Positions 1 through 64,000 of a stretch of 64,000 nucleotides of DNA are shown in pieces. A program made the position numbers and the translations under genes. Numbering within the stretch: the stretch's first letter is position 1; every line of letters starts with the position of its first letter. The notes beneath the pieces were generated by a model. It did no database searches, was not told the DNA's origin, and saw nothing but the letters and a program-made list of their open reading frames with translations. Source of the DNA: Knoellia sinensis KCTC 19936 (GTDB lineage Bacteria > Actinomycetota > Actinomycetes > Actinomycetales > Dermatophilaceae); contig NZ_AVPJ01000001.1 of NCBI RefSeq assembly GCF_000768705.1, forward strand, positions 496,001-560,000, in the 5' to 3' direction.

Positions 1-180
1 GAAGGTCGCCACGGCCGACACCGCACGCGTGATCGCACGCGCGTAGGGCGTCGACTCGCGCACGGCCTGCTGTGCCTTGACGACGCGAGCCGCGGCCATG
101 AGCTCCATGGCCCGCGTGATCTTCTTCGTCGCGCTGACGGAGCGGATGCGCTGCCGGTACTCCCGGATCTGCGCTCCCAT
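1..180 (-). CDS. atpG: ATP synthase gamma subunit, N-terminal part (runs off the window)
   Basis: This is the first 60 codons of the F1 gamma subunit, the central rotor shaft of ATP synthase. The reading begins [20 protein letters not shown] and continues through [13 protein letters not shown], which is the classic N-terminal helix of the family (two or three basic residues, then the ITxAMxxVAxxK-type stretch). The ATG is preceded by a GGAAGGCGG purine run in the right position. The gene follows atpA by 119 bases, a longer gap than usual inside this operon, and that gap holds competing hairpins (separate entry). The rest of the gene, and presumably atpD and atpC, lie to the left of the window. 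Confidence 0.95.
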
Positions 181-213
181 AGGTTTCCGCCTTCCTGTCT
201 GGTCTGTCCTGCG

Positions 214-296
214 AAAAAAGTTCGTATGCCGTGTGGTCGCCTTCGCGACCTCGCGATCCGTGCCGTGTGGTCACCGAGGTGACCACACGGCATACG
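214..296 (-). promoter_or_regulatory. Attenuator-like competing hairpins between atpA and atpG
   Basis: Read in the mRNA direction, arm 1 (296 down to 281 and on to 278) begins three bases after the atpA stop codon. It can pair with arm 2 (275-262) as a tight 14-base inverted repeat with a 2-base centre, or with arm 3 (238-223) as a perfect 16-base stem. Arm 3 is followed three bases later by six U residues (219-214). The second pairing therefore looks like an intrinsic terminator and the first like an anti-terminator. The pairing is seen in the sequence; a regulatory role is inference. It could instead be an RNA stability or translation-tuning element setting subunit ratios. Confidence 0.5.
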
Positions 297-299
297 GAG

Positions 300-1937
300 T
301 CAGCGCTTCTGCTTGACGATCTGCTCCTGGGCGGAGTCGAGGGCGTCCTCGCCGCTCTCGGTCTCGTCGCCGACCGGGACGTTCTCCTTGTCGGAGGGCT
401 CGAAGCCCTTCTTGAAGGAGTCGATCTCGGCCTTGAGAGCCTCTTCGGTGGAGTCCTCGAACTTGCCCGTCTCGCGGATCGCGGCGAGCAGGTCACCCTT
501 GCTGCGACGCAGGTGGTCGAGGAACTCGGCCTCGAAGCGGCGGATGTCCTCGACGGCAACGTCATCGAGCTGACCGGTGGTGCCGGCCCACACGGAGACG
601 ACCTGCTCCTCGACCGGGAACGGCGCCGACTGCGACTGCTTGAGGAGCTCGACGAGGCGAGCACCCTTGGCGAGCTGTGCCTTGGACGCGGCGTCGAGGT
701 CGGACGCGAACATCGCGAACGCCTCGAGGGCGCGGAACTGGGCCAGGTCGAGCTTGAGGCGACCGGAGACCGACTTCATGGCCTTGGTCTGCGCAGCTCC
801 ACCGACTCGGGAAACCGAGACACCCACATCGACCGCGGGGCGGACGTTGGAGTTGAAGAGGTCCGCCTGGAGGTAGATCTGGCCGTCGGTGATGGAGATG
901 ACGTTGGTCGGGATGTAGGCCGAGACGTCACCAGCCTTGGTCTCGATGATCGGGAGGCCGGTCATCGAGCCCGCACCGAGCTCGTCGTTGAGCTTCGCGC
1001 AACGCTCGAGCAGACGGGAGTGCAGGTAGAAGACGTCACCCGGGTAGGCCTCGCGGCCCGGCGGGCGGCGGAGGAGGAGGGAGACGGCGCGGTAGGCCTC
1101 GGCCTGCTTGGACAGGTCATCGAAGACGATGAGGACGTGCTTGCCCTGGTACATCCAGTGCTGCCCGATGGCCGAGCCGGTGTAGGGCGCGAGGTACTTG
1201 AAGCCCGCGGAGTCGGACGCGGGAGCCGCGACGATGGTGGTGTACTCCATCGCGCCGGCCTCCTCGAGGGTGCCCTTGACCGACGCGATCGTCGAGCCCT
1301 TCTGGCCGATGGCGACGTAGATGCAGCGAACCTGCTTCTCCGGGTCGCCGGTCTCCCAGAACTCCTTCTGGTTGATGATCGTGTCGACGGCGACGGTGGT
1401 CTTGCCGGTCTGACGGTCACCAATGATGAGCTGACGCTGGCCACGGCCGATCGGCGTCATGGCGTCGACGGCCTTGAGGCCGGTCTGCAGCGGCTCGTGC
1501 ACCGACTTGCGCTGGACGACCGATGGGGCCTGGAGCTCGAGCGCGCGGCGCTCGTCGCTCTCGATGTCGCCCATGCCGTCGATCGGGTTGCCGAGCGGGT
1601 CGACGACGCGGCCGAGGAAGTTGTCACCGACGGGGACCGAGAGGACCTCTCCGGTGCGCTTGACCTCCTGGCCCTCCTCGATCTTGGAGAAGTCACCGAG
1701 GATGACGACACCGATGTCGTGGACGTCGAGGTTGAGCGCGAGGCCCAGCGTGCCGTCCTCGAACTCGAGGAGCTCGTTGGTCATGGCCGAGGGCAGACCC
1801 TCGACGTGGGCGATGCCGTCGCCGGCGTCGGTGACTCGGCCGACCTCTTCGCGGGAGGCCGCGCCGGGCTCGTAGGACTGGACGTAGGTGTCCAGCGCGT
1901 CCCGGATCTCCTCCGGACGGATCGAGAGCTCCGTCAT
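300..1937 (-). CDS. atpA: ATP synthase alpha subunit
   Basis: Non-catalytic nucleotide-binding subunit of the F1 head, membrane-associated on the cytoplasmic side. The protein is 545 residues, normal for actinobacterial AtpA. It starts [11 protein letters not shown], carries the Walker A motif GDRQTGKT near residue 173, the GQKGSTIA stretch, and the family signature region [17 protein letters not shown] near residue 370. I chose the ATG with an AGGAG site 8-9 bases upstream; the reading frame stays open 84 codons further up, but that part overlaps the atpH gap and looks non-coding. It lies between atpH and atpG. The C-terminus is a charged helical tail ending in IVKQKR. Confidence 0.98.
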
Positions 1938-2024
1938 GTGATCTCTTCTCCTCAGGTACCGGCCCCGCGGTGGGGCCGAAGTGTGTGGGCTTCGTGCTTG
2001 TTCAGATGTGGTCGAGCTCGAGAG

Positions 2025-2040
2025 CCCGTATGCCGTGTGG
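2025..2040. repeat. Copy of the 16-base atp intergenic repeat
   Basis: CGTATGCCGTGTGGTC in the atpH-atpA gap is identical to the 16 bases at 223-238 in the atpA-atpG gap, and is the exact inverse complement of 281-296. The two intergenic spaces of the operon thus share a repeat. It contains the octamer GTATGCCG that recurs throughout the window. Just to its left lies a small palindrome, CGAGCTCG. Confidence 0.8.
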
Positions 2041-2052
2041 TCCGGTCGTCCG

Positions 2053-2861
2053 TCAGCCGGCGAGGTCGCGCTGGACCGCCTCGAGGCGGCGCAGAACGGT
2101 GCCGTCGACGACCTCGTCGCCGATCTGGACGCGGATCCCGCCGACGACGCTCGGGTCGAGCACCGATCGGAGGGTGACCTTCTTGCCATAGATCGCGCGC
2201 AGCGCCGAGGTCAGGCGGTGCTGCTGACGCTCGTCGAGCGCGACGACCGAGGTGACGAGGGCCGTGAGCTCGTCACGACGCTCGGACGCGAGCTTGAGGT
2301 AGGACTCAAGGACGCGGTCGAGCCGACGGCCACGCGGCACGAGCACAGCCTGCTCCGCGAGGCGGATCGTCTCGGGCTGGACCTTGCCCTCGAGCAGGCC
2401 ACGCACGAGCCCGGCCTTGCCCGTGGAGTCGGCGTTGCGGCTCGACAGCACATCGCGAAGCTCGGCGTCCGACGCGACGATGCGCTCGAAGCGGAAGAGC
2501 TCGTCCTCGACGTCGTCGATCCGCTCACCCTTCTCGGCACCGGCGAGGAGGGCACGGACCGCGAGCGACTCGAACGTGTCGCCGAGGTCGCCCTCCTTCT
2601 GCCAGCGCTGCGCGACGACCTCACCGGTGAGGGTGTTGGCCGCCTCGCTGACCTTGCCTCCGAAGAGCCGGTCGGCGAGACCACGCTTCGACTCACCGTC
2701 ACGAGACGGATCCGCGAAGGCACGGCGCAGCGAGACGTCGCCGTCGATGGCGGCGTTGATCGCGAAGAGCTCCTCGGCGAGCGCGGTGCGGTCGACGCCG
2801 TCGAGGGCCAGGGCGAGGGCCTTGTCGGCCGCCGCCCGGGCACCACGAGACGAGCCACGCA

Positions 2862-2862
<1 letters not shown>
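2053..2862 (-). CDS. atpH: ATP synthase delta subunit
   Basis: Peripheral-stalk subunit joining the F1 head to the b subunits. The 269-residue product is longer than the roughly 180 residues of proteobacterial delta but normal for actinobacteria outside Mycobacterium. The C-terminal part, including [18 protein letters not shown] and the conserved end [20 protein letters not shown], is the recognisable delta/OSCP signature. It starts at the ATG whose first base pair overlaps the end of atpF, so translation is probably coupled. Mycobacteria fuse b and delta; here they are separate genes. Confidence 0.95.
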
Positions 2863-3783
<921 letters not shown>

Positions 3784-3906
3784 GATGATTCCTCTTTCGT
3801 GTTTCTGGGGGTCCCGCCACGGCCGACTGCCGGGCGGAAGAACTTGGGTGATGTTGCAGGACAGCTATGAAGTTGTGGGTGAAGCAGTCTGTGGTGCCAG
3901 TGACCG

Positions 3907-4722
3907 TCAGTGGTCGTCGGCGAGGGCTCCGGCGATGTAGCTCGCGGAGAGCAGGGTGAAGACGTAGGCCTGGAGGAACTGGACGAGCGCCTCGAACAGG
4001 AACATGACGGCGGCCATGATGAAGGTCGGCACCGCGAGCAGCTTGAAGACGACGCCCTGGGTGAGGAAGAACGCACCGGCGCTCACGAAGAGCACGATGA
4101 GCATGTGACCGGCGAACATGTTGCCGAAGAGTCGCAGGGCGAGCGTCAGCGGGCGGGTGATGAAGTAGGTGATCAGCTCGAGGAAGAAGATCGCCGGCTT
4201 GATCCAGCCCGGGAGGCCGTCCGGAACCATGTGCGCGAAGTAGCCCTTGACGCCGTGCTTCTTGATGCCGATCCAGTGGTAGACCACGTAGACCACGAGG
4301 GTCAGCGCGATCGGGAAGCCGATCTTGCCCATGGTCGGGTTCATCACGGGCGGCAGGATGCCCATCCAGTTGTTGAGCAGGATGAGGGCAAAGAGGCTGA
4401 AGAGCAGCGGGACGAACTTGAGGAAGTGCTTGGTCCCGATCATGTCGCGGGCGACGCCGTTCCGCGCGAAGTTGTAGAAGCCCTCCATGAGCCACTGGCC
4501 CTTGGACGGGACGATCGCGGCGTTCCTGGAGAGCGCGACCATGGCGACGCTGAGCACGAGGACGGAGACGCCACCCCAGACCATCTGCTCGGTGATGGCC
4601 CAGTTGCCCTCACCGATCAACGGCAGCCAGAAGATGTCGGGCGAAGGGGTGGTGAACTCACCACCCTCGTCGGCGGCGACGACGGCGGTCGTGGTCCCTG
4701 CAGCCAGCGCAGTCAGGATCAC
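3907..4722 (-). CDS. atpB: ATP synthase a subunit
   Basis: Proton-channel subunit of the membrane sector. The 271-residue protein has five or six membrane segments. The essential Arg of the proton path is visible in LALRLFGNMFAGHMLIVL, and the PVMNPTMGK and HWIGIKKHG regions are typical of actinobacterial a subunits. The chosen start is a GTG (MILTALAAG) with GAGGAG seven bases upstream; the longer open frame runs into the neighbouring gap. It is the first of the eight core subunit genes, following two small membrane genes. Confidence 0.96.
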   Translation of the reverse strand: MILTALAAGTTTAVVAADEGGEFTTPSPDIFWLPLIGEGNWAITEQMVWGGVSVLVLSVAMVALSRNAAIVPSKGQWLMEGFYNFARNGVARDMIGTKHFLKFVPLLFSLFALILLNNWMGILPPVMNPTMGKIGFPIALTLVVYVVYHWIGIKKHGVKGYFAHMVPDGLPGWIKPAIFFLELITYFITRPLTLALRLFGNMFAGHMLIVLFVSAGAFFLTQGVVFKLLAVPTFIMAAVMFLFEALVQFLQAYVFTLLSASYIAGALADDH

Positions 4723-4807
4723 AGGTGGTTCTCCTCGTTCATGGTGATGGCGGCACCCTGCAATCGCGGCTCGAACGCGAGTCGCTTGCGGCCGTAGGTC
4801 AGGGGCG

Positions 4808-5083
4808 TCACGACGTACCGTACCGGAGCCAGATGGTGTAGAGCGACAGACCCATCCCGGCCAGGATCCCGAGCACGACGATGAAGCCGGTGCCGAGGAG
4901 TTTGTCGAGTCCGAAGCCGATCGCGCCGAAGACGGCGGGACCGGTGATGAGGTACGCAATGACGGTCGCACCGAGAGCATCTGCGCGCGCGGTGGAGCTG
5001 GGCAACTCGGGATCGTCGTGCCACTTCGCGAAGGGCTCGTGGCCCTCGACGCCCTTGGGGATCTTGCGCTCGTCGTCGCTCAT
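4808..5083 (-). CDS. AtpZ/AtpI-like small membrane protein
   Basis: A 91-residue protein with a charged N-terminal half (MSDDERKIPKGVEG) and two membrane segments, TVIAYLITGPAVFGAIGFGL and GFIVVLGILAGMGLSLYTIW. This layout and the position just ahead of atpB match the AtpZ/AtpI family, thought to help assemble the c ring or carry divalent ions. The start overlaps the stop of the preceding gene in an ATGA arrangement, so the two are translationally coupled. The exact role is inferred from family and position. Confidence 0.75.
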   Translation of the reverse strand: MSDDERKIPKGVEGHEPFAKWHDDPELPSSTARADALGATVIAYLITGPAVFGAIGFGLDKLLGTGFIVVLGILAGMGLSLYTIWLRYGTS

Positions 5084-5514
5084 GACCCCGCTCCTCCATC
5101 GAGGGCGCCGGGGTGGATCTCGTGGCGCGCGCGGAGGTAGCCGGCGATCTGGCCGACCTGCATGACGAGCGTCTGCACGATGGCTGCCAGCGCGAAAGCG
5201 CGCCCGTCCAGCCAGTCCACGCTGCGCAAAGCGAGCACGACGGCGACGATGAGGATGAGCTGACCGAGGTAGACGACCCCGGCGCCAGCCATCGACGTCG
5301 CGGCCGGCCCGAGGACCACGGCGGTGATGCCCAGGAGGCCTGCGAGGAGGACGACGAAGACCGTCCCGGCACCCGCGAGAGCGGACAGCGCGGCGTGCTC
5401 ACCGGCATACGACCAGAAGGCTGTGGGAAACACGAGAAGGGAGATCATCCCCGGAACGAGAGCACCCCGCAGCATCATCCGGACCGGGGTCCGTGGCGCG
5501 GGTGTCGAAGTCAC
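5080..5514 (-). CDS. Membrane protein at the head of the ATP synthase operon
   Basis: A 144-residue protein with four predicted membrane segments (around GMISLLVFPTAFWSYA, GTVFVVLLAGLLGITAVVL, GVVYLGQLILIVAVVLAL and FALAAIVQTLVMQVGQIAGY). It holds the place where atpI (ATP synthase subunit I) is found in many bacteria and has a similar four-helix layout, but I cannot recognise it firmly from the sequence. As first gene of the operon it lies directly downstream of the CRP-type site. Confidence 0.65.
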   Translation of the reverse strand: MTSTPAPRTPVRMMLRGALVPGMISLLVFPTAFWSYAGEHAALSALAGAGTVFVVLLAGLLGITAVVLGPAATSMAGAGVVYLGQLILIVAVVLALRSVDWLDGRAFALAAIVQTLVMQVGQIAGYLRARHEIHPGALDGGAGS

Positions 5515-5546
5515 TTCTGGGCTCTCCGTCGAGGGGGTTCCGGGTG

Positions 5547-5566
5547 CTTGTGAAAACTATCACAAG
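5547..5566. promoter_or_regulatory. CRP/GlxR-type operator before the ATP synthase operon
   Basis: CTTGTGA and TCACAAG face each other across six bases, and the core TGTGA-N6-TCACA is a perfect match to the known CRP/GlxR consensus. It lies 33 bases upstream of the first operon gene and about 76 bases upstream of the divergent sugar transferase start. It could thus act on either gene. Binding by a CRP-family regulator is inferred from the motif alone. Confidence 0.7.
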
Positions 5567-5641
5567 CGTTTCGGCATCACCAACTGGCCGACCCGAGAGG
5601 GGGTCCCCTACGACAATTGCGGGGCGAATACACTCACGGCC

Positions 5642-7036
5642 ATGAGACAGCGGCTCCTCGTCGGCCTGGCCTGCGCGGACGCCGCACTCCTCTTCCTCGC
5701 GTTCGTCATCGCGGCGTACCTGCAGTTCGACTCCCACCCCTTCAGCGACGCCGTCCTGGCGCAGACGCAGGGGCGCGATCTCGTCGACATCCTCGTCATG
5801 TCGCTCCTCGGCTCGGCAGCCGGAAGCCTGCTCGTCACAGGGCTCATGCCGCAGGGCCCGCCGCGACCGACATACAGCCGCGCCGCGCTCGCCGCCCTCC
5901 TGGCCTTCCTCGCCATCACGGCGCAGATCGTGCTCGCGCGTCCGTACTACTCGCGCCCACACCTCTTCACGACGCTCGCCATCTGGCTGGGGCTCGTCCT
6001 GTTGCTGCGGCTGGTGCTCCGCCTCAAACCGTGGACCGAGCGTCTCCTCATCGTCACGAACTCGCACGGGATCGTGCGCGCCCTCGACGAAACTCCGCAC
6101 ATCACGGTCGTCGGGGTCATCGACCCGGGGACCGACGACCCTCCCGGCGCTCCCCCGGCCGACACGATTCTCACCGTCGACCTCAGCGCCCCATGGTCGC
6201 GCGAGGTCACGCGCTACGTCTCCGCCACTTCGGTGGCCGGCCGCGAGGTTCGCCAGCTGAACGACGTCTACGAGGAGCACACCGGCCGCGTGCCCCTCGG
6301 CCACCTCTCCGAGGGGTGGGAGATCGAGACGTCGCTGTTGCGCAAGCTGCCGTTCCTGCCCTTCAAGCACGCGCTGGATCTCGTCCTCGTCGTCCTCACC
6401 AGCCCCCTGTGGATGCCCCTCATCGCGATCGTGGCCGTCCTCGTCCGCATCTTCGACGGCAGCCCGGTGATCTTCCGCCAGGTCAGGGTCGGGCGCCGCG
6501 GCGAACTCGTCGAGCTCTTCAAATTCCGCACCATGCGTGCCGACGCCGAGTCGCAGGGCGCACGACAGGCGACCGGTGACGACCCGCGGATCACGCCGCT
6601 CGGCAAGTTCCTCCGCAGCGTCCGCCTCGACGAACTCCCGCAGTTCTTCAACGTCCTCCGCGGCGAGCTCTCCCTCATCGGGCCGCGGCCCGAACAGGTG
6701 AGTTTCGTCGAGAAGTACCGCGAGGCGATCCCCTTCTACGACCAGCGCCACCTCGTGCGGCCCGGCATCACCGGGTGGGCCCAGGTACGCCACGGCTACG
6801 CCGCGTCGGAGGAGGAGACGATCGAGAAGCTCTCCTACGACTTCTACTACCTCAAGCACATGTCGCCGCTGCTCGACCTCGAGGTCTTCGCGCGGAGCAT
6901 CTGGACCATCGCGTCGGCCTCCGGAACCAAGCCGAAGGCCCGGCCCTCCGCCGAAGAGGCGCGAGCGCTGGCCGAGGAGGCCGCCGAACAGGCCGCGGAC
7001 GACCGCCGCAGCCGCCGCGAGCGCCCCACCGGCTGA
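5642..7036 (+). CDS. Polyprenyl-phosphate sugar-1-phosphate transferase (WcaJ/exopolysaccharide type)
   Basis: Membrane enzyme that moves a sugar phosphate from a nucleotide sugar to undecaprenyl phosphate, the first step of a capsule, exopolysaccharide or wall glycan. The first 130 residues hold four membrane helices; a soluble middle region follows; the C-terminal bacterial-sugar-transferase domain carries GSPVIFRQVRVGRRG, FKFRTMRADAE, LDELPQFFNVLRGELSLIGPRP and PGITGWAQV, all diagnostic. The tail is Ala/Glu rich. I chose the ATG (MRQRLLVGLA) giving 464 residues; its ribosome site is weak. In Mycobacterium tuberculosis the equivalent place, between the tsaC-like gene and the atp operon, holds the lipid-carrier transferase gene rfe/wecA, so function may be conserved although the family differs. 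Confidence 0.9.
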   Translation: MRQRLLVGLACADAALLFLAFVIAAYLQFDSHPFSDAVLAQTQGRDLVDILVMSLLGSAAGSLLVTGLMPQGPPRPTYSRAALAALLAFLAITAQIVLARPYYSRPHLFTTLAIWLGLVLLLRLVLRLKPWTERLLIVTNSHGIVRALDETPHITVVGVIDPGTDDPPGAPPADTILTVDLSAPWSREVTRYVSATSVAGREVRQLNDVYEEHTGRVPLGHLSEGWEIETSLLRKLPFLPFKHALDLVLVVLTSPLWMPLIAIVAVLVRIFDGSPVIFRQVRVGRRGELVELFKFRTMRADAESQGARQATGDDPRITPLGKFLRSVRLDELPQFFNVLRGELSLIGPRPEQVSFVEKYREAIPFYDQRHLVRPGITGWAQVRHGYAASEEETIEKLSYDFYYLKHMSPLLDLEVFARSIWTIASASGTKPKARPSAEEARALAEEAAEQAADDRRSRRERPTG

Positions 7037-7046
7037 CCATCCTCTG

Positions 7047-7127
7047 AACGACTTATTGCCCGTTCGGCCCGGCTCCCAGCACCGGTGAACGGTGCTGGGA
7101 GGGTGGCCGAACGGGCAATAAGTCGTT
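7047..7127. terminator. Two-tier bidirectional hairpin between sugar transferase and glyA
   Basis: Outer arms 7047-7069 and 7105-7127 are a perfect 23-base inverted repeat; inside them 7073-7084 and 7090-7101 form a second perfect 12-base stem with a 5-base loop. It fills the gap between two convergent genes and ends three bases before the glyA stop codon. There is no U tract. The outer arm shares the word CGACTT..TGCCCGTT.GG with the palindrome at 25610-25689. Confidence 0.85.
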
Positions 7128-7130
7128 GCC

Positions 7131-8405
7131 TCAGCGGGGGTATGCCGGGAAGCGCGTCACGAGGTCAGTCACCTCCGCGCGCACCTCCTTGGACACCGCG
7201 TGCTCCGGGTCGGCGTCACCATCGACGACAGCGCGGGCGATGAGTCCGCCGATGGTCCGCATCTCGTCCTCACCCATGCCCTGCGTCGTGACACACGGGG
7301 TGCCCACGCGGATGCCGCTGGCGATGTTGGGCTTCTGCGGGTCGAAGGGGATGGCGTTCTTGTTGAGCGTGATCCCGGCCGCGTCGCAGCGCGCCTCGGC
7401 GTCGGCGCCGGTCACGAGGACCTGCTGCAGGTCGTGCAGCGACAGGTGGGTGTCGGTGCCGCCCGTCGTGGGACGGATGCCCTTCTCCCCCAACGTCTCC
7501 GCGAGGACCTTGGCGTTGGCGATGACCTGCTTGGCGTAGGCCTGGTACTCAGGCGAGGCGCACTCCTTGAAGTTCGTCGCCTTGGCCGCGATGGTGTGCA
7601 TCTGCGGGCCACCCTGCATCATCGGGAAGACGGCCTTGTCGATGGCGGCCTTGTGCTCTTCCTTGCAGACGATCGCGCCGGAACGCGGACCACGCAGCAC
7701 CTTGTGCGTCGTGAAGCTGACGACGTCGGCATACGGAACCGGGCTGGGGATGGCCTTGCCTGCGACGAGTCCGATGAAGTGCGCCGCGTCGACCCAGAAG
7801 ATCGCGCCGATCTCGTCGGCAACCCGGCGGAAGAACTCGAAGTCGATGAGCCGCGGGATCGCGGAACCGCCGGCGAGGATCACCTTGGGCTTGTGCTCCT
7901 TGGCCAGGCGCTCGACCTCGTCGTAGTCGATGTCCTCGGTCTCCTTGTCGACGCCGTAGTGGACGGCGTTGAACCACTTGCCCGAGAAGGACATCTTGGT
8001 TCCGTGGGTGAGGTGCCCGCCGTGCGGAAGGCTCATGGCGAGGATGGTGTCGCCGGGCGACATGAAGGCGCCGTAGACCGCCTGGTTGGCGCTGGCCCCC
8101 GAGTGCGGCTGCACGTTGGCGTGGTCGGCCTCGAAGAGTGCCTTGGCGCGCTCGATGGCGAGCGACTCGGCCTTGTCGACCTCGGAGCATCCGCCGTAGT
8201 AGCGACGACCCGGGTAGCCCTCGGCGTACTTGTTGGAGAGGGTCGACCCGAGGGAGGTCAGCACCGCCGGCGAGGACATGTTTTCACTGGCGATGAGCTG
8301 CAGGCCACCGCGCAGGCGGTCGAGCTCGGACACGAGCACACCCGCGATCTCTGGGTCGAAGGACTCCAGGGCCCCGAAGTCCGAACCGTAGAACGTCTCA
8401 CTCAT
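7131..8405 (-). CDS. glyA: Serine hydroxymethyltransferase
   Basis: PLP enzyme making glycine and 5,10-methylenetetrahydrofolate from serine and tetrahydrofolate in the cytosol. The 424-residue protein has the N-terminal LIASENMSSPAVL, YAEGYPGRRYYGGC, the substrate region PHGGHLTHG, DAAHFIGLVAG, and the PLP-lysine motif as FTTHKVLRGPRSG (the usual form is TTHKTLRGPRGG). It starts inside the last eight bases of the upstream tsaC-like gene on the same strand, so the two are co-transcribed. Confidence 0.97.
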   Translation of the reverse strand: MSETFYGSDFGALESFDPEIAGVLVSELDRLRGGLQLIASENMSSPAVLTSLGSTLSNKYAEGYPGRRYYGGCSEVDKAESLAIERAKALFEADHANVQPHSGASANQAVYGAFMSPGDTILAMSLPHGGHLTHGTKMSFSGKWFNAVHYGVDKETEDIDYDEVERLAKEHKPKVILAGGSAIPRLIDFEFFRRVADEIGAIFWVDAAHFIGLVAGKAIPSPVPYADVVSFTTHKVLRGPRSGAIVCKEEHKAAIDKAVFPMMQGGPQMHTIAAKATNFKECASPEYQAYAKQVIANAKVLAETLGEKGIRPTTGGTDTHLSLHDLQQVLVTGADAEARCDAAGITLNKNAIPFDPQKPNIASGIRVGTPCVTTQGMGEDEMRTIGGLIARAVVDGDADPEHAVSKEVRAEVTDLVTRFPAYPR

Positions 8406-9108
8406 CGCTGCTGCTCTCCTCGGGTGCTGGTGCCGGGTCGTCCGACGCGTCCGGCTCGTCTGCCGGCAACTCTAGGTGTTGGGCCGCAAGGGCCAGGATC
8501 TCGTCTGCGTCGATCGCGCCGCGACGCAGGATCACCGGCTCGGGCTGGGTGCAGTCGACGATCGTGGAGGGCAGGCCACCGGTGACCGGACCGCCGTCGA
8601 GATAGAACTCCACCGACGCCCCCAACTGGGTGGCTGCGTCGATCACGGTGCGAGAGGCCGGATGTCCGGTGCGGTTCGCACTGCTCACGGCCATCGGCCC
8701 CACGGCCTGAAGAAGCTCGAGCGCGACTTCGTGGTCGGGCATGCGCACAGCCACCGTCCCGCCGGTGTCGCCCAGGTCCCACATGAGCGAGGGCTGCGCC
8801 TTGAGGACGAGCGTGAGGGGGCCGGGCCAGTACTCCTTGATGAGGGCTCGGGCGTAGTCGGGCACGTCGATGGCCAGCCCGTCGACGGTCCGGACGTCCG
8901 CGACGAGGACCGGCGGAGGCATCTCGCGGCCGCGGCCCTTCGCGTCGAGCAGCCGCTGCACCGCGTCGGGCGCGAAGGCATCGGCGCCGATGCCATAGAG
9001 GGTGTCGGTGGGCAGGACGACGAGGTCGCCCTGGCGCACGCCGGCGGTCGCCTTGGCGATGCCGTCCTGACGCCCCTCGGGCGTCGTGCAGTCGAAGACC
9101 GGACTCAT
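8398..9108 (-). CDS. Threonylcarbamoyl-AMP synthase (TsaC/Sua5/YrdC family)
   Basis: Makes threonylcarbamoyl-AMP, the donor for the t6A base next to the anticodon in ANN-reading tRNAs. The 236-residue protein has the YrdC features LVVLPTDTLYGIGADA, LLDAKGRGREMPPPVLV, EYWPGPLTLVL, TVAVRMPDH and AVSSANRTG. A disordered acidic C-terminus (about 25 residues, DEPDASDDPAPAPEESSSDE) replaces the Sua5 domain of longer relatives. Its place downstream of prmC is the normal actinobacterial one, although here a 24-codon gene on the other strand separates them. Confidence 0.93.
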   Translation of the reverse strand: MSPVFDCTTPEGRQDGIAKATAGVRQGDLVVLPTDTLYGIGADAFAPDAVQRLLDAKGRGREMPPPVLVADVRTVDGLAIDVPDYARALIKEYWPGPLTLVLKAQPSLMWDLGDTGGTVAVRMPDHEVALELLQAVGPMAVSSANRTGHPASRTVIDAATQLGASVEFYLDGGPVTGGLPSTIVDCTQPEPVILRRGAIDADEILALAAQHLELPADEPDASDDPAPAPEESSSDE

Positions 9109-9256
9109 GGGGCCAGCCTAGGACCGCGCCCCTGCAGCCATGAGCGCGGGCCACGAACGTGCCGCTCCCCCACAGGTCGGGCGCGGCTACGCGTCGTTCA
9201 AGCCCTTGCGTTCAGTAGTGTCTGTCGCTCGTCCCCCAACGAAAGAGGTGCAACGC

Positions 9257-9331
9257 ATGCGTGGTTCCGGACTCATCTGGACGATCGTTGGTGTTCTTCT
9301 GATCATCGTCTTGCTGATGTACATCCTTTGA
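9257..9331 (+). CDS. 24-residue single-pass membrane peptide
   Basis: MRGSGLIWTIVGVLLIIVLLMYIL: a short basic N-terminus then one hydrophobic helix running to the last residue. AAAGAGG lies seven to eight bases upstream of the ATG, and a strong 15-base-pair hairpin terminator follows 14 bases after the stop, so this looks like a complete monocistronic gene. I do not know its function; the shape is that of stress- or membrane-associated micropeptides. It interrupts the prmC-tsaC pair, on the opposite strand. Confidence 0.7.
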   Translation: MRGSGLIWTIVGVLLIIVLLMYIL

Positions 9332-9345
9332 CCGGACTGACGACG

Positions 9346-9379
9346 CTGCGGCCTCCTGCCTTCGGGCAGGGGGCCGCAG
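9346..9379. terminator. Hairpin terminator
   Basis: CTGCGGCCTCCTGCC and GGCAGGGGGCCGCAG pair over 15 positions (one G-T) around a TTCG tetraloop. It lies between the convergent membrane peptide gene and prmC and can serve both. Confidence 0.85.
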
Positions 9380-9392
9380 TGCTGTCCGGACC

Positions 9393-10247
9393 TCAGCCGC
9401 GAAGGGCGACAGTCGCGCGTGGCCGTCCGTTGAGGTCGACCCGGTCCTCCACGTGGGACCACGAGCCCGTGGCACGGAGTGCCGCCGGGAGCGATTCGCC
9501 CTGACTGTCGGCATGCTCCATGACGAGGACTCCCCCGGCCCGAAGCAGACCGGCGGCACGAGCCGCGATGAGCCGTGGGATCGCCAGCCCGTCCTCACTG
9601 CCGCCGTAGAGCGCCACGTGTGGATCGTGGTCACGCACTTCGGGGTCGATCGGTTCGGCCGTGGTCGGGATGTAGGGCGGGTTCGACACCACGACGTCGA
9701 CATCGCGGAGGTCCAGCGACGTGATCGCGTCGCCCTGGACGATCTCGACATCTAGGGCGAGACGTTCCTGGTTGCGCCGAGCCCAGGCCACGGCGAGGTC
9801 GCTCACCTCGACGGCATGCACCTGCGCGTGCGGCACCTCGGCCTTGACGGCCAGCGCGATCGCTCCCGACCCGGTGCAGAGGTCCACGACCACGGGCTCG
9901 TCCACACCCGATTCCACACAGGCCCGAACAGCGTCGATGGCCCACCCCGCCACGACCTCGGTTTCCGGTCGCGGCACGAAAACGCCGGGCCCCACCTCGA
10001 GCTCGAGCCCGCGGAACCACGCCCGGCCCGTGAGGTGCTGAAGCGGAACGCGAGAGGCGCGCTCGGCGACGAGGACGGCATACGCCTCGGGGACGGGACC
10101 ACCGAGGATCATGAGCCGCCGGACTTCGCTGGAGTCGACGCCCAAGGCATGCGCTGCCAGTGCCACCGCATCGTGCGCCGGAGACGCGACTCCGGCGTCG
10201 GTGAGGCGCTGCGTGGCGTCGCGGACGGCCGCGCGCAGGTCGCTCAC
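9393..10247 (-). CDS. prmC: Release factor glutamine methyltransferase
   Basis: Methylates the Gln of the GGQ motif in release factors RF1 and RF2 using S-adenosylmethionine. The 284-residue protein has an N-terminal helical domain (to about residue 75), then a Rossmann methyltransferase with [24 protein letters not shown] and the catalytic NPPYIP motif near residue 190. It overlaps the end of prfA by four bases, so enzyme and substrate are made from one message. Confidence 0.96.
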
Positions 10248-11326
10248 GCGCTGCCCTCGCCGAGGGCCGCGAGGCGCGCCGCCTCGTCCGCAGCCATGGC
10301 CGACTCCACGACCGGGTCGAGCTCTCCGCCGAGGACGGTGTCGAGGTTGTAGGCCTTGAAGCCGGTGCGGTGGTCGCTGATCCGGTTCTCGGGGAAGTTG
10401 TAGGTACGGATCCGCTCGCTCCGGTCGACCGTGCGGACCTGGCTCGCGCGGATGTCGGCGCTGGCGGCGTTGGCCTCGTCGACCGCGAGTTGGTGCAGCC
10501 GCGCCCGCAGGACCCGCATGGCCGACTCCTTGTTCTGGAGCTGGCTCTTCTCGTTCTGGCAGGACACCACGGTCCCGGTCGGGAGATGGGTGATGCGGAC
10601 AGCCGAGTCGGTGGTGTTGACCGACTGGCCACCGGGCCCGGACGAGCGGTAGACGTCGATCTTGAGGTCGTTCGGGTGGATGTCGACCTCGACCTCCTCG
10701 GCCTCGGGCATGACCCAGACGCCGGCGGCGCTCGTGTGGATGCGGCCCTGGGTCTCGGTGACGGGGACGCGCTGGACGCGGTGGACGCCACCTTCGTACT
10801 TGAGGCGAGCCCAGGGACCCTCTCCCGGCTGCGGGTTGCCCTTGGCCTTGACGCTCACCTGGACGTCCTTGTAGCCGCCGAGATCGGTCTCCGTCGAGTC
10901 GAGGACCTCGGTGCGCCAGCCGCGCTGCTCGGCGTAGCGGAGATACATGCGGACGAGATCACCCGCGAACAGCGCCGACTCCTCGCCGCCCTCCCCTGCC
11001 TTGACCTCGACGATGACGTCGCGGTCGTCGTCGGGGTCGCGTGGGATGAGCAGGCGCCGCAGGTGGTCCGCTGCTGTGGTGACGGCGCCTTCCAGCGCGG
11101 GAACCTCGGCGGCGAAACTCGGGTCCTCGGTGGCGAGTTCGCGGGCCGCCTCGAGGTCGTCCGTGGCTGACAGCCAAGCGTTGTATGCCGTCACGGTCGA
11201 TCCCAGCGCGGCGTACCTCTTGTTGATCTCCCGGAGGCGATCCGGGTCGGAGGCGACGGCCGGGTCACCCATCTCGAGTTCGAGCTGGGCGTGCTCCTCA
11301 GCAAGGGCGGCGGCGGACTCGAACAT
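10244..11326 (-). CDS. prfA: Peptide chain release factor 1
   Basis: Reads UAA and UAG stop codons and triggers peptide release on the ribosome. The 360-residue protein has the coiled N-terminal domain, the codon-recognition PxT element as RVPVTE near residue 185, and the catalytic GGQ in [17 protein letters not shown] near residue 233. It starts [12 protein letters not shown]. It lies between rpmE and prmC, the standard actinobacterial order. Confidence 0.97.
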
Positions 11327-11383
11327 CGGGTGGCCTCTCAGGGCAAGTTCTCGGGAAGGTCAGGGCAGGGCCGTGCAAACACG

Positions 11384-11428
11384 AATGCGCCGACCCGGAT
11401 CCACTCGGGATCAACGGGTCGGCGCATT
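11384..11428 (-). terminator. Hairpin between rpmE and prfA
   Basis: AATGCGCCGACCC and GGGTCGGCGCATT form a perfect 13-base stem; within the loop GATCC and GGATC can add a second short stem. It sits just after the rpmE stop codon and would separate the highly expressed ribosomal protein gene from prfA. Confidence 0.8.
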
Positions 11429-11435
11429 GGGAGTG

Positions 11436-11651
11436 CTAGGCGTCGGCCTTCTTGCCGTAGCGAGCCTGGAAGCGCGCCACGCGACCACCGGTGTCGAGGA
11501 TCTTCTGCTTGCCCGTGTAGAACGGGTGGCACTGGCTGCAGACCTCAGCGTGGATCTGGCCGCTCTCGGCGGTGCTGCGGGTGACGAACGACGCGCCACA
11601 GGTGCAGGTGACCGTGGTCTCGGCGTAGTTCGGGTGGATGTCCTTCTTCAC
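11436..11651 (-). CDS. rpmE: 50S ribosomal protein bL31 (zinc-binding form)
   Basis: Large-subunit ribosomal protein of 71 residues. It begins [20 protein letters not shown] from a GTG start with GGAGAAGAATC upstream. The zinc-binding cysteines are kept (CTC near residue 16 and CSQC near residue 36), so this is the C+ form that can act as a zinc store; many actinobacteria have a second, cysteine-free copy elsewhere under Zur control. [17 protein letters not shown] is the C-terminal family signature. Confidence 0.96.
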
Positions 11652-11866
11652 GATTCTTCTCCTTGGATGTCTCCGGGTCGGCGAGCCCATCACGGTGATG
11701 CAAGCCCTCTGGCGCCCCGCCTGCATCCACTCGTGAAGGGTGGTGCTCAGGAAACGCGTCTGTGCCGTGAACCGGTCCAGCGATCAAGTGTGCCAGAGCA
11801 GGCACACAGTCACCTAAACGGCACCACCCCCTCCCCCATTCCCTCCGGGCGGTCGCCGGCCTGCCG

Positions 11867-11906
11867 TGAGTGCCAAGGGCGTCAGCGGTGACGCCTCTGG
11901 CACTCA
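11867..11906. repeat. Palindromic repeat copy 1, GAGTGCCA family
   Basis: Arms 11867-11884 and 11889-11906 match at 16 of 18 positions around a 4-base centre. The right half, with GGTGACGCCTCTGGCACTCA, is repeated identically at 13847-13866. The end of the right arm includes the stop codon of the AbiEi-like gene. It may act as its terminator. Confidence 0.8.
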
Positions 11907-12839
11907 TGCCGCGGGCCGACGCTCGGTCAGATGGGCGTGCGCCGCCACGACCTGAGCCATGAAGCGGTCAGCCTCGAGTCTCAGCCCCAGAAGGGGAATC
12001 CGCAGCACCACGTCGCCGCCCACGACGAGGTCGTTCTGTCGGAGGGCGTCGTCAACAGGATTGAGCGCCCACTGGTGATGCCCTCCGTCAACCTCGACCA
12101 CGAGACCGATCTCCTCCCACAGAGCGTCCAGATAGATCCTGCCGGCCTCTCCCTCACGCACCGCCTGGCGCGCTGGTGCAGGGAGCCCAGCTGCCCGGCA
12201 CAGCCTGGCGAAGTCCAGCTCACCGAGGGCCTGAGTCCCATCGCAGATGTCGAGGACCGCCTCGTCGAGGAATCGTCGGCGTGGGCCAGTCACTCCGGAT
12301 CGGCGCCAGGCATCGAGCAGCCGACTGGGTGCGGTGAGCCTCTGCTGCACCACGAGGCACAGCACCAATGCTGCTTCCCGGTCCGATCGCGACCACTGCG
12401 CCGCGTTCACCGCCGCCACCTCTGGTCGAGCTCGTGGCACCCCGGCGGTGACAACGACGGGCATCACCGACCGTCGGTGCAGTCGCACACCGGGCACCTT
12501 GTGGTGACGGTTGTTGCGGGGCTGCGACACGTCGATCACGTGTGGCGTGAAACCGCGCAGACCAACTGCCTGCAATGCGGCCGCGCCATCGAGCACCGCA
12601 CCCGACCCCGACTCCCATACCGCTCGCCACAGATTGGCGGTCGGAGACAACTCTCCGCCGGTCACGCTGATGGTGTGGCGCCCGTGGGTGAACCAGCGCC
12701 CTGCCCTCACCTCCGACCGCACCTGGCCCTTGTCGACGCCGGCTGCACGGAGGTCCGCCCGGTGCATCACACCGCCCCGGTCGGCCGCGAGCACACACGC
12801 ACGTTTGTGGCGTTCCGCGCGGTTGAGAGCTGACGTCAT
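11904..12839 (-). CDS. AbiEi-like/DUF559-type protein
   Basis: A 311-residue protein in two parts. The N-terminal 60 residues (LAADRGGVMHRADLRAAGVDKGQVRSEVRAGRW, shown here only as a region) form a winged-helix-like domain of the kind seen in AbiEi antitoxins. The C-terminal 90 residues resemble a DUF559/VSR-type endonuclease fold: LGELDFARLCRAAGLP, then YLDALWEEIGLVVEVDGG with an acidic-x-acidic element, and a late basic strand. This family is very common and multicopy in actinobacteria, and its role is unknown; no AbiEii toxin gene is beside it. It lies in a segment inserted between rpmE and rho. Confidence 0.6.
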   Translation of the reverse strand: MTSALNRAERHKRACVLAADRGGVMHRADLRAAGVDKGQVRSEVRAGRWFTHGRHTISVTGGELSPTANLWRAVWESGSGAVLDGAAALQAVGLRGFTPHVIDVSQPRNNRHHKVPGVRLHRRSVMPVVVTAGVPRARPEVAAVNAAQWSRSDREAALVLCLVVQQRLTAPSRLLDAWRRSGVTGPRRRFLDEAVLDICDGTQALGELDFARLCRAAGLPAPARQAVREGEAGRIYLDALWEEIGLVVEVDGGHHQWALNPVDDALRQNDLVVGGDVVLRIPLLGLRLEADRFMAQVVAAHAHLTERRPAA

Positions 12840-13053
12840 GCCCCGACCCTCTGGCAGTCACCCAGTCGGACGGAACCCCGATGAGTGCAACTGTGGACAG
12901 AAGCCACGCCAACCACCTGCCTGTGGACATCCCACGGCCCAACCATTGGCAACGAGCCGAGAGATGGTCGATGAATCATGGGGCCGGACGCGCGACTGGT
13001 TGCGCCCTTGGCCCAGTGAGATGCGGGGACTCGGTCACCCCAGGGTGCGGTGC

Positions 13054-13800
13054 TCAGCCCAACGTGCGGTCGAAGAGGTCGCGCAACTCCGTGAAGTGGC
13101 GCTCGGTCGCAGCCTCGTCGTACACCGCGGTGTCGGCCATCGTGTAGCCGTGGGCCGCATCCGCATAGACCTCGTTGGTCGCGGTCAGCCCTACGGCGGC
13201 CAGGGCCTCGCCAAGGCGCTCCACCTGTGCGGGATCCATCGACCGGTCCTGGTCGGCGTGCCCGAAGACGAACTCGGCGCGGGCGTTCGGCAGCCCCAGG
13301 TGCGGGCTGTCCTCTGCCTCGGTCGCCAACCCACCGGTGTGGAAAGCACCGCACGCGGCCACGAGGTCGGGGTGGGCACAGGCCGCCCGCACGGCGAGTC
13401 GACCGCCCATGCAGTAGCCGACCACGCCCAGCGGTGCCGACGTGTCGGGCCGCGACGTGAGCGCCGTGAGATAAGCGGCGATGTCCGGGAGCGCGAGATC
13501 CGGCGTCAGTGCATGGACCCGGGGCATCGCCTCCGCGAAGAACTCCGCGCGCTTCTCGTCAGTGTCGAGGGGTTCGGTCGGCGAGGTCTCGACAGCATTT
13601 CCGTCGCGGTGGAAGACATTGGGGGCCAGGACGGTGTAGCCCCACGAGGCAATCCGCCCCGCCATGTCGAAGATCCGGGGTCGCACACCGATCGCGTCGA
13701 CGAAGAGCAGCACGCCGGGGAGGACCGCGTCGTCGGCAGCGTCGGCCGGACGGGAAAGCCACGCCTCCGCGATTCCACCAGGCGTGGCGACGTCGATCAT
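13054..13800 (-). CDS. Dienelactone hydrolase family protein
   Basis: Alpha/beta hydrolase of 248 residues. The nucleophile is a Cys in VGYCMGGRLA (near residue 115), with Asp in FVFGHADQDRSM and His in DAAHGYTM completing a Cys-Asp-His triad typical of dienelactone hydrolases. The real substrate is not known; many relatives act on lactones or esters unrelated to chloroaromatic breakdown. I chose the ATG giving MIDVATPGGIAEAW; a GTG is one codon upstream. It is oriented with the AbiEi-like gene and bounded by the two copies of a palindromic repeat. Confidence 0.8.
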   Translation of the reverse strand: MIDVATPGGIAEAWLSRPADAADDAVLPGVLLFVDAIGVRPRIFDMAGRIASWGYTVLAPNVFHRDGNAVETSPTEPLDTDEKRAEFFAEAMPRVHALTPDLALPDIAAYLTALTSRPDTSAPLGVVGYCMGGRLAVRAACAHPDLVAACGAFHTGGLATEAEDSPHLGLPNARAEFVFGHADQDRSMDPAQVERLGEALAAVGLTATNEVYADAAHGYTMADTAVYDEAATERHFTELRDLFDRTLG

Positions 13801-13827
13801 CACGCTCGCGACCCTACGACGGCGAGC

Positions 13828-13865
13828 GAGTGCCAGAGGCGCTACCGGTGACGCCTCTGGCACTC
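13828..13865. repeat. Palindromic repeat copy 2, GAGTGCCA family
   Basis: GAGTGCCAGAGGCG (13828-13841) is the exact inverse complement of 13852-13865, and the inner bases extend the match to 17 of 19. Its right half is identical to copy 1, 1,960 bases to the left. It lies between the methionine gamma-lyase-like gene and the dienelactone hydrolase gene and may terminate the former. Confidence 0.8.
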
Positions 13866-13873
13866 ACCAGCGG

Positions 13874-15067
13874 TCAGGGGAGGTTGGCGAACGCCTTCCC
13901 GAGGTCGGCGATGACGTCATCGACCGACTCAAGCCCCACTGACAGTCGCAACAGGTCCGCGTCTGGTCGAGCATCGGCGTCGACGAGGCGATGAGTGAGG
14001 CTCGCCGGGTGCTGGATGAGGCTGTCGACGCCGCCCAACGACACGGCGTGCGTCACGAGGTCGAGCCGCTCCACGAAAGCCGACGCTGCGGCATACCCAC
14101 CCGTGAGACGGAAGGCGACGAGCGCACCCGGCCCGGCCATCTGCGTCCCCACGAGACCACGGGGGTCCCCACCGGGCAGCCCGGCGTAGTGCACACGCGA
14201 CACCTCCGGCCGCTCGGCCAACCAGGCGGCGACGACCCCAGCCGACGCCTGCTGCGCACGCACGCGTACCGGCATCGTCTGCAGGCCTCGATGCAGTTCA
14301 TAGGCAGCCAGCGGGTGCAGCACCGCCCCGGTCAGGGCTCGGATCCCACGGAGCCGTGCAGTCCACTCGTGATCGGCCGCAACAACGCCACCCATCACGT
14401 CACCGTGACCACCCATGAACTTCGTCGCCGAGTGGAGGACCAGTGTGGCGCCATGCACCACGGGCTGCTGCAGCACCGGGGTGGCGAAGGTGTTGTCCAC
14501 GGCCACGGGCACGTCGCCGGCCTGCGCCACGATCGCCGCGATGTCAACGAGGTCGAGCGAGGGGTTGGCCGGCGTCTCGACGAGGACCAGACCGGTGTCC
14601 GGGCGGACCGCGGCCGCGACGGTGTCCTCCGTCGCCCATGTGACCTCGGTCCCCAGGAGTCCCGTGGCCAGCAGGTGGTCGGACCCGCCATAGATGGGCC
14701 GGACCGCGACGACATGCGGTCGCCCGGCGGCTACAGAAGCGAGCAGCACCGCAGTCAGTGCCGCCATGCCGCTCGCGAACGCGACGGCAGACTCCGCCCC
14801 TTCGAGCCCCGCCACTGCGCGCTCGAACCGGTCCACTCCCGGGTTCCACAGCCGCTGGTAGACCAACGTCGACTCGTGGTCCGGTCGTTCGCCTGCGGCG
14901 ATCGTGTCGTATGCCGTGCCGCCGGCTTCGATGGTCGGCATCGGATACGTCGTGGCCAGGTCGATGAGCGGCACGTGTAGGCCGAGGGCCGTCAGATCCT
15001 CGCGGCCGGCGTGGACCGCCGTGGTGTCGTTGGCGGAACTGGCAGCAGGAACAGACGTCGTTGTCAT
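13874..15067 (-). CDS. Cys/Met-metabolism PLP enzyme, probably methionine gamma-lyase or a cystathionine lyase/synthase
   Basis: A 397-residue gamma-family trans-sulfuration enzyme. Visible signatures are AVHAGREDL at the start, YQRLWNPGVDRFERAVAGLEG, FASGMAAL, the aspartate strand VAVDNTFATP, and the PLP lysine in LVLHSATKFMGGHGDVMGG (near residue 215), followed by SLGGVDSLIQHPA. Which reaction it runs cannot be read from these motifs. A divergent Lrp/AsnC regulator 112 bases away, an arrangement common for amino acid catabolism, favours methionine gamma-lyase, but this is inference. I chose MTTTSVPAASS as start; the open frame continues upstream through the promoter and the Lrp gene. Confidence 0.82.
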   Translation of the reverse strand: MTTTSVPAASSANDTTAVHAGREDLTALGLHVPLIDLATTYPMPTIEAGGTAYDTIAAGERPDHESTLVYQRLWNPGVDRFERAVAGLEGAESAVAFASGMAALTAVLLASVAAGRPHVVAVRPIYGGSDHLLATGLLGTEVTWATEDTVAAAVRPDTGLVLVETPANPSLDLVDIAAIVAQAGDVPVAVDNTFATPVLQQPVVHGATLVLHSATKFMGGHGDVMGGVVAADHEWTARLRGIRALTGAVLHPLAAYELHRGLQTMPVRVRAQQASAGVVAAWLAERPEVSRVHYAGLPGGDPRGLVGTQMAGPGALVAFRLTGGYAAASAFVERLDLVTHAVSLGGVDSLIQHPASLTHRLVDADARPDADLLRLSVGLESVDDVIADLGKAFANLP

Positions 15068-15082
15068 GGTGGTGATTCTCCG

Positions 15083-15121
15083 CAGGATCCACGGCTCCGC
15101 GGAACAGTCCCGTGGATCCTG
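15083..15121. promoter_or_regulatory. Inverted repeat, candidate Lrp operator
   Basis: CAGGATCCACGG and CCGTGGATCCTG are perfect 12-base inverse copies 15 bases apart in the divergent promoter region between the PLP lyase and the Lrp-family gene. The centre-to-centre spacing is about 27 bases. It is a plausible binding site for the divergent regulator, or an mRNA leader hairpin for the lyase; the choice is inference. Confidence 0.5.
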
Positions 15122-15178
15122 ATGCCCAAGGAGGTCGGAACGAAGGACTCTTCGGATACTCCTGCGTACGGTGGGCCC

Positions 15179-15691
15179 ATGCCGAAGAATCCACATCCCC
15201 TCACCCCCGGCCCGGCACCCACGGCTCCCCCACCCCTCGACGCCGTCGACCGAGCCCTCGTGAAGGCGCTCGTCGCGGACGCACGGATGTCCAACGCTGC
15301 ACTGGCCCGAGCGGTCGGCATCGCCGAGTCCACGTGCGTCGGCCGGATGCGCTCCCTGCGCGACCGTGGGGTCATCACCGGCTACCACGCTGCGGTCGAC
15401 CCCGGCCAGCTCGGCCGCCCACTCCAGGCCATCATCGCCATCCGCCTGGCCGGCCATGACCGCGCCCAGGTCGAGGCCTTTGGCGACGAGATGGCTGCCC
15501 TCCCCGGCGTGCTGACCGCCCACAACATCAGTGGTGCCGACGACTTCCTCGTCCACGTGAGCACCGAATCGCCGGATGCCCTGCGCGACTTCGTCCTCGA
15601 CAACGTGTCGAGTCGACCCGGCGTCTCGCACGTCCAGACGTCACTGATCTTCCGCACCCACCCCGGGCAGCACCACGAGCCCAGCACGTGA
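15179..15691 (+). CDS. Lrp/AsnC family transcriptional regulator
   Basis: A 170-residue regulator. After a Pro-rich tail of about 20 residues comes the helix-turn-helix DAVDRALVKALVADARMS then LARAVGIAESTCVGRMRSL, and then the ligand-sensing RAM domain (GRPLQAIIAIRLAGH, ALPGVLTAHNISGADDFLVHV). Lrp proteins act as dimers or octamers and bind amino acids. The divergent PLP lyase gene is the likely target. A GNAT gene follows 44 bases downstream and may be in the same transcript. Confidence 0.9.
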   Translation: MPKNPHPLTPGPAPTAPPPLDAVDRALVKALVADARMSNAALARAVGIAESTCVGRMRSLRDRGVITGYHAAVDPGQLGRPLQAIIAIRLAGHDRAQVEAFGDEMAALPGVLTAHNISGADDFLVHVSTESPDALRDFVLDNVSSRPGVSHVQTSLIFRTHPGQHHEPST

Positions 15692-15735
15692 AAATGCTCG
15701 GTGGTCGACCTCCCGTCTCGGCTAGCGTCCCGCGG

Positions 15736-16221
15736 ATGGACCCCCACCTTCGTCTGGCCACCCGCGACGACGTCGATGCCCTCATGGGCCTTCGGATCCT
15801 CATGTTCGAGGCCATGGGGACTCCCCCTGCCGCTCTCGAGTCACCCGAGTGGCGGGATGCCGCACGTACGTGGTTCGAGCGGCGGATCAGCACCGAGGAC
15901 ACTCGCATCCTCGTCGTCGAGGAGGGAGGTGAAGTCGTGGCCAGTGGCCTTGCCGAGGTGCTCGCCACCATCCCGGCTCCGAGCATGCCCCGCGGCCGCT
16001 CGGGCTTCGTCTCCAATGTCGCCACGCTCCCCCACGCGCGCGGACGGGGACTGGCCCGCGCGGTCATGACCGAGTTGGTGCGCTGGCTGGACGAGGAGAC
16101 CGACGCCGACCGCATCGACCTCGCCGCCACCACAGAGGGCGCGCCGCTCTATCGCTCCCTCGGGTTCGACGCCGCCGCGTTCCCGACCATGCGCCGACCG
16201 AAGCCGGTCAGCGTGACGTGA
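15736..16221 (+). CDS. GNAT family N-acetyltransferase
   Basis: Acetyl-CoA-dependent acyltransferase of 161 residues. The fold markers are the N-terminal LRLATRDDVDALMGLR, the strand GFVSNVATLPHARGRGLARAV with the acetyl-CoA loop RGRGLA, and APLYRSLGF near the C-terminus. The substrate is unknown. I chose MDPHLRLATRDD; an in-frame GTG 48 bases upstream would overlap the regulator stop codon and add an unlikely tail. Confidence 0.85.
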   Translation: MDPHLRLATRDDVDALMGLRILMFEAMGTPPAALESPEWRDAARTWFERRISTEDTRILVVEEGGEVVASGLAEVLATIPAPSMPRGRSGFVSNVATLPHARGRGLARAVMTELVRWLDEETDADRIDLAATTEGAPLYRSLGFDAAAFPTMRRPKPVSVT

Positions 16222-16225
16222 GCGG

Positions 16226-16256
16226 ACGGCATACGAAAAGGCTTGTCGTATGCCGT
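16226..16256. repeat. Inverted CGGCATAC pair after the GNAT gene
   Basis: ACGGCATACGA and TCGTATGCCGT face each other across nine bases, five bases after the GNAT stop codon. It probably terminates that transcript. The same inverted pair, with a similar spacer, lies inside a coding region at 56771-56800. Confidence 0.75.
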
Positions 16257-16288
16257 GAGGCGGCCTTCCCGAGGGAAGACCGCCTCAC
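16255..16288 (-). terminator. rho transcript terminator hairpin
   Basis: Arms 16255-16270 and 16273-16288 match at 15 of 16 positions with a 2-base centre, 21 bases after the rho stop codon. It overlaps the end of the neighbouring palindrome by two bases, so the gap between GNAT and rho is filled by two back-to-back hairpins. Confidence 0.8.
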
Positions 16289-16309
16289 GACGTGCTCAGG
16301 TTCGAACGA

Positions 16310-18199
16310 TCAGCTGTCGTCCTCGTCCTCGAGCCTGATGCTCGACGTCTGCTGGATCTGCGTGAGGAACTCGTAGTTCGTCTTGGTCTTGCGCAGCCGG
16401 TCGAGCAGCAGCTCCAGAGCCTGCTGGGTGTCGAGGGCCGCGAGGACGCGACGGAGCTTCCACATGATCTTGAGCTCCTCCGGCGCGAGGAGGATCTCCT
16501 CGCGACGGGTGCCCGAGTTGTTGACGTCGACCGCAGGAAAGATGCGGCGGTTGGAGAGGCCACGGTCGAGCTTGAGCTCCATGTTGCCGGTGCCCTTGAA
16601 CTCCTCGAAGATCACCTCGTCCATGCGCGAGCCGGTCTCGACGAGTGCCGTCGCGAGGATGGTGAGCGAGCCACCGTTCTCGATGTTGCGCGCGGCACCG
16701 AAGAACTTCTTCGGCGGGTAGAGCGCGGCGGAGTCGACACCACCGGAGAGGATGCGGCCACTCGCCGGCGCGGCGAGGTTGTAGGCGCGTCCCAGCTTGG
16801 TGATCGAGTCGAGGAGCACGACGACGTCGTGGCCCATCTCGACGAGGCGCTTGGCGCGCTCGATCGACAGCTCGGCAACCGTCGTGTGGTCCTCGGCCGG
16901 GCGGTCGAAGGTCGAGGCGATGACCTCACCCTTGACCGCGCGCTGCATGTCGGTGACCTCTTCGGGGCGCTCGTCGACGAGCACGACCATGAGGTGGACC
17001 TCGGGGTTGTTCGTCGTGATCGCGTTGGCGATGGCCTGCATGACCATCGTCTTGCCGGCCTTGGCCGGGGCGACGATGAGACCGCGCTGACCCTTGCCGA
17101 TGGGGGCGACGAGGTCGATGATCCGGGTCGTCAGGATGCCGGGCTCGGTCTCCAGACGCAGGCGGTCCTGCGGGTAGAGCGGGGTGAGCTTGCCGAACTC
17201 CGCACGCTTGCGGGCGTCGTCCGACGTCATCCCGTTGACGGAGTCGAGCCGGGCCAGCGGGGTGTACTTCTGACGGTTGTTGCGCGACCCGACGGTCTGC
17301 TGCTGCAGCTCCTCGCCATCGCGCGGCGCCTTGGTCGCACCGACGACGGCGTCGCCCTTGCGCAGGCCGTGGCGCTTGACCATGCCGAGCGGGACGTAGA
17401 CGTCGTTGGTGCCCGGGAGGTAGCCCGAGGTCCGGACGAACGCGTAGTTGTCGAGGATGTCCAGGATGCCCGCGACGGGGATCAGGACGTCCTCGTCGGT
17501 GATCTGGAGTTCGCCCTCGGACTGCGACTCGCCGCCCTGGGAGGGAGTGCGCCGCTTGTCCCGGTTGCGGTTGCGGTTGCGACGGCGGCGACCACTGCGG
17601 CCACCCTCGTCATCGTCGCCCTGGGCACCCTGCTGGGACTGTGAGTCCTGGTCGGCGCCCTGCGCTTCGCCCCGGTCGCCCCGGTCGCTGCGGCGCTCGC
17701 CGTCGCGCTTGTCACGGTTGTTGTCGCGGCGACCGCGTGACTCCTTGCCGTCGCGCTGCTCGCGTGCGTCCTCGCGGGCCTCACCCTGGTCACCCGATTC
17801 GCGGCGCTGGTCGTCGCGACCCTCGGCCTCACCGTCGGTGGGCGTGGCCTTCTCGGCACGCTCGGCGCGGCGCTCGGAACGCTCCTCACGCGGGGACTTC
17901 GCGTCGTCCGCGGGGACTGCCTCGGCGGTCTCGACCTTCGGGGCGCCCTGGCCCGACGACGCTGCACGCCGCGGGCGGCTGGGCGCCTCGGTCGCCGTGG
18001 CTGCGGGGCCGCTCTCGCCGTTCTGACGCGACTTGATGGCCGCGACGAGGTCGCCCTTGCGCATCTTGGCAGTGCCGGAGATGCCCATGCTCGAAGCGAG
18101 TCCCTGGAGTTCAGCGAGGCGCATGGCCGTCAGCGAACCAGATCGGCGCGGGCTCTGCCCGGATGCCGAGGACGCCTCAAGAGTGGTGGTGTCTGTCAC
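16310..18199 (-). CDS. rho: Transcription termination factor Rho
   Basis: Hexameric RNA helicase that ends transcription. The 629-residue product has the short Rho N-terminal helical domain (MRLAELQGLASSMGISGTAK near residue 26), then an insertion of more than 100 residues made almost only of Arg, Asp, Glu, Gly, Ser and Gln, then the RNA-binding cold-shock-like domain (YAFVRTSGYLPGTNDVYV), and the ATPase core with Walker A as APAKAGKTMV, VVLVDERPEEV and DSITKLGRAYN. The insertion is normal for actinobacterial Rho and is linked in that group to RNA binding and altered termination. The start is a GTG preceded by AAGGA. Confidence 0.98.
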   Translation of the reverse strand: MTDTTTLEASSASGQSPRRSGSLTAMRLAELQGLASSMGISGTAKMRKGDLVAAIKSRQNGESGPAATATEAPSRPRRAASSGQGAPKVETAEAVPADDAKSPREERSERRAERAEKATPTDGEAEGRDDQRRESGDQGEAREDAREQRDGKESRGRRDNNRDKRDGERRSDRGDRGEAQGADQDSQSQQGAQGDDDEGGRSGRRRRNRNRNRDKRRTPSQGGESQSEGELQITDEDVLIPVAGILDILDNYAFVRTSGYLPGTNDVYVPLGMVKRHGLRKGDAVVGATKAPRDGEELQQQTVGSRNNRQKYTPLARLDSVNGMTSDDARKRAEFGKLTPLYPQDRLRLETEPGILTTRIIDLVAPIGKGQRGLIVAPAKAGKTMVMQAIANAITTNNPEVHLMVVLVDERPEEVTDMQRAVKGEVIASTFDRPAEDHTTVAELSIERAKRLVEMGHDVVVLLDSITKLGRAYNLAAPASGRILSGGVDSAALYPPKKFFGAARNIENGGSLTILATALVETGSRMDEVIFEEFKGTGNMELKLDRGLSNRRIFPAVDVNNSGTRREEILLAPEELKIMWKLRRVLAALDTQQALELLLDRLRKTKTNYEFLTQIQQTSSIRLEDEDDS

Positions 18200-18467
18200 G
18201 AAGGATCCTTCCCCTCGTCAGTGGTCCCGAGCCCGTACGGGCGGGGCCGAAAGTGGGTGCCAGAGAACTGGCGGATTGATCCACGGGGCCTGCCGGTCAC
18301 GGCGCGTGGCAGAGCACGACCGGCCCATCGGTGGAGGATGCGTGGCGCGGTAGCCATCGGGGAGCAGAACGCTCATCCGGCATCAACTGCGACGCACATC
18401 CACAGTAACACTCCGACCTCGGTTTGCGCCGTGCGCGTGGGACCCTGCGCACGTCAGTTTTCCGGTG

Positions 18468-19400
18468 TCAGCCGGCTGTGGCGCTGACGCCGTGATCCGG
18501 TATGCCGGGGCGCAGGACCCGCCACCCGTTCCGTGCCGCCGCAGCCACCGCTTCTGCCGTCGCGGTCCTCGCCAGGACGAGTACGGACGGTCCGGCACCC
18601 GAGATCACGGCAGCGTGGCCGGCCGCCCGAAGTTCGTCGACGAGAGCCATGGATGCTGCGTAGGACGGACGACGCGGCTCTTGGTGGAGCCAGTCGCGCG
18701 TGCCGTCGAGAAGGAACTCCGGCGCATCCGTCAGGGCCTGGATGAGGAGCGCGGCCCGCGCCGAGTTGGCCGCCGCGTCGGCGAGTCGGACCTGTGCCGG
18801 GAGGACGGCGCGCGCGGTCGCCGTCGACAACTGCATGTCCGGCGTGAAGACCACGGGCACGACATCGGGGTGGGGTGAGAGCTTGAGCGTGGTGGTCCCG
18901 ATCTCCGGGTCATCGGACCAGGACAGGGTCACTCCCCCGTGGACACTCGCGGACGAATTGTCCGGGTGCCCCTCGAGCCGCGCCGCGAGGTCGTTCACCG
19001 TCCCCAGGTCGATGTCGCCGGGCTCCCGCCCGTCGCGCGCGGCCAACAGGGCATGAGCGAGGGCGACCCCCATGACGATGGCCGACGCCGACGACCCCAT
19101 CCCACGGCCGTGCGGCACGGCGTTGTCGCACTCGAGGCGCAACCCGTCGGGCGCGCTCTCACCGAGGTCCGCAAAGGCGTGCGCGAGGCTGCGGTGAACC
19201 AGGTGGGAGGGATCGGTGGGAACGGCGCCCGCACCCTCGCCCCTGACCGAGATCTCGAGACCCGGTGAATCCAGAACCGTTGCGCGGCAACGGTCCCACA
19301 CGCCGAGCGCGATCCCGATCGAGTCGAACCCGGGGCCGAGGTTGGCACTGCTCGCAGGCACCTGCATCGACACGCTGGCGCCCGGCAGCCACTCCCCCAC
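18468..19400 (-). CDS. thrB: Homoserine kinase
   Basis: GHMP kinase that phosphorylates homoserine with ATP on the way to threonine. The 310-residue protein carries VPASSANLGPGFDSIG at the N-terminus, the phosphate-binding loop VPHGRGMGSSASAIV near residue 95, EGHPDNSSASVHGG, and VISGAGPSVLVLA near the C-terminus. The GTG start lies two bases after the thrC stop codon. A 268-base space to rho holds no gene that I can see. Confidence 0.96.
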   Translation of the reverse strand: MGEWLPGASVSMQVPASSANLGPGFDSIGIALGVWDRCRATVLDSPGLEISVRGEGAGAVPTDPSHLVHRSLAHAFADLGESAPDGLRLECDNAVPHGRGMGSSASAIVMGVALAHALLAARDGREPGDIDLGTVNDLAARLEGHPDNSSASVHGGVTLSWSDDPEIGTTTLKLSPHPDVVPVVFTPDMQLSTATARAVLPAQVRLADAAANSARAALLIQALTDAPEFLLDGTRDWLHQEPRRPSYAASMALVDELRAAGHAAVISGAGPSVLVLARTATAEAVAAAARNGWRVLRPGIPDHGVSATAG

Positions 19401-19402
19401 GA

Positions 19403-20491
19403 TCAGCCTTCGAAGCCGAGAACCTCGGCGACCGCTCGGGCCTCCGCGCTCACCTTGACCGGTTCAATGTCGGAGCCGTCCGCAGTGCGCAGGGCCCATT
19501 GCGGGTCCTTGAGGCCATGACCCGTGACGGTGCAGACGATGGTCGCGTCGGGTGGCACCTCGCCGCGGTCGCTGGCCTGCATCAGGCCGGCGATGCTGGC
19601 GGCCGATCCCGGCTCGACGAAGATGCCCTCGGTCGAGGACAGGAGCCGGTGGGCAGCGAGGATCTGCTCGTCGGTCACGGACTCGATGCGGCCCCCGGAC
19701 TGGTCCCGGGCCTCCTCGGCCTGACGCCACGACGCGGGATTGCCGATGCGGATGGCGGTGGCGATGGTCTCGGGCTGGTCGACGGGGTGACCGAGGACGA
19801 TCGGTGCAGCCCCGGCAGCCTGGAAGCCCCACATCTGCGGCGTGCGCGTCGCGACCGCGGGCAAACCATTGAACTCCGAGGCGTACTCGGTGTAGCCGCG
19901 CCAGTAGGCGGTGATGTTGCCGGCGTTCCCGACCGGGAGGACGTGGATGTCCGGAGCATCACCAAGTGCGTCGACGATCTCGAAGGCGGCTGTCTTCTGG
20001 CCTTCGATGCGCGCGGGGTTCACCGAGTTCACCAATTCGACGGGGTGCACCTCGGCCAGTTTGCGAGCCACGGTGAGACAGTCGTCGAAGTTGCCGTCGA
20101 CCTGGATCAGGGTCGCTCCGTGGGCGATCGCCTGGCTCAGCTTGCCCATGGCGATCTTGCCCTCGGGGACGAGGACGGCACACGTCATGCCAGCCTTGGT
20201 GGCGTAGGCCGCGGCCGAGGCACTGGTGTTGCCGGTGCTCGCGCAGATGACCGCCTTGGCGCCACGCCCCTTGGCGTGGGAGATCGCGGTCGTCATCCCG
20301 CGGTCCTTGAACGATCCGGTCGGGTTGAGGCCTTCGTACTTGACCAGGACATTGGCCCCCACGAGCTCGGACAGGTGGTCCGCCTGGATGAGGGGCGTCC
20401 CACCCTCGTGCAGCGTCACGACCGGGGAGTCGGCAAGCATCGGCAGACGGTCCGCATATTCACGGATCACTCCGCGCCACTGGTGTGCCAC
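19403..20491 (-). CDS. thrC: Threonine synthase
   Basis: PLP enzyme converting O-phosphohomoserine to threonine. The 362-residue form belongs to the shorter actinobacterial class. The PLP lysine is in [11 protein letters not shown] near residue 60, with [15 protein letters not shown] and [17 protein letters not shown] as phosphate and substrate elements. The chosen GTG start ([12 protein letters not shown]) has AAGGAGCCTGAC directly before it and is one base after the hom stop. The longer open frame overlaps hom. Confidence 0.97.
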
Positions 20492-20492
20492 G

Positions 20493-21863
20493 TCAGGCTC
20501 CTTCCACACGCATCCACGAGACGACTTCGTCGACCGTGTCGAGACCGGACAGCGCCTGGACGGTGGCCGCGAGCGCGGCGTCCGACGCGAGGTGGGTGAC
20601 GATGACGAGCGAGGCGCGGGAGTCGTCGCCGTCGCCGAGGACCCGCTGCCGGACCGTCTCGATCGACACCTGGTGCTCGGCGAACGCCGACGCCACCTGG
20701 GCGAGCACGCCCGGGCGGTCTGCCACCGCAAGGCTGATGTGATAGCGGGTCATCGCGCGTCCCATGTCGACGACGGGGAGGTCGGCATAGGCGGACTCGC
20801 TGGGGCCGTGACCGCCGGCGAGTCGGTGCCGCGCCACGGCGACGACGTCACCCAGGACGGCCGAGGACGTCGGGTCGCCGCCCGCACCCTTGCCATAGAA
20901 CATGAGCTCGCCAGCCGCCGTGGCCTCGACGAAGACGGCGTTGTAGGCATCACGGACCGATGCCAACGGGTGGCTGCGCGGCACCATCGCGGGATGCACG
21001 CGAACGCTCACGCCACTCGGGGTTCCGGCCTCGTCGCGGACGACCTCGCAGATGGCGAGCAGTTTGACGACGGCGTCCATCTCGCGCGCGGCCTGGACGT
21101 CGGCAGCCGTGACCTCGGTGATGCCCTCGCGGTGGACGTCGGCGCTGGACACTCGGGTGTGGAAGGCCAACGACGCGAGGATCGCCGCCTTGGCGGCCGC
21201 GTCGAAGCCCTCGACGTCAGCCGTCGGGTCGGCCTCGGCATAGCCGAGTGCCTGCGCCTGCTCCACGGTCTCCGCGAACCCGGCCCCGGTCGAGTCCATC
21301 TTGTCGAGGACGAAGTTGGTGGTGCCGTTGACGATGCCGAGCACGCGCTGGACGTCATCGCCGACGAGGGACTCACGCATCGGACGGACGATGGGGATGG
21401 CACCGGCGACCGCGGCCTCGTAGTAGAGGTCGACGTCGCGATCGGCAGCCGCGGCATACAGAGTCGGCCCGTCCTCGGCGAGCAACGCCTTGTTGGCCGT
21501 CACGACCGAGGCCCCGTGCTCGATCGCGGTGAGGATGAGTTCCCGGGCCGGGTCGATGCCACCCACGACCTCGATGACGATGTCTGCACTGCGCACCAGC
21601 GTGTCGGCATCGGCCGTGAAGAGCGCCGGGTCCACCGGGACGTCCGGGCGGGGACGCTCGGGGCGGCGCACCGCGATGCCGATGAGGTCGAGGCGTGCCC
21701 CGACGCGGGCCGCGAGGTCGTCGGCGTTCTCCACGAGCATCGTGGCGACGGAGGAGCCCACGACGCCGCAGCCGAGCATGGCGACCTTGAGCGCGGGCTG
21801 GTCAGTGGTGCTGGAGGCCATCTCGGCGGTCTCCTCCTCAGGCTTCACGGAGCTCGACATCAC
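20493..21863 (-). CDS. hom: Homoserine dehydrogenase
   Basis: Reduces aspartate semialdehyde to homoserine, the branch point to threonine and methionine. The 456-residue protein has the nucleotide-binding [14 protein letters not shown] near residue 30, [22 protein letters not shown], the [19 protein letters not shown] family signature, and a C-terminal ACT domain ([20 protein letters not shown]) that usually mediates threonine feedback. It starts with a GTG overlapping the lysA stop codon, so translation is coupled. Confidence 0.97.
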
Positions 21864-23299
21864 GACACCCCGACGTCGAGAGCGAGCAGGTCGTCGATGG
21901 TCTCACGGCGCACGATGACCCGTGCCTTGCCGTCTCGGACCGCGAGCACGGGCGGTCGGGGCGTGTGGTTGTACTGGCTCGACAGGGCTCGGCAGTAGGC
22001 GCCCGTGCCGGGCACGGCGATGAGGTCGCCGGGTGCGGTGTCCGCGGGCAGCCACTCGTCCTGGACGACGATGTCGCCGCTCTCGCAATGCTTCCCGACC
22101 ACGCGCGCCAGCATCGGCGCGGCCTCGGAATCGCGGTTGGCCAGGGTGCACGAGTAGTCGGCTTCGTAGAGCGCCGGGCGCACGTTGTCGCTCATTCCGC
22201 CATCGACCGAGACATAGGCACGCGAATGGTTGTCACCGAGGGCGACCTGCTTGACCGTGCCCACTTCGTAGAGGGTGAACGTCGACGGCCCGACGATGGC
22301 GCGGCCCGGCTCGATGGACACCCGTGGGACCTCCGCGAGGTCCCCGTCACCGATCGCCTTGAACTCTCGTCCGACGATGTCGGCGAGCTGCTCGCCGAGG
22401 AGCGCAGGCGACAGCGGCGTGTGCTGGGACGTGTAGGCCATGCCGAAGCCGCCGCCGAGGTCGATCTCGGGGCTGTGGTGGCCGAGCTCGTTCGCGATCT
22501 GCGCGTGCAGCCCGACAAGGCGCCGTGCGCTCATCTCGAAGCCGCCGGTGTCGAAGATCTGGCTGCCGATGTGCGAGTGCAGACCACGAAGGTCGAGGCT
22601 GTCCCGTGCGAGGACCGCCTTGGCCGCCTCGAGGGCCTGCCCGCCAGAGAGGCTGAAACCGAACTTCTGGTCCTCGTGGCCCGTGGCGATGAACTCGTGG
22701 GTGTGCGCCTCGACGCCGACGGTGACCCGGATCATCACCGGCGCCACGACCCCCAGGTCGGCCGCAATCTCGGCGACCCGGTCGATCTCGACGAACGAGT
22801 CGAGGACGATCCGGCCGACGCCATAGTCGAGGGCAGCGCGGATCTCGTCGAGCGACTTGTTGTTGCCGTGGAAGCCGATCCGCTCCGCCGGGAAACCCGC
22901 GCGGCGAGCCACCGCGAGCTCGCCACCGCTGCAGACGTCGAGCGAAAGTCCTTCTTCGGCAACCCATTTCGCGACTGCCGTGCATAGGAAGGCCTTGCCG
23001 GCGTAGTAGACGTCGGCTCCGCCGCACACCGTGTCGAACGCCCCTGCGAAGTCGTCGCGGAAGGCACGCGCACGGGCACGGAAGTCGTCCTCGTCGACGA
23101 CGTAGGCCGCCGTCCCGAACTCGCGGGCGATGGTCACCACGTCGAGACCGGCGACCTGCAGGCGGCCCTGGTCGTCACGGCATACGGAATTCGGCCAGAG
23201 CTGCGGAAGCAGCGCCATGACGTCATCGGGATAGGGCAGATAGAGCGGAGGTCCGCCGTAGCCCTCGGCATGCAGGGCACCGGCCTCGTGGGAACGCAT
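21860..23299 (-). CDS. lysA: Diaminopimelate decarboxylase
   Basis: Makes lysine from meso-diaminopimelate. The 479-residue protein has the actinobacterial N-terminal extension of about 60 residues, the PLP lysine in VYYAGKAFLC, HGNNKSLDEI, GLHSHIGSQIFD, IDLGGGFGMAY, SIEPGRAIVG and the active-site Cys in KHCESGD. It lies 11 bases after argS in the standard argS-lysA-hom-thrC-thrB order. Because diaminopimelate is also a wall component, this gene sits at the fork of wall and lysine synthesis. Confidence 0.97.
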   Translation of the reverse strand: MRSHEAGALHAEGYGGPPLYLPYPDDVMALLPQLWPNSVCRDDQGRLQVAGLDVVTIAREFGTAAYVVDEDDFRARARAFRDDFAGAFDTVCGGADVYYAGKAFLCTAVAKWVAEEGLSLDVCSGGELAVARRAGFPAERIGFHGNNKSLDEIRAALDYGVGRIVLDSFVEIDRVAEIAADLGVVAPVMIRVTVGVEAHTHEFIATGHEDQKFGFSLSGGQALEAAKAVLARDSLDLRGLHSHIGSQIFDTGGFEMSARRLVGLHAQIANELGHHSPEIDLGGGFGMAYTSQHTPLSPALLGEQLADIVGREFKAIGDGDLAEVPRVSIEPGRAIVGPSTFTLYEVGTVKQVALGDNHSRAYVSVDGGMSDNVRPALYEADYSCTLANRDSEAAPMLARVVGKHCESGDIVVQDEWLPADTAPGDLIAVPGTGAYCRALSSQYNHTPRPPVLAVRDGKARVIVRRETIDDLLALDVGVS

Positions 23300-23310
23300 C
23301 GGTCAGGTCC

Positions 23311-24957
23311 TCACATGCGCTCGGGCGCGCTGACGCCGAGCAGGTCGAGTCCGTTGGCGAGCACCTGGCGGGTGGCGTCGTTGAGCCACAGCCGGGTGCG
23401 GTGCAGGTCGGTGATCTCCTCCTCGACGTTCATCGGCCGCACGCGGCAGGTGTCGTACCACTTGTGGTAGCGACCCGCGAGGTCCTCGAGGTAGCGGGCG
23501 ACGCGGTGCGGCTCCCGCAGGTGCGCGGCCTGGGCGACCACCCGTGGGAAATCTCCGAGCGTTGCCAGCAGGGTGGCCTCGGTCGGGTCGGCGAGCAGGG
23601 AGGGGTCGAAGCCTTCCGAGCGCACGACCCCGTCCTCGGCCGCCAGGCGCGACACATTGGCCGTCCGGGCATGGGCGTATTGGACGTAGAAGACCGGGTT
23701 GTCGTTGCTCTGCTTGCGCAGGTCCTCACCGTCGAGGCTCAGCGGGCTGTCGGCGGGATAGCGAGCCAGTGAATAGCGCACCGCGTCGGAGCCGATCCAG
23801 TCGAGCAGGTCGTTGAGCTCGATGATGTTGCCGGCGCGCTTGGAGAGCTTGGCGCCGTTGAGGTTCACGAGCTGTCCGATGCGCACGTCGATGTTGACGT
23901 CGGCGTCGTCACCGGCCGCCGACGAGATCGCCTTGAGTCGCCCGATGTAGCCGTGGTGGTCGGCACCGAGGAGATAGATCTTCTCGGTGAAGCCGCGGTC
24001 CTTCTTGCTCAGGTAGTAGGCAGCGTCGGCGGCGAAGTAGGTCGGCTCGCCGTTGGCGCGGATGAGCACGCGGTCCTTGTCGTCTGTGAAGTCGGTCGTG
24101 CGCAGCCACACCGCGCCGCCCTCGTCATAGACGTGGCCCTGCTCGCGCAACCGCTCGACGGCCTGCTCCACGGCACCACCGTCGTGGAGCTCCGCCTCGG
24201 AGAACCAGACGTCGAAGAAGACCCCGAAGCGCTCGAGCGTCTGCTTGATCTCGGCGAGCTGCGCTTGGTAGGCGAGCGGGCGCGCCACCGCGATGGCCTC
24301 GTCCTCGGGCAGGTCGAGGACGTCGGGGCGCTGCTCGACGACCGTCTTGGCGAGGTCGCCGATGTAGGCACCGGGGTAGCCGCCCTCGGGCGTCGGCTCC
24401 CCCTTGGCCGCGGCGAGGACGCTCTGCGCGAACTTGTCCATCTGCGCACCGGCGTCGTTGATGTAGTACTCCGCCGTGACGTCCGCGCCCGACGCCGTGA
24501 GGAGGCGCCGCATCGAGTCGCCCAGCGCGGCCCAGCGCGTGTGACCGATGTGCAGCGGGCCCGTGGGGTTGGCCGAGATGAACTCGAGATTGATCGTGTG
24601 GCCGGCTTCCGCGTCGTTCTTCCCGTATGCCGTCCCGCTCTCGACGATGCTCCGCGCGAGTTCGCCCGCGCTCGCCGCGTCGAGGGTGATGTTGAGGAAG
24701 CCGGGACCGGCGATGTCGACCTTCGCGATGCCCGCGATCTCGCCCAAGCGGGAGGCGAGGGCGGTCGCCAGGTCACGCGGCGGCATACCGGCCGGCTTGG
24801 CCAGTTGGAGGGCGATGTTCGTGGACCAGTCACCGTGGTCGCGGTTCTTGGGTCGCTCCACCCGGACCTCGGCAGGCACCTCAGCGGTGAAGTCACCGGC
24901 AGCAGTGGCATCCAGCAGGGCAGCCCGGATCGCGGACGAGAGTTCTTCGGGAGTCAC
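23311..24957 (-). CDS. argS: Arginine-tRNA ligase
   Basis: Class I aminoacyl-tRNA synthetase charging tRNA-Arg. The 548-residue enzyme has the N-terminal additional domain, the HIGH motif in PLHIGHTRWAALGDS near residue 123, DDLDVRIGQLVNLNGAKLSKRAGN holding the KMSKS counterpart (written here by its core AKLSKRAGN), and a DALR anticodon-binding end, YVQYAHARTANVSRL to the C-terminal ERM. It is first in the run towards rho; a lone receiver-domain gene lies nine bases upstream on the same strand, and a tRNA-Arg gene lies just beyond that. Confidence 0.96.
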   Translation of the reverse strand: MTPEELSSAIRAALLDATAAGDFTAEVPAEVRVERPKNRDHGDWSTNIALQLAKPAGMPPRDLATALASRLGEIAGIAKVDIAGPGFLNITLDAASAGELARSIVESGTAYGKNDAEAGHTINLEFISANPTGPLHIGHTRWAALGDSMRRLLTASGADVTAEYYINDAGAQMDKFAQSVLAAAKGEPTPEGGYPGAYIGDLAKTVVEQRPDVLDLPEDEAIAVARPLAYQAQLAEIKQTLERFGVFFDVWFSEAELHDGGAVEQAVERLREQGHVYDEGGAVWLRTTDFTDDKDRVLIRANGEPTYFAADAAYYLSKKDRGFTEKIYLLGADHHGYIGRLKAISSAAGDDADVNIDVRIGQLVNLNGAKLSKRAGNIIELNDLLDWIGSDAVRYSLARYPADSPLSLDGEDLRKQSNDNPVFYVQYAHARTANVSRLAAEDGVVRSEGFDPSLLADPTEATLLATLGDFPRVVAQAAHLREPHRVARYLEDLAGRYHKWYDTCRVRPMNVEEEITDLHRTRLWLNDATRQVLANGLDLLGVSAPERM

Positions 24958-24966
24958 CCCGGGAGT

Positions 24967-25401
24967 CTATTGGCCGAGAGCAGGAGGCCGTCCGTCGGCC
25001 GCGAGGCGTGAGACGACATCGACGAGCTCGATGGGATCGAACGGCTTGGCGACGAAGGCGTCGAAGCCCGCGAGGGCCGCCTCGCTGCGGTCGTGGGCCG
25101 TGATCGACGCGGTGACGAGCACCGTGGGGACTTCGGCCAGACGAGGATGCCCGCGGATCGCCGCGATCGCCCACCACCCGTCCCGGCGAGGCGTGTGGGC
25201 ATCGAGAACGATGACGTCGGGCACGCGCGAGGCAGGGTTGATGAGCTGGCTGAGTGCCTCGTGGCCGTCGGCTGCCTGGACCACGTCGAAGCCCTCGAGC
25301 TCGAGGTTGATCCGGATGACTTCGCGGATCGACTCGATGTCGTCGCAGACGAGAACCAGAGGGCGCGGCGCGATGGCGACCGCTGCTTGCCCTGATTCCA
25401 T
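24967..25401 (-). CDS. Stand-alone response-regulator receiver domain
   Basis: A 144-residue CheY-like protein with no output domain. The acidic pair is VCDDIESIREV, the phospho-acceptor Asp is in DVIVLDAHTPRRDGWW, the Thr/Ser switch is VLVTASIT and the conserved Lys is in FVAKPFDPIEL. It must act through a partner protein. No histidine kinase is nearby. I chose the ATG (MESGQAAVAIAP); a GTG three codons upstream is an alternative. It lies nine bases ahead of argS and could be co-transcribed with it. Confidence 0.85.
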   Translation of the reverse strand: MESGQAAVAIAPRPLVLVCDDIESIREVIRINLELEGFDVVQAADGHEALSQLINPASRVPDVIVLDAHTPRRDGWWAIAAIRGHPRLAEVPTVLVTASITAHDRSEAALAGFDAFVAKPFDPIELVDVVSRLAADGRPPALGQ

Positions 25402-25476
25402 GGACCGCACTCTAGGCTGCTACCCTTCCGTGCCAGCCCAGAATGGCGCGGATTCCCTTGGACTCTGCGCCCAACG

Positions 25477-25551
25477 GCCCCCGTAGCTCAGGGGATAGAG
25501 CACCGCCCTCCGGAGGCGGGAGCGCAGGTTCGAATCCTGCCGGGGGCACCA
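25477..25551 (+). tRNA. tRNA-Arg, anticodon CCG
   Basis: The acceptor arms GCCCCCG and CGGGGGC pair over seven bases and A73 plus an encoded CCA follow. The D arm (GCTCAGGGGATAGAGC), the anticodon stem GCCCT/AGGC with loop CTCCGGA giving anticodon CCG, and the T arm GCAGGTTCGAATCCTGC all fold. It reads the CGG codon, common in high-GC genomes. It stands alone, and no integrase gene is near it. Confidence 0.97.
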
Positions 25552-25602
25552 ACGAACGAAGGCCTGAACAGCGCGGAGCGCCGTTCAGGCCTTCGTCGTT
25601 GG
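25549..25602 (+). terminator. tRNA-Arg terminator hairpin
   Basis: The left arm begins within the encoded CCA and pairs with 25583-25602 over 20 positions with a single bulged A. No U tract follows. Confidence 0.8.
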
Positions 25603-25609
25603 TGCCCAT

Positions 25610-25689
25610 GCCGACTTTGTGCCCGTTTGGGACAGGTCGCGACGACGCGGTACGCGTCGAGCCCTGTCCCAAACGGGCACAAAGTCGGC
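25610..25689. terminator. Long perfect palindrome between tRNA-Arg and CNNM gene
   Basis: Arms 25610-25636 and 25663-25689 are a perfect 27-base inverted repeat, with a smaller stem (CGACGCG/CGCGTCG) inside the loop. The right arm ends on the base before the stop codon of the leftward gene. The outer arm is related in sequence to the palindrome at 7047-7127. Confidence 0.85.
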
Positions 25690-26727
25690 CTAGCCGCGCT
25701 GGGACGAGTCGGTGACCTCGCCCACGAGTTCTTCGATCACGTCCTCGAGGAAGACGACGCCGATCACGTCCCCGTCGTCGCCCACGACTCGTGCCAGGTG
25801 GGAGCCGGTCCGCTGCATGGTGGCGAGCACGGACTCCACCTCGTCATGGGGACGCACATTGGCCATCCTGCGGATGCGCTTGGACGGCACCGGCTCGAGT
25901 CGCTCCTCCTCGTCGGCGAACAGGACGTCCTTGAGGTGCAGGTAGCCCGACAGCGTTCCGCCCGCGTCGACGACCGGGAACCGCGAGTAGCCGTGACGGG
26001 CGACGAGCCTCTCGATGTCGTCGGGGGTCGTGGCCGTGTCGACGGAGATGAGGCGATCGATCGGGACGCCGACATCGCGCGCGTCCTTGTCGCTGAACTC
26101 CAGGGCGGCTCCGAGCAGGCCGTACTGCTCCGGCTCGACGAGTCCTTCCCTGTGCGATTCGGAGACGATCTGGGCGACCTCCTCCGCCGTGAACGCGGAG
26201 GCGAGCTCGTCCTTGGGATCGACACCGAGCGCCCGCACGAGGACCTTGGACACCCAGTCCATCGCCGAGATGATCGGCTTGACGACCTGGGACACGACGA
26301 CCAGCGCGGGGACGAGGGCGATGGCAGATCGTTCGGGGGTGGCGATGGCGATGTTCTTGGGGATCATCTCGCCGATGACGACGTGGAGGAAGACCACGAT
26401 GAGGAGCGCCAGAACGAGGGCAAGGACGTCGGCGAGGGCCTCGGGCGCACCGAGGGCCTCGACCGGTCCGACGAGCGCGTGGTGCAGCGCAGCCTCCGAG
26501 ATCGCACCGAGTAGCACGGAGCAGACGGTGATGCCCAGCTGGGCGGTGGCGAGCAGGATCCCGGTGCGGGACAGGGCATGCAGCGCTGCCTGCGCCCTCT
26601 TGTTGCCTTCCCCTGCGAGGGGTTCGAGCTGGCTGCGGCGTGCCGACATCGCGGCGAACTCGGCCCCCACGAAGAACGCGTTGGCGAGGAGCAGCACGAT
26701 GGTGATGAGGATGGTGCCGAGGCTCAT
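25690..26727 (-). CDS. CNNM/CorC-family membrane protein with CBS pair
   Basis: A 345-residue protein. The first 170 residues form the CNNM (DUF21) domain with about four membrane segments (ILITIVLLLANAFFVGAEF, GILLATAQLGITVCSVLLG, VLALVLALLIVVFLHVVIGE, ALVPALVVVSQVVKPIISA). Two CBS domains follow (GVPIDRLISVDTATT to DVLF and NVRPHDEVESVLATM to EDVIEELVGEV). It lacks the C-terminal CorC/HlyC domain present in its partner. The family is associated with magnesium or cobalt efflux, so ion transport is likely but not proven. Its start overlaps the preceding stop codon (ATGA). Confidence 0.88.
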   Translation of the reverse strand: MSLGTILITIVLLLANAFFVGAEFAAMSARRSQLEPLAGEGNKRAQAALHALSRTGILLATAQLGITVCSVLLGAISEAALHHALVGPVEALGAPEALADVLALVLALLIVVFLHVVIGEMIPKNIAIATPERSAIALVPALVVVSQVVKPIISAMDWVSKVLVRALGVDPKDELASAFTAEEVAQIVSESHREGLVEPEQYGLLGAALEFSDKDARDVGVPIDRLISVDTATTPDDIERLVARHGYSRFPVVDAGGTLSGYLHLKDVLFADEEERLEPVPSKRIRRMANVRPHDEVESVLATMQRTGSHLARVVGDDGDVIGVVFLEDVIEELVGEVTDSSQRG

Positions 26728-28076
26728 GCCGGCGCCCCTTCCTCGGAGGCGCTGCCGGGCTCGGGGCGCGGGCCACTCTCGCTGGGGAGCGGCGTGAAGC
26801 GCAGTCGGTCGACCCGCCGGGCCTCCATGTCGATCACGGCAATGCGCCATCCCGGGAGCTCGACGACGTCGCCCACGGCGGGCACCCGCCCGAGCTCGGC
26901 CATGACGAAGCCGGCGACGGTCTCGTAGGCCGGCCCCTCCGGGATCTCGATACCGGTGCGTCTGAGCACCTCGTCGGGTCGCCAGAGTCCCGGCACCGTC
27001 CACGACCCGTCCGACATCTTGCGGCCGGTCGTCTGGCTCCGGTCGTGCTCGTCGGACACCTCGCCGACGATCTCCTCGACGAGGTCCTCCAGGGTCACGA
27101 CACCGGAGGTCCCGCCGTACTCGTCCACGACGATCGCGAACTGCTGTCCGCTGTCACGCAGGTGAATGAGGAGGGGGTCCAGCCGGATCGTCTCGGGAAC
27201 CACCAGCGGCGGCGTCATGAGGGCCGAGACCGGAACGTCATCGCGACGTTCGTGGGGCACTGCGATCGCCTTCTTGACGTGGACCACGCCGTCGACGTCG
27301 TCCCAGTCGTCATCGATGACGGGGAACCGCGAGTGGCCGGTCTGGCGCGCGAGCTCGACGCAGTCCCGTGCCGATGCCGAGCGGTCGATGGCCGTGGCCC
27401 GCGAGCGCGGGGTCATGACGTCGGCAGCCGTCTGCACACCAAAGCCGAGCGAGGCCGTCACGAGCCGAGCGGTCCCGAGGTCGAGCGTGCCCGCCTCGGC
27501 GGACGTGCGCACCAGGGACGCGAGCTCGGCGGGGCTGCGCGCGGCCGAGAGCTCCTCCTGGGGCTCGACACCCATGGCACGCAGGGCCGAGTTCGCGGCC
27601 CCGTTGAGCACCGCGATCATGGGCTTGAACGCGAGCGCGAACCAGCGCACCGGTGCGGCCACCCACTTTGCGGTCGCCAGCGGGGTGGAGATCGCGAGGG
27701 TCTTGGGCACCATCTCGCCGACGATCATCGAGAACACCGTGGCGATCACCATGGCGAGCACGCCGGCAATGCGGGAGGCGGCGGACTCCCCCAGCCCCAT
27801 GGATTCGAGCGGACCGCGGAGGAGGGCGCCGATCGACGGGTTGGCGAGGAAGCCCAGGACGAGGGTGGTCAGGGTGATGCCCACCTGCGAGGCGGAGAGC
27901 TGTGTCGAGAGTGCTCGCAGGGAGGTGAGGACGGAGCGAGCCCTGGTGTCGCCTCGCTCGACCGCCTTCTCCACCGTGGGTCGATCCAGGGCGACGAGGG
28001 CAAACTCGGCCGCAACGAACAGGGCGGTCCCCAGCGTCAGCACGATGCCGGCGAGGACGAGTAACCACTCGGTCAT
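26724..28076 (-). CDS. CNNM/CorC-family membrane protein with CBS pair and CorC domain
   Basis: A 450-residue protein: CNNM domain with membrane segments to about residue 175 (including QLSASQVGITLTTLVLGFLA and FSMIVGEMVPKTLAIS), two CBS domains (from about residue 215 to 345, including GHSRFPVIDDDWDDVDGVVH and FAIVVDEYGGTSGVVTLEDL), and a C-terminal CorC/HlyC domain (ETVAGFVMAELGRVPAVGDVVELPGWRIAVI). Tandem CNNM pairs like this are typical of actinobacteria and may form a heterodimer. Probable divalent cation transporter or its regulator. Confidence 0.9.
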   Translation of the reverse strand: MTEWLLVLAGIVLTLGTALFVAAEFALVALDRPTVEKAVERGDTRARSVLTSLRALSTQLSASQVGITLTTLVLGFLANPSIGALLRGPLESMGLGESAASRIAGVLAMVIATVFSMIVGEMVPKTLAISTPLATAKWVAAPVRWFALAFKPMIAVLNGAANSALRAMGVEPQEELSAARSPAELASLVRTSAEAGTLDLGTARLVTASLGFGVQTAADVMTPRSRATAIDRSASARDCVELARQTGHSRFPVIDDDWDDVDGVVHVKKAIAVPHERRDDVPVSALMTPPLVVPETIRLDPLLIHLRDSGQQFAIVVDEYGGTSGVVTLEDLVEEIVGEVSDEHDRSQTTGRKMSDGSWTVPGLWRPDEVLRRTGIEIPEGPAYETVAGFVMAELGRVPAVGDVVELPGWRIAVIDMEARRVDRLRFTPLPSESGPRPEPGSASEEGAPA

Positions 28077-28218
28077 AGTGGGTCCATCCTAGGGACGGTG
28101 ATGGCGATGTCCTCCTCCGGGCGGAGAGGTGTTCCATCGTGCGGTTGACCCTCCCGCCACGTGAGGCTGCAAGACTCACGGGCATGGCCATGAATCACGA
28201 CGCGGGGGGCGGGCCGAG

Positions 28219-29192
<974 letters not shown>

Positions 29193-29196
<4 letters not shown>

Positions 29197-29993
29197 TGGG
29201 CTCCGCCATCAAGTCCGAGTTCCGCAAGTTCTTCACCACCCGCCTCTGGTGGGGCATGGCCATCGGCATCTTCGTCGCGGGCGCGGTCTTCGCCGGATTC
29301 TTCGGCTGGGCGCTCACGTCCGAGAACGGCAACACAGGCGGTGGACCCCAGCTGGAGGGGACTGCCACCCAGGTCGTCAACTCGGTCTACACGGCCGGAC
29401 TTGGGGTCGGCTACCTACTCCTGCTCACCGTGGGCATCATGCAGATCGGTTCCGAATACCGCCACAAGACGATCACTGCGACCTTGCTCTCGACGCCCAA
29501 ACGGGTTCAGGCGATGTTGGCCAAGATCATCGCGCTCCTGGGGATCGGTGGTGTCTACGGACTCATCAGCTTGCTCGGATCGGTCTCGGTCGGCGCTATC
29601 GTCCTGACGCTCCGGGACATCGACCCGTTCCCTTCGACCGAGGTCCTGCGGACTCTGGCACTGAGCCTGCTAGCCCTCGGCCTGTGGGCCCTCATCGGTC
29701 TCGGAGTCGGGATTCTCATTCCGAACCAGGTTGCAGCCATCCTCGTCGGGGTCGGGGTGGCGTGGATCATCGAACCGCTCTTGTCCTTCGGGCTCGCTTT
29801 CGTCGAGTGGGCGGCGAAGATCGTTCCCTATTTCCCGAGCAACGCGACCAACTCGATGGTCAGTGGCGTGACCGCGCAAGGTCAGGACGTGGACTTCCTC
29901 CCCTGGTGGGGTGGCGCACTGGTGCTCGGTGCCTATGCCGTCGCCCTCAGTGTCTTCGGGACGTGGCGCACCTCCCGACAGGACATCTCCTAG
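29193..29993 (+). CDS. ABC transporter permease (ABC-2 type)
   Basis: A 266-residue membrane protein with six segments, the first at GMAIGIFVAGAVFAGFFGWA and the last at WGGALVLGAYAVALSVFGTW. IGSEYRHKTITATLLSTPKR after the second helix is the conserved cytoplasmic coupling element of the ABC-2 family. It works with the ATPase encoded directly upstream; the pair forms a complete exporter of two polypeptides. Confidence 0.88.
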
Positions 29994-30008
29994 AGCGTCC
30001 TCGAAAGC

Positions 30009-30051
30009 CGAGCCGGTATGCCGGGTGCGAGCCACCCGGCATACCGGCTCG
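30009..30051 (+). terminator. Perfect 19-bp hairpin after the ABC exporter
   Basis: CGAGCCGGTATGCCGGGTG and its exact inverse complement are separated by five bases. Each arm contains the GTATGCCG/CGGCATAC octamer. It lies 16 bases after the permease stop codon. Confidence 0.85.
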
Positions 30052-30173
30052 TTCTCGTCCGGGGACACACCCGTCCAGCCTGCTGGACCGACGCTCGCCC
30101 ACGGCGATCGGAGGGTTAGGCTGACCGCACACGTGAACGTCGAGATCGACACGCAGAAAGAGGCGTATGCGCC

Positions 30174-33100
30174 GTGCCTGACCAGTCCGCATCCAGCGAC
30201 CCCCTGACCGCATTCGGACCCAACGAGTGGCTGGTGGACGAGCTCTACGAGCAGTACAAGCAGGACAAGAACTCGGTCGACAAGGCGTGGTGGGACTTCT
30301 TCGCCGACTACGACCCCAACGCGGCGCACCCCGGCGGTGGCAACGGTTCGAGCACGTCGGCTCCCGCGGCGACGCCCACCCCGGCTGCCGCCGCTCCCTC
30401 CGCGCCAGCGGCTCCGGCGCCTGCCCCCGCAGCCACGCCCGCTCCGGCTCCTGTCACGAAGGAAGCCCCAGCACCCAAGGCTGCAGCACCCAAGGCTGCG
30501 GCACCTGCGGCTGCAGCACCCAAGGCTGCGGCACCTGCTGCTGCAGAACCCAAGGCCCCGGCACCTGCTGCTGCGGCGCCCCAGGCCGAGGCCCCCAAGC
30601 CCCGTGAGTCTGCCCCTGCGAAGTCGGAGGGCGCCGTGAACGCTCCGGAGACGTCCCCGATCCGCGGTGCCAGCGCCCGCGTCGTCACCAACATGGAGAC
30701 CTCCCTCACCGTGCCGACGGCGACGAGTGTTCGCGCCGTCCCGGCCAAGCTCCTCGTCGACAACCGCATCGTCATCAACAACCACCTCGCCCGCTCCCGC
30801 GGCGGCAAGGTGAGCTTCACGCACCTCATCGGCTTCGCCATCGTCAAGGCCCTGGGTGTCATGCCCGCCATGAACACCGGCTTCGGCACCGACGAGAAGG
30901 GCAAGCCGGTCCTCATCACGCCGGCCCACGTCAACTTCGGTCTCGCCATCGACCTCGAGAAGCCGGACGGCACCCGTCAGCTCCTCGTCCCCTCGATCAA
31001 GGCCGCGGAGACGATGGACTTCGCACACTTCTGGACCGCCTACGAGGAGATGGTCAAGAAGGCCCGCGGCGGCAAGCTCACCGTCGAGGACTTCCAGGGG
31101 ACGTCGATCTCCCTGACCAACCCCGGTGGCATCGGCACCGTCCACTCCGTGCCGCGCCTCATGGCCGGTCAGGGCGCCATCATCGGCGTCGGGGCGATGG
31201 ACTACCCGGCCGAGTGGCAGGGCGCGAGCGACGAGACGCTCAATCGCAACGCCGTCTCCAAGATCCTCACCCTCACGAGCACCTACGACCACCGCATCAT
31301 CCAGGGCGCACAGTCCGGTGAGTTCCTGGGCGTCGTCCACAAGCTGCTCCTCGGTGACAGCGGCTTCTACGACGAGATCTTCGAGAGCCTGCGCATCCCC
31401 TACGAGCCGGTGCGCTGGGTCCAGGACATCTCCGCCTCCCACGACGACGACATCAACAAGGTGGCGCGCGTCCAGGAGCTCATCCACGCCTACCGGGTCC
31501 GCGGCCACCTCATGGCCGACACCGACCCGCTCGAATACAAGCAGCGCAGCCACAAGGACCTCGATGTCACGAGCCACGGGTTGACGCTGTGGGACCTCGA
31601 CCGCTTCTTCGCGACCGGCGGCTTCGGCGGCGAGCCCTTCCTCAAGCTCCGCAAGATCCTCGGCATCCTGCGCGACAGCTACTGCCGCACCATCGGTGTC
31701 GAGTACATGCACATCCAGGACCCCGAGCAGCGCGAGTGGATCCAGAACAAGATCGAGGTCGGCTACGCCAAGACGACCCGTGAGGAGCAGCTGCGGATCC
31801 TGCGCCGCCTCAACGCCGCGGAGGCCTTCGAGACGTTCCTCCAGACGAAGTTCGTCGGACAGAAGCGCTTCTCGCTCGAGGGTGGCGAGTCGGTCATCGC
31901 GCTCCTCGACCGTGTCCTGTCCCGTGCCGCCGAGGACGACCTCGACGAGGTCTGCATCGGTATGCCGCACCGCGGTCGCCTCAACGTCCTCGCCAACATC
32001 GCGGGCAAGTCCTACGGCCAGATCTTCCGCGAGTTCGAGGGCAAGCAGGACCCGCGCTCGGTCCAGGGGTCCGGCGACGTCAAGTACCACCTCGGCACGG
32101 AGGGAGAGTTCACCGCCGAGTCCGGTGCGACGACCAAGGTCTACCTCGCGGCCAACCCGTCCCACCTCGAAGCCGTCAACCCGGTCCTCGAGGGCATCGT
32201 CCGTGCCAAGCAGGACCGGCTCAACCTCGCCGGCGAGGACTTCACCGTCCTCCCCGTCCTGCTCCACGGTGACGCCGCGTTCGCGGGTCAGGGTGTCGTC
32301 GCCGAGACGCTCAACCTGTCGCAGCTGCGCGGCTACCGCACTGGTGGCACGGTCCACGTCGTCATCAACAACCAGGTCGGCTTCACCACCTCGCCGAGTT
32401 CGTCGCGCTCGTCGACGTACTCGACCGATGTCGCCCGGATGATCCAGGCGCCGATCTTCCACGTCAACGGCGACGACCCCGAGGCCTGCGTCCGTGTTGC
32501 CGAGCTCGCCTACGAGTTCCGCAAGGAGTTCGCCAAGGACGTCGTGATCGACATGGTCTGCTACCGCCGCCGCGGTCACAACGAGGGCGACGACCCGTCG
32601 ATGACGCAGCCGCTCATGTACAACCTCATCGAGGCCAAGCGCAGCGTCCGCAAGCTCTACACGGAGTCGCTCATCGGTCGCGGCGACATCACGGTCGAGG
32701 ATGCCGAAGCCGCCCTGCGCGACTACCAGCAGCAGCTCGAGCGCGTTTTCGTCGAGACCAAGGAAGCCCTCAAGCAGACCGACGCCGAGGCGGCCAAGGC
32801 GGCCGACGACAACTACACGGGCACCGACGTCGAGGGCCACACCGGCCTCGAGCCGCCGACCGCCCAGACCGCGGATGCGACGACCAAGTCCGCGACCGAG
32901 ACGGCCATCTCGCCCGAGGAGCTCAAGGCCATCGGCGAGGTTTTCGCCAACCCGCCGCAGGGCTTCACCGTGCACCCGAAGCTGCAGCAGATGCTCGAGA
33001 AGCGGGTCGCGAGCATCAGCCAGGGCGGCATCGACTGGGCCACCGGTGAGCTCCTCGCGTTCGGCTCGCTCCTCAAGGACGGCACCCCCGTCCGCCTCGC

Positions 33101-34064
33101 GGGTCAGGACAGCCGCCGTGGCACCTTCGTGCAGCGGCACGCCGTCCTCATCGACAAGGAGACGGCGCTGGAGTGGACCCCGCTGCTCTACCTCGGCGAG
33201 GGTCAGGGCCGGTTCTGGGTCTACGACTCGCTGCTCTCCGAGTTCGCGGCGATGGGCTTCGAGTACGGCTACTCCGTCGAACGTCCCGACGCACTCGTGC
33301 TGTGGGAGGCCCAGTTCGGCGACTTCTTCAACGGCGCGCAGACGATCATCGACGAGTTCATCAGCTCGTCCGAGCAGAAGTGGGGGCAGCGCTCGTCGGT
33401 CGTGCTCCTCCTCCCCCACGGCTACGAGGGCCAGGGTCCGGACCACTCGTCCTCGCGGATCGAGCGGTTCCTGCAGATGTGCGCCGAGGACAACATGACG
33501 GTGGCCTACCCGTCGACCCCGGCGTCGTACTTCCACCTGCTGCGTCGTCAGGCCTATGCGCGGCCGCGTCGCCCGCTGATCGTCTTCACGCCGAAGTCGA
33601 TGTTGCGTCTCAAGGCTGCGTCGAGCATGCCGGAGGACTTCACCACGGGCACGTTCCGGCCGATCCTCCCGGACCGCGAGGGTGCGACGAGCGGCACGGT
33701 CGACCGCGTCCTGCTCGCGGCCGGCAAGGCCGTGCACGAGCTCGAGGCGGAGCGCGCGAAGCGTGGCGACACGAGCACGGCGATCCTGCGGATGGAGCAG
33801 TACTACCCGCTGCCCGCCCAGGAGCTGGCCGCCGAGCTTGCGAAGTACCCGGGCGCAGAGCTCGTCGTCGTCCAGGACGAGCCGCAGAACCAGGGTGCGT
33901 GGCCCTTCCTCGCGCTCAACCTGCCGGGCGAGCTCGCCGAGCACGGCCAGCAGCGTCCTCTGCGGGTCATCTCGCGCAAGCCGTCCGCATCGCCGGCGAC
34001 CGGATCGACGAAGAAGCACCAGGCCGAGCAGGCCGAGCTCATGGCGGCGGCGTTCGCCCGCTGA
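30174..34064 (+). CDS. kgd: Multifunctional 2-oxoglutarate dehydrogenase/decarboxylase (E2-E1 fusion)
   Basis: TCA-cycle enzyme of 1,296 residues, the actinobacterial one-chain form. Residues 1-45 ([20 protein letters not shown]) are the E1o N-terminal helix; then an Ala/Pro/Lys linker to about residue 155; then an acyltransferase core with the catalytic [17 protein letters not shown] near residue 372; then a thiamine-diphosphate E1o core with [23 protein letters not shown] and NNQVGFTT. There is no lipoyl domain, as in other members, so a separate lipoylated E2 must work with it. It starts with GTG behind AGAAAGAGG. In corynebacteria and mycobacteria the activity is controlled by an FHA protein (OdhI/GarA); none is in this window. 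Confidence 0.96.
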
Positions 34065-34071
34065 CCCCGCA

Positions 34072-34130
34072 GCGGGCAGCATGAGCTGCCCCGCGCGACG
34101 CGGCCCTGTCCTCACGGATGGGGCCGCGTC
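34072..34130 (+). terminator. Double hairpin after kgd
   Basis: A first hairpin pairs GCGGGCAGC (34072-34080) with GCTGCCCCGC (34085-34094) with one bulge; a second pairs GACGCGGCCC (34097-34106) with GGGCCGCGTC (34121-34130). It lies between kgd and the small gene downstream and probably ends or weakens kgd transcription. Confidence 0.7.
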
Positions 34131-34149
34131 CGCGCGTTAGGGTTCCCAC

Positions 34150-34326
34150 GTGTACTTCACCGATCGAGGCATCGAAGAACTCGAGGCGCGTCGGGGCGAC
34201 GAAGAGGTCACGTTCGCCTGGCTCGCCGAGCAGTTGCGCACCTTCGTGGACCTCAACCCCGATTTCGAGACCCCCGTCGAGCGGCTGGCCACCTGGCTGG
34301 CCCGGCTCGACGACGAGGACGACTGA
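34150..34326 (+). CDS. Small DUF6104-like protein
   Basis: A 58-residue acidic protein from a GTG start: MYFTDRGIEELEARRGDEEV at the N-terminus, LAEQLRTFVDLNPDF in the middle and a C-terminal ARLDDEDD. From memory this matches the actinobacterial DUF6104 family, which is typically found beside kgd. It is predicted soluble and mostly helical, with no known function. The stop codon lies three bases before the ATG of the SGNH hydrolase gene, so they share a message. The close tie to kgd makes a link with that enzyme worth testing. Confidence 0.8.
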   Translation: MYFTDRGIEELEARRGDEEVTFAWLAEQLRTFVDLNPDFETPVERLATWLARLDDEDD

Positions 34327-34329
34327 GCC

Positions 34330-35016
34330 ATGAGCAACGACCACACCGTGACCGGCTCGGCCGAGGGTGACGACAGCGCCGACCTCGAGTTCCGCCCGAG
34401 CGCGGAATTCTCCGTTCCCACCGACGGCCCGCGCGACGTGGCCCTGGTCTTCATGGGAGCCTCCATGGTTGCGGGTGTCGGAGACCCCAAGGGCCAGGGG
34501 TGGGTGACCCGCGTCGTCGGCCGCACGCAGCACCCGGATCTGGAGCTCACGGCATACAACCTCGGTGTCCGCGGCCAGACGAGCGGAGACATCCTCGGGC
34601 GCTGGCAGACGGAGTGCCCGCCGCGCTGGAAGGACCGCGGCGAGAAGCGGCTCGTGATCTCGGTGGGCGCCAACGACATCGCGGCGGGCGTCACGCTCGC
34701 GCGGCACCGGCTCAACCTCGCCAACATCCTCGACGAGGCCGCGAGCAGCGGTGTCTCGACGTTCGTCGTCAGCCCGCCGCCGAGCAGCGACGCCGCCTTC
34801 AACGAGAAGCTCGCCGTCCTCGTCGAAGCCCAGGCCGACGTGTGCTCGCGTCGATCCGTGCCGTTCGTCGACTGCTACCGGCCGCTGCTCGGCCACGACC
34901 AGTGGCGTTCCGAGCTCGCCGCGAGTCGCGACGGCCACCACCCCGGTCAGGCGGGCTACGGCCTCATCGCCTGGCTCGTGCTCCACAACGGCTGGAACGA
35001 GTGGCTCCAGATCTGA
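34330..35016 (+). CDS. SGNH/GDSL-type hydrolase
   Basis: A 228-residue esterase/lipase-like protein without signal peptide, so cytoplasmic. The four SGNH blocks are visible: Ser in VFMGASMVAGVGD (GAS instead of GDS), Gly in NLGVRGQTSGDIL, Asn in VISVGANDIAAG, and the Asp-x-x-His element in SRDGHHPGQAGYG. About 30 acidic, low-complexity residues precede the domain. Substrate unknown. Its stop is eight bases from that of the convergent MDR gene, with no clear hairpin between them. Confidence 0.88.
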   Translation: MSNDHTVTGSAEGDDSADLEFRPSAEFSVPTDGPRDVALVFMGASMVAGVGDPKGQGWVTRVVGRTQHPDLELTAYNLGVRGQTSGDILGRWQTECPPRWKDRGEKRLVISVGANDIAAGVTLARHRLNLANILDEAASSGVSTFVVSPPPSSDAAFNEKLAVLVEAQADVCSRRSVPFVDCYRPLLGHDQWRSELAASRDGHHPGQAGYGLIAWLVLHNGWNEWLQI

Positions 35017-35024
35017 CCCGGACC

Positions 35025-35993
35025 TCAGGTCGTGAAGACGACCTTGCCCGTCACCTGACCGTCGACCATGCGGGCGAATCCCTCGCGCGCATTCGCGAGC
35101 GGGTGCACCGAATCGATCACCGGGTCGATGCCCTGCGCGACAACGAAATTCGCGAGCCGCTCAAGCTCAGCTCGTGACCCCATCGTCGACCCGATGACGC
35201 GGAGCTGCTTGAAGAAGATCTTGGTGAGCTCGGCCTTCGCGGGAGCATCGCCCGAGGTCGCTCCGGAGATGACGATGGTCCCGCCCGGATTCAGGGAGTT
35301 GACCGAGTGGCTCCACGTCGCGGCGCCCACGGTCTCCATGATCGCATCCACCCGCGCGGGCAGACGCTCACCTGCGGCGAAGACGCGGTCGGCGCCGAGC
35401 GAGAGTGCCGCCGCACCCTTCGCCTCATCGCGGCTCGTCACCCACATGCGATAGCCGGCAGCGGAACCCAGCTGGATCAAGGCTGTGGCCACCCCGCCGG
35501 CCGCTCCCTGGACGAGGACCGTGCCTCCGGGCTGCACTCCGGCGTTCGTGAAAAGCATCCGGTATGCCGTGAGCCACGCCGTCGGTAGGCACACCGCCTG
35601 CTCCCAGCTGAGTTCAGCGGGCTTGGGCACGAGGTTGCCGCGGGGAACTGCCACCTTGGTCGCCAGGGTGCCGTCGTGCAGCTCGGACAGCAGCGTGCGG
35701 CGCGGGTCCAGCGTCTCGTCACCCTGCCACCCGTCCGAGGGGATGACGGCGTGGACAAGAACCTCGTTGCCCTCGGGATCGATCCCGGCGCCGTCGCACC
35801 CGAGCACCATCGGCAGCCGGTCGGCGGGCAGCCCGACCCCTCGAAGCGACCACACATCGTGGTGGTTGAGGGCGCACGCCTTGAGGTCCACGACGACCCA
35901 GCCGTCGCGGGGCTCCGGGTCGGGCCGCTCCCCCACCTCGAGGCCGGACAGGGGGTCGGTCTGGGACTGTGAGACGGCGTAGGCGGCAAGCAT
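35025..35993 (-). CDS. Medium-chain dehydrogenase/reductase, quinone-reductase-like
   Basis: A 322-residue NAD(P)H-dependent oxidoreductase. The N-terminal GroES-like domain (ACALNHHDVWSLRGVG, LPMVLGCDGAGIDPEG) is followed by a Rossmann domain with VLVQGAAGGVATALIQLG near residue 165. The cysteines of the structural zinc lobe are not visible, and the catalytic zinc site is incomplete, so it is probably a zinc-free reductase of quinones or enals. I chose MLAAYAVSQSQTD; the open frame continues upstream over the opposite gene. Exact substrate unknown. Confidence 0.85.
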   Translation of the reverse strand: MLAAYAVSQSQTDPLSGLEVGERPDPEPRDGWVVVDLKACALNHHDVWSLRGVGLPADRLPMVLGCDGAGIDPEGNEVLVHAVIPSDGWQGDETLDPRRTLLSELHDGTLATKVAVPRGNLVPKPAELSWEQAVCLPTAWLTAYRMLFTNAGVQPGGTVLVQGAAGGVATALIQLGSAAGYRMWVTSRDEAKGAAALSLGADRVFAAGERLPARVDAIMETVGAATWSHSVNSLNPGGTIVISGATSGDAPAKAELTKIFFKQLRVIGSTMGSRAELERLANFVVAQGIDPVIDSVHPLANAREGFARMVDGQVTGKVVFTT

Positions 35994-36041
35994 GATCAGG
36001 ACCCTACCCAGATGCTCAGGCCTCGATGCGACGATGTGGCG

Positions 36042-36926
36042 ATGACCATTGCCACTCTGATCGCCAGTGGCCCGGTGGTCCTCGACGGAGGTTTCGCCAC
36101 GGCTCTGGAGACACGCGGACACGACCTTTCTGGCTCTCTCTGGTCGGCACGCCTGATCCACGACGCGCCGAGCGAGATCGTGGCTGCTCACCGCGGCTTC
36201 GTCGATGCCGGTGCCGCGATCGTCATCACTGCGTCGTATCAGGCGAGCTACGCCGGGTACCTCTCCGCCGGTCTGACCGAAGAACAGTGCGACCACGATC
36301 TCGACGCCTCGGTGAGGCTCGCCCGCGATGGCGCTGACGGGCGAGCCGTCGTGGCGGCGTCCGTGGGCCCCTTCGGCGCGCACCTCGCCGATGGGTCCGA
36401 GTACACGGGATATCCCGATGTCGGACGGGCGCGGCTGCGCGACTTCCACGCCCGTCGCCTCGAGCGTCTCATCGCCGCTGAACCCGATCTTGTCGCCGTG
36501 GAGACGCTCCCGGAAGTCCTCGAGGCCGACGTCGTCGTTCAACTTCTCGACGAACTCGCACCGGACCTGCCCTATTGGGTGACCTTCTCCGCGACGGCAG
36601 GTGCACGGCTCACCGGTGGGGCGCCCTTTGCCGAGGCTGTCGATGTCGTGCACGGCGCGGCGGTCGCCGTGGGAGTCAACTGCACCGCACCCCGACACGT
36701 CGCCGAGTTGCTCTCGTCGGCCGCTCCGCGGGTTCCCTACGTCGTCTACCCCAATGGTGGCGCGGTCTACGACGCGGTCACCAAGACCTGGACCAGCGAG
36801 GGGTCCTCAGGATTCGCGGCGAGCACGGTCCGTCAGTGGCGGGATCTCGGAGCCACCCTCATCGGGGGCTGCTGCGGTATCGATGCCCAGGGGGTCCGCG
36901 GGATTTCCGACGCTCTCTCGGCGTGA
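36042..36926 (+). CDS. mmuM: Homocysteine S-methyltransferase
   Basis: Zinc enzyme that methylates homocysteine to methionine with S-methylmethionine (or S-adenosylmethionine) as donor. The 294-residue protein has VVLDGGFATALETRG at the start, ITASYQASYAGY, and the zinc cysteines in VGVNCTAP (near residue 213) and IGGCCGID near the C-terminus. It starts at MTIATLIASG; an ATG ten codons upstream is less likely. Divergent from the MDR gene with a 48-base shared promoter space. Confidence 0.92.
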   Translation: MTIATLIASGPVVLDGGFATALETRGHDLSGSLWSARLIHDAPSEIVAAHRGFVDAGAAIVITASYQASYAGYLSAGLTEEQCDHDLDASVRLARDGADGRAVVAASVGPFGAHLADGSEYTGYPDVGRARLRDFHARRLERLIAAEPDLVAVETLPEVLEADVVVQLLDELAPDLPYWVTFSATAGARLTGGAPFAEAVDVVHGAAVAVGVNCTAPRHVAELLSSAAPRVPYVVYPNGGAVYDAVTKTWTSEGSSGFAASTVRQWRDLGATLIGGCCGIDAQGVRGISDALSA

Positions 36927-36968
36927 GTCAGCCCGCGCATCCCGGGTGAGGATGTCGCGGGCTGACTC
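36925..36968. terminator. Hairpin between mmuM and malic enzyme
   Basis: GAGTCAGCCCGCG and CGCGGGCTGACTC pair perfectly over 13 bases, extended by an inner CATCC/GGATG stem past a bulged T. The left arm starts inside the mmuM stop codon. The genes converge, so it may serve both. Confidence 0.8.
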
Positions 36969-36982
36969 GGCCGGTCAGGGCG

Positions 36983-38140
36983 TCAGGCGAGCTTCGCCAC
37001 GGCCGCGGCCACGGTGTCTGCCACGCCCGGTGCGAAGACGCTCGGCACGATTTCGTCCGCCGTCGGTTCAGGAACCATGGCCGCGATGGCCTCAGCTGCG
37101 GCGATCTTCATCGCCTCGGTGATCTGGCTGGCGCCGGAGTCGAGCGCCCCGCGGAAGATGCCGGGGAAGGCGAGCACGTTGTTGATCTGGTTCGGGAAGT
37201 CGGAACGACCCGTGGCCACGACCGCGGCGTGGCGGTGGGCCACGTCCGGGTGCACCTCGGGGTCGGGGTTTGCGAGGGCGAAGATGATGCAGTCCTTGGC
37301 CATGCGCGCGACCTCGGCCTCGGGAACCGTGCCACCGGAGACGCCGATGTAGACGTCTGCGTCGACCAGTGCCGTACCGATCTGTCCCGACAACCCCCGG
37401 GGGTTGGTCGAGGCGGCGATCCGGTGCTTGTGACCCGTGAGGTCCGTGCGGGACGGGGAGATGATCCCGCGGGAGTCGCAGACGATGACGTCGCGCACGC
37501 CGGCCCGCTGCAGCAGTCCGGTGACGGCCACTCCTGCGGCCCCCGCGCCTGCGACGACGACGCGGAGGTCGGCAAGGGAGCGCGACACCACCTTGGCGGC
37601 GTTGATGAGCCCGGCGAGCACGACGATGGCCGTGCCGTGCTGGTCGTCGTGGAAAACGGGGATGTCCAGGCGCTCCTTGAGCTGCGCTTCGATCTCGAAG
37701 CATCGCGGCGCGGAGATGTCCTCGAGGTTGATCCCGCCGTACGACGGCGCAAGGCGGGCAATCGCCTCGACCAACTCGTCCACGCTCCCGGTCTCCATGC
37801 ACACGGGCACCGCGTCGATGTCGCCGAAATGCTTGAAGAGGATCGCCTTGCCCTCCATGACGGGCATCGCCGCGAGCGGTCCGATGTCACCCAGTCCCAG
37901 AACGGCGGTGCCGTCCGAGATGACGGCCACCGTGTTGCGACGGGCGGTGTAGCGCGCCGCCAGGCTCGGGTCCTCGGCGATGGCCCGGCAGACATCAGCC
38001 ACGCCCGGCGTGTAGAGCAGGCTCAGGTCGTCCCTGTCCCTGAGCGGCTGCGTCGCGTGTACGCCGAGCTTGCCGCCCTCGTGGGCCCGAAACACGGGAC
38101 CCTCGAAGTCAAAGCTCGAGTACAGCGGGGACGCGGACAT
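36983..38140 (-). CDS. Malic enzyme (oxaloacetate-decarboxylating malate dehydrogenase)
   Basis: Converts malate to pyruvate and CO2 with NAD(P). The 385-residue protein is the short bacterial type. Tyr in LLYTPGVADVCRAIAE, GDIGPLAAMPVMEGKAILFKHFGDID (metal and substrate region, seen around residues 90-115), the acidic SYGGINLEDISAP, PVFHDDQHGTAIV, the dinucleotide fold VVVAGAGAAGVAV and ALANPDPEV are all present. I chose MSASPLYSSFDFEG, preceded by GGGAG. NAD or NADP preference cannot be judged. Confidence 0.94.
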   Translation of the reverse strand: MSASPLYSSFDFEGPVFRAHEGGKLGVHATQPLRDRDDLSLLYTPGVADVCRAIAEDPSLAARYTARRNTVAVISDGTAVLGLGDIGPLAAMPVMEGKAILFKHFGDIDAVPVCMETGSVDELVEAIARLAPSYGGINLEDISAPRCFEIEAQLKERLDIPVFHDDQHGTAIVVLAGLINAAKVVSRSLADLRVVVAGAGAAGVAVTGLLQRAGVRDVIVCDSRGIISPSRTDLTGHKHRIAASTNPRGLSGQIGTALVDADVYIGVSGGTVPEAEVARMAKDCIIFALANPDPEVHPDVAHRHAAVVATGRSDFPNQINNVLAFPGIFRGALDSGASQITEAMKIAAAEAIAAMVPEPTADEIVPSVFAPGVADTVAAAVAKLA

Positions 38141-38313
38141 GACAGGGGACTCCCAACGAGAAGAATGGTGGCGCGACCGACGACCGGTGCGACGTGCCGA
38201 GTCCTTGGTGCGGGACGGCGAGGGGCGGGAGGTGTGCCGCGCCCGGCCATCCTCGCACGTCACCGGCGTGCGCGTCTCTGGCTCGCCGCGTGCTCAATGC
38301 CACAATCGGGGCC

Positions 38314-38673
38314 GTGCCCCTGCCCTCGGTCCCCCGCCCTCGACTCGTTCGAGTGCGCGGGAGGTCCATGGAACCCACGCTGCGCGAAGGCGACCTCCTG
38401 CTCGCCCTGTGGGGCGCTCGTGTTCGTCCGGGCGTCGTGGCCGTCGTCCAGCTTCCGGCGGACGCGTCCGGAACGCCACGACCCGTCTCCGTCAAACGGA
38501 TCGTCGGCGTCGACCCGGAAGCTCGCGACCGGTGGTGGCTCGAGTCCGACAACGCGCGCGAGGGCGTGTCGTCCTTCGAGATCGGGTCGCTGGCCCCCTC
38601 GGACGTCGTGGCGGTGGTGACCACGCGCCTGTGGCCGAGTCCGGGAAAGGTGACTGTGCGGCATACGCCCTGA
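38314..38673 (+). CDS. sodX: Nickel superoxide dismutase maturation protease (S26 family)
   Basis: A 119-residue signal-peptidase-like protein. The catalytic Ser is in RGRSMEPTLREGD near residue 18 and the general-base Lys in RPVSVKRIVGVDPEAR. It has no clear membrane anchor, which fits the SodX type that removes the NiSOD propeptide in the cytosol. It lies 64 bases upstream of sodN, making the role firm by context. The GTG start is chosen because the conserved region begins soon after; weak evidence only for the exact start. Confidence 0.9.
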   Translation: MPLPSVPRPRLVRVRGRSMEPTLREGDLLLALWGARVRPGVVAVVQLPADASGTPRPVSVKRIVGVDPEARDRWWLESDNAREGVSSFEIGSLAPSDVVAVVTTRLWPSPGKVTVRHTP

Positions 38674-38737
38674 CGTGTGGGCCAACCGGCGTTGTAGGTT
38701 GGAACCGGCCCACAACCCACAAAGGAAAGGGATGTTC

Positions 38738-39139
38738 ATGCGCCTCCCCGCTCTCTTCAGCATCACGGACGTCAGTGCCCACTGCGACCTGCCCTGCGGT
38801 GTCTACGACCCCGCGCAGGCCCGCATCGAGGCCGAGTCGATCAAGGCGATCATCGCCAAGGTGGCCGACAACGACGACCCCGACTTCCGGACGCGCGCGA
38901 TCCTCATCAAGGAGCAGCGTTCCCAGCTCGTCAAGGAGCACCTCTGGGTGCTGTGGACCGACTACTTCAAGCCGCCGCACTTCGAGAAGTACCCGAACCT
39001 GCACACGCTGATCAACGAGGCCACCAAGCTGGCCGGCGCTTCGGGCACCAAGGGTGAGCTCGACGCCGCCAAGGCCGACGAGCTCCTCGCGAAGATCGAC
39101 GAGATCGACGCGATCTTCAAGGAGACCAAGAAGGCCTGA
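38738..39139 (+). CDS. sodN: Nickel superoxide dismutase
   Basis: Cytoplasmic enzyme removing superoxide with a nickel centre. The mature protein begins HCDLPCGVYDP, the nickel hook with His1, Cys2 and Cys6, and the rest is a four-helix bundle ending FKETKKA. Starting at MRLPALFSITDVSA gives a 14-residue propeptide, the length in Streptomyces, and puts AGGAAAGG at good spacing; an ATG two codons upstream is the alternative. Cleavage before His is needed for activity and is done by the protease encoded just upstream. I see no Nur or nickel-transport gene nearby. Confidence 0.97.
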   Translation: MRLPALFSITDVSAHCDLPCGVYDPAQARIEAESIKAIIAKVADNDDPDFRTRAILIKEQRSQLVKEHLWVLWTDYFKPPHFEKYPNLHTLINEATKLAGASGTKGELDAAKADELLAKIDEIDAIFKETKKA

Positions 39140-39151
39140 TCACCCTCCGGT

Positions 39152-39196
39152 CATGACGAGGGCCCCGACACTCGCGGTGTCGGGGCCCTCGTCATG
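39152..39196. terminator. Perfect 20-bp hairpin after sodN
   Basis: CATGACGAGGGCCCCGACAC and its exact inverse complement flank a 5-base loop (TCGCG). It lies between sodN and the convergent HD-domain gene and can terminate both. Confidence 0.9.
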
Positions 39197-39229
39197 CCCT
39201 GCAGTCGCGGCCGGCGGCTGGTGCTCGAC

Positions 39230-40528
39230 TCAGGCCCGCCCGGGGCCACGCACGGAGCGCACGAGCGCCTCGACCACCTCGGGGTCGTATTCGTAGCCGA
39301 GTCCCAGGTTGATCCGCTCCAGAGCGGCATCGACCGACGGCGGGTCATTGCGGCCGTGCGAGAAGTCGTCGAACGCGTTGGCGACCTTGATGATCCGACT
39401 CGCCATCGGGACCTGCTCACCCCACTCGCGCACGTGCCGGAACGGCGTGGTCTGGCGCTCCATGAGGTCTGCGACGCGATCGAGGACCTCCGTCCGTCGA
39501 ACGATCCGCGCCCCTTCATTCGCGATCCGACGTTGGTCGTCGGGAGCAGCCATCACCGTGGCACCGTCGGGAATGGGCGTGCGGAGCCCTACTTGGCCGA
39601 GGTCGTGAAGCAGTGCGGCGTACTCGAGGTCCTGGATCTCGTCGGTGTGCAGGCCGATCGTGCGCGCGATGCTGACTGAGCGCGCGGCCACCCTCGACGC
39701 GTGCCCAGCGGGCGTGTAGCCGGCCACCTCAGTGAGCTTGGACAGGGCCGCGATCGTCTGCCTGTAGGTCGCCCGGTTCGCGGCGTAGCGGCGGACCGCG
39801 ACGTTCGTGAGGACCATGGGCAGCAGCCCCAGGGGGAGGGCAACGAGCCCGATGACGGGTGCCAGAAAAGCGACGAGAGGGCCCGCGGCGACGACGCTCA
39901 GGGTCAGGGCCTGGGCCTCTTCGAGCTCCTCACGCCAGGTCGCCAGCACAGGAAGGTGCTTGCGGTGTGCGCGAACCAGCCCGGTGAGCACGACGTCTGC
40001 GTAGAGGCCGGCCGCAGCCGACCCCATCATGACGATGGCGACCAGCCAGGCTGGCCGGTCGTCGTCGAGTTGCCAGCCCCAGACGCCCTGGCTGTCCGAG
40101 GGGCCGATCCGCATGAGGATGGCCGTGATCCCCACGCCCACGATCCGCGCGGCCACGAGATACCACTCGGTCGAGCGTCGCAGGAAGGCCCGCACACCCA
40201 TGGCCAATGCCAGGCCCATCGCAGCGACGAGCGTGACGACCCCCGTCGGCACGTCGAACACGGCGTGTCCGTGCACCGGGCCCAGCACCGCCAACGCAAT
40301 CCCCGAGCCCGTGGCGACAGGAGCCGCAACCCGGCCGGACGGCATACGCACTCGGAACAGCTCACCCGCGGCAATGGCGAGCACGAACGCCACGAGGATC
40401 GCGGAGTGCGCCGCGGCAGCGTCCGCGAGCTGGGGCATCGCCGTCAACAGGGACCACGCGACCGCAGCCGCACCCAGCGACAGGACGAATGCCTCCGTCC
40501 TGCCCATCCTGCCCATCCGGCGAGTCAT
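39230..40528 (-). CDS. Membrane HD-domain phosphohydrolase-like protein (second of pair)
   Basis: A 432-residue protein: seven or eight membrane segments to about residue 245 (for example AILVAFVLAIAAGELF and GVVTLVAAMGLALAMGV), then an HD domain with GHASRVAARSVSIARTIGL and EYAALLHDLGQVGL. The following MASRIIKVANAFDDF and LGYEYDPEVVEAL match the tail of HD-GYP domains, but the HHExxDGxGYP block that defines c-di-GMP phosphodiesterases is missing. So a metal-binding HD site is probable and c-di-GMP cleavage doubtful. It overlaps the upstream HD gene by four bases (ATGA). Confidence 0.8.
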   Translation of the reverse strand: MTRRMGRMGRTEAFVLSLGAAAVAWSLLTAMPQLADAAAAHSAILVAFVLAIAAGELFRVRMPSGRVAAPVATGSGIALAVLGPVHGHAVFDVPTGVVTLVAAMGLALAMGVRAFLRRSTEWYLVAARIVGVGITAILMRIGPSDSQGVWGWQLDDDRPAWLVAIVMMGSAAAGLYADVVLTGLVRAHRKHLPVLATWREELEEAQALTLSVVAAGPLVAFLAPVIGLVALPLGLLPMVLTNVAVRRYAANRATYRQTIAALSKLTEVAGYTPAGHASRVAARSVSIARTIGLHTDEIQDLEYAALLHDLGQVGLRTPIPDGATVMAAPDDQRRIANEGARIVRRTEVLDRVADLMERQTTPFRHVREWGEQVPMASRIIKVANAFDDFSHGRNDPPSVDAALERINLGLGYEYDPEVVEALVRSVRGPGRA

Positions 40529-41772
40529 GACTGCGCCACCGCACTCGATCCCACGGGACCGTCCGTGCCACGCACCACCCGCGCCAGCGCTGCGATGACG
40601 CGGTCGCCATCCGGACCCGGGGTCCTCGACCGCAGACGCGCCAGTGCCTCGGCACTGCCAATGCCGTCTCCACGCATCAGGAGGTCGTAGTCGTCGGCCA
40701 CCTTGACGACGTCCGCGAGCGTGTGGGTGGACCCGTCGGACTGCGCCCGGGCCATCTGCTGCATGACGTCGGACGCACCTGCAAGGAAGGGGAGGTCCTG
40801 CAGCATCGCGGCACCGCGGAGCTCCACGCCCTCCTCGACGTCGGCGCCTTCACTTCCGGGCGCCACGACGACACGCCCGAGGTCGTGGAGGAGCCCCGCG
40901 ATCCTCACGTCGGCCACGTCCTTCGGCCCCAGGCCGAGTTCCTGGGCCATGCCGGCCGAGAGTGACGACACGCGCGCGCTGTGGCCCTCGAGGTCCGGTG
41001 CTCGTGTCTCGAGCGCCGCCACGAGGGCACCGAGCGCTCGCTCGCGCGCCTCTCGCTCCTCGCCGTATTGCATCAAGGCCCACCGGGCGCCGGCGAGCGG
41101 AGCGAGCGCGACCAGGACGGCCACCGGACCCATGTCACCGGGGATCCACATGATCACCACGAGGAACGCGATGATCCCGTAGGCGAACTGCGTCAGGCCC
41201 GAACTCGTGAACATGTCGACGAGCTGAAGCCGCATGGGCACGCCCTCGGAGATGCGGATGACTCCTGCGACGAGCACGGCATTGACGACGAGGTTGACGA
41301 CATCGGCCACCACGATGGGCAATCCCACATGGCCCAGCAATTCGCCGGCCCCTTCGAGCCCAGCGAGGGCGGTACCAAAGATGCCACCCGCCCACGCATA
41401 AGCGAGGCCACCGATCATCGCGGAGATGGAATGCATGGCCATGTTGAAGATGCGTCGGCGCAGTGGTAGCCGTCGTGTGGTCAACCCAGTCATGGCCAAG
41501 CCAACGACGCCGGCACCCAGCACCCCGACGATAGGGATCGCGGCCAGCACGACGACGTTGTCGGCGGTGAAATGACTCCGCCCGTCACTACTCGTCGGGA
41601 GCCACCAGGTCAACGCTCCGAGGAGCGCGAGCACCACCAGACCCGTCCAGTCCGATGGCCAGCCGTAAAGCCGGTAGACGAGGACGCTCCAGAGTCCACA
41701 AAAAAGGACGACCCCACTGACGTAGAGCGTCGTGCCGTGCTGCCTGACCCAGCTGTCGGCAGCCTGGTTCAC
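40525..41772 (-). CDS. Membrane HD-domain phosphohydrolase-like protein (first of pair)
   Basis: A 415-residue protein from the chosen GTG start (MNQAADSWVRQHGTT), which lies 22 bases after the stop of the GWSW peptide gene; the longer open frame would overlap that gene. Six or seven membrane segments (LYVSGVVLFCGLWSVLVY, TGLVVLALLGALTWWL, VVLAAIPIVGVLGAGVVGLA and others) lead to a cytoplasmic HD domain with EGHSARVSSLSAGMAQELGL and RIAGLLHDLGRVVV. ADVVKVADDYDLLM resembles the post-GYP helix of HD-GYP domains, yet the GYP block is absent. The N-terminal helices may be a sensor for an outside signal; the peptide gene next door is the obvious candidate. Confidence 0.8.
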   Translation of the reverse strand: MNQAADSWVRQHGTTLYVSGVVLFCGLWSVLVYRLYGWPSDWTGLVVLALLGALTWWLPTSSDGRSHFTADNVVVLAAIPIVGVLGAGVVGLAMTGLTTRRLPLRRRIFNMAMHSISAMIGGLAYAWAGGIFGTALAGLEGAGELLGHVGLPIVVADVVNLVVNAVLVAGVIRISEGVPMRLQLVDMFTSSGLTQFAYGIIAFLVVIMWIPGDMGPVAVLVALAPLAGARWALMQYGEEREARERALGALVAALETRAPDLEGHSARVSSLSAGMAQELGLGPKDVADVRIAGLLHDLGRVVVAPGSEGADVEEGVELRGAAMLQDLPFLAGASDVMQQMARAQSDGSTHTLADVVKVADDYDLLMRGDGIGSAEALARLRSRTPGPDGDRVIAALARVVRGTDGPVGSSAVAQS

Positions 41773-41794
41773 CGAGCGTCGCGAAAGGCCGTGA

Positions 41795-41974
41795 CTACCA
41801 GGACCAGCCCTGCGCCGACCATGACCAACCGTCAGCCGCCCAGGACCAGCCGGTGGCTGTGGTGTCAGTTCCGCCCGTGGTCCCGGACTCATCGGCCGCG
41901 TGGGCGGTGGAGGCGACGAACGTCGAGAGAGCCGCTAGTGCAAGCGTTGCGGCGGCGAGTCGGATGGCGCGCAT
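41795..41974 (-). CDS. Secreted peptide precursor with three GWSW repeats
   Basis: A 59-codon gene. Residues 1-26 are a clean signal peptide: MRAIR, a hydrophobic core LAAATLALAALSTFVAS, and a TAHA-AD cleavage site. The mature part (about 33 residues) is a Ser/Thr/Gly/Asp linker followed by three GWSW units at residues 42-45, 49-52 and 56-59, the last being the C-terminus. AAAGG lies eight to nine bases upstream of the ATG, and a TTGAAA-18-TAATCA promoter-like pair lies about 34 bases above that. The stop is 22 bases ahead of the first HD-domain gene, on the same strand. I recognise no family. A secreted signal, structural peptide or sensor ligand are all possible. Confidence 0.75.
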   Translation of the reverse strand: MRAIRLAAATLALAALSTFVASTAHAADESGTTGGTDTTATGWSWAADGWSWSAQGWSW

Positions 41975-42014
41975 TGGGGGAACCTTTCATTCATCCCGGC
42001 CAGGGCGCCGGGAC

Positions 42015-42044
42015 TGATTACGGGCCAGTCTCCCACGGTTTCAA
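42015..42044 (-). promoter_or_regulatory. Candidate promoter of the peptide-HD operon
   Basis: On the minus strand TTGAAA (42044-42039) and TAATCA (42020-42015) are 18 bases apart, close to the -35/-10 spacing of housekeeping sigma factors; the -10 lacks its final T. It would put the transcript start about 34 bases before the peptide ATG. Confidence 0.35.
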
Positions 42045-42141
42045 CCTGTGCGACAATGTTAGAGACGAGTGATCTGTGGAGCTCTAGGCATCCGTGCAGG
42101 GCACCTGGTCACAGTTCATCCCCCGATCTCGAGGAGTTCCC

Positions 42142-42216
42142 ATGAGCAAGCGCGCCCGCAAGCGCCGCTCGCGCAAGGGCAACAAGGCCAACCACGGCCG
42201 TAAGCCCAACGCCTGA
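42142..42216 (+). CDS. 50S ribosomal protein bL37
   Basis: A 24-residue, extremely basic peptide: MSKRARKRRSRKGNKANHGR followed by KPNA. It has the same length and plan as bL37 of Mycobacterium smegmatis, an actinobacterial ribosomal protein bound to 23S rRNA, including the KANHGK/RPN ending. GAGGAG lies eight bases before the ATG. A perfect hairpin terminator with a GCAA loop follows, so the gene is complete and monocistronic. Confidence 0.88.
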   Translation: MSKRARKRRSRKGNKANHGRKPNA

Positions 42217-42234
42217 GCAGCGCGCAGCAACTGA

Positions 42235-42270
42235 CGAAGGGGCGACCACCGCAAGGTGGTCGCCCCTTCG
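42235..42270. terminator. Terminator between bL37 and rsrA
   Basis: CGAAGGGGCGACCACC and its inverse complement form a 16-base perfect stem closed by a GCAA tetraloop; two further outer pairs are possible. It lies between convergent genes. Confidence 0.9.
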
Positions 42271-42289
42271 TCGTGCGCAGAAGTCGGCG

Positions 42290-42574
42290 TCAGCCGTCGA
42301 GTTCGAGTCGCACCATCGTGATGCGCTGCACGACCTGGAGGCGGAGGGAGTCCGGGCAGGTCTCCGAGCTGCTGGACCGGCGGACCGCGTCCTTGACGGC
42401 GCGGTCGAGGTCGTGCTCGTGCAGGCAGGGACCGCACGCCTCGAGGTGCTCGGCGACCCGGGCGACATCGCTCGGCTGGAGCTCACCGTCGAGGTACTCG
42501 TAGATGCGGTGCAGGACCTCGGAGCAGTCCGCGTGTTCCTGCAGGTGCGCCTGCACGTTGTTGTCGTCGTTCAC
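42290..42574 (-). CDS. rsrA: Zinc-binding redox-sensing anti-sigma factor (RsrA type)
   Basis: A 94-residue protein that holds the SigH/SigR factor inactive until disulfide stress oxidises its thiols. The ZAS zinc motif is HLEACGPC (His43, Cys47, Cys50), with Cys17 in HADCSEVL as the partner cysteine. The gene overlaps the end of the sigma factor gene by four bases (ATGA), the standard arrangement. Cys73 is an extra cysteine outside the motif. In this group the sensing is linked to the mycothiol pool. Confidence 0.92.
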
Positions 42575-43194
42575 GACGAGACCTCCTTGCCGAAACCGCG
42601 CTCGGCGGCATACTCCGTCAGCATTTCGCGGAGCTGGCGACGACCGCGGTGGAGTCGTGACATCACGGTGCCAATGGGCGTGCCCATGATGTCGGCGATC
42701 TCTTTGTAGGCGAATCCCTCGACGTCAGCGAGATAGACCGCCATCCGGAAATCCTCGGGCAACTCCTGGAGCGCCCGCTTGATCTCGTTGTCGGGCAGGT
42801 GGTCGAGTGCTTCGGCCTCGGCCGACTTCAGGCCCGAACTCGTGTGCGACTCGGCACGCACGAGCTGGTAGTCCTCGACCTCCGCGGCGTCGGACTGCTG
42901 GGGTTCACGCTGCTTCTTGCGATACGTGTTGATGTAGGTATTCGTCAGGATGCGATACATCCACGCGCGCAGGTTGGTGCCCGGCTTGAACTGGTGGAAC
43001 GCGGCGAACGCCTTGGCATAGGTCTCCTGAAGGAGGTCCTCGGCATCGGCCGGGTTGCGCGTCGTGCGCATCGCGGCGGCATACAGCTGGTCGAGGAGCG
43101 GCAACGCCTCCGCCTCGAAGCGCGCCTGTCGTTGCTCTGGCGTCTCGTTCGCGAGGTCCACGCCGGTCTCGTCTGAGGTCGTCTGCGGTGTCAT
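42571..43194 (-). CDS. sigH: ECF-like sigma factor SigH/SigR
   Basis: RNA polymerase sigma factor for thiol-oxidative and heat stress. The 207-residue form starting [11 protein letters not shown] has region 2 ([20 protein letters not shown], then [20 protein letters not shown]) and region 4 ([38 protein letters not shown]). An in-frame ATG 18 codons upstream gives a longer form, which matters because Streptomyces makes a long, unstable SigR isoform from an upstream start. A GGAAT-18-GTT promoter, the SigR consensus, lies upstream, so autoregulation is likely. Confidence 0.94.
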
Positions 43195-43308
43195 TGCACT
43201 CCAGCCTAGACCTGTCTCCGCTGGGGACGTCGTGTGCAGCACGAGCACGGGCGAACCTCTCTGACGACGGCGGGCACCGCTGAAGGCGGCGCCGGTGACT
43301 CCGTGTCC

Positions 43309-43334
43309 AACAGGGCCAGTGGGCGCGTCATTCC
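43309..43334 (-). promoter_or_regulatory. SigH/SigR-type autoregulatory promoter
   Basis: On the minus strand GGAAT (43334-43330) and GTT (43311-43309) are exactly 18 bases apart, matching the known SigR consensus GGAAT-N18/19-GTT. It would start the sigH message about 108 bases before the annotated start codon, upstream also of the alternative ATG. Its -35 end lies 19 bases from the divergent ferritin start codon. Confidence 0.7.
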
Positions 43335-43352
43335 CGCGTGTAGTTTGACCGC

Positions 43353-43892
43353 ATGCCCACGTCGACCGACTCCACCTTCGTCCAGCTCCTCGGGGAGCAG
43401 GTCCGTCACGAGTTCACCGCGAGCCAGCAATACATCGCCATCGCGATCTGGTTCGACGACCTCGACCTCCCCCGTCTCGCCGAGCGCTTCTATGCGCAGA
43501 GCGTCGAGGAGCGCAACCACGCGATGATGATGGTCCGCTACATGCTCGACCGCGATTGGGACGTCGAGATTCCGGGAGTCGACGACGTCCGCAACACCTT
43601 CGACAAGCCCGCCGATCCCATCGCCGTCGCGCTCGCCCAGGAGAAGAAGGTCACCGAGCAGTGCGAGGCGCTCTTCCGGGCGGCCCGCGCCGAGGGCGAC
43701 GTGCTCAGCGAGCAGTTCATGCTGTGGTTCCTCAAGGAGCAGGTCGAGGAGGTCGCGTCGATGAACTCCCTCCTGACGATCACGCAGCGTGCGGGCGACG
43801 ACTGGTTCCAGATCGAGGAGCACCTGGCCCGCGAGCCCCAGTCCGACGCATCCGACAACTCGGCCCCTGAGGCCGCCGGTGGCGCTCTCTGA
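43353..43892 (+). CDS. Ferritin-like iron storage protein
   Basis: A 179-residue ferritin. Ferroxidase ligands are visible in [19 protein letters not shown] (Glu near 20), [16 protein letters not shown] (Glu and His near 50-54), [20 protein letters not shown] and [15 protein letters not shown]. It resembles the actinobacterial non-haem ferritin (BfrB/Ftn type) rather than bacterioferritin, as no haem Met is obvious. It protects against iron-driven oxidative damage. Its promoter space is shared with the stress sigma factor gene, which is transcribed the other way. Confidence 0.92.
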
Positions 43893-43896
43893 CGAG

Positions 43897-44529
43897 CTAG
43901 CCCAGCGTCTCGACGAAGGTCCGCGCCGCGTCCACCAGCGGAGCGGTGACCCTGATCGTGTGCTCGCCCTTCACCGCGGTGACGTATGCCGGGTCGCCCA
44001 GTTCCGCACGCACCTCACCGGGTGTGCCGAACGGGTCGCGCTCCCCCTGGACGACGTGGAGTGGGATGCCGGCCTCGAGTGGCTGACGGAGCTCGTCCGC
44101 CCGCGACACGTCGGGCTTGCCCGGAGGGTGCAGCGGGAAGGACAGGCAGAGCACCCCGTCAGCCCCCAGTTCGGCGGCGGTGCGACAACTCACGCGGGCC
44201 CCGTTGCTCTTGCCCGACAGCACGAGAGGTCCCGGGAGACGCGCGCGGCCACTCCGCAGGGACTGGACCACAGGGAGCCAGGACTCGTCCTGTGGGACGG
44301 GACGCGGCGGCATACGTCGTCCGGCAACGCCCCACGCCTGCTGGACGAGGGCCACCGCCCAGCCGGCCTCGACCAGCCCGTCGCGAACGGCCAGGAGGTC
44401 ACCCCCGGTGAGGCGCCCGCTCGCGCCGTGGGTCAGGACGACCGTGCCCAGGGCGCGCGCAGGACGAACCACGTGCGCGTGCGCCGCGCCCAGGGGCGTG
44501 TCCACCTCGACGAGCCGCCGTGTCGTCAC
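43897..44529 (-). CDS. Alpha/beta hydrolase (KANL3/Tex30-like)
   Basis: A 210-residue hydrolase. The oxyanion strand is TVVLTHGASGRLTGGD, the nucleophile elbow LVLSGKSNGARVSC (Ser near residue 106), and acid and His lie in VQGERDPFGTPGEV and VKGEHTIRV. Small predicted hydrolases of this type are widespread and uncharacterised. It starts within the last four bases of the SRAP gene, so the two are co-transcribed. Confidence 0.82.
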   Translation of the reverse strand: MTTRRLVEVDTPLGAAHAHVVRPARALGTVVLTHGASGRLTGGDLLAVRDGLVEAGWAVALVQQAWGVAGRRMPPRPVPQDESWLPVVQSLRSGRARLPGPLVLSGKSNGARVSCRTAAELGADGVLCLSFPLHPPGKPDVSRADELRQPLEAGIPLHVVQGERDPFGTPGEVRAELGDPAYVTAVKGEHTIRVTAPLVDAARTFVETLG

Positions 44530-45368
44530 TCCGGCGCCCCGATGATCTCGCCGGTCATGGGGTCAACGACCCCGCGCAACTCGGACTCGGGCAGCGGGTC
44601 GAGGAGTTGCGGACCGTTGGACCGATTGCTGCTCACGGCGCGTGACACCGGGTAGGCGGTGAACCGCCCGGGCGCGGCCGGCTGGAGGAGTTCGGCGACC
44701 TCCTCGGTGCCGGTGAGCTCGGGGTCGAGCCAGGCAGCCCACTGGGAGCTGTCGAGCACGAGTGGCTGCCGGTCATGGATACGGTCGAGGCCCGGCTCCG
44801 CCTCCGTGGTGATGATGGTGAACGTCGTCAACCACGCCGCCGGGTCCTCGTTGTCGGCGACCGCGGGATCGCGCCAGAACTCGTAGAGCCCACCGAAGGC
44901 GCAGCTCGTGCCGTCGGCACGCGACGTGAAGAACGGCTGCTTGAGCGGCTTGCCCTTGGGGTCGGTGGCAGTCGGTGACACCTGCCACTCGTACCAGCCA
45001 CGTGCAGGCACGAGGCAGCGGCGACGGGCCGCGGCCTTGGCGTAGGCGGGCTTTTCGAGCACCGACTCGGACCGGGCGTTGATCATGCGCACGCCCGACT
45101 TTGGGTCCTTCGACCAGCTCGGGACAAGACCCCAGGTGAGGAGCCGGAGCTGGCGGGTCGGCGCGGCGCCGTCTGCACCCCGAGGAGTCCGCGTCAGCAC
45201 GACGGGAGCCTGCTTGGTCGGAGCCATGTTGTGATCCGGCGTTCCCGCAGGGGGTGACTGTGGGTTCACGAGGACGCTGCGCGCAGGGTCGGTCGTGCGG
45301 TCGTCGTCGACCTCGAACTCGAGCGTCAGCTCGTCTGGATTGGCCGTGGCCGCGTAGCGCCCGCACAT
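44526..45368 (-). CDS. SRAP-domain abasic-site protein (YedK/HMCES)
   Basis: Protects single-stranded DNA by forming a thiazolidine link between its N-terminal cysteine and abasic sites. Cys2 is exposed after Met removal (MCGRYA), with the conserved Asn in DHNMAPTKQAPVV, Glu in CLVPARGWYEWQV and His in RIHDRQPLVLDS. The 280-residue length is normal for actinobacteria. Its 5' end faces the DoxX gene. Confidence 0.95.
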   Translation of the reverse strand: MCGRYAATANPDELTLEFEVDDDRTTDPARSVLVNPQSPPAGTPDHNMAPTKQAPVVLTRTPRGADGAAPTRQLRLLTWGLVPSWSKDPKSGVRMINARSESVLEKPAYAKAAARRRCLVPARGWYEWQVSPTATDPKGKPLKQPFFTSRADGTSCAFGGLYEFWRDPAVADNEDPAAWLTTFTIITTEAEPGLDRIHDRQPLVLDSSQWAAWLDPELTGTEEVAELLQPAAPGRFTAYPVSRAVSSNRSNGPQLLDPLPESELRGVVDPMTGEIIGAPE

Positions 45369-45496
45369 GGGGCCAATCTACGCAACGGCGACGACACCGC
45401 CCCTGGACACCGTTTGACACTCACGAACACGGATCGAGACCCACCAACTACGGTAGGAGCAGGTCCACGATCCGTTCCGACCCGTGAGGAGGACGC

Positions 45497-46036
45497 ATGT
45501 CCCTCGTGCGTCGCATTGCCCGCCCCATGCTCGCCGCGATGTTCGTCGTGGGGGGTCTCGACCAGCTCAAGCACCCGGGAGCCAAGGCCAAGGCGGCCCG
45601 CCCGGTGCTGGACCAGGCCCCCAGGGTGGGGCTGCCCGACGACCCCGAGCTCCTCGTGCGCGCCAACGGCGTCGCGATGGTGGGCGGTGGAGCCCTCCTC
45701 GCCACGGGTCACGTGCCGCGACTGGCCTCGACGGTCCTCGCCGGAACGCTCGTTCCCACGACGCTTGCGGCCCACCCGTTCTGGAACGAGTCCGACCCGC
45801 AGGCACGTGCCAAACAGAAGATCCAGTTCCTCAAGAACCTCGGTCTCCTCGGCGGTCTGCTCCTGGCTGCGGTCGACACGGACGGCAAACCCAGCCTGGC
45901 GTGGCGGGCACGACGGGTCGGCGAGAGCGCCCAGCGGACGGTGCACACCACCAAGCGCGAAGCGCGCCACGCGGCCAAGGCAGCACGCCGTGAGGCCCGA
46001 CTGAAGGCGGCCCAGGCACAGAATGCTCTCAGCTGA
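45497..46036 (+). CDS. DoxX-family membrane protein
   Basis: A 179-residue protein with four membrane segments in the first 130 residues ([73 protein letters not shown]) and a basic Ala/Arg-rich cytoplasmic tail. In mycobacteria a DoxX protein works with an NADH oxidase and SodA against thiol stress, which would fit the stress genes nearby, but this is inference. GAGGAGG precedes the ATG. Its 3' end overlaps aroA by 14 bases. Confidence 0.85.
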
Positions 46037-47321
46037 CTGGACTTCCCCCGCTGCTGACAGGCCCATCGACGCCACCGTCGCCCTCCCCGGCAGCAAGTCC
46101 CTGACCAACCGGTTCCTCGTCCTCGCGGCGCGAGCGGGTGGGGTCTCGCGACTTCGCGCTCCCCTGCGTTCGCGGGACACGCTGCTCATGGCAGAAGCCC
46201 TGCGCCGCTTGGGTGCCCACGTCGAAGACGTCGACGGCGACGACTGGCTGGTGACCCCGGGTGAGATCTCCGGAGAGGCCTCGATCGACTGCGGCCTCGC
46301 CGGCACGGTCATGAGGTTCGTGCCACCGCTGGCGGCCATGGCCCGTGGCGCCGTCCACTTCGACGGCGACCCACATGCTCGCACCCGACCGATGGGGCCC
46401 GCGCTGGCCGCGCTGCGGACCCTCGGCGTCGACATCGACGACGACGGTCGGGGAGCCCTGCCGTTCACAATCCGCGGCACCGGGCGCGTGCGCGGCGGCT
46501 CCGTGACCATCGACGCGTCCGCGTCATCGCAGTTCATCTCGGCTCTCCTGCTCTCGGGAGCCCACTACGACGACGGTGTGACGATCCACCACGACGGCAA
46601 GCCCGTTCCCAGCCAGCCCCACATCGAGATGACCGTCGAAGCCCTCCGCGACGCCGGAGCGGACGTCGACGACTCCGACGCCAACACCTGGCGCGTCGAG
46701 CCAGGCCCACTCAACCCTCTCGACGTCCAGGTCGAGCCCGACCTCTCCAACGCGGCGCCCTTCCTTGCGGCCGCTCTCGTCACCAAGGGTCGGGTGACCG
46801 TGCCCGGGTGGCCGCAGCACACGACACAGGCCGGCGACGACATCCGCGACGTCCTGGACGAGATGGGTGCCGACGTCCACCTGGCACGCGACGGGCTGAC
46901 CGTGAGCGCGCCGGACGGGTTCAGTGGGGTGGACCTCGACCTCCACGATGCGAGCGAACTGACCCCCGTCGTCGCCGCGCTGGCCGCGCTGGCGGAGGGA
47001 CCGACCATCATCCGCGGCGTGGCCCACATCCGTGGTCACGAAACGGATCGGCTTGCCGCACTGGCTCAAGAGTTGGGAGCGCTGGGCGCGGACGTCACCG
47101 AGACCGAGGACGGCCTGCACATCATCCCCCGGCCCCTCTCCCCCACGGTGTTCCACACCTACGCCGACCACCGGATGGTCATGGCCGGTGCCCTCATCGG
47201 TCTGGCCGTCCCCGGCGTGGTCATCGAGGATCCCGGGACGGTCGCCAAGACCCTCCCGACGTTCACTCGGCTGTGGGCAGACATGCTCGGTGAACGAGCC
47301 GCCGAAGGACGCTCCGCCTGA
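46023..47321 (+). CDS. aroA: 3-Phosphoshikimate 1-carboxyvinyltransferase (EPSP synthase)
   Basis: Sixth step of the shikimate pathway: joins phosphoenolpyruvate to shikimate-3-phosphate. The 432-residue enzyme has [16 protein letters not shown] at the N-terminus, [16 protein letters not shown] (the glyphosate-site region is LAGTVMR, where common class I enzymes read NAGTxMR), [20 protein letters not shown], and [14 protein letters not shown] near the C-terminus. The Leu for Asn in that loop is common in actinobacteria. It overlaps DoxX at its start and rsgA at its stop. Confidence 0.96.
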
Positions 47322-48352
47322 TGGCGCGATCCGCGAGCGACTACGACGAGTCCGACGTTCGGATTCGGCCCAACAAGCGGGGAAGTCGTCCGCGCTCCAA
47401 GGACCGCCCCGCGCACCTCGACGCCGTCCCGGCGATGGTCACCGGAGTCGATCGCGGTCGCTACACCGTAATCGTCGGGCTCGGGACCGACAACGAGCGC
47501 GTGGTGCTCGCGATGCGCGCTCGTGAACTGGGCCGCAAGGGCATCGTCGTCGGCGACGACGTGGCGCTCGTGGGCGACGTCACCGGCAGCCCCGACGCTC
47601 TGGCGCGCATCGTGCGAGTCGAGACCCGCAGAACCCTGCTGCGCCGCACGGCCGACGACACCGACCCCGTCGAGCGGGTCATTGTCGCCAACGCCGACCA
47701 GCTCGTCGTTGTCTCGGCCCTGGCCAACCCCGAACCCAGGCCGCGACTCATCGATCGCTGCCTCGTCGCGGCCTACGACGCCGGCATGGATCCGCTGCTC
47801 GCCCTGACCAAGGCCGACCTCGCCGACCCGGCTCCGTTTCTCGAGAACTACGCGCCGCTCGAAGTACCGGCGGTCATCACGGCCACCACCGACGCCGATG
47901 GCACCGACGGCCTCGATGCTGTGCGGGACGCCCTGCACGGGCGCGTGAGTGTCCTTGTGGGCCACTCGGGCGTCGGCAAATCCACCCTGGTCAACGCGCT
48001 CGTTCCGGGCGCCTACCGCGCGACGGGTGTCGTCAACGACGTCACCGGGCGAGGACGGCACACGAGCACGTCAGCCGTCGCCCTCCGGCTCCCGGACGGC
48101 GACGGGTGGGTCATCGACACCCCGGGCATCCGCTCGTTCGGGCTCGCCCATGTCGACCCGGAGCGCATCATCACGCACTTCCCCGACCTCGAAGCGGGCA
48201 CAGACGAGTGCCCGCGCGGCTGCTCCCACGACGAGGAGGAGTGCGCGCTCGACACCTGGGTGGCCGAGGGGCACGCCGGCCCCGCCGGGACGTCCCGACT
48301 CGAGTCACTGCGTCGCCTGCTGCGCACCCGCCACACCCAGTCCGGAGACTGA
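47321..48352 (+). CDS. rsgA: Ribosome small-subunit GTPase RsgA
   Basis: Circularly permuted GTPase that acts late in 30S assembly. The 343-residue protein starts with a basic tail, then an OB fold, then GTPase motifs in permuted order: G4 as LALTKADLAD, G1 as GHSGVGKSTLVNAL near residue 215, G3 as IDTPGIRSFGL. The C-terminal zinc element is visible as CPRGCSHDEEEC. Its ATG overlaps the aroA stop by one base; aroA-rsgA pairing is standard in actinobacteria. Confidence 0.95.
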   Translation: MARSASDYDESDVRIRPNKRGSRPRSKDRPAHLDAVPAMVTGVDRGRYTVIVGLGTDNERVVLAMRARELGRKGIVVGDDVALVGDVTGSPDALARIVRVETRRTLLRRTADDTDPVERVIVANADQLVVVSALANPEPRPRLIDRCLVAAYDAGMDPLLALTKADLADPAPFLENYAPLEVPAVITATTDADGTDGLDAVRDALHGRVSVLVGHSGVGKSTLVNALVPGAYRATGVVNDVTGRGRHTSTSAVALRLPDGDGWVIDTPGIRSFGLAHVDPERIITHFPDLEAGTDECPRGCSHDEEECALDTWVAEGHAGPAGTSRLESLRRLLRTRHTQSGD

Positions 48353-48408
48353 TCCCAGCTCACGGGTTCCCTTGGGGCACAACCCTTTTGCTCCCCCTGA
48401 CGAAACGC

Positions 48409-48444
48409 TGAGGGTCCGGAGGGGATGTTCCCTCCGGACCCTCA
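48409..48444. terminator. Terminator between rsgA and the peptide transporter
   Basis: TGAGGGTCCGGAGGG and its exact inverse complement (15 bases) flank a 6-base loop. The convergent rsgA and ABC transporter genes meet here. Confidence 0.9.
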
Positions 48445-48477
48445 ATCATCTCCCCGCGAGGGAGCTGGGACCCAGCG

Positions 48478-49704
48478 TCAGACGCGCGGACCGCGCTTCT
48501 CGAGCGGTTCGTCGTCAACCGGACCGTGCGTGTTGCTCGGCCGGTCCAGCGGACCTTCGGTCTCGTCCACCGACTGCGAGCGATCCGCCGTCGCGAAGGC
48601 ATCGGCCGGCATGAGGCCGCTGTCGTCGGCGAAGTCGTCGAAGTCGACGACCTCAGTGGTTGCGAACCGAGAGTCGTGCTCCACGTCGGTGACGTCCGTC
48701 GTCTCGACGATGACACGCGGCTCGGCGAAGAGGCAGGCCGAACGGTGCTCTGCCACCCCGTCGGGTCGTGCGATCAGCTCCGGGTCGTCCACCTTGCAGC
48801 GGTCCTGCGCCTTGAAGCAGCGCGTGTGGAAACGGCAGCCCGACGGCGGGTTCGCCGGGGACGGCACGTCACCGGTGAGGACGATCTGCTCACGCTTGCC
48901 GCGCATGGTCGGGTCCGGGACCGGAACCGCCGAAAGCAGGGCCTGCGTGTAGGGGTGGGTCGGACGCTGGTAGATCTCTTCCTCGGTGCCGAGCTCCACC
49001 ATGCGCCCGAGGTACATGACACCGACGCGGTCGGAGATGTGCCGGACGACGGAGAGGTCGTGCGCGATGAAGATGTAGGACAGACCGAGCTCGTCCTGCA
49101 GCTTCTCCATGAGGTTGATGACCTGGGCCTGCACCGACACGTCGAGCGCGGAAACCGGCTCGTCGCAGATGAGGACCTTGGGCCGCAGCGCGATACCCCG
49201 GGCGATGCCGATGCGCTGACGCTGACCACCCGAGAACTGGTGGGGATAGCGGTTGATGTGCTCCGGGTTGAGCCCGACCATCTCGAGGAGTTCCTGAACG
49301 GCCTTCTTGCGCCCACCCTTGGGCACGACGTCCGGGTGGATCTCGAACGGCTCAGCGATGATGTCGCCGACCGTCTTGCGAGGGTTGAGCGACGTGTAGG
49401 GGTCCTGGAACACGATCTGGATGTCACGGCGAAGCTTGCGCATCGTCGAGCCGCTCTGCGAGAACATGTCGACACCGTCGAAGTTCACGGTGCCCGACGT
49501 CGGCTCCTCGAGACGCATGAGGACGCGACCGAGCGTGGACTTGCCACAACCGGACTCACCCACGATGCCGAGGGTCTCACCACGGTTCAGTTCGAACGAG
49601 ACGCCGTCGACGGCCCTGACGTGACCGACGGTGCGACGCAGCACACCACCCTTGATCGGGTAGTGCTTGAACAGGTCGTCAGCCTTGAGGATGACGTCAG
49701 CCAT
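48478..49704 (-). CDS. dppF: Dipeptide/oligopeptide ABC importer, ATPase 2
   Basis: A 408-residue ATPase of the Dpp/Opp class. Walker A is [14 protein letters not shown] near residue 50, the signature [19 protein letters not shown], Walker [15 protein letters not shown], and the oligo_HPY C-terminal region [15 protein letters not shown] holds the cysteines of the iron-sulfur-like motif seen in this class. Unusually, it carries about 85 extra acidic, disordered residues at its C-terminus after the normal end. AGGAGG precedes the chosen ATG, which lies within the last eight bases of dppD. Confidence 0.9.
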
Positions 49705-50728
49705 TGAGGACCTCCTCGGCGAAGTGGCAGGCGGACTTCTGCTGACCGACGTCCCGCAGGGCGGGGACGTCAGTGCGGCAGACGTCCTGAGCCATGCGGC
49801 AACGCGGGTTGAACGCACAGCCGGCGGGGATGCGGGTGAGGTTCGGCGGAAGGCCACCGATGGCCGCCAACGTCTGGCCCTTCTGGTCCAGGCGCGGGAT
49901 CGACTCGAGGAGACCCCGCGTGTACGGGTGCGCGGGGCGCGCGTACAGGTCGTCGATCCCAGCCTTGGCGACGATCCGGCCGGCGTACATCACGGCGGCG
50001 CGGTCAGCAACGTCAGCAACGACGCCCAGGTCGTGCGTGATGAGGATGAGCCCCATCTGACGCTCCTCCTGGAGCTCGGCCAGAAGGGCCATGATCTGCG
50101 CCTGGACAGTGACGTCTAGAGCGGTCGTCGGCTCGTCGGCAATGAGGACCGCCGGGTCGAGCGCGATGGCCATCGCGATCATGATGCGCTGGCGCATGCC
50201 ACCCGAGAACTGGTGCGGGTACTGCTTGACCCGCTCCTTGGCTGCCGGGATGGCGACCCTCTCCATGAGTCGGACAGCCTGGGCGTAGGCATCGGACTTG
50301 TTCATGCCCCGGTGCTGCCGGAACATCTCGCCGATCTGCCACCCGACCGGGAAGGTGGGGTTCAGCGAGCTCAGCGCGTCCTGGAAGATCATCGAGATCT
50401 CCGGTCCACGCATCTTGCGGCGCTGCTCCTCGGGCATGGTGAGGAGGTCCTGACCGCAGTAGCGGATGGCGCCCGACGGGATCACGGCCGGCGGCATGTC
50501 AAGAATGCCCATGACCGCCTGCGCGGTCACCGACTTGCCTGACCCGGACTCCCCGAGGATCGCGAGCGTCTCGCCCTGGTGAAGGTCGAAGGACACGCCG
50601 TTGATCGCCTTGGCGACGCCCTCTTGGGTGTGGAACTCGACGTGGAGATCGTCCACTTCGAGCAGGCGGCCGTCGGCGTCGGGCTTGTAGTCCGACACCG
50701 GTGCCGAGGATGTGGTGGTGGTGGTCAC
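49697..50728 (-). CDS. dppD: Dipeptide/oligopeptide ABC importer, ATPase 1
   Basis: A 343-residue ATPase partner. Walker A is GESGSGKSVTAQAVMG, the signature HQFSGGMRQRIMIAMAIALD, Walker B VLIADEPTTALDVT, and the C-terminal oligo_HPY region has CAFNPRCRMAQDVC. The chosen GTG start follows AGGAGAGG and gives a Thr/Ser-rich N-terminal tail (MTTTTTSSAPVSD). Works as a heterodimer with dppF on the cytoplasmic side of the permease pair. Confidence 0.9.
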   Translation of the reverse strand: MTTTTTSSAPVSDYKPDADGRLLEVDDLHVEFHTQEGVAKAINGVSFDLHQGETLAILGESGSGKSVTAQAVMGILDMPPAVIPSGAIRYCGQDLLTMPEEQRRKMRGPEISMIFQDALSSLNPTFPVGWQIGEMFRQHRGMNKSDAYAQAVRLMERVAIPAAKERVKQYPHQFSGGMRQRIMIAMAIALDPAVLIADEPTTALDVTVQAQIMALLAELQEERQMGLILITHDLGVVADVADRAAVMYAGRIVAKAGIDDLYARPAHPYTRGLLESIPRLDQKGQTLAAIGGLPPNLTRIPAGCAFNPRCRMAQDVCRTDVPALRDVGQQKSACHFAEEVLNG

Positions 50729-50744
50729 TGGTTGCCTCTCCTGC

Positions 50745-51668
50745 TCATCGGGACTTCGGGTCGAAGGCGTCACGCACGGCATCGCCGAGCAGGATGAACG
50801 CCAGCACCGCGAGGCTGAGGAACAGACTCGGGAAGAGAAGGATGTGGGGGTAGGTCCGGATGGCGTTCAGCGCGTCGCTGATGGCCACGCCCCACGAGAT
50901 CGCCGGCGGCGTGAGCCCGATGCCGAGGAACGACAGGGTCGCTTCCACCACGATGAAGACACCGAGGTTGATCGTCGCCACGACGATCGCGGGTGCGAGC
51001 GCGTTGGGCAGGATGTGCGACCGGATGATCCGCCACGGACTCGCTCCGAGAGCGCGAGCGGCGAGCACGTATTCGTTGGGCTTGACCTGGAGCACACTCG
51101 AGCGCATCAGGCGCGCGATCGTGGGCCAGCCGAACACCGTCAGGACGAGCACGACTTTTCCGACCACGACGAAGTAGTTCGAGTTCGCCCCGTTGGGGAA
51201 GCTCGCCATGAAGAGAATGCCGCCGAGGATCAACGGGATGGCATAGAAGATGTCAGTGATGCGCGACAGAAGCGCGTCCAGCCAACCGCCGTAGAAGCCC
51301 GCGAGAACTCCGAGGACTCCGCCCAGGAGGAGGGTCGTGAGCGAGGCCAGGATGCCCACGATGATGGAGGCCCGAGCGCCATAGATCGTCCGGGCGTAGA
51401 TGTCGTAGCCCTGGGTGTCGGTCCCGAACCAGTGCTCCGCACTGGGCGTGGCGCGGACATTGTTGATGTCGCCGAATCCCGGGTCCTTGCTGGTGAAGAG
51501 GGACGGCCAGATCGCCATGAGAACGAAGACGCCGATGAGGGCGACGGAGATCCAGAACATCTTGTTCTTCTTCAGGGACCGCCACGCGTCCTGAGTCAGG
51601 GAGCGGGCCTCGCCGACGTCGTCGCCGGCAGCCCCGGGTGCAACCGTGGCGGCAATGGTGTCAGTCAT
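50745..51668 (-). CDS. dppC: Dipeptide/oligopeptide ABC importer, permease 2
   Basis: A 307-residue permease with six membrane segments (first FWISVALIGVFVLMAIWPSL). The N-terminal cytoplasmic tail of about 35 residues and the EAA loop AARALGASPWRIIRSHILPN are typical of the DppC/OppC class. It starts within the last eight bases of dppB. Confidence 0.92.
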   Translation of the reverse strand: MTDTIAATVAPGAAGDDVGEARSLTQDAWRSLKKNKMFWISVALIGVFVLMAIWPSLFTSKDPGFGDINNVRATPSAEHWFGTDTQGYDIYARTIYGARASIIVGILASLTTLLLGGVLGVLAGFYGGWLDALLSRITDIFYAIPLILGGILFMASFPNGANSNYFVVVGKVVLVLTVFGWPTIARLMRSSVLQVKPNEYVLAARALGASPWRIIRSHILPNALAPAIVVATINLGVFIVVEATLSFLGIGLTPPAISWGVAISDALNAIRTYPHILLFPSLFLSLAVLAFILLGDAVRDAFDPKSR

Positions 51669-52590
51669 GGCTGATCCTCGGGTCGAGCACGCCGTAGAGG
51701 AGGTCGACGAGCAGGTTGACGAGCAGGTACACGATCACGAGCACGGTCACCGTGGAGACGACGGCGACACCGTCACGCGAGTTGATACCTCGCCAGATGT
51801 AGCCACCCACTCCTTGGATGTTGAAGATGCGCTCGGTCACGATGGCACCGCCGAGGAGGCCACCGAAGTCGGCACCGATGAAGGTGACGACCGGAATCAG
51901 GGAGTTGCGGAGCGTGTGCACGCCCACTGCCCGGTTCTTCGTGAGGCCCTTGGCCTTCGCAGTCCGGACGTAGTCGGATCGCAGGTTCTCGACGAGGTTC
52001 GTCCTCGTGAGGCGCGCGACGTAGGCGATGGACAGGGATCCGAGAACGAAGGCCGGGAGGATCAGGGAGGAGGTCGGTGCGTCGAGACTCGGCACCGTGG
52101 CGGGGAAGATCCCCCACTTGATGCCGAAGAGGTACTGGAGGAACACCCCGATGACGAAGACCGGGATGGAGATCACGAACAGTGTGCTCACAGTGACGAG
52201 GTTGTCTATGAACCTGCCTTTTCGAACACCGGCGAGAACGCCCGCCAGAATGCCGATGACGGCCTCGAAGGCGATCGCCATGAGCGCCAGTCGACCCGTG
52301 ATCGTGTAGCGCTGCGCCAAGTCCTCCTTGACGGGAATGCCGTAGTAGTTCGTCCCCAGGTCACCCTGGACGAACTTGCCGAGGTACTTCCCGTACTGGA
52401 CGACCAGTGGGTCGTTGAGGTTGTGCTCCTCGCGGAACTTCGCCACGTATTCCGCCGAACAGGGCCGCTCGCCACATTTGCCGACGGTCGGGTCTCCGGG
52501 CAGGGCGAAGACCATGGCGAAAATGATGAAGGTGGCTCCCAGAATCACTGGGATCATCTGCAACAGACGCCTGACGATGTACTTGCCCAT
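51661..52590 (-). CDS. dppB: Dipeptide/oligopeptide ABC importer, permease 1
   Basis: A 309-residue permease beginning MGKYIVRRLLQMIPVILGAT, the usual DppB/OppB start, with six membrane segments and the EAA loop RTAKAKGLTKNRAVGVHTLRN. The first periplasmic loop has two cysteines (GKCGERPC). It follows the binding protein gene by 278 bases, which hold a hairpin. Confidence 0.92.
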   Translation of the reverse strand: MGKYIVRRLLQMIPVILGATFIIFAMVFALPGDPTVGKCGERPCSAEYVAKFREEHNLNDPLVVQYGKYLGKFVQGDLGTNYYGIPVKEDLAQRYTITGRLALMAIAFEAVIGILAGVLAGVRKGRFIDNLVTVSTLFVISIPVFVIGVFLQYLFGIKWGIFPATVPSLDAPTSSLILPAFVLGSLSIAYVARLTRTNLVENLRSDYVRTAKAKGLTKNRAVGVHTLRNSLIPVVTFIGADFGGLLGGAIVTERIFNIQGVGGYIWRGINSRDGVAVVSTVTVLVIVYLLVNLLVDLLYGVLDPRISHD

Positions 52591-52791
52591 GTCACCTCCT
52601 GGGTCAGGGTCGGCCCGGTCCGCGGTGGCGGAGGGGCGGACGTCGAGACGGCATCCGCTCGTCTCGTGAAGTCTGATATGGCCTCGTGAGCCGGCCAGAA
52701 CTGCAACATACCCGACGACTGATGGGTGCGAGGCGGGCTACAGCTCTGGTGGGGCGAAGGCGCCCCTGGGTCCGGGAACAGGTCCCGGCAT

Positions 52792-52829
52792 GCTGTCGGC
52801 CTGCCGGCGGGAGCCGACAGGCCGACAGC
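52792..52829 (-). terminator. Partial terminator between dppA and dppB
   Basis: GCTGTCGGCCTG and CAGGCCGACAGC pair perfectly over 12 bases 40 bases after the dppA stop codon. Such hairpins commonly protect or attenuate so that the binding protein is made in excess over the membrane parts. Confidence 0.75.
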
Positions 52830-52868
52830 CTGCTGAGTCGGGTCAGGTGCTCACCCGACGCGCTGGGG

Positions 52869-54521
52869 TCACTTCAGCGAGATACCCGCGTAGTCCGGCA
52901 CACCGAACGGCGTGACCTTGACGTTGGTGACCTTGTCGGACCAACCGATGGTGGAGGTGTTGTACCAGAGCGGGATGGACGGCATGTCCTTGGCGAGGAT
53001 CGCCTCGGCCTCCTGGTACAGCTTGTTCGACTCGGCAGCGTCGGTCGCCGCAGCGGCCTCGGCGAGCTTGGCGTCGAACGCCGGGTTGTTGTAGTCACCG
53101 TCGTTGGACGAGGCGCCCTTGCCGTAGATCGGCGTGAGGAAGTTCTCGATCGACGGGTAGTCCATCTGCCAACCGGTGCGGAACAGGCCCTTCATCTTGC
53201 GGTCCTGGATCTGCGAGCGGAAGGTGGAGAAGTCGACCACGGGGGTGGCGACACAGTCGACACCGAGAGCCTGCTTGATGCTGTTGCAGGTGGCCTCGGT
53301 CCACTCCTTGTGCGAGGAGTCGGCGTTGTAGGACAACGTGATCTTGCCGCCCTTGAAGCCGCCGGCTGCGTCGAGAGCAGCCTTCGCCTTGGCCGGGTCG
53401 TAGACACAGGCCTCGCCGCACACGTCGGCCTTGTAGCCGTCGACGACCGGGGAGACCCAGCCAGTCGCGGCCTCGCGGCTGCCGTTGAAGATGGCCTTGA
53501 TGATGGCCTCACGGTTGATGGCCATGGAGATGGCCTTGCGGATCTCCGGACCGTAGTTCGGGTCAACCGAGGTGGGAGCAGCCGTGATCGTCTGGATGAC
53601 ACCCTCGGCCTGCTGGTTGTTGCGGTCCGGCAGGTCGGTCTTGTACTTGTCGTCGATCAGCGCGCTGGACGGGACCTCGTCGGTCACGTCGAGCTGGTTC
53701 GCCTGGACGTCGGCGTAGGCCGCGTTGGCGTCCTGGTAGATCTTGAACGTGATGTTGTCGACGTTGCCGGCCTTGTCGCCGCTGTAGTCGGCGAACTTGG
53801 AGAGCTTGATCTCGGCGTTCTTGGTCCACGCGTCGACCTTGTAGGGGCCTGCGCCGACCGGCTTGTCACCGAAGGTCTTCGGGTCAGCGAAGAAGGCGTC
53901 GGGCTGCGGCGAGAAGGCCGTGTAGCCGAGGCGGACCCGGAGGTTGGAGACCTTGGCGGTCGTCTTGATCGTGAACGTCGTGTCGTCGACGACCTTGAGG
54001 CCGGACATGGCCTTCGCCTTGGGCTCGGGAGCCTTCTGCGGGCCGTCCTCGCCGTCCGGGTCGGTGGACTGCAGGTCGCCGTAGCCCTCGATGGGCTCGA
54101 AGAAGTAGGAGCCGTACTGGGCGTTGGGGCCGTACGCGGTGTAGTTCCACGCGTCGACGAAGTTCTTGGCCTTGACGACGGTGCCGTCGTGGAACTTGTA
54201 GTCGGCCTTGAGCTTCACCGTGAAGTTCTGGTTGTCCGAGGTCTCGATCGACTCTGCGATGTCCATCTCGGGGGCGGCCGTGTCCACGTTGTACTTGACG
54301 AGCTTGGCCGTCACGACGTCGAGCACGTTGCCACCGCAGGTCTCGGACGTGTTGCCCGCGACCAGGGGGTTCTCGGGGTTGCAGCCGCGGACGGTGATGG
54401 AGCCGCCAGCCTTGGCGGCCGGGGTGTCAGTGCCCTCGTCGCTGCTGCCGCCACAGCCTGCGAGAAGCAGGGCTGCCGCCGAAATACCGGCAACGGCCAC
54501 CGTGCGAGTGGTTCCTCGCAT
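52869..54521 (-). CDS. dppA: Peptide-binding lipoprotein of the ABC importer
   Basis: A 550-residue solute-binding protein (family 5). The signal peptide MRGTTRTVAVAGISAAALLL ends in the lipobox LLAGC, so the protein is anchored to the outer face of the membrane by a lipidated Cys. A Gly/Ser/Thr linker follows. VKLKADYKFHDGTVVKAKNF is the SBP_bac_5 signature region. The C-terminal half has the usual domain III fold with YNADSSHKEWTEAT. AGGAGG lies six bases upstream of the ATG. First gene of the operon; substrate assumed to be di- or oligopeptides. Confidence 0.9.
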   Translation of the reverse strand: MRGTTRTVAVAGISAAALLLAGCGGSSDEGTDTPAAKAGGSITVRGCNPENPLVAGNTSETCGGNVLDVVTAKLVKYNVDTAAPEMDIAESIETSDNQNFTVKLKADYKFHDGTVVKAKNFVDAWNYTAYGPNAQYGSYFFEPIEGYGDLQSTDPDGEDGPQKAPEPKAKAMSGLKVVDDTTFTIKTTAKVSNLRVRLGYTAFSPQPDAFFADPKTFGDKPVGAGPYKVDAWTKNAEIKLSKFADYSGDKAGNVDNITFKIYQDANAAYADVQANQLDVTDEVPSSALIDDKYKTDLPDRNNQQAEGVIQTITAAPTSVDPNYGPEIRKAISMAINREAIIKAIFNGSREAATGWVSPVVDGYKADVCGEACVYDPAKAKAALDAAGGFKGGKITLSYNADSSHKEWTEATCNSIKQALGVDCVATPVVDFSTFRSQIQDRKMKGLFRTGWQMDYPSIENFLTPIYGKGASSNDGDYNNPAFDAKLAEAAAATDAAESNKLYQEAEAILAKDMPSIPLWYNTSTIGWSDKVTNVKVTPFGVPDYAGISLK

Positions 54522-54709
54522 GGATGTCCTCCTACATGTCGATCCGTCCCAGGGAAACTGAGCGGACATCAAGTGAGAGCCAGACCCGGTCGGGTGGCCC
54601 CCGCGTGCCCATGGGAAGGCACGCGGTCCCCATGAAAGACCACAACTGCGACTCGCGCGAGATGCGTGACCCACCCGAGACCCGATTGTGACCCTTCCGA
54701 GGGGCTACG

Positions 54710-55501
54710 GTGACGGACGTGCCGACCTACGACGACGACCTGCGACTTGCCCACGTTCTCGCCGACGCCGTCGAGAGACTGACGGTTTCTCGCTTCCGCG
54801 CCGAGGATCTCGAGGTGGAGACCAAGCCGGATCTCACGCTGGTCAGCGACGCCGACAAGGCGGCCGAGGAGCTCGTGCGGAGCCAGCTCAAGCGGACCCG
54901 GCCACGCGACGCAGTGATCGGCGAGGAGATGGAACCGACCGGTCACGGGCCACGCCAGTGGGTCATCGACCCGATCGACGGCACCCACAACTTCGTCCGT
55001 GGTGTCCCCGTATGGGGCACCCTGATCGGCCTCATCGATGCAGGTCAGCCGGTTCTGGGCCTCGTGGCAGCACCCGCTCTCAACCGGCGCTGGTGGGCGG
55101 CCCAGGGCAGTGGCGCCTGGGCCGGCCGCAGCCTCACCTCGGCCAAGCGCATCTCCGTCTCGAAGGTCACCAAGCTCGAGGACGCGTCGTTCTCCTACAG
55201 TTCGGCGACGTCGTGGGAGGCAGTGGGCCGGCAGGAGGCCGTGCTCGACCTCGCCAGGAGTTGCTGGCGCGAGCGCGCGTACGGCGACTTCTGGTCGTAC
55301 ATGCTCCTCGCCGAGGGCGCCGTCGACATTGCGGCCGAGCCCGAACTCAACCTCCACGACATGGTGGCGCTCGCGCCCATCGTCACCGAGGCGGGCGGCC
55401 GCTTCACGTCGCTGAAGGGCGAGGACGGCCCGTTCGGCGGCAACGCGGTCGCCACGAACGGCCTCCTCCACGACGAGGTGCTGGCCCGGATCGGCCTCTG
55501 A
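54710..55501 (+). CDS. hisN: Inositol-phosphatase family enzyme, probably histidinol-phosphatase
   Basis: A 263-residue Mg-dependent phosphatase. Metal ligands are visible in VIGEEMEPTG (Glu near 71), WVIDPIDGTHNFVRGVPVWG (Asp near 87 and 90) and YGDFWSYMLLAEGAVDIAAE (Asp near 203). The AYGDFWSY form and length are those of actinobacterial HisN, which acts in histidine synthesis; inositol monophosphatase is the alternative. It starts with GTG behind GAGGGG. Confidence 0.85.
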   Translation: MTDVPTYDDDLRLAHVLADAVERLTVSRFRAEDLEVETKPDLTLVSDADKAAEELVRSQLKRTRPRDAVIGEEMEPTGHGPRQWVIDPIDGTHNFVRGVPVWGTLIGLIDAGQPVLGLVAAPALNRRWWAAQGSGAWAGRSLTSAKRISVSKVTKLEDASFSYSSATSWEAVGRQEAVLDLARSCWRERAYGDFWSYMLLAEGAVDIAAEPELNLHDMVALAPIVTEAGGRFTSLKGEDGPFGGNAVATNGLLHDEVLARIGL

Positions 55502-55529
55502 CGCGCCAGGCGTTCGGCGTGCGCGTCAG
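55498..55529. terminator. Shared hairpin at the hisN/M16 convergence
   Basis: CTGACGCGC and GCGCGTCAG (9 bases) flank 14 bases. Each arm contains the stop codon of one of the two convergent genes, so both genes end inside the same small hairpin. Confidence 0.6.
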
Positions 55530-56884
55530 TTCGGCACGACGGTCATTTTGCCGAACCCGAGCCCCTCGACGCCCTCCTTCAGGGCTTCCGCGTCGCCGAC
55601 CACCACGATGACCCACTCCCCCGTGACGACCTCTGTGTATGCCGTGGTGAGACGCGCGTTGTCGAGCTCGCGCATCGTCGAGAGGGTGCGCGTCTGGAAG
55701 TCCAGCGGGAGCCCCTCGATCGCCAGAGCCGAGGCCTCGTCGGCGACGGCATCGGCGGTCGCGTAGCGACCGGGCGCGGTCTGCACGACGAAGTCGATCC
55801 CCGCGCGAATCTCCTTCTCGGAGAACCCTTCTCGGGCCTTGCCCAGAATCTCGACGAGCAGCTTGAGTGCATCGACGGTCGCGTCTGCCCGCACTGATCC
55901 AGCCGTCACGAAGGACCCACCACGCGCCCGTGGACGGAACGCGCTGCGGATGCCGTAGGTGTATCCCTTGTCCTCGCGCAGGACGGCGTCGACCCGCGCG
56001 CTCGGTGACCCACCGACGATGAACGACAGCACGGGATAGGGAGCCCAGCCGGTGGTGACCGATCGGTCAGGTCCGGGCACGGCCACAGAGATCTCGCTCT
56101 GCACCGATCCTGGTCGATCGACCAGGACCAGGCGCGGACCTCCCCCGGCCGGTTCCGGCGCGACCACGGGCGACGCCACAACGTGGCCTGGGTTGCTCCA
56201 GCCGCCGAGCCCCGACTCCACCACTGCAGGCACGTCCACATCCGTGAGATCACCAGCGACGACGAGCGTCGCGCCACGCGGTCCGACGTGGGCCCGGTGG
56301 AACGCCACGACGTCGTCACGCGTCATCGCCCCGATCGACTCGGAGGTGCCCGCCGACGGACGTGAGGCTCGTTCCGTGGGAGACCAGAGTGTGGCCGTCA
56401 GTTCCCGGGCGCCCCGATGGGGAGCCGAGGCGCGCTCCTGCTCGATCTCGGCAAGGCGGCTGCGCAGGATGCGCCTGACCTCGTCCTCGGGGAAGGCCGG
56501 CTCGGTCAGGGCCTTGCGAAGCAGGCCGAGGGCGACGGGCAGAAACCGTTGCGGCACATCGACATCCACGCTCAGGGCGCCATCCGTGACGGACGCCCCG
56601 AGCGCCATCCCGGCTCGCTCCATGAGCTCGGCGAACTCTTCCGAGGAGTGCTCGGCCGTGCCCTCGTCGAGCAGTCGTGCGGTCATCGCCGCGACCCCCT
56701 CGCGATCCACCGGCTCGTCGGCCAGGGACAGGGGAACGACGAGACGGAGCGAGATGACGTATTGGCCGGGAACGGCATACGAAAGAACGCGTATGCCGTT
56801 GTCCGTCACCGACTCGTCGGGCATCGGGAAGGCCCACGGTCCGGGCGGCTGGACCTCGGGCCTGGCGACGGTCTCGGTGCTCAT
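55526..56884 (-). CDS. M16 peptidase family protein, non-catalytic partner
   Basis: A 452-residue protein with two M16 repeats (SLRLVVPLSLADEPVDREG, and the C-terminal VLSFIVGGSPSARVDAVLRE). The zinc motif HxxEH is absent: the matching stretch reads VAAMTARLLDEGT. It is therefore an inactive half, like the alpha subunit of mitochondrial processing peptidase. Its start overlaps the stop of the active partner by four bases, so they are made in equal amounts and probably form a heterodimer. Confidence 0.88.
   Translation of the reverse strand: MSTETVARPEVQPPGPWAFPMPDESVTDNGIRVLSYAVPGQYVISLRLVVPLSLADEPVDREGVAAMTARLLDEGTAEHSSEEFAELMERAGMALGASVTDGALSVDVDVPQRFLPVALGLLRKALTEPAFPEDEVRRILRSRLAEIEQERASAPHRGARELTATLWSPTERASRPSAGTSESIGAMTRDDVVAFHRAHVGPRGATLVVAGDLTDVDVPAVVESGLGGWSNPGHVVASPVVAPEPAGGGPRLVLVDRPGSVQSEISVAVPGPDRSVTTGWAPYPVLSFIVGGSPSARVDAVLREDKGYTYGIRSAFRPRARGGSFVTAGSVRADATVDALKLLVEILGKAREGFSEKEIRAGIDFVVQTAPGRYATADAVADEASALAIEGLPLDFQTRTLSTMRELDNARLTTAYTEVVTGEWVIVVVGDAEALKEGVEGLGFGKMTVVPN
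56771..56800. repeat. Inverted CGGCATAC pair inside a coding region
   Basis: AACGGCATACG and CGTATGCCGTT face each other across eight bases. The second copy, read in the gene, forces the rare isoleucine codon ATA (GGC ATA CGC in DNGIRV). Compare 16226-16256. Confidence 0.8.
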
Positions 56885-58167
56885 GCGACCTCCTCGGTCT
56901 CGACCTCGGCGCGGTAGGCCACGACTGCTCGACTCTCGGGACGCAACCACGTCGCGGCAGCGAGCCGCACCTGCTCCGGGGTCACGGCGCGAAGCCGGTC
57001 GAGGTGGGTGTTGACGAGTGACGGGTCACCATGGAGCAGCGCGTAGTGGGACATGGCGTCGGCACGTTCCTCCTGGCTCGCGAGCATCGACAGCCACGAC
57101 CTCTCGGCCTGGGCCAGCGCGGCGTCCATCTCGGCCTCTGTCGGACCCTCCACCGCGAAGCGCTCGAGCTCCTCGAGCAGGACGCGCTCGACCTCGTCGG
57201 CATCGGCGTCGTTCGCGATGTCCGCGACGAGGAAACCGAGCGACACCCCGTCCACGAACCCCCACGACGTGGCATGGACTCCCAGGGCCGTCTGCTCCTG
57301 CCGCACGAGGCGTCGCACGAGCCGGGAGGAAGCCAACCCCCCTAGCGCGTCGAGCGCAAGACCGGCCGCTGCGAACTCCTCGGTCTCGTCCACGGGCAAC
57401 CGGAACGCGACGTGGAGCCGGTCATTGGGAACGTCTTCTCGCCTCTCCACCCGCACCGGTTCGGTGAGGGGACCCAGTGCATCAACCGGACCGCGACGAG
57501 GTTCGAGTCGTGGTGCGATCGGGCCGAAATAGCGCTCCACCAGGGCGAATCCATCCTCGGGCGCGACATCGCCGCAGAGCGTGAGGACGGTGTTGTCGGG
57601 CGCGTAGTGGCGCTGGAAGAACGCGTGCACGTCCTCGACGCTCGCGGCGTCCAGGTCCTCCATCGACCCGATCGTCGAGTGGTGGTAGGGGTGCCCCTCG
57701 GGGAAGACGGCGGCATAGACGTCGATCAGCGCGTTGCCGTAGGGCTGGTTGTCGTATCGCTGCCGCTTCTCCTCCTTGACGACGTCGCGTTGGTTGTCGA
57801 GGTTCTCCTGGTTCACCGCATGGAGGAGGTGCCCGTGGCGGTCGGCCTCGAGCCAGAGCGCGAGCTCGAGGGCCCCCTTGGGGACCGTCTCGAAGTAGTT
57901 GGTGCGGTCGAACCACGTCGTCGCGTTGAGCCGGCCACCCTGCGCCATGAGCGCTTCGAAGTGTTCACCGCTCGCGACGTTGCGCGAGCCCTGGAACATC
58001 AGGTGCTCGAACAGGTGCGCAAACCCCGTCCGTCCGGCACTCTCGTGACGGGAGCCGACACCGACCCAGATGTTGACGGTGACGTTGGGGACGCTGGGGT
58101 CCGGGGAAACGACGACACGCAGCCCATTGGGCAGCGTGCGCTCATGGACCGGGTAGTCGAGCGGCAT
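56881..58167 (-). CDS. M16 zinc peptidase, catalytic partner
   Basis: A 428-residue insulinase-type protease. The inverted zinc motif is in GRTGFAHLFEHLMFQGS (HLFEH near residue 50), and the third ligand Glu lies about 75 residues later in NQRDVVKEEKRQR. There is no signal peptide, so it should act in the cytosol, probably on peptides. It is followed by a non-catalytic homologue; the pair is like the two subunits of mitochondrial processing peptidase and bacterial PqqF/YmxG relatives. Confidence 0.92.
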   Translation of the reverse strand: MPLDYPVHERTLPNGLRVVVSPDPSVPNVTVNIWVGVGSRHESAGRTGFAHLFEHLMFQGSRNVASGEHFEALMAQGGRLNATTWFDRTNYFETVPKGALELALWLEADRHGHLLHAVNQENLDNQRDVVKEEKRQRYDNQPYGNALIDVYAAVFPEGHPYHHSTIGSMEDLDAASVEDVHAFFQRHYAPDNTVLTLCGDVAPEDGFALVERYFGPIAPRLEPRRGPVDALGPLTEPVRVERREDVPNDRLHVAFRLPVDETEEFAAAGLALDALGGLASSRLVRRLVRQEQTALGVHATSWGFVDGVSLGFLVADIANDADADEVERVLLEELERFAVEGPTEAEMDAALAQAERSWLSMLASQEERADAMSHYALLHGDPSLVNTHLDRLRAVTPEQVRLAAATWLRPESRAVVAYRAEVETEEVA

Positions 58168-58225
58168 GCCGCCACCCTACGTCGCAGGTCCCGGTGGTCG
58201 AACGAAGCGCCGGTATGCCGGCCGC

Positions 58226-59632
58226 TCAGCTCGCGCGCCCGGCTTCGGCTTCCACGTCGGGCTCGTTCTCGCTCTCGTCAGCCGCAGCATGGTCCGAGTC
58301 GACCACGGGGAGCTTGGGGAGGTCCTCGGGCGGCATCTTGGCGATGATGTTGCGGGCGAGGATCTGCTGCGCGGTGACGGTGCGCTCCGAGCGCCCACGG
58401 CCGATGAAGCTCACCATCCAGTGCAGCAACGTCGTGATGCGCTGCTTGAAGCCGATGAGGTAGACGATGTGGATCGCGAGCCACAGCAGCCACGCAAAGA
58501 AGCCCGAGACGCGCAGTTTGCCCACGCTCGCCACGGCGCTGAAGCGCGAGATCGTCGCCATCGAGCCCTTGTCGAAGTACGAGAACGGCTCGGGATCCGG
58601 CTTCCCGTCCAGACGCGCCTTGAGGTGCTTGGCCGCATAGCGTGCGCCCTGAATCGCCACTTGGGCGACACCGGGGAGATTGTCCAGAGCGGCCATGTCA
58701 CCCACGACGTAGACGTCGGGGCGACCGGGCAGCGTGAGGTCGGGGTTGACCTTGACCCGGCCGGCACGGTCGAGCTCGGCGTCGGACTGCTCGGCGAGGA
58801 TGGCTCCGAGCTCGGAGCCCTGGACGCCAGCGGCCCACACCTTCGTGGCGGCCTCGATGCGCGACTGGGTCCCGTCGGCCTTCTCGATGTTGATGCCCGT
58901 CGAGTCGACCCCGACGACCTTGGTGCCGAGTTCGACCTCGACTCCCATCTTGGTCAGCCGGTTCTTCGCCGCGTCACCGAGTCGGTCCCCGAACGACGGG
59001 AGCACCTGCGGGGCTGCGTCGACGAGCACGATGCGGGCCTCCCGGGTGTCGATGGCCCGGAAGTCGCGCTTGAGGGTGCGATGGGCGAGCTCGGCGATCT
59101 GACCGGCCATCTCGACGCCGGTGGGTCCGGCACCCACGACGACGAACGTGAGGTAGCGGTCGCGCTCGGCAGGCGCCGTGGCGAGCTCGGCCCACTCGAA
59201 GGCACCGAAGATGCGTCCGCGCAGCTCCAGTGCGTCGTCGATGCTCTTCATGCCGGGGGCGTACTCGGCGAAGTGGTCGTTGCCGAAGTAGGACTGTCCC
59301 GCACCGGCCGCGACGAGCAGGGTGTCGAAGGGGGTCACCGTCTCGCGGCCGAGAACGTCGCTGGTCACGGTCTTGGCGTCGAGGTCGATCGCCGTGACCG
59401 TGCCGAGAATGACTCGGGCGTTCTTCTGCCCGGAGAGGATCTCGCGCGTGGCCGGCGAGATGCCGCCCTCGGAGAGGATTCCCGTCGCCACCTGGTAGAG
59501 CAGCGGCTGGAACAGGTGATGCGTGGTCTTGGCGATGAGCGTCACCTCGACGTCGTCGCGGCGCTTGAGCGCCTGCGTGCCGAAGAGTCCACCGAAACCG
59601 GATCCGATGACGACGACGCGGTGCGCAGCCAT
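58226..59632 (-). CDS. ndh: Type II NADH dehydrogenase (NDH-2)
   Basis: Single-chain, non-proton-pumping NADH:quinone oxidoreductase that feeds the respiratory chain. The 468-residue protein has two dinucleotide folds, RVVVIGSGFGGLFG at the start (FAD) and FVVVGAGPTGVEMAGQIAEL near residue 170 (NADH), then WAAGVQGSELG and VYVVGDMAALDN. The C-terminus has an amphipathic or membrane helix (FAWLLWLAIHIVYLIGF) and an acidic tail. AGGAGG precedes the ATG. Confidence 0.92.
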   Translation of the reverse strand: MAAHRVVVIGSGFGGLFGTQALKRRDDVEVTLIAKTTHHLFQPLLYQVATGILSEGGISPATREILSGQKNARVILGTVTAIDLDAKTVTSDVLGRETVTPFDTLLVAAGAGQSYFGNDHFAEYAPGMKSIDDALELRGRIFGAFEWAELATAPAERDRYLTFVVVGAGPTGVEMAGQIAELAHRTLKRDFRAIDTREARIVLVDAAPQVLPSFGDRLGDAAKNRLTKMGVEVELGTKVVGVDSTGINIEKADGTQSRIEAATKVWAAGVQGSELGAILAEQSDAELDRAGRVKVNPDLTLPGRPDVYVVGDMAALDNLPGVAQVAIQGARYAAKHLKARLDGKPDPEPFSYFDKGSMATISRFSAVASVGKLRVSGFFAWLLWLAIHIVYLIGFKQRITTLLHWMVSFIGRGRSERTVTAQQILARNIIAKMPPEDLPKLPVVDSDHAAADESENEPDVEAEAGRAS

Positions 59633-59815
59633 TCCTTGTGCCTCCTGGAACGTGCCGGGTGACCCTCACTCGGCAGAAATCAAAAAAACGACGGGCCGTC
59701 TAGGACGACTCGCCGTTGTCGGGGCTAGCAGGGTCAGGCGGTGTCACCGAACGACCTCTGCGCCAAGTCTACCGGAATCCGGGGAGGACCCTGACACTCC
59801 CGGGAAAAAGCAATC

Positions 59816-59843
59816 AGGCCCGGATCCGTGCGGATCCGGGCCT
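59816..59843 (-). terminator. Intrinsic terminator of the initiator tRNA
   Basis: AGGCCCGGATCCG and its inverse complement form a perfect 13-base stem with a 2-base centre, and in the minus direction five U residues follow nine bases later. It lies nine bases after the tRNA. Confidence 0.88.
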
Positions 59844-59852
59844 AATACTGCG

Positions 59853-59926
59853 TAGCGGGGGCAGGATTTGAACCTGCGACCTCCGGGTTATGAGCCCGGC
59901 GAGCTACCGAGCTGCTCCACCCCGCG
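59853..59926 (-). tRNA. Initiator tRNA-fMet, anticodon CAT
   Basis: The acceptor arm begins CGCGGGG and ends CCCCGCT plus A73, leaving an unpaired C1-T72, the hallmark of the initiator. The anticodon stem has three G-C pairs next to the loop CTCATAA, also specific for the initiator. The T arm GCAGGTTCAAATCCTGC folds. The 3' CCA is not encoded. Confidence 0.97.
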
Positions 59927-60010
59927 TCGGGTGAGGACCTTGCGGCCTCTCGGTAGCCCCTACGTTACGTGACGGTGGCTGCGGAACCAAATCGGTTCAG
60001 CGACACGGGA

Positions 60011-63000
60011 TCACGGCGACGAGGTGGGGCTTGGCGTGGCGGTCGGGCTCGCCGACCCGTTCGGTGAGGGTGCGGTTGGCGCGGCGAGTTGCGGGCCGAG
60101 TGCCGAGGCTCGCGCGATGGCATCCTGCAGGTCCTTCTGCGCTTCACCGTATGCCGCGAAGTCACCCTTCTTGAGCGCTGCCTGACCCGCCGCGTTCGCC
60201 GCTTCGATGTCCTCGATGATCGCGGCGAGCTGCGCGGTGGCCGATGCCGGTGGTGGCGTGGTGCCACCTGCTGGCGGCGGGGTCGTCCCCGGCTCCGTAC
60301 CGCTGTCACCGGCGGTGGCGCCGGAGTTCCCGCCGAAGAGTCCGTCAAGGGCCTGGTCGAGGGTCTCGCCCCAAGCGATGCGCTTGCCGAAGACGGCGAC
60401 CGTCGCCTTGTTCTGCGGGAAGGATCCACCCTCGCGAGAAGCCTGGACGTACATGGGCTGGACGTAGAGCAAACCCTCACCAACGGGGAGCGTGAGCAGG
60501 TTGCCGTAGGTCAACGTCTTCCCGGACTGCCGGTTCTGGGCAATGAACTGGCTGAGGTTGAGCGGCTCGGTGGGACTCTGTGAACGCGCGGTCGAGACCT
60601 CGATCTGGTTCTGAACCTGACCTGGACCGTCGACTGCCGAGTTGCGGGGCAGCTCGAGCAGCCGCATCGCACCATAGGACTCGGCCGGCTTCCCTGCGGT
60701 GGAGCCGGCATCGGCGTCGACAGCGAGGAATCCACGAAGGATCTCTCGTCCTGTTCCCGACGGAATGAAGGTCGTCGTGAGCGAGAACGCGGGCGAGTCC
60801 TGGTCGGGCATCGCGAGCGACTGGTAGTAGACCGGTTGGTCCTGCGTCGCATGCGTCGGGTCCTTGGGCACCCGCCAGAAGTCGCCGCCGCCGTAGAACG
60901 AGTTGGCGTCGGTCACGTGGTAGCTCGACAGGAGCTGTCGCTGCACCTTGAACAGGTCCTGCGGATAGCGCACATGCGACATGAGGCTTGCCGACATCTC
61001 GGACATCGGGGCGACCGCCCCCGGGAAGGCCTTGCTCCAGGCCTGGAGAAGCGGATCGCTCGTGTCCCAGCCGTAGAGCTTCACCGAGCCGTCGTAGGCG
61101 TCGACCGTCGCCTTGACCGAGTTGCGGATGTAGTTGACCTGACCAGCTCCCGCCACGACGACGGTCGAGCGCTCCGACACGGAGTCAGAGGTGGCCTCGG
61201 AGAGGTCGGTCAACTTGCTGTTGGGGTAGCGGGCCGTCGTGGTGTAGCCGTCGACGATCCACTTCACCTTGCCGTCGACCACCGCGGGATAGGCGTTGCC
61301 GTCGATGGTGAGCCACGGAGCGACGCGCTCGACGCGCTCGCGCGGCGTGCGGTGGTCCAGAAGTCGCGACTCGGAGTTGACCGCATCGGACAGGAGGAAC
61401 TTCGGCTCGCGGTACTTCACGGCATACGCCAGTTTGCGGAAGAAGGAGCCGATCGCGACCCCGCCGTTCCCGTTGTAGGTGTTGTTGGCCTGGCCACCCT
61501 CGCCCCGGTCGTCGGGGAAGTCGAACTCGCGAGGCGTCGCATTCTCCGGGGCGCCGACGATGGAGTAGGCGGGTGACTGTTCGCCAAAGTAGATGCGAGG
61601 TTCGTACTCGACTCCCATCGGCCCCTTGCTGGAGAAGCCGCTGGAAAAGAACTGCGGGTCACCCTCGCTGGTGCGCCGGTTCCCGTAGGCCCCGATGAAG
61701 CCGAAGCCATGGGTGTAGACCGTGTGGTCGTTGAGCCAGTTCCGCTGTCCTGCGGGCAATCCCTCGATGTTGAGTTCGCGCACGGCGACCACCGAGTCAC
61801 TCGCCTTGCCGTCGATCGTGTAGCGGTCGACGTCGAGAATGTCCGGGAACGCGTAGTACTGGCGCAGGCCCTCGAACTGGCGGAAGGTCGGCGAGACGAT
61901 GTTGGGGTCGACGAGCCGGATGCCGGGGATCGTCTCCGCGTCGGCCCGGAGCTGGCCGGGTGCGGCGTCGGTGGTCGCGGCGTACGGCGTCTTCTTGATG
62001 CCCTCGATCGCGAACGCCTTGCGCGTCGCCTCGATGTTCCACTGGATGTATTTGGCCTCGAGCGACTTCTCCGACGGGCGCACCTGAAGGGCCTGCACGG
62101 CCGCGGGGTAGAGCCCGCCCGCGACGATGGACAGGACCGTGAGGAGCCCGACGCCAATGAGCGGCAGACGCCAACTCCTGGTCCAGATGGAAGCGACGAA
62201 GAACCCGGCACACATGATCGTGGCGACAGCGAGAATCGCCTTGATGGGCAGCACCGCGTTGGCATCGGTATAGGTGATGCCGGTGATGAGCCTCGACTCA
62301 CTGGTCGTCAACGTGTAGCGGTCGAGCCAGTAGGCCGCTGCCCGCGCGAGGGCCAGCAGCGAGGCGATCGTCGCGATCTGGATGAAGGCGGCGCGCGTGG
62401 TCACCCCCCGGCCCGGCAGTTGCAGCCCGCCGTAGACGTAGTGCGTGAAGGCCGCGGCGATGAGGGACAGCAGGAGCACCACGGTGAAGAAGCTGACCAG
62501 GAAGCGCAGCCACGGCAGGGTGAAGACGAAGAAGCCGACGTCGAGGCCGAACTGCGGGTCCTTGGTGCCGAAGGGAACGGCGTTGCGCCACAGGAGGAAG
62601 GTCTTCCACGCGCCCATCGCCGCGGCGCCCGCGAGCAGTCCGAGGACCGACGGAATGACGACGGTGGCCAATCTGCGCAGGGGGTCGAGGACCTGCCTGT
62701 ACTGGTCGAGAACCTGTGCCGACGGCGTGGCCGGGATGCGCAACGGGCGCGTTCGGTATGCCGCCAGGAGACTCGCCGCGACCGCGCCAGCGGTGAAGAC
62801 GAAGGCTGCGACGAAGAGGAAGACCCGCGTGGTCAGCTGGGTGGTGAACACATCGCGGAACCCCACGGAGTCGAACCACCAGAGATCCGTGATGATGCCG
62901 GCAGCCATGAGCACGAGGACGAGCAGCCCGGCGAGGATCGCGATCGTCGTGCCGAGCGGCCCGCGCTTGGGCGGCGTGCCACCCGCCGGGGGCCGCGGAG

Positions 63001-63097
63001 GACGGGCGGGACCGCCCGAGTCACGTCCGGCAGGCGTGCCTGACTGCTTGTCTGCGTCGTCGGGGTCGATCCCGTCGAACCACTCTGACCGGCTCAC
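60011..63097 (-). CDS. UPF0182 family large membrane protein
   Basis: A 1,028-residue protein. After a Pro/Gly-rich cytoplasmic tail there are seven membrane segments to about residue 330 (LGTTIAILAGLLVLVLMAAG first), then a large extracytoplasmic domain with VDPNIVSPTFRQFEGLRQYY, HGFGFIGAYGNRR and YVQPMYVQASR, all typical of UPF0182. The last 90 residues contain Pro/Gly/Thr repeats and a helical segment, then a Ser/Thr/Pro tail. The family is universal in actinobacteria but its function is unknown. It starts with GTG. Confidence 0.92.
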   Translation of the reverse strand: MSRSEWFDGIDPDDADKQSGTPAGRDSGGPARPPRPPAGGTPPKRGPLGTTIAILAGLLVLVLMAAGIITDLWWFDSVGFRDVFTTQLTTRVFLFVAAFVFTAGAVAASLLAAYRTRPLRIPATPSAQVLDQYRQVLDPLRRLATVVIPSVLGLLAGAAAMGAWKTFLLWRNAVPFGTKDPQFGLDVGFFVFTLPWLRFLVSFFTVVLLLSLIAAAFTHYVYGGLQLPGRGVTTRAAFIQIATIASLLALARAAAYWLDRYTLTTSESRLITGITYTDANAVLPIKAILAVATIMCAGFFVASIWTRSWRLPLIGVGLLTVLSIVAGGLYPAAVQALQVRPSEKSLEAKYIQWNIEATRKAFAIEGIKKTPYAATTDAAPGQLRADAETIPGIRLVDPNIVSPTFRQFEGLRQYYAFPDILDVDRYTIDGKASDSVVAVRELNIEGLPAGQRNWLNDHTVYTHGFGFIGAYGNRRTSEGDPQFFSSGFSSKGPMGVEYEPRIYFGEQSPAYSIVGAPENATPREFDFPDDRGEGGQANNTYNGNGGVAIGSFFRKLAYAVKYREPKFLLSDAVNSESRLLDHRTPRERVERVAPWLTIDGNAYPAVVDGKVKWIVDGYTTTARYPNSKLTDLSEATSDSVSERSTVVVAGAGQVNYIRNSVKATVDAYDGSVKLYGWDTSDPLLQAWSKAFPGAVAPMSEMSASLMSHVRYPQDLFKVQRQLLSSYHVTDANSFYGGGDFWRVPKDPTHATQDQPVYYQSLAMPDQDSPAFSLTTTFIPSGTGREILRGFLAVDADAGSTAGKPAESYGAMRLLELPRNSAVDGPGQVQNQIEVSTARSQSPTEPLNLSQFIAQNRQSGKTLTYGNLLTLPVGEGLLYVQPMYVQASREGGSFPQNKATVAVFGKRIAWGETLDQALDGLFGGNSGATAGDSGTEPGTTPPPAGGTTPPPASATAQLAAIIEDIEAANAAGQAALKKGDFAAYGEAQKDLQDAIARASALGPQLAAPTAPSPNGSASPTATPSPTSSP

Positions 63098-63191
63098 TGT
63101 TCTCTGACTCCAGGTCCGTGACCTCCCCGGGCTCGCCCGGGCTGGAGGGCCAACCTATCTCGCGCACCTGAGCGTGCGGCACGATGGGCTG

Positions 63192-63728
63192 GTGACCACC
63201 GCCTCGCAGCCCGTGACGGATCCTCTGTCCCTCGCCGCCCTCGACACCGAACGGCATGTCGCCTCGGCAGGGTGGGACCAGCCCCCGCGCCTCTTCGCCC
63301 TCGTGTCGACCGCTGACCTCGTCGCACGCGAGCCACAATTGGCCGCCGGCCTCACGGTCTCGGACCAGATCGACGGAGCCCTCACGGCGATCGAGCAGGA
63401 GGACCTGCCCACCACGGACTCCATCGAGTCCCTCCTGGGGCAGATCGCCTGGCCGGACACGGTGCTCGGGTGCGCCATCGTCGTCGAACGACTCGTCGTC
63501 CCCCCGGACGCCGAGCGCGGCCTCCCGCGCGATCGCGGGGCCGCGATGGCCGCGCTGGCGGAGCACCCGGAACGTCGCGATGTCCGCCTCCTGGCAGCCG
63601 CGACCCGAGACGGACGCAGTATCTGCCTGCTGCGTCAACGCGATCACGATCGCGACGACCGCGTGGCCACGGGCAGCGACATCGCTCCGGGCCTGGTGGC
63701 CGCCCTGCGTTCCACCCTCACCGACTGA
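63192..63728 (+). CDS. PPA1309-like conserved protein
   Basis: A 178-residue acidic protein (starting MTTASQPVTDPLSLAALDTE). Recognisable stretches are WDQPPRLFALVSTADLVARE, WPDTVLGCAIVVERLVVPP, and the C-terminal DRVATGSDIAPGLVAALRST. These match, from memory, the actinobacterial PPA1309 family of unknown function. It sits where that family usually does, between UPF0182 and the PDZ/Lon-domain gene. Start assignment is weak; a GTG six codons earlier is possible. Confidence 0.75.
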   Translation: MTTASQPVTDPLSLAALDTERHVASAGWDQPPRLFALVSTADLVAREPQLAAGLTVSDQIDGALTAIEQEDLPTTDSIESLLGQIAWPDTVLGCAIVVERLVVPPDAERGLPRDRGAAMAALAEHPERRDVRLLAAATRDGRSICLLRQRDHDRDDRVATGSDIAPGLVAALRSTLTD

Positions 63729-63736
63729 CTGGGCGC

Positions 63737-64000
63737 TCAGCTGCACCCGGGCAGGGTGTCGGCCTTGCCTGCCGCGATGGCCTTCACAGCTCCCAAGGCG
63801 TCGTCGAACGACCCGATGCGCACGACCGTCAGCCCATCGGGCACGTGACCCTTGACTTCGGCGCAGTTGTCGGTGGGGGCGAGGAAGTAGTCCGCTCCCC
63901 CGTCCTTGGCGCCGTGGAGCTTCTGTCGAATACCGCCGATGGGACCGACCGACTCATCCGGCTCCATCGTCCCGGTGCCCGCGATGCGCTTCCCACCCGT
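63737..64000 (-). CDS. PDZ/Lon-type (YlbL-like) protease, C-terminal part only
   Basis: The last 87 codons of a gene entering from the right edge. IAGTGTMEPDESVGPIGGIR and QKLHGAKDGGADYFLAP match the end of the Lon (S16) proteolytic domain; the Lys in IRQKLHGA is the expected catalytic-dyad lysine, the Ser lying outside the window. The context next to PPA1309 and UPF0182 and the ending favour the secreted YlbL-type protein with a PDZ domain rather than the ATP-dependent Lon. Confidence 0.8.
   Translation of the reverse strand, partial: TGGKRIAGTGTMEPDESVGPIGGIRQKLHGAKDGGADYFLAPTDNCAEVKGHVPDGLTVVRIGSFDDALGAVKAIAAGKADTLPGCS

Follow-up and report, generated by a model that had tools for sequence, protein, structure and literature searches.

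Why does a tiny gene, whose product ends in regularly spaced tryptophans, lie directly before two genes for membrane HD proteins in Knoellia sinensis KCTC 19936? An earlier note, made from the 64,000-nucleotide stretch that we call the window, had proposed a secreted repeat peptide that signals to these proteins as receptors or docks on their outer face. We examined this locus and its counterparts in other actinobacteria.

The peptide gene and its neighbours in Knoellia sinensis

The Trp-tail peptide gene (41974-41795, minus strand) consists of 59 codons and a TAG stop, starts with ATG and translates as MRAIRLAAATLALAALSTFVASTAHA + ADESGTTGGTDTTATGWSWAADGWSWSAQGWSW. The first 26 residues (41897..41974, minus strand), ending in STAHA, form a probable Sec signal as judged from the sequence, with n-, h- and AxA regions recognised by eye. 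The mature part has 33 residues and carries GWSW starting at residues 42, 49 and 56, with a spacing of seven. Unit 1 (41840..41851) reads GGC TGG TCC TGG, unit 2 (41819..41830) reads GGT TGG TCA TGG with two synonymous differences, and unit 3 (41798..41809) is the C-terminal end of the peptide, all on the minus strand. A ribosome site, GAAAGG (41983..41988, minus strand), is located 8 nt upstream of the ATG. The signal-peptide gene and ribosome site of the earlier note are indeed real, and its description of a mature part of about 33 residues with three GWSW units seven apart holds for the window peptide. The genome contains one real copy of the gene; three other matches were weak (E 0.002 to 8) and lay in frames of 112-734 aa. 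Neither the window peptide nor 8 further peptides of other loci (9 with a DNA reference) matched a Pfam or NCBIfam profile above cut-off, the lack of a family match among the peptides tested being due to their very small size.

The peptide stop is separated by 22 nt from the GTG start (41772) of HDA (40525..41772, minus strand), a HdgA-like protein of 415 aa with a membrane domain and an HD-GYP-type domain without GYP. HDB (39230..40528, minus strand) is HdgB-like, with 432 aa, a membrane domain and an HD domain without GYP, and the two genes overlap by four bases, ATGA. Pfam HD scored above cut-off in both proteins, and with the coordinates this bears out the noted order of a peptide gene 22 nt before two overlapping membrane HD genes. 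HD_5 passed the cut-off in HDB and narrowly missed it in HDA, and residues 242-404 of HDA (40561..41049, minus strand) have the HD-GYP fold. Upstream on the same strand lie an rsrA-like anti-sigma gene (42290..42574, minus strand; Pfam zf-HC2) and a sigR-like sigma factor gene (42571..43248, minus strand; Pfam Sigma70_r2 and r4), both named by resemblance. Homologues of both were found upstream on the same strand at 112 of the 121 loci with at least 2.6 kb of upstream sequence, one of the two at 1 locus and neither at 8, and the median distance from the rsrA end to HDA was 797 nt.

Recurrence, anatomy and repeats of the Trp tail

All eight congeners carry, directly before HDA, an unbroken ORF that begins with a signal-like segment and ends in a Trp tail. 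The tails are GWTW x2, GWQW, GWQW, GWQW x2, GWQW, TWQW, DWTW and GWAWNG, with two Trp units in 2/8 peptides and one in 6/8. The earlier note had named frameshifts or loss of the frame beside a retained HD pair as signs of a spurious peptide; the frame is intact in 8/8. Three GWSW units seven residues apart, in contrast, are particular to the window species and not a general pattern, the recurrent element being one C-terminal Trp core.

HDA homologues were present in 56/98 genomes (E 1e-10). An HD-containing ORF of more than 300 aa follows HDA in 52/56 loci, a count that leaves out L067, whose listed ORF is HDA itself and whose HDB was found separately; L056 and L064 have one long ORF with both HD motifs, and L084 stops at the contig end. 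With the search extended to other families, orders and classes, 220 loci with an HDA/HDB hit were collected, of which 9 with a single or fused ORF, 1 with a score below 150, 29 with less than 260 nt upstream and 32 with repeat HDAs were dropped. The 149 non-redundant HDA loci that were kept include many close relatives and are not independent; in 139 of them the HDA end overlaps the next start as ATGA, GTGA or TTGA.

Under a fixed ORF rule (12-110 aa, ATG or GTG, a ribosome site, an end at -200 to +40 of HDA), 106/149 HDA loci showed a strict C-terminal motif as opposed to 5/1204 other large ORFs, controls that came from the window and 80 loci and include spurious frames. The corresponding numbers were 66/149 and 1/1204 for W-x-W within the last eight residues, and 116/149 and 74/1204 for any Trp within the last six. 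After curation, 136/149 loci had an upstream Trp-tail peptide (124 automatic and 12 by eye); the start or ORF of 9 further entries was replaced by eye, and some automatic picks are doubtful, e.g. L068 and L212. No peptide was recognised by rule and curation at 13/149 loci, nine of them Streptomyces-like and four others, and no peptide ORF was recognised at two further Streptomyces-like loci (L257 and L258). One of the four others, L144, shows a GRVSWI-like stretch upstream by eye and no ORF fitting the rule. Seven loci outside the class were also inspected: five of them (L250-L254) carry a short ORF each, with the ends QARW, HARW, NTTWH, HLRW and GVHWR, and no peptide ORF was recognised at L255 and L256. 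The adjacency of Trp-tail ORF and HD pair spans several orders of actinobacteria and further classes of the phylum.

The 136 peptides have a median length of 30 aa (range 9-76). The last Trp lies 0, 1 or 2 residues before the C-terminus in 106 of them, and the position two ahead of it is occupied by W (62 peptides), V (28), S (12), I (10) or F (6). The Thermobifida peptide of L116, for example, has the tail TGWTWW. Trp accounts for 259/1629 residues in the last twelve positions as opposed to 44/2846 elsewhere. According to a simple hydropathy rule, the N-termini comprise 26 of signal plus tail, 49 short hydrophobic, 22 amphipathic (MKKIVSAVEQFL type) and 39 plain. A FastTree phylogeny of the 149 HDAs implies 4 changes of peptide presence and 27 of N-terminal class, absence being counted as a class. 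Because the tail is kept through these changes of class, we read it, from sequence comparison, as the functional part on a replaceable carrier. A hydrophobic segment is present in 78 peptides; its N side carries more positive charge in 54, its C side in 6 and neither in 18, which by the positive-inside rule would place the tail outside. Secretion cannot be assumed for the whole family as the earlier note had worded it, because 39/136 (29%) lack a signal-like, hydrophobic or amphipathic N-terminus under this simple rule. HDA lacks GYP at 22/26 loci with signal-type peptides; however, the tree offers only 3 independent pairs, and therefore we draw no conclusion on such a link.

Exact core copies, two to six per precursor, were examined at 15 loci; the cores are identical inside a precursor and mostly differ between lineages. 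They are GWSW x3 (window), GWTW x2, GWQW x2, RGWGWGG x2, PLGWDWGA x2, TWWWHPSP x2, SRFWWYHSA x2, FTGWIP x2, NIDWA x6, SVLTWRP x4, GYTWQG x4, TWHWNP x2, RGWTWTG x2, AWSW x3 in two of three tandem precursor genes at one locus, and GYHNWEPKA x4, with x5 in a second ORF and three copy clusters before the HDA of that locus. Synonymous codon differences occur inside identical cores at 11/15 loci, in the window at four of the codons compared, and the spacers, where present, often differ in amino acids. Only exact repeats were scored as cores, a definition under which non-synonymous change within a core goes uncounted. Between orthologues, pN was lower than pS in 20/22 differing pairs of equal length (24 computed, 2 identical), for example with pN/pS of 0.045/0.408, 0.060/0.346 and 0.030/0.165 in the Thermobifida type and 0.073/0.634, 0.155/0.300 and 0.127/0.420 in the MKKI type. 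The exceptions were L141-L205 (0.211/0.158) and L109-L112, which has a single non-synonymous and no synonymous change. At the level of codon comparison, these pairs show that selection acts on the peptide as a protein.

A short frame in GC-rich DNA, which commonly gives open frames, might be a spurious ORF. With the frame kept in 8/8 congeners, the excess of 106/149 over 5/1204, the repeated cores and pN below pS, we regard this as having practically no chance of being true; frame, core and ribosome site recur, which rules it out at sequence level. The multi-core precursors, tandem precursor ORFs and aromatic cores would also suit a product of the bacteriocin or RiPP type, for which HDA-HDB would provide immunity or processing, and Trp-x-Trp cores recall cross-linked RiPPs. 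This is very improbable in our judgement: the ten neighbouring ORFs scanned in the window contain no RiPP-modification family, the placement beside sigR-rsrA homologues at 112/121 loci is unlike a bacteriocin island, and we know of no HD-GYP immunity protein.

The HD pair and a candidate ligand

Judging from architecture and position, HDA and HDB are probable orthologues of the known HdgA and HdgB. In Streptomyces venezuelae, the genes for these proteins (vnz24090/vnz24095) are adjacent and very likely form one operon; HdgA is a 6TM-HD-GYP protein, HdgB is a 6TM protein with a degenerate HD-GYP domain without GYP, and both occur in the membrane fraction (PMC6205966). The same study reports no developmental role for either protein, and the authors consider that the activating signals were likely missing under the tested conditions (PMC6205966). 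Another paper describes both as poorly expressed and HdgB as unlikely to hydrolyse c-di-GMP (PMC13232838). The window likewise has adjacent membrane genes of the HD-GYP fold with a degenerate second member, and its first gene also lacks GYP. Streptomyces-like genomes share the order sigR-rsrA-HDA-HDB; however, no Trp-tail peptide was recognised before the pair at 9/9 Streptomyces-like loci and two more.

The HHE..DGxGYP pattern was found in 95/149 HDAs and is absent from the window HDA, the GYP pattern being missing from HDA in this genus. In HDB, a PYRxVRE-type sequence replaces the GYP motif, and H276, H308, D309 and D388, identical in all 55 aligned sequences, would by analogy be the HD metal-site residues. 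The membrane domain of HDA (residues 32-217; 41122..41679, minus strand) is predicted to adopt the fold of ECF S components, which binds ligands and is known from receptors. Its model shows the S-component helix arrangement, and S components were the sole membrane proteins among the 50 matches listed, other folds being possible. An extra N-terminal helix, an S-component-like membrane domain and a cytoplasmic signalling domain are shared with 5TMR histidine kinases such as BtsS (PMC11109136). The available text on these S-component-fold receptors names pyruvate as the ligand and mentions no HD-GYP output with a neighbouring peptide gene; the term 'HD domain' does not occur in the main text (PMC11109136).

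HDA covaries with the presence of the peptide. Positions shared by at least 80% of the peptide-bearing HDAs were compared with the nine peptide-less Streptomyces-like proteins, which form one group. Of the 26 such positions up to 235, 11 are retained in no more than one of the nine; of the 35 from 250 on, this holds for 1. The alignment therefore suggests that the sensor part, and not the enzyme part, of HDA changed where the peptide is absent. In HDB, such loss was seen at only 4/23 listed membrane positions. N110 and N164 of HDA are Asn in 136/136 peptide-bearing proteins and in 0/9 of the peptide-less Streptomyces-like ones. Their candidacy as a peptide-specific site is weakened by L255 and L256, which keep both without a recognised peptide; the HDAs of these loci lack F109, the aromatic residue at 198 and R230. 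At the four remaining loci without a recognised peptide, HDA retains most or all of the covarying positions.

We tentatively propose, at slightly less than an even chance, that the Trp tail acts as a peptide ligand, binding HDA and thereby controlling the HD pair. The gene would give a precursor in which activity resides in a short core at the C-terminus, usually of the form phi-x-W and in the window GWSW in three copies. For the steps from export and processing to binding, signalling and output, we infer that the Knoellia precursor would be exported through Sec and that the tail, whole or cut into units, would bind an extracellular-facing pocket of the S-component-like domain of HDA. Binding would alter the HDA-HDB pair and change nucleotide hydrolysis, probably at the intact HD site of HDB because HDA lacks GYP in this genus, and this would alter a nucleotide second messenger. 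In lineages with HHE..DGxGYP, HDA itself may hydrolyse a cyclic dinucleotide.

A cis-acting membrane micropeptide, whose Trp tail docks on HDA/HDB of the same cell with copies giving avidity, shares most of this evidence and is a somewhat unlikely but serious alternative. Known micropeptides regulate neighbours by such docking; the gene adjacency recurs, the N-terminal helices would hold the peptide at the membrane, and signal-less peptides could act from the cytosol. On the other hand, Knoellia and its relatives have signal-like N-termini with AxA and tails of 15-35 residues, and multi-copy cores, tandem precursor ORFs and some gap hairpins fit an excess ligand better than a stoichiometric subunit. 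For peptides that have no export signal at all, docking is the preferred reading. Signal with receptor and docking on the HD proteins, both raised in the earlier note, remain the two best ideas: the recurrent adjacency, the selection on the peptide as a protein, the cores in several copies, the precursor genes in tandem and the predicted ligand-binding fold of HDA speak for them. A general three-GWSW pattern and family-wide secretion are not supported as worded there.

The ligand reading has partial counterparts among known peptide systems. SHP/XIP-Rgg systems of streptococci similarly have very short precursors, hydrophobic or amphipathic leaders, Trp in the XIP core and an adjacent receptor gene. 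Their receptor is a cytoplasmic RRNPP regulator, whereas here the candidate is a membrane HD protein; the downstream genes encode membrane HD proteins, and no cytoplasmic TPR-type receptor was found among the other window neighbours scanned. In AgrD-AgrC and ComX-ComP, with their dedicated processing enzymes, the peptide gene also adjoins a gene for a multi-pass membrane protein, but that receptor is a histidine kinase, none of which was found among the window neighbours scanned. The secreted yeast alpha-factor precursor resembles the multi-core precursors in having several identical cores with spacers, but is eukaryotic, and no processing signals were recognised in the Trp-tail precursors.

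No description of the Trp-tail peptide was found in openly licensed full-text literature, Pfam or NCBIfam, in agreement with the earlier statement that no described family has this pattern, as far as the peptides tested and these sources go. The peptide family and its link to HDA/HDB appear to be new, and together the peptide and HDA are candidates for a peptide signal and receptor not described so far. For the HdgA/HdgB-type pair, a ligand encoded next to it in most of the other actinobacteria examined would be an input open to direct testing. If true, the ligand reading would add a receptor type to peptide signalling, an S-component fold on an HD-GYP enzyme, and tie peptide sensing to nucleotide second messengers beside a SigR-type stress locus. 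A broader proposal, less likely than not and held with somewhat less confidence than the ligand reading, is an unrecognised class of cell-cell or self-sensing across Actinomycetota, in which ribosomal Trp-ended cores of about 4-7 residues would be ligands of S-component-fold receptors driving HD/HD-GYP nucleotide hydrolases downstream of sigR-rsrA, the cores diverging between lineages like pherotypes.

Upstream patterns and the gap before HDA

In the 180 nt upstream of the peptide, a sigma-70 pattern was found at 7/124 loci (2.2 expected) and a SigR-type promoter at 2/124 (1.4 expected), and the latter was rejected. The window locus (L005) is in neither list, and the promoter-like pair of the earlier note was not confirmed. 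BldD (0/124 loci, 0.6 expected) and WhiG (0/124 loci) patterns before the peptide were likewise rejected.

The region from the peptide end to HDA is predicted to be more stably folded than control gene segments, with a mean z-score of -1.16 as opposed to -0.40 (medians -0.66 and -0.28) over the first 60 of the 124 loci. The peptide-HDA gap ranges from 0 to 168 nt. The long main stem lies wholly within the gap at L100, L108, L111 and L097, which would fit production of more peptide than receptor; at L128, L005, L142 and L156 the ORF end is predicted to pair with the gap or the HDA start, which would fit translational control. Neither pattern is general.

Such pairing is what an arrest or leader peptide would need, in which stalling at the C-terminal core controls HDA translation. 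Signal or membrane helices are a feature of known arrest peptides, and the short upstream ORF, the variable N-terminus and the conserved residues beside the stop codon would agree with such a role. Sec/YidC arrest peptides (PMC7897499, PMC10987492; the former also for the general class) likewise have a short ORF with a conserved C-terminus before a membrane-related gene; the present peptides differ in their motif, in their repeated cores and in target genes that are not of protein localisation. The listed tails end in phi-x-W-type cores and not in a RAPP-like arrest motif. Up to six identical internal cores with spacers are unexpected of a stall site, the gap is variable, the main stem at four loci lies wholly within it, and Streptomyces-like genomes carry the HDA-HDB pair without the peptide. 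Arrest would account for conservation at the C-terminus; it leaves the repeats and the variable gap unexplained, and we consider it improbable.

When window positions 39000-43300 were scanned with Rfam, the sole match, to a microRNA family, was below threshold (E 0.98) and attributable to chance. No known riboswitch matched before the peptide at gathering score in 17 loci; the single Rfam match among them was a c-di-AMP riboswitch elsewhere in locus L128.

A candidate RNA element upstream of the peptide gene

The upstream regions of 24 loci (L045, L054, L115, L128, L130, L213, L221-L233 and L250-L254) shared a conserved structured element of the form AGCGRAGCGGA - stem - AGCGR - stem on the 5' side of the peptide ORF, the short reading frame with a C-terminal Trp tail. 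The element starts ~55-90 nt ahead of the peptide start codon. In the alignment of these 24 sequences, compensatory changes were observed in all seven of its base pairs, and 94.6% of the cells were paired, compared to 72.0% in shuffles. No Rfam family matched the element at gathering score, and it was not found in the window.

A covariance model of the element located 32 places at E < 1e-10, distributed over 31 of the 197 genomes of the class. Twenty-four of them lay on the same contig as, and within 1.7 kb of, HDB, the second of the two overlapping membrane HD-domain genes in the peptide-HDA-HDB operon. The other eight were on other contigs, and a Trp-containing short ORF was next to the element in all six that were examined. 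The element is a candidate cis-regulatory RNA of the operon.

Variation within the operon

Among 124 gaps between the peptide ORF and HDA, one contained a T tract of at least five. GC-rich long stems, lacking T tracts, were seen inside the peptide-HDA gap in L097, L100, L108 and L111. Two or three Trp-tail precursor ORFs stood in tandem before a single HDA in L024, L094 and L117, and HDA and HDB appeared as a single ORF with two HD motifs in L056 and L064 (969 and 994 aa, respectively).

Neighboring features

Antisense to the operon, between the rsrA-like gene and the peptide, the window encodes a small basic protein, MSKRARKRRSRKGNKANHGRKPNA (42142-42216, + strand), which we take to be bS22/AURKAIP1-like. 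It had no match in Pfam, and an antisense homologue was present in 62 of 121 loci. In L128, a c-di-AMP riboswitch (RF00379, 51.4 bits; 8886-9040) was located ~3 kb 3' of the HD pair. Past HDB in the window, on the opposite strand (38194-39139, + strand), an ORF with sub-threshold similarity to signal peptidase/S24 adjoins a nickel superoxide dismutase gene (Sod_Ni), the same arrangement as in known sodX-sodN pairs.
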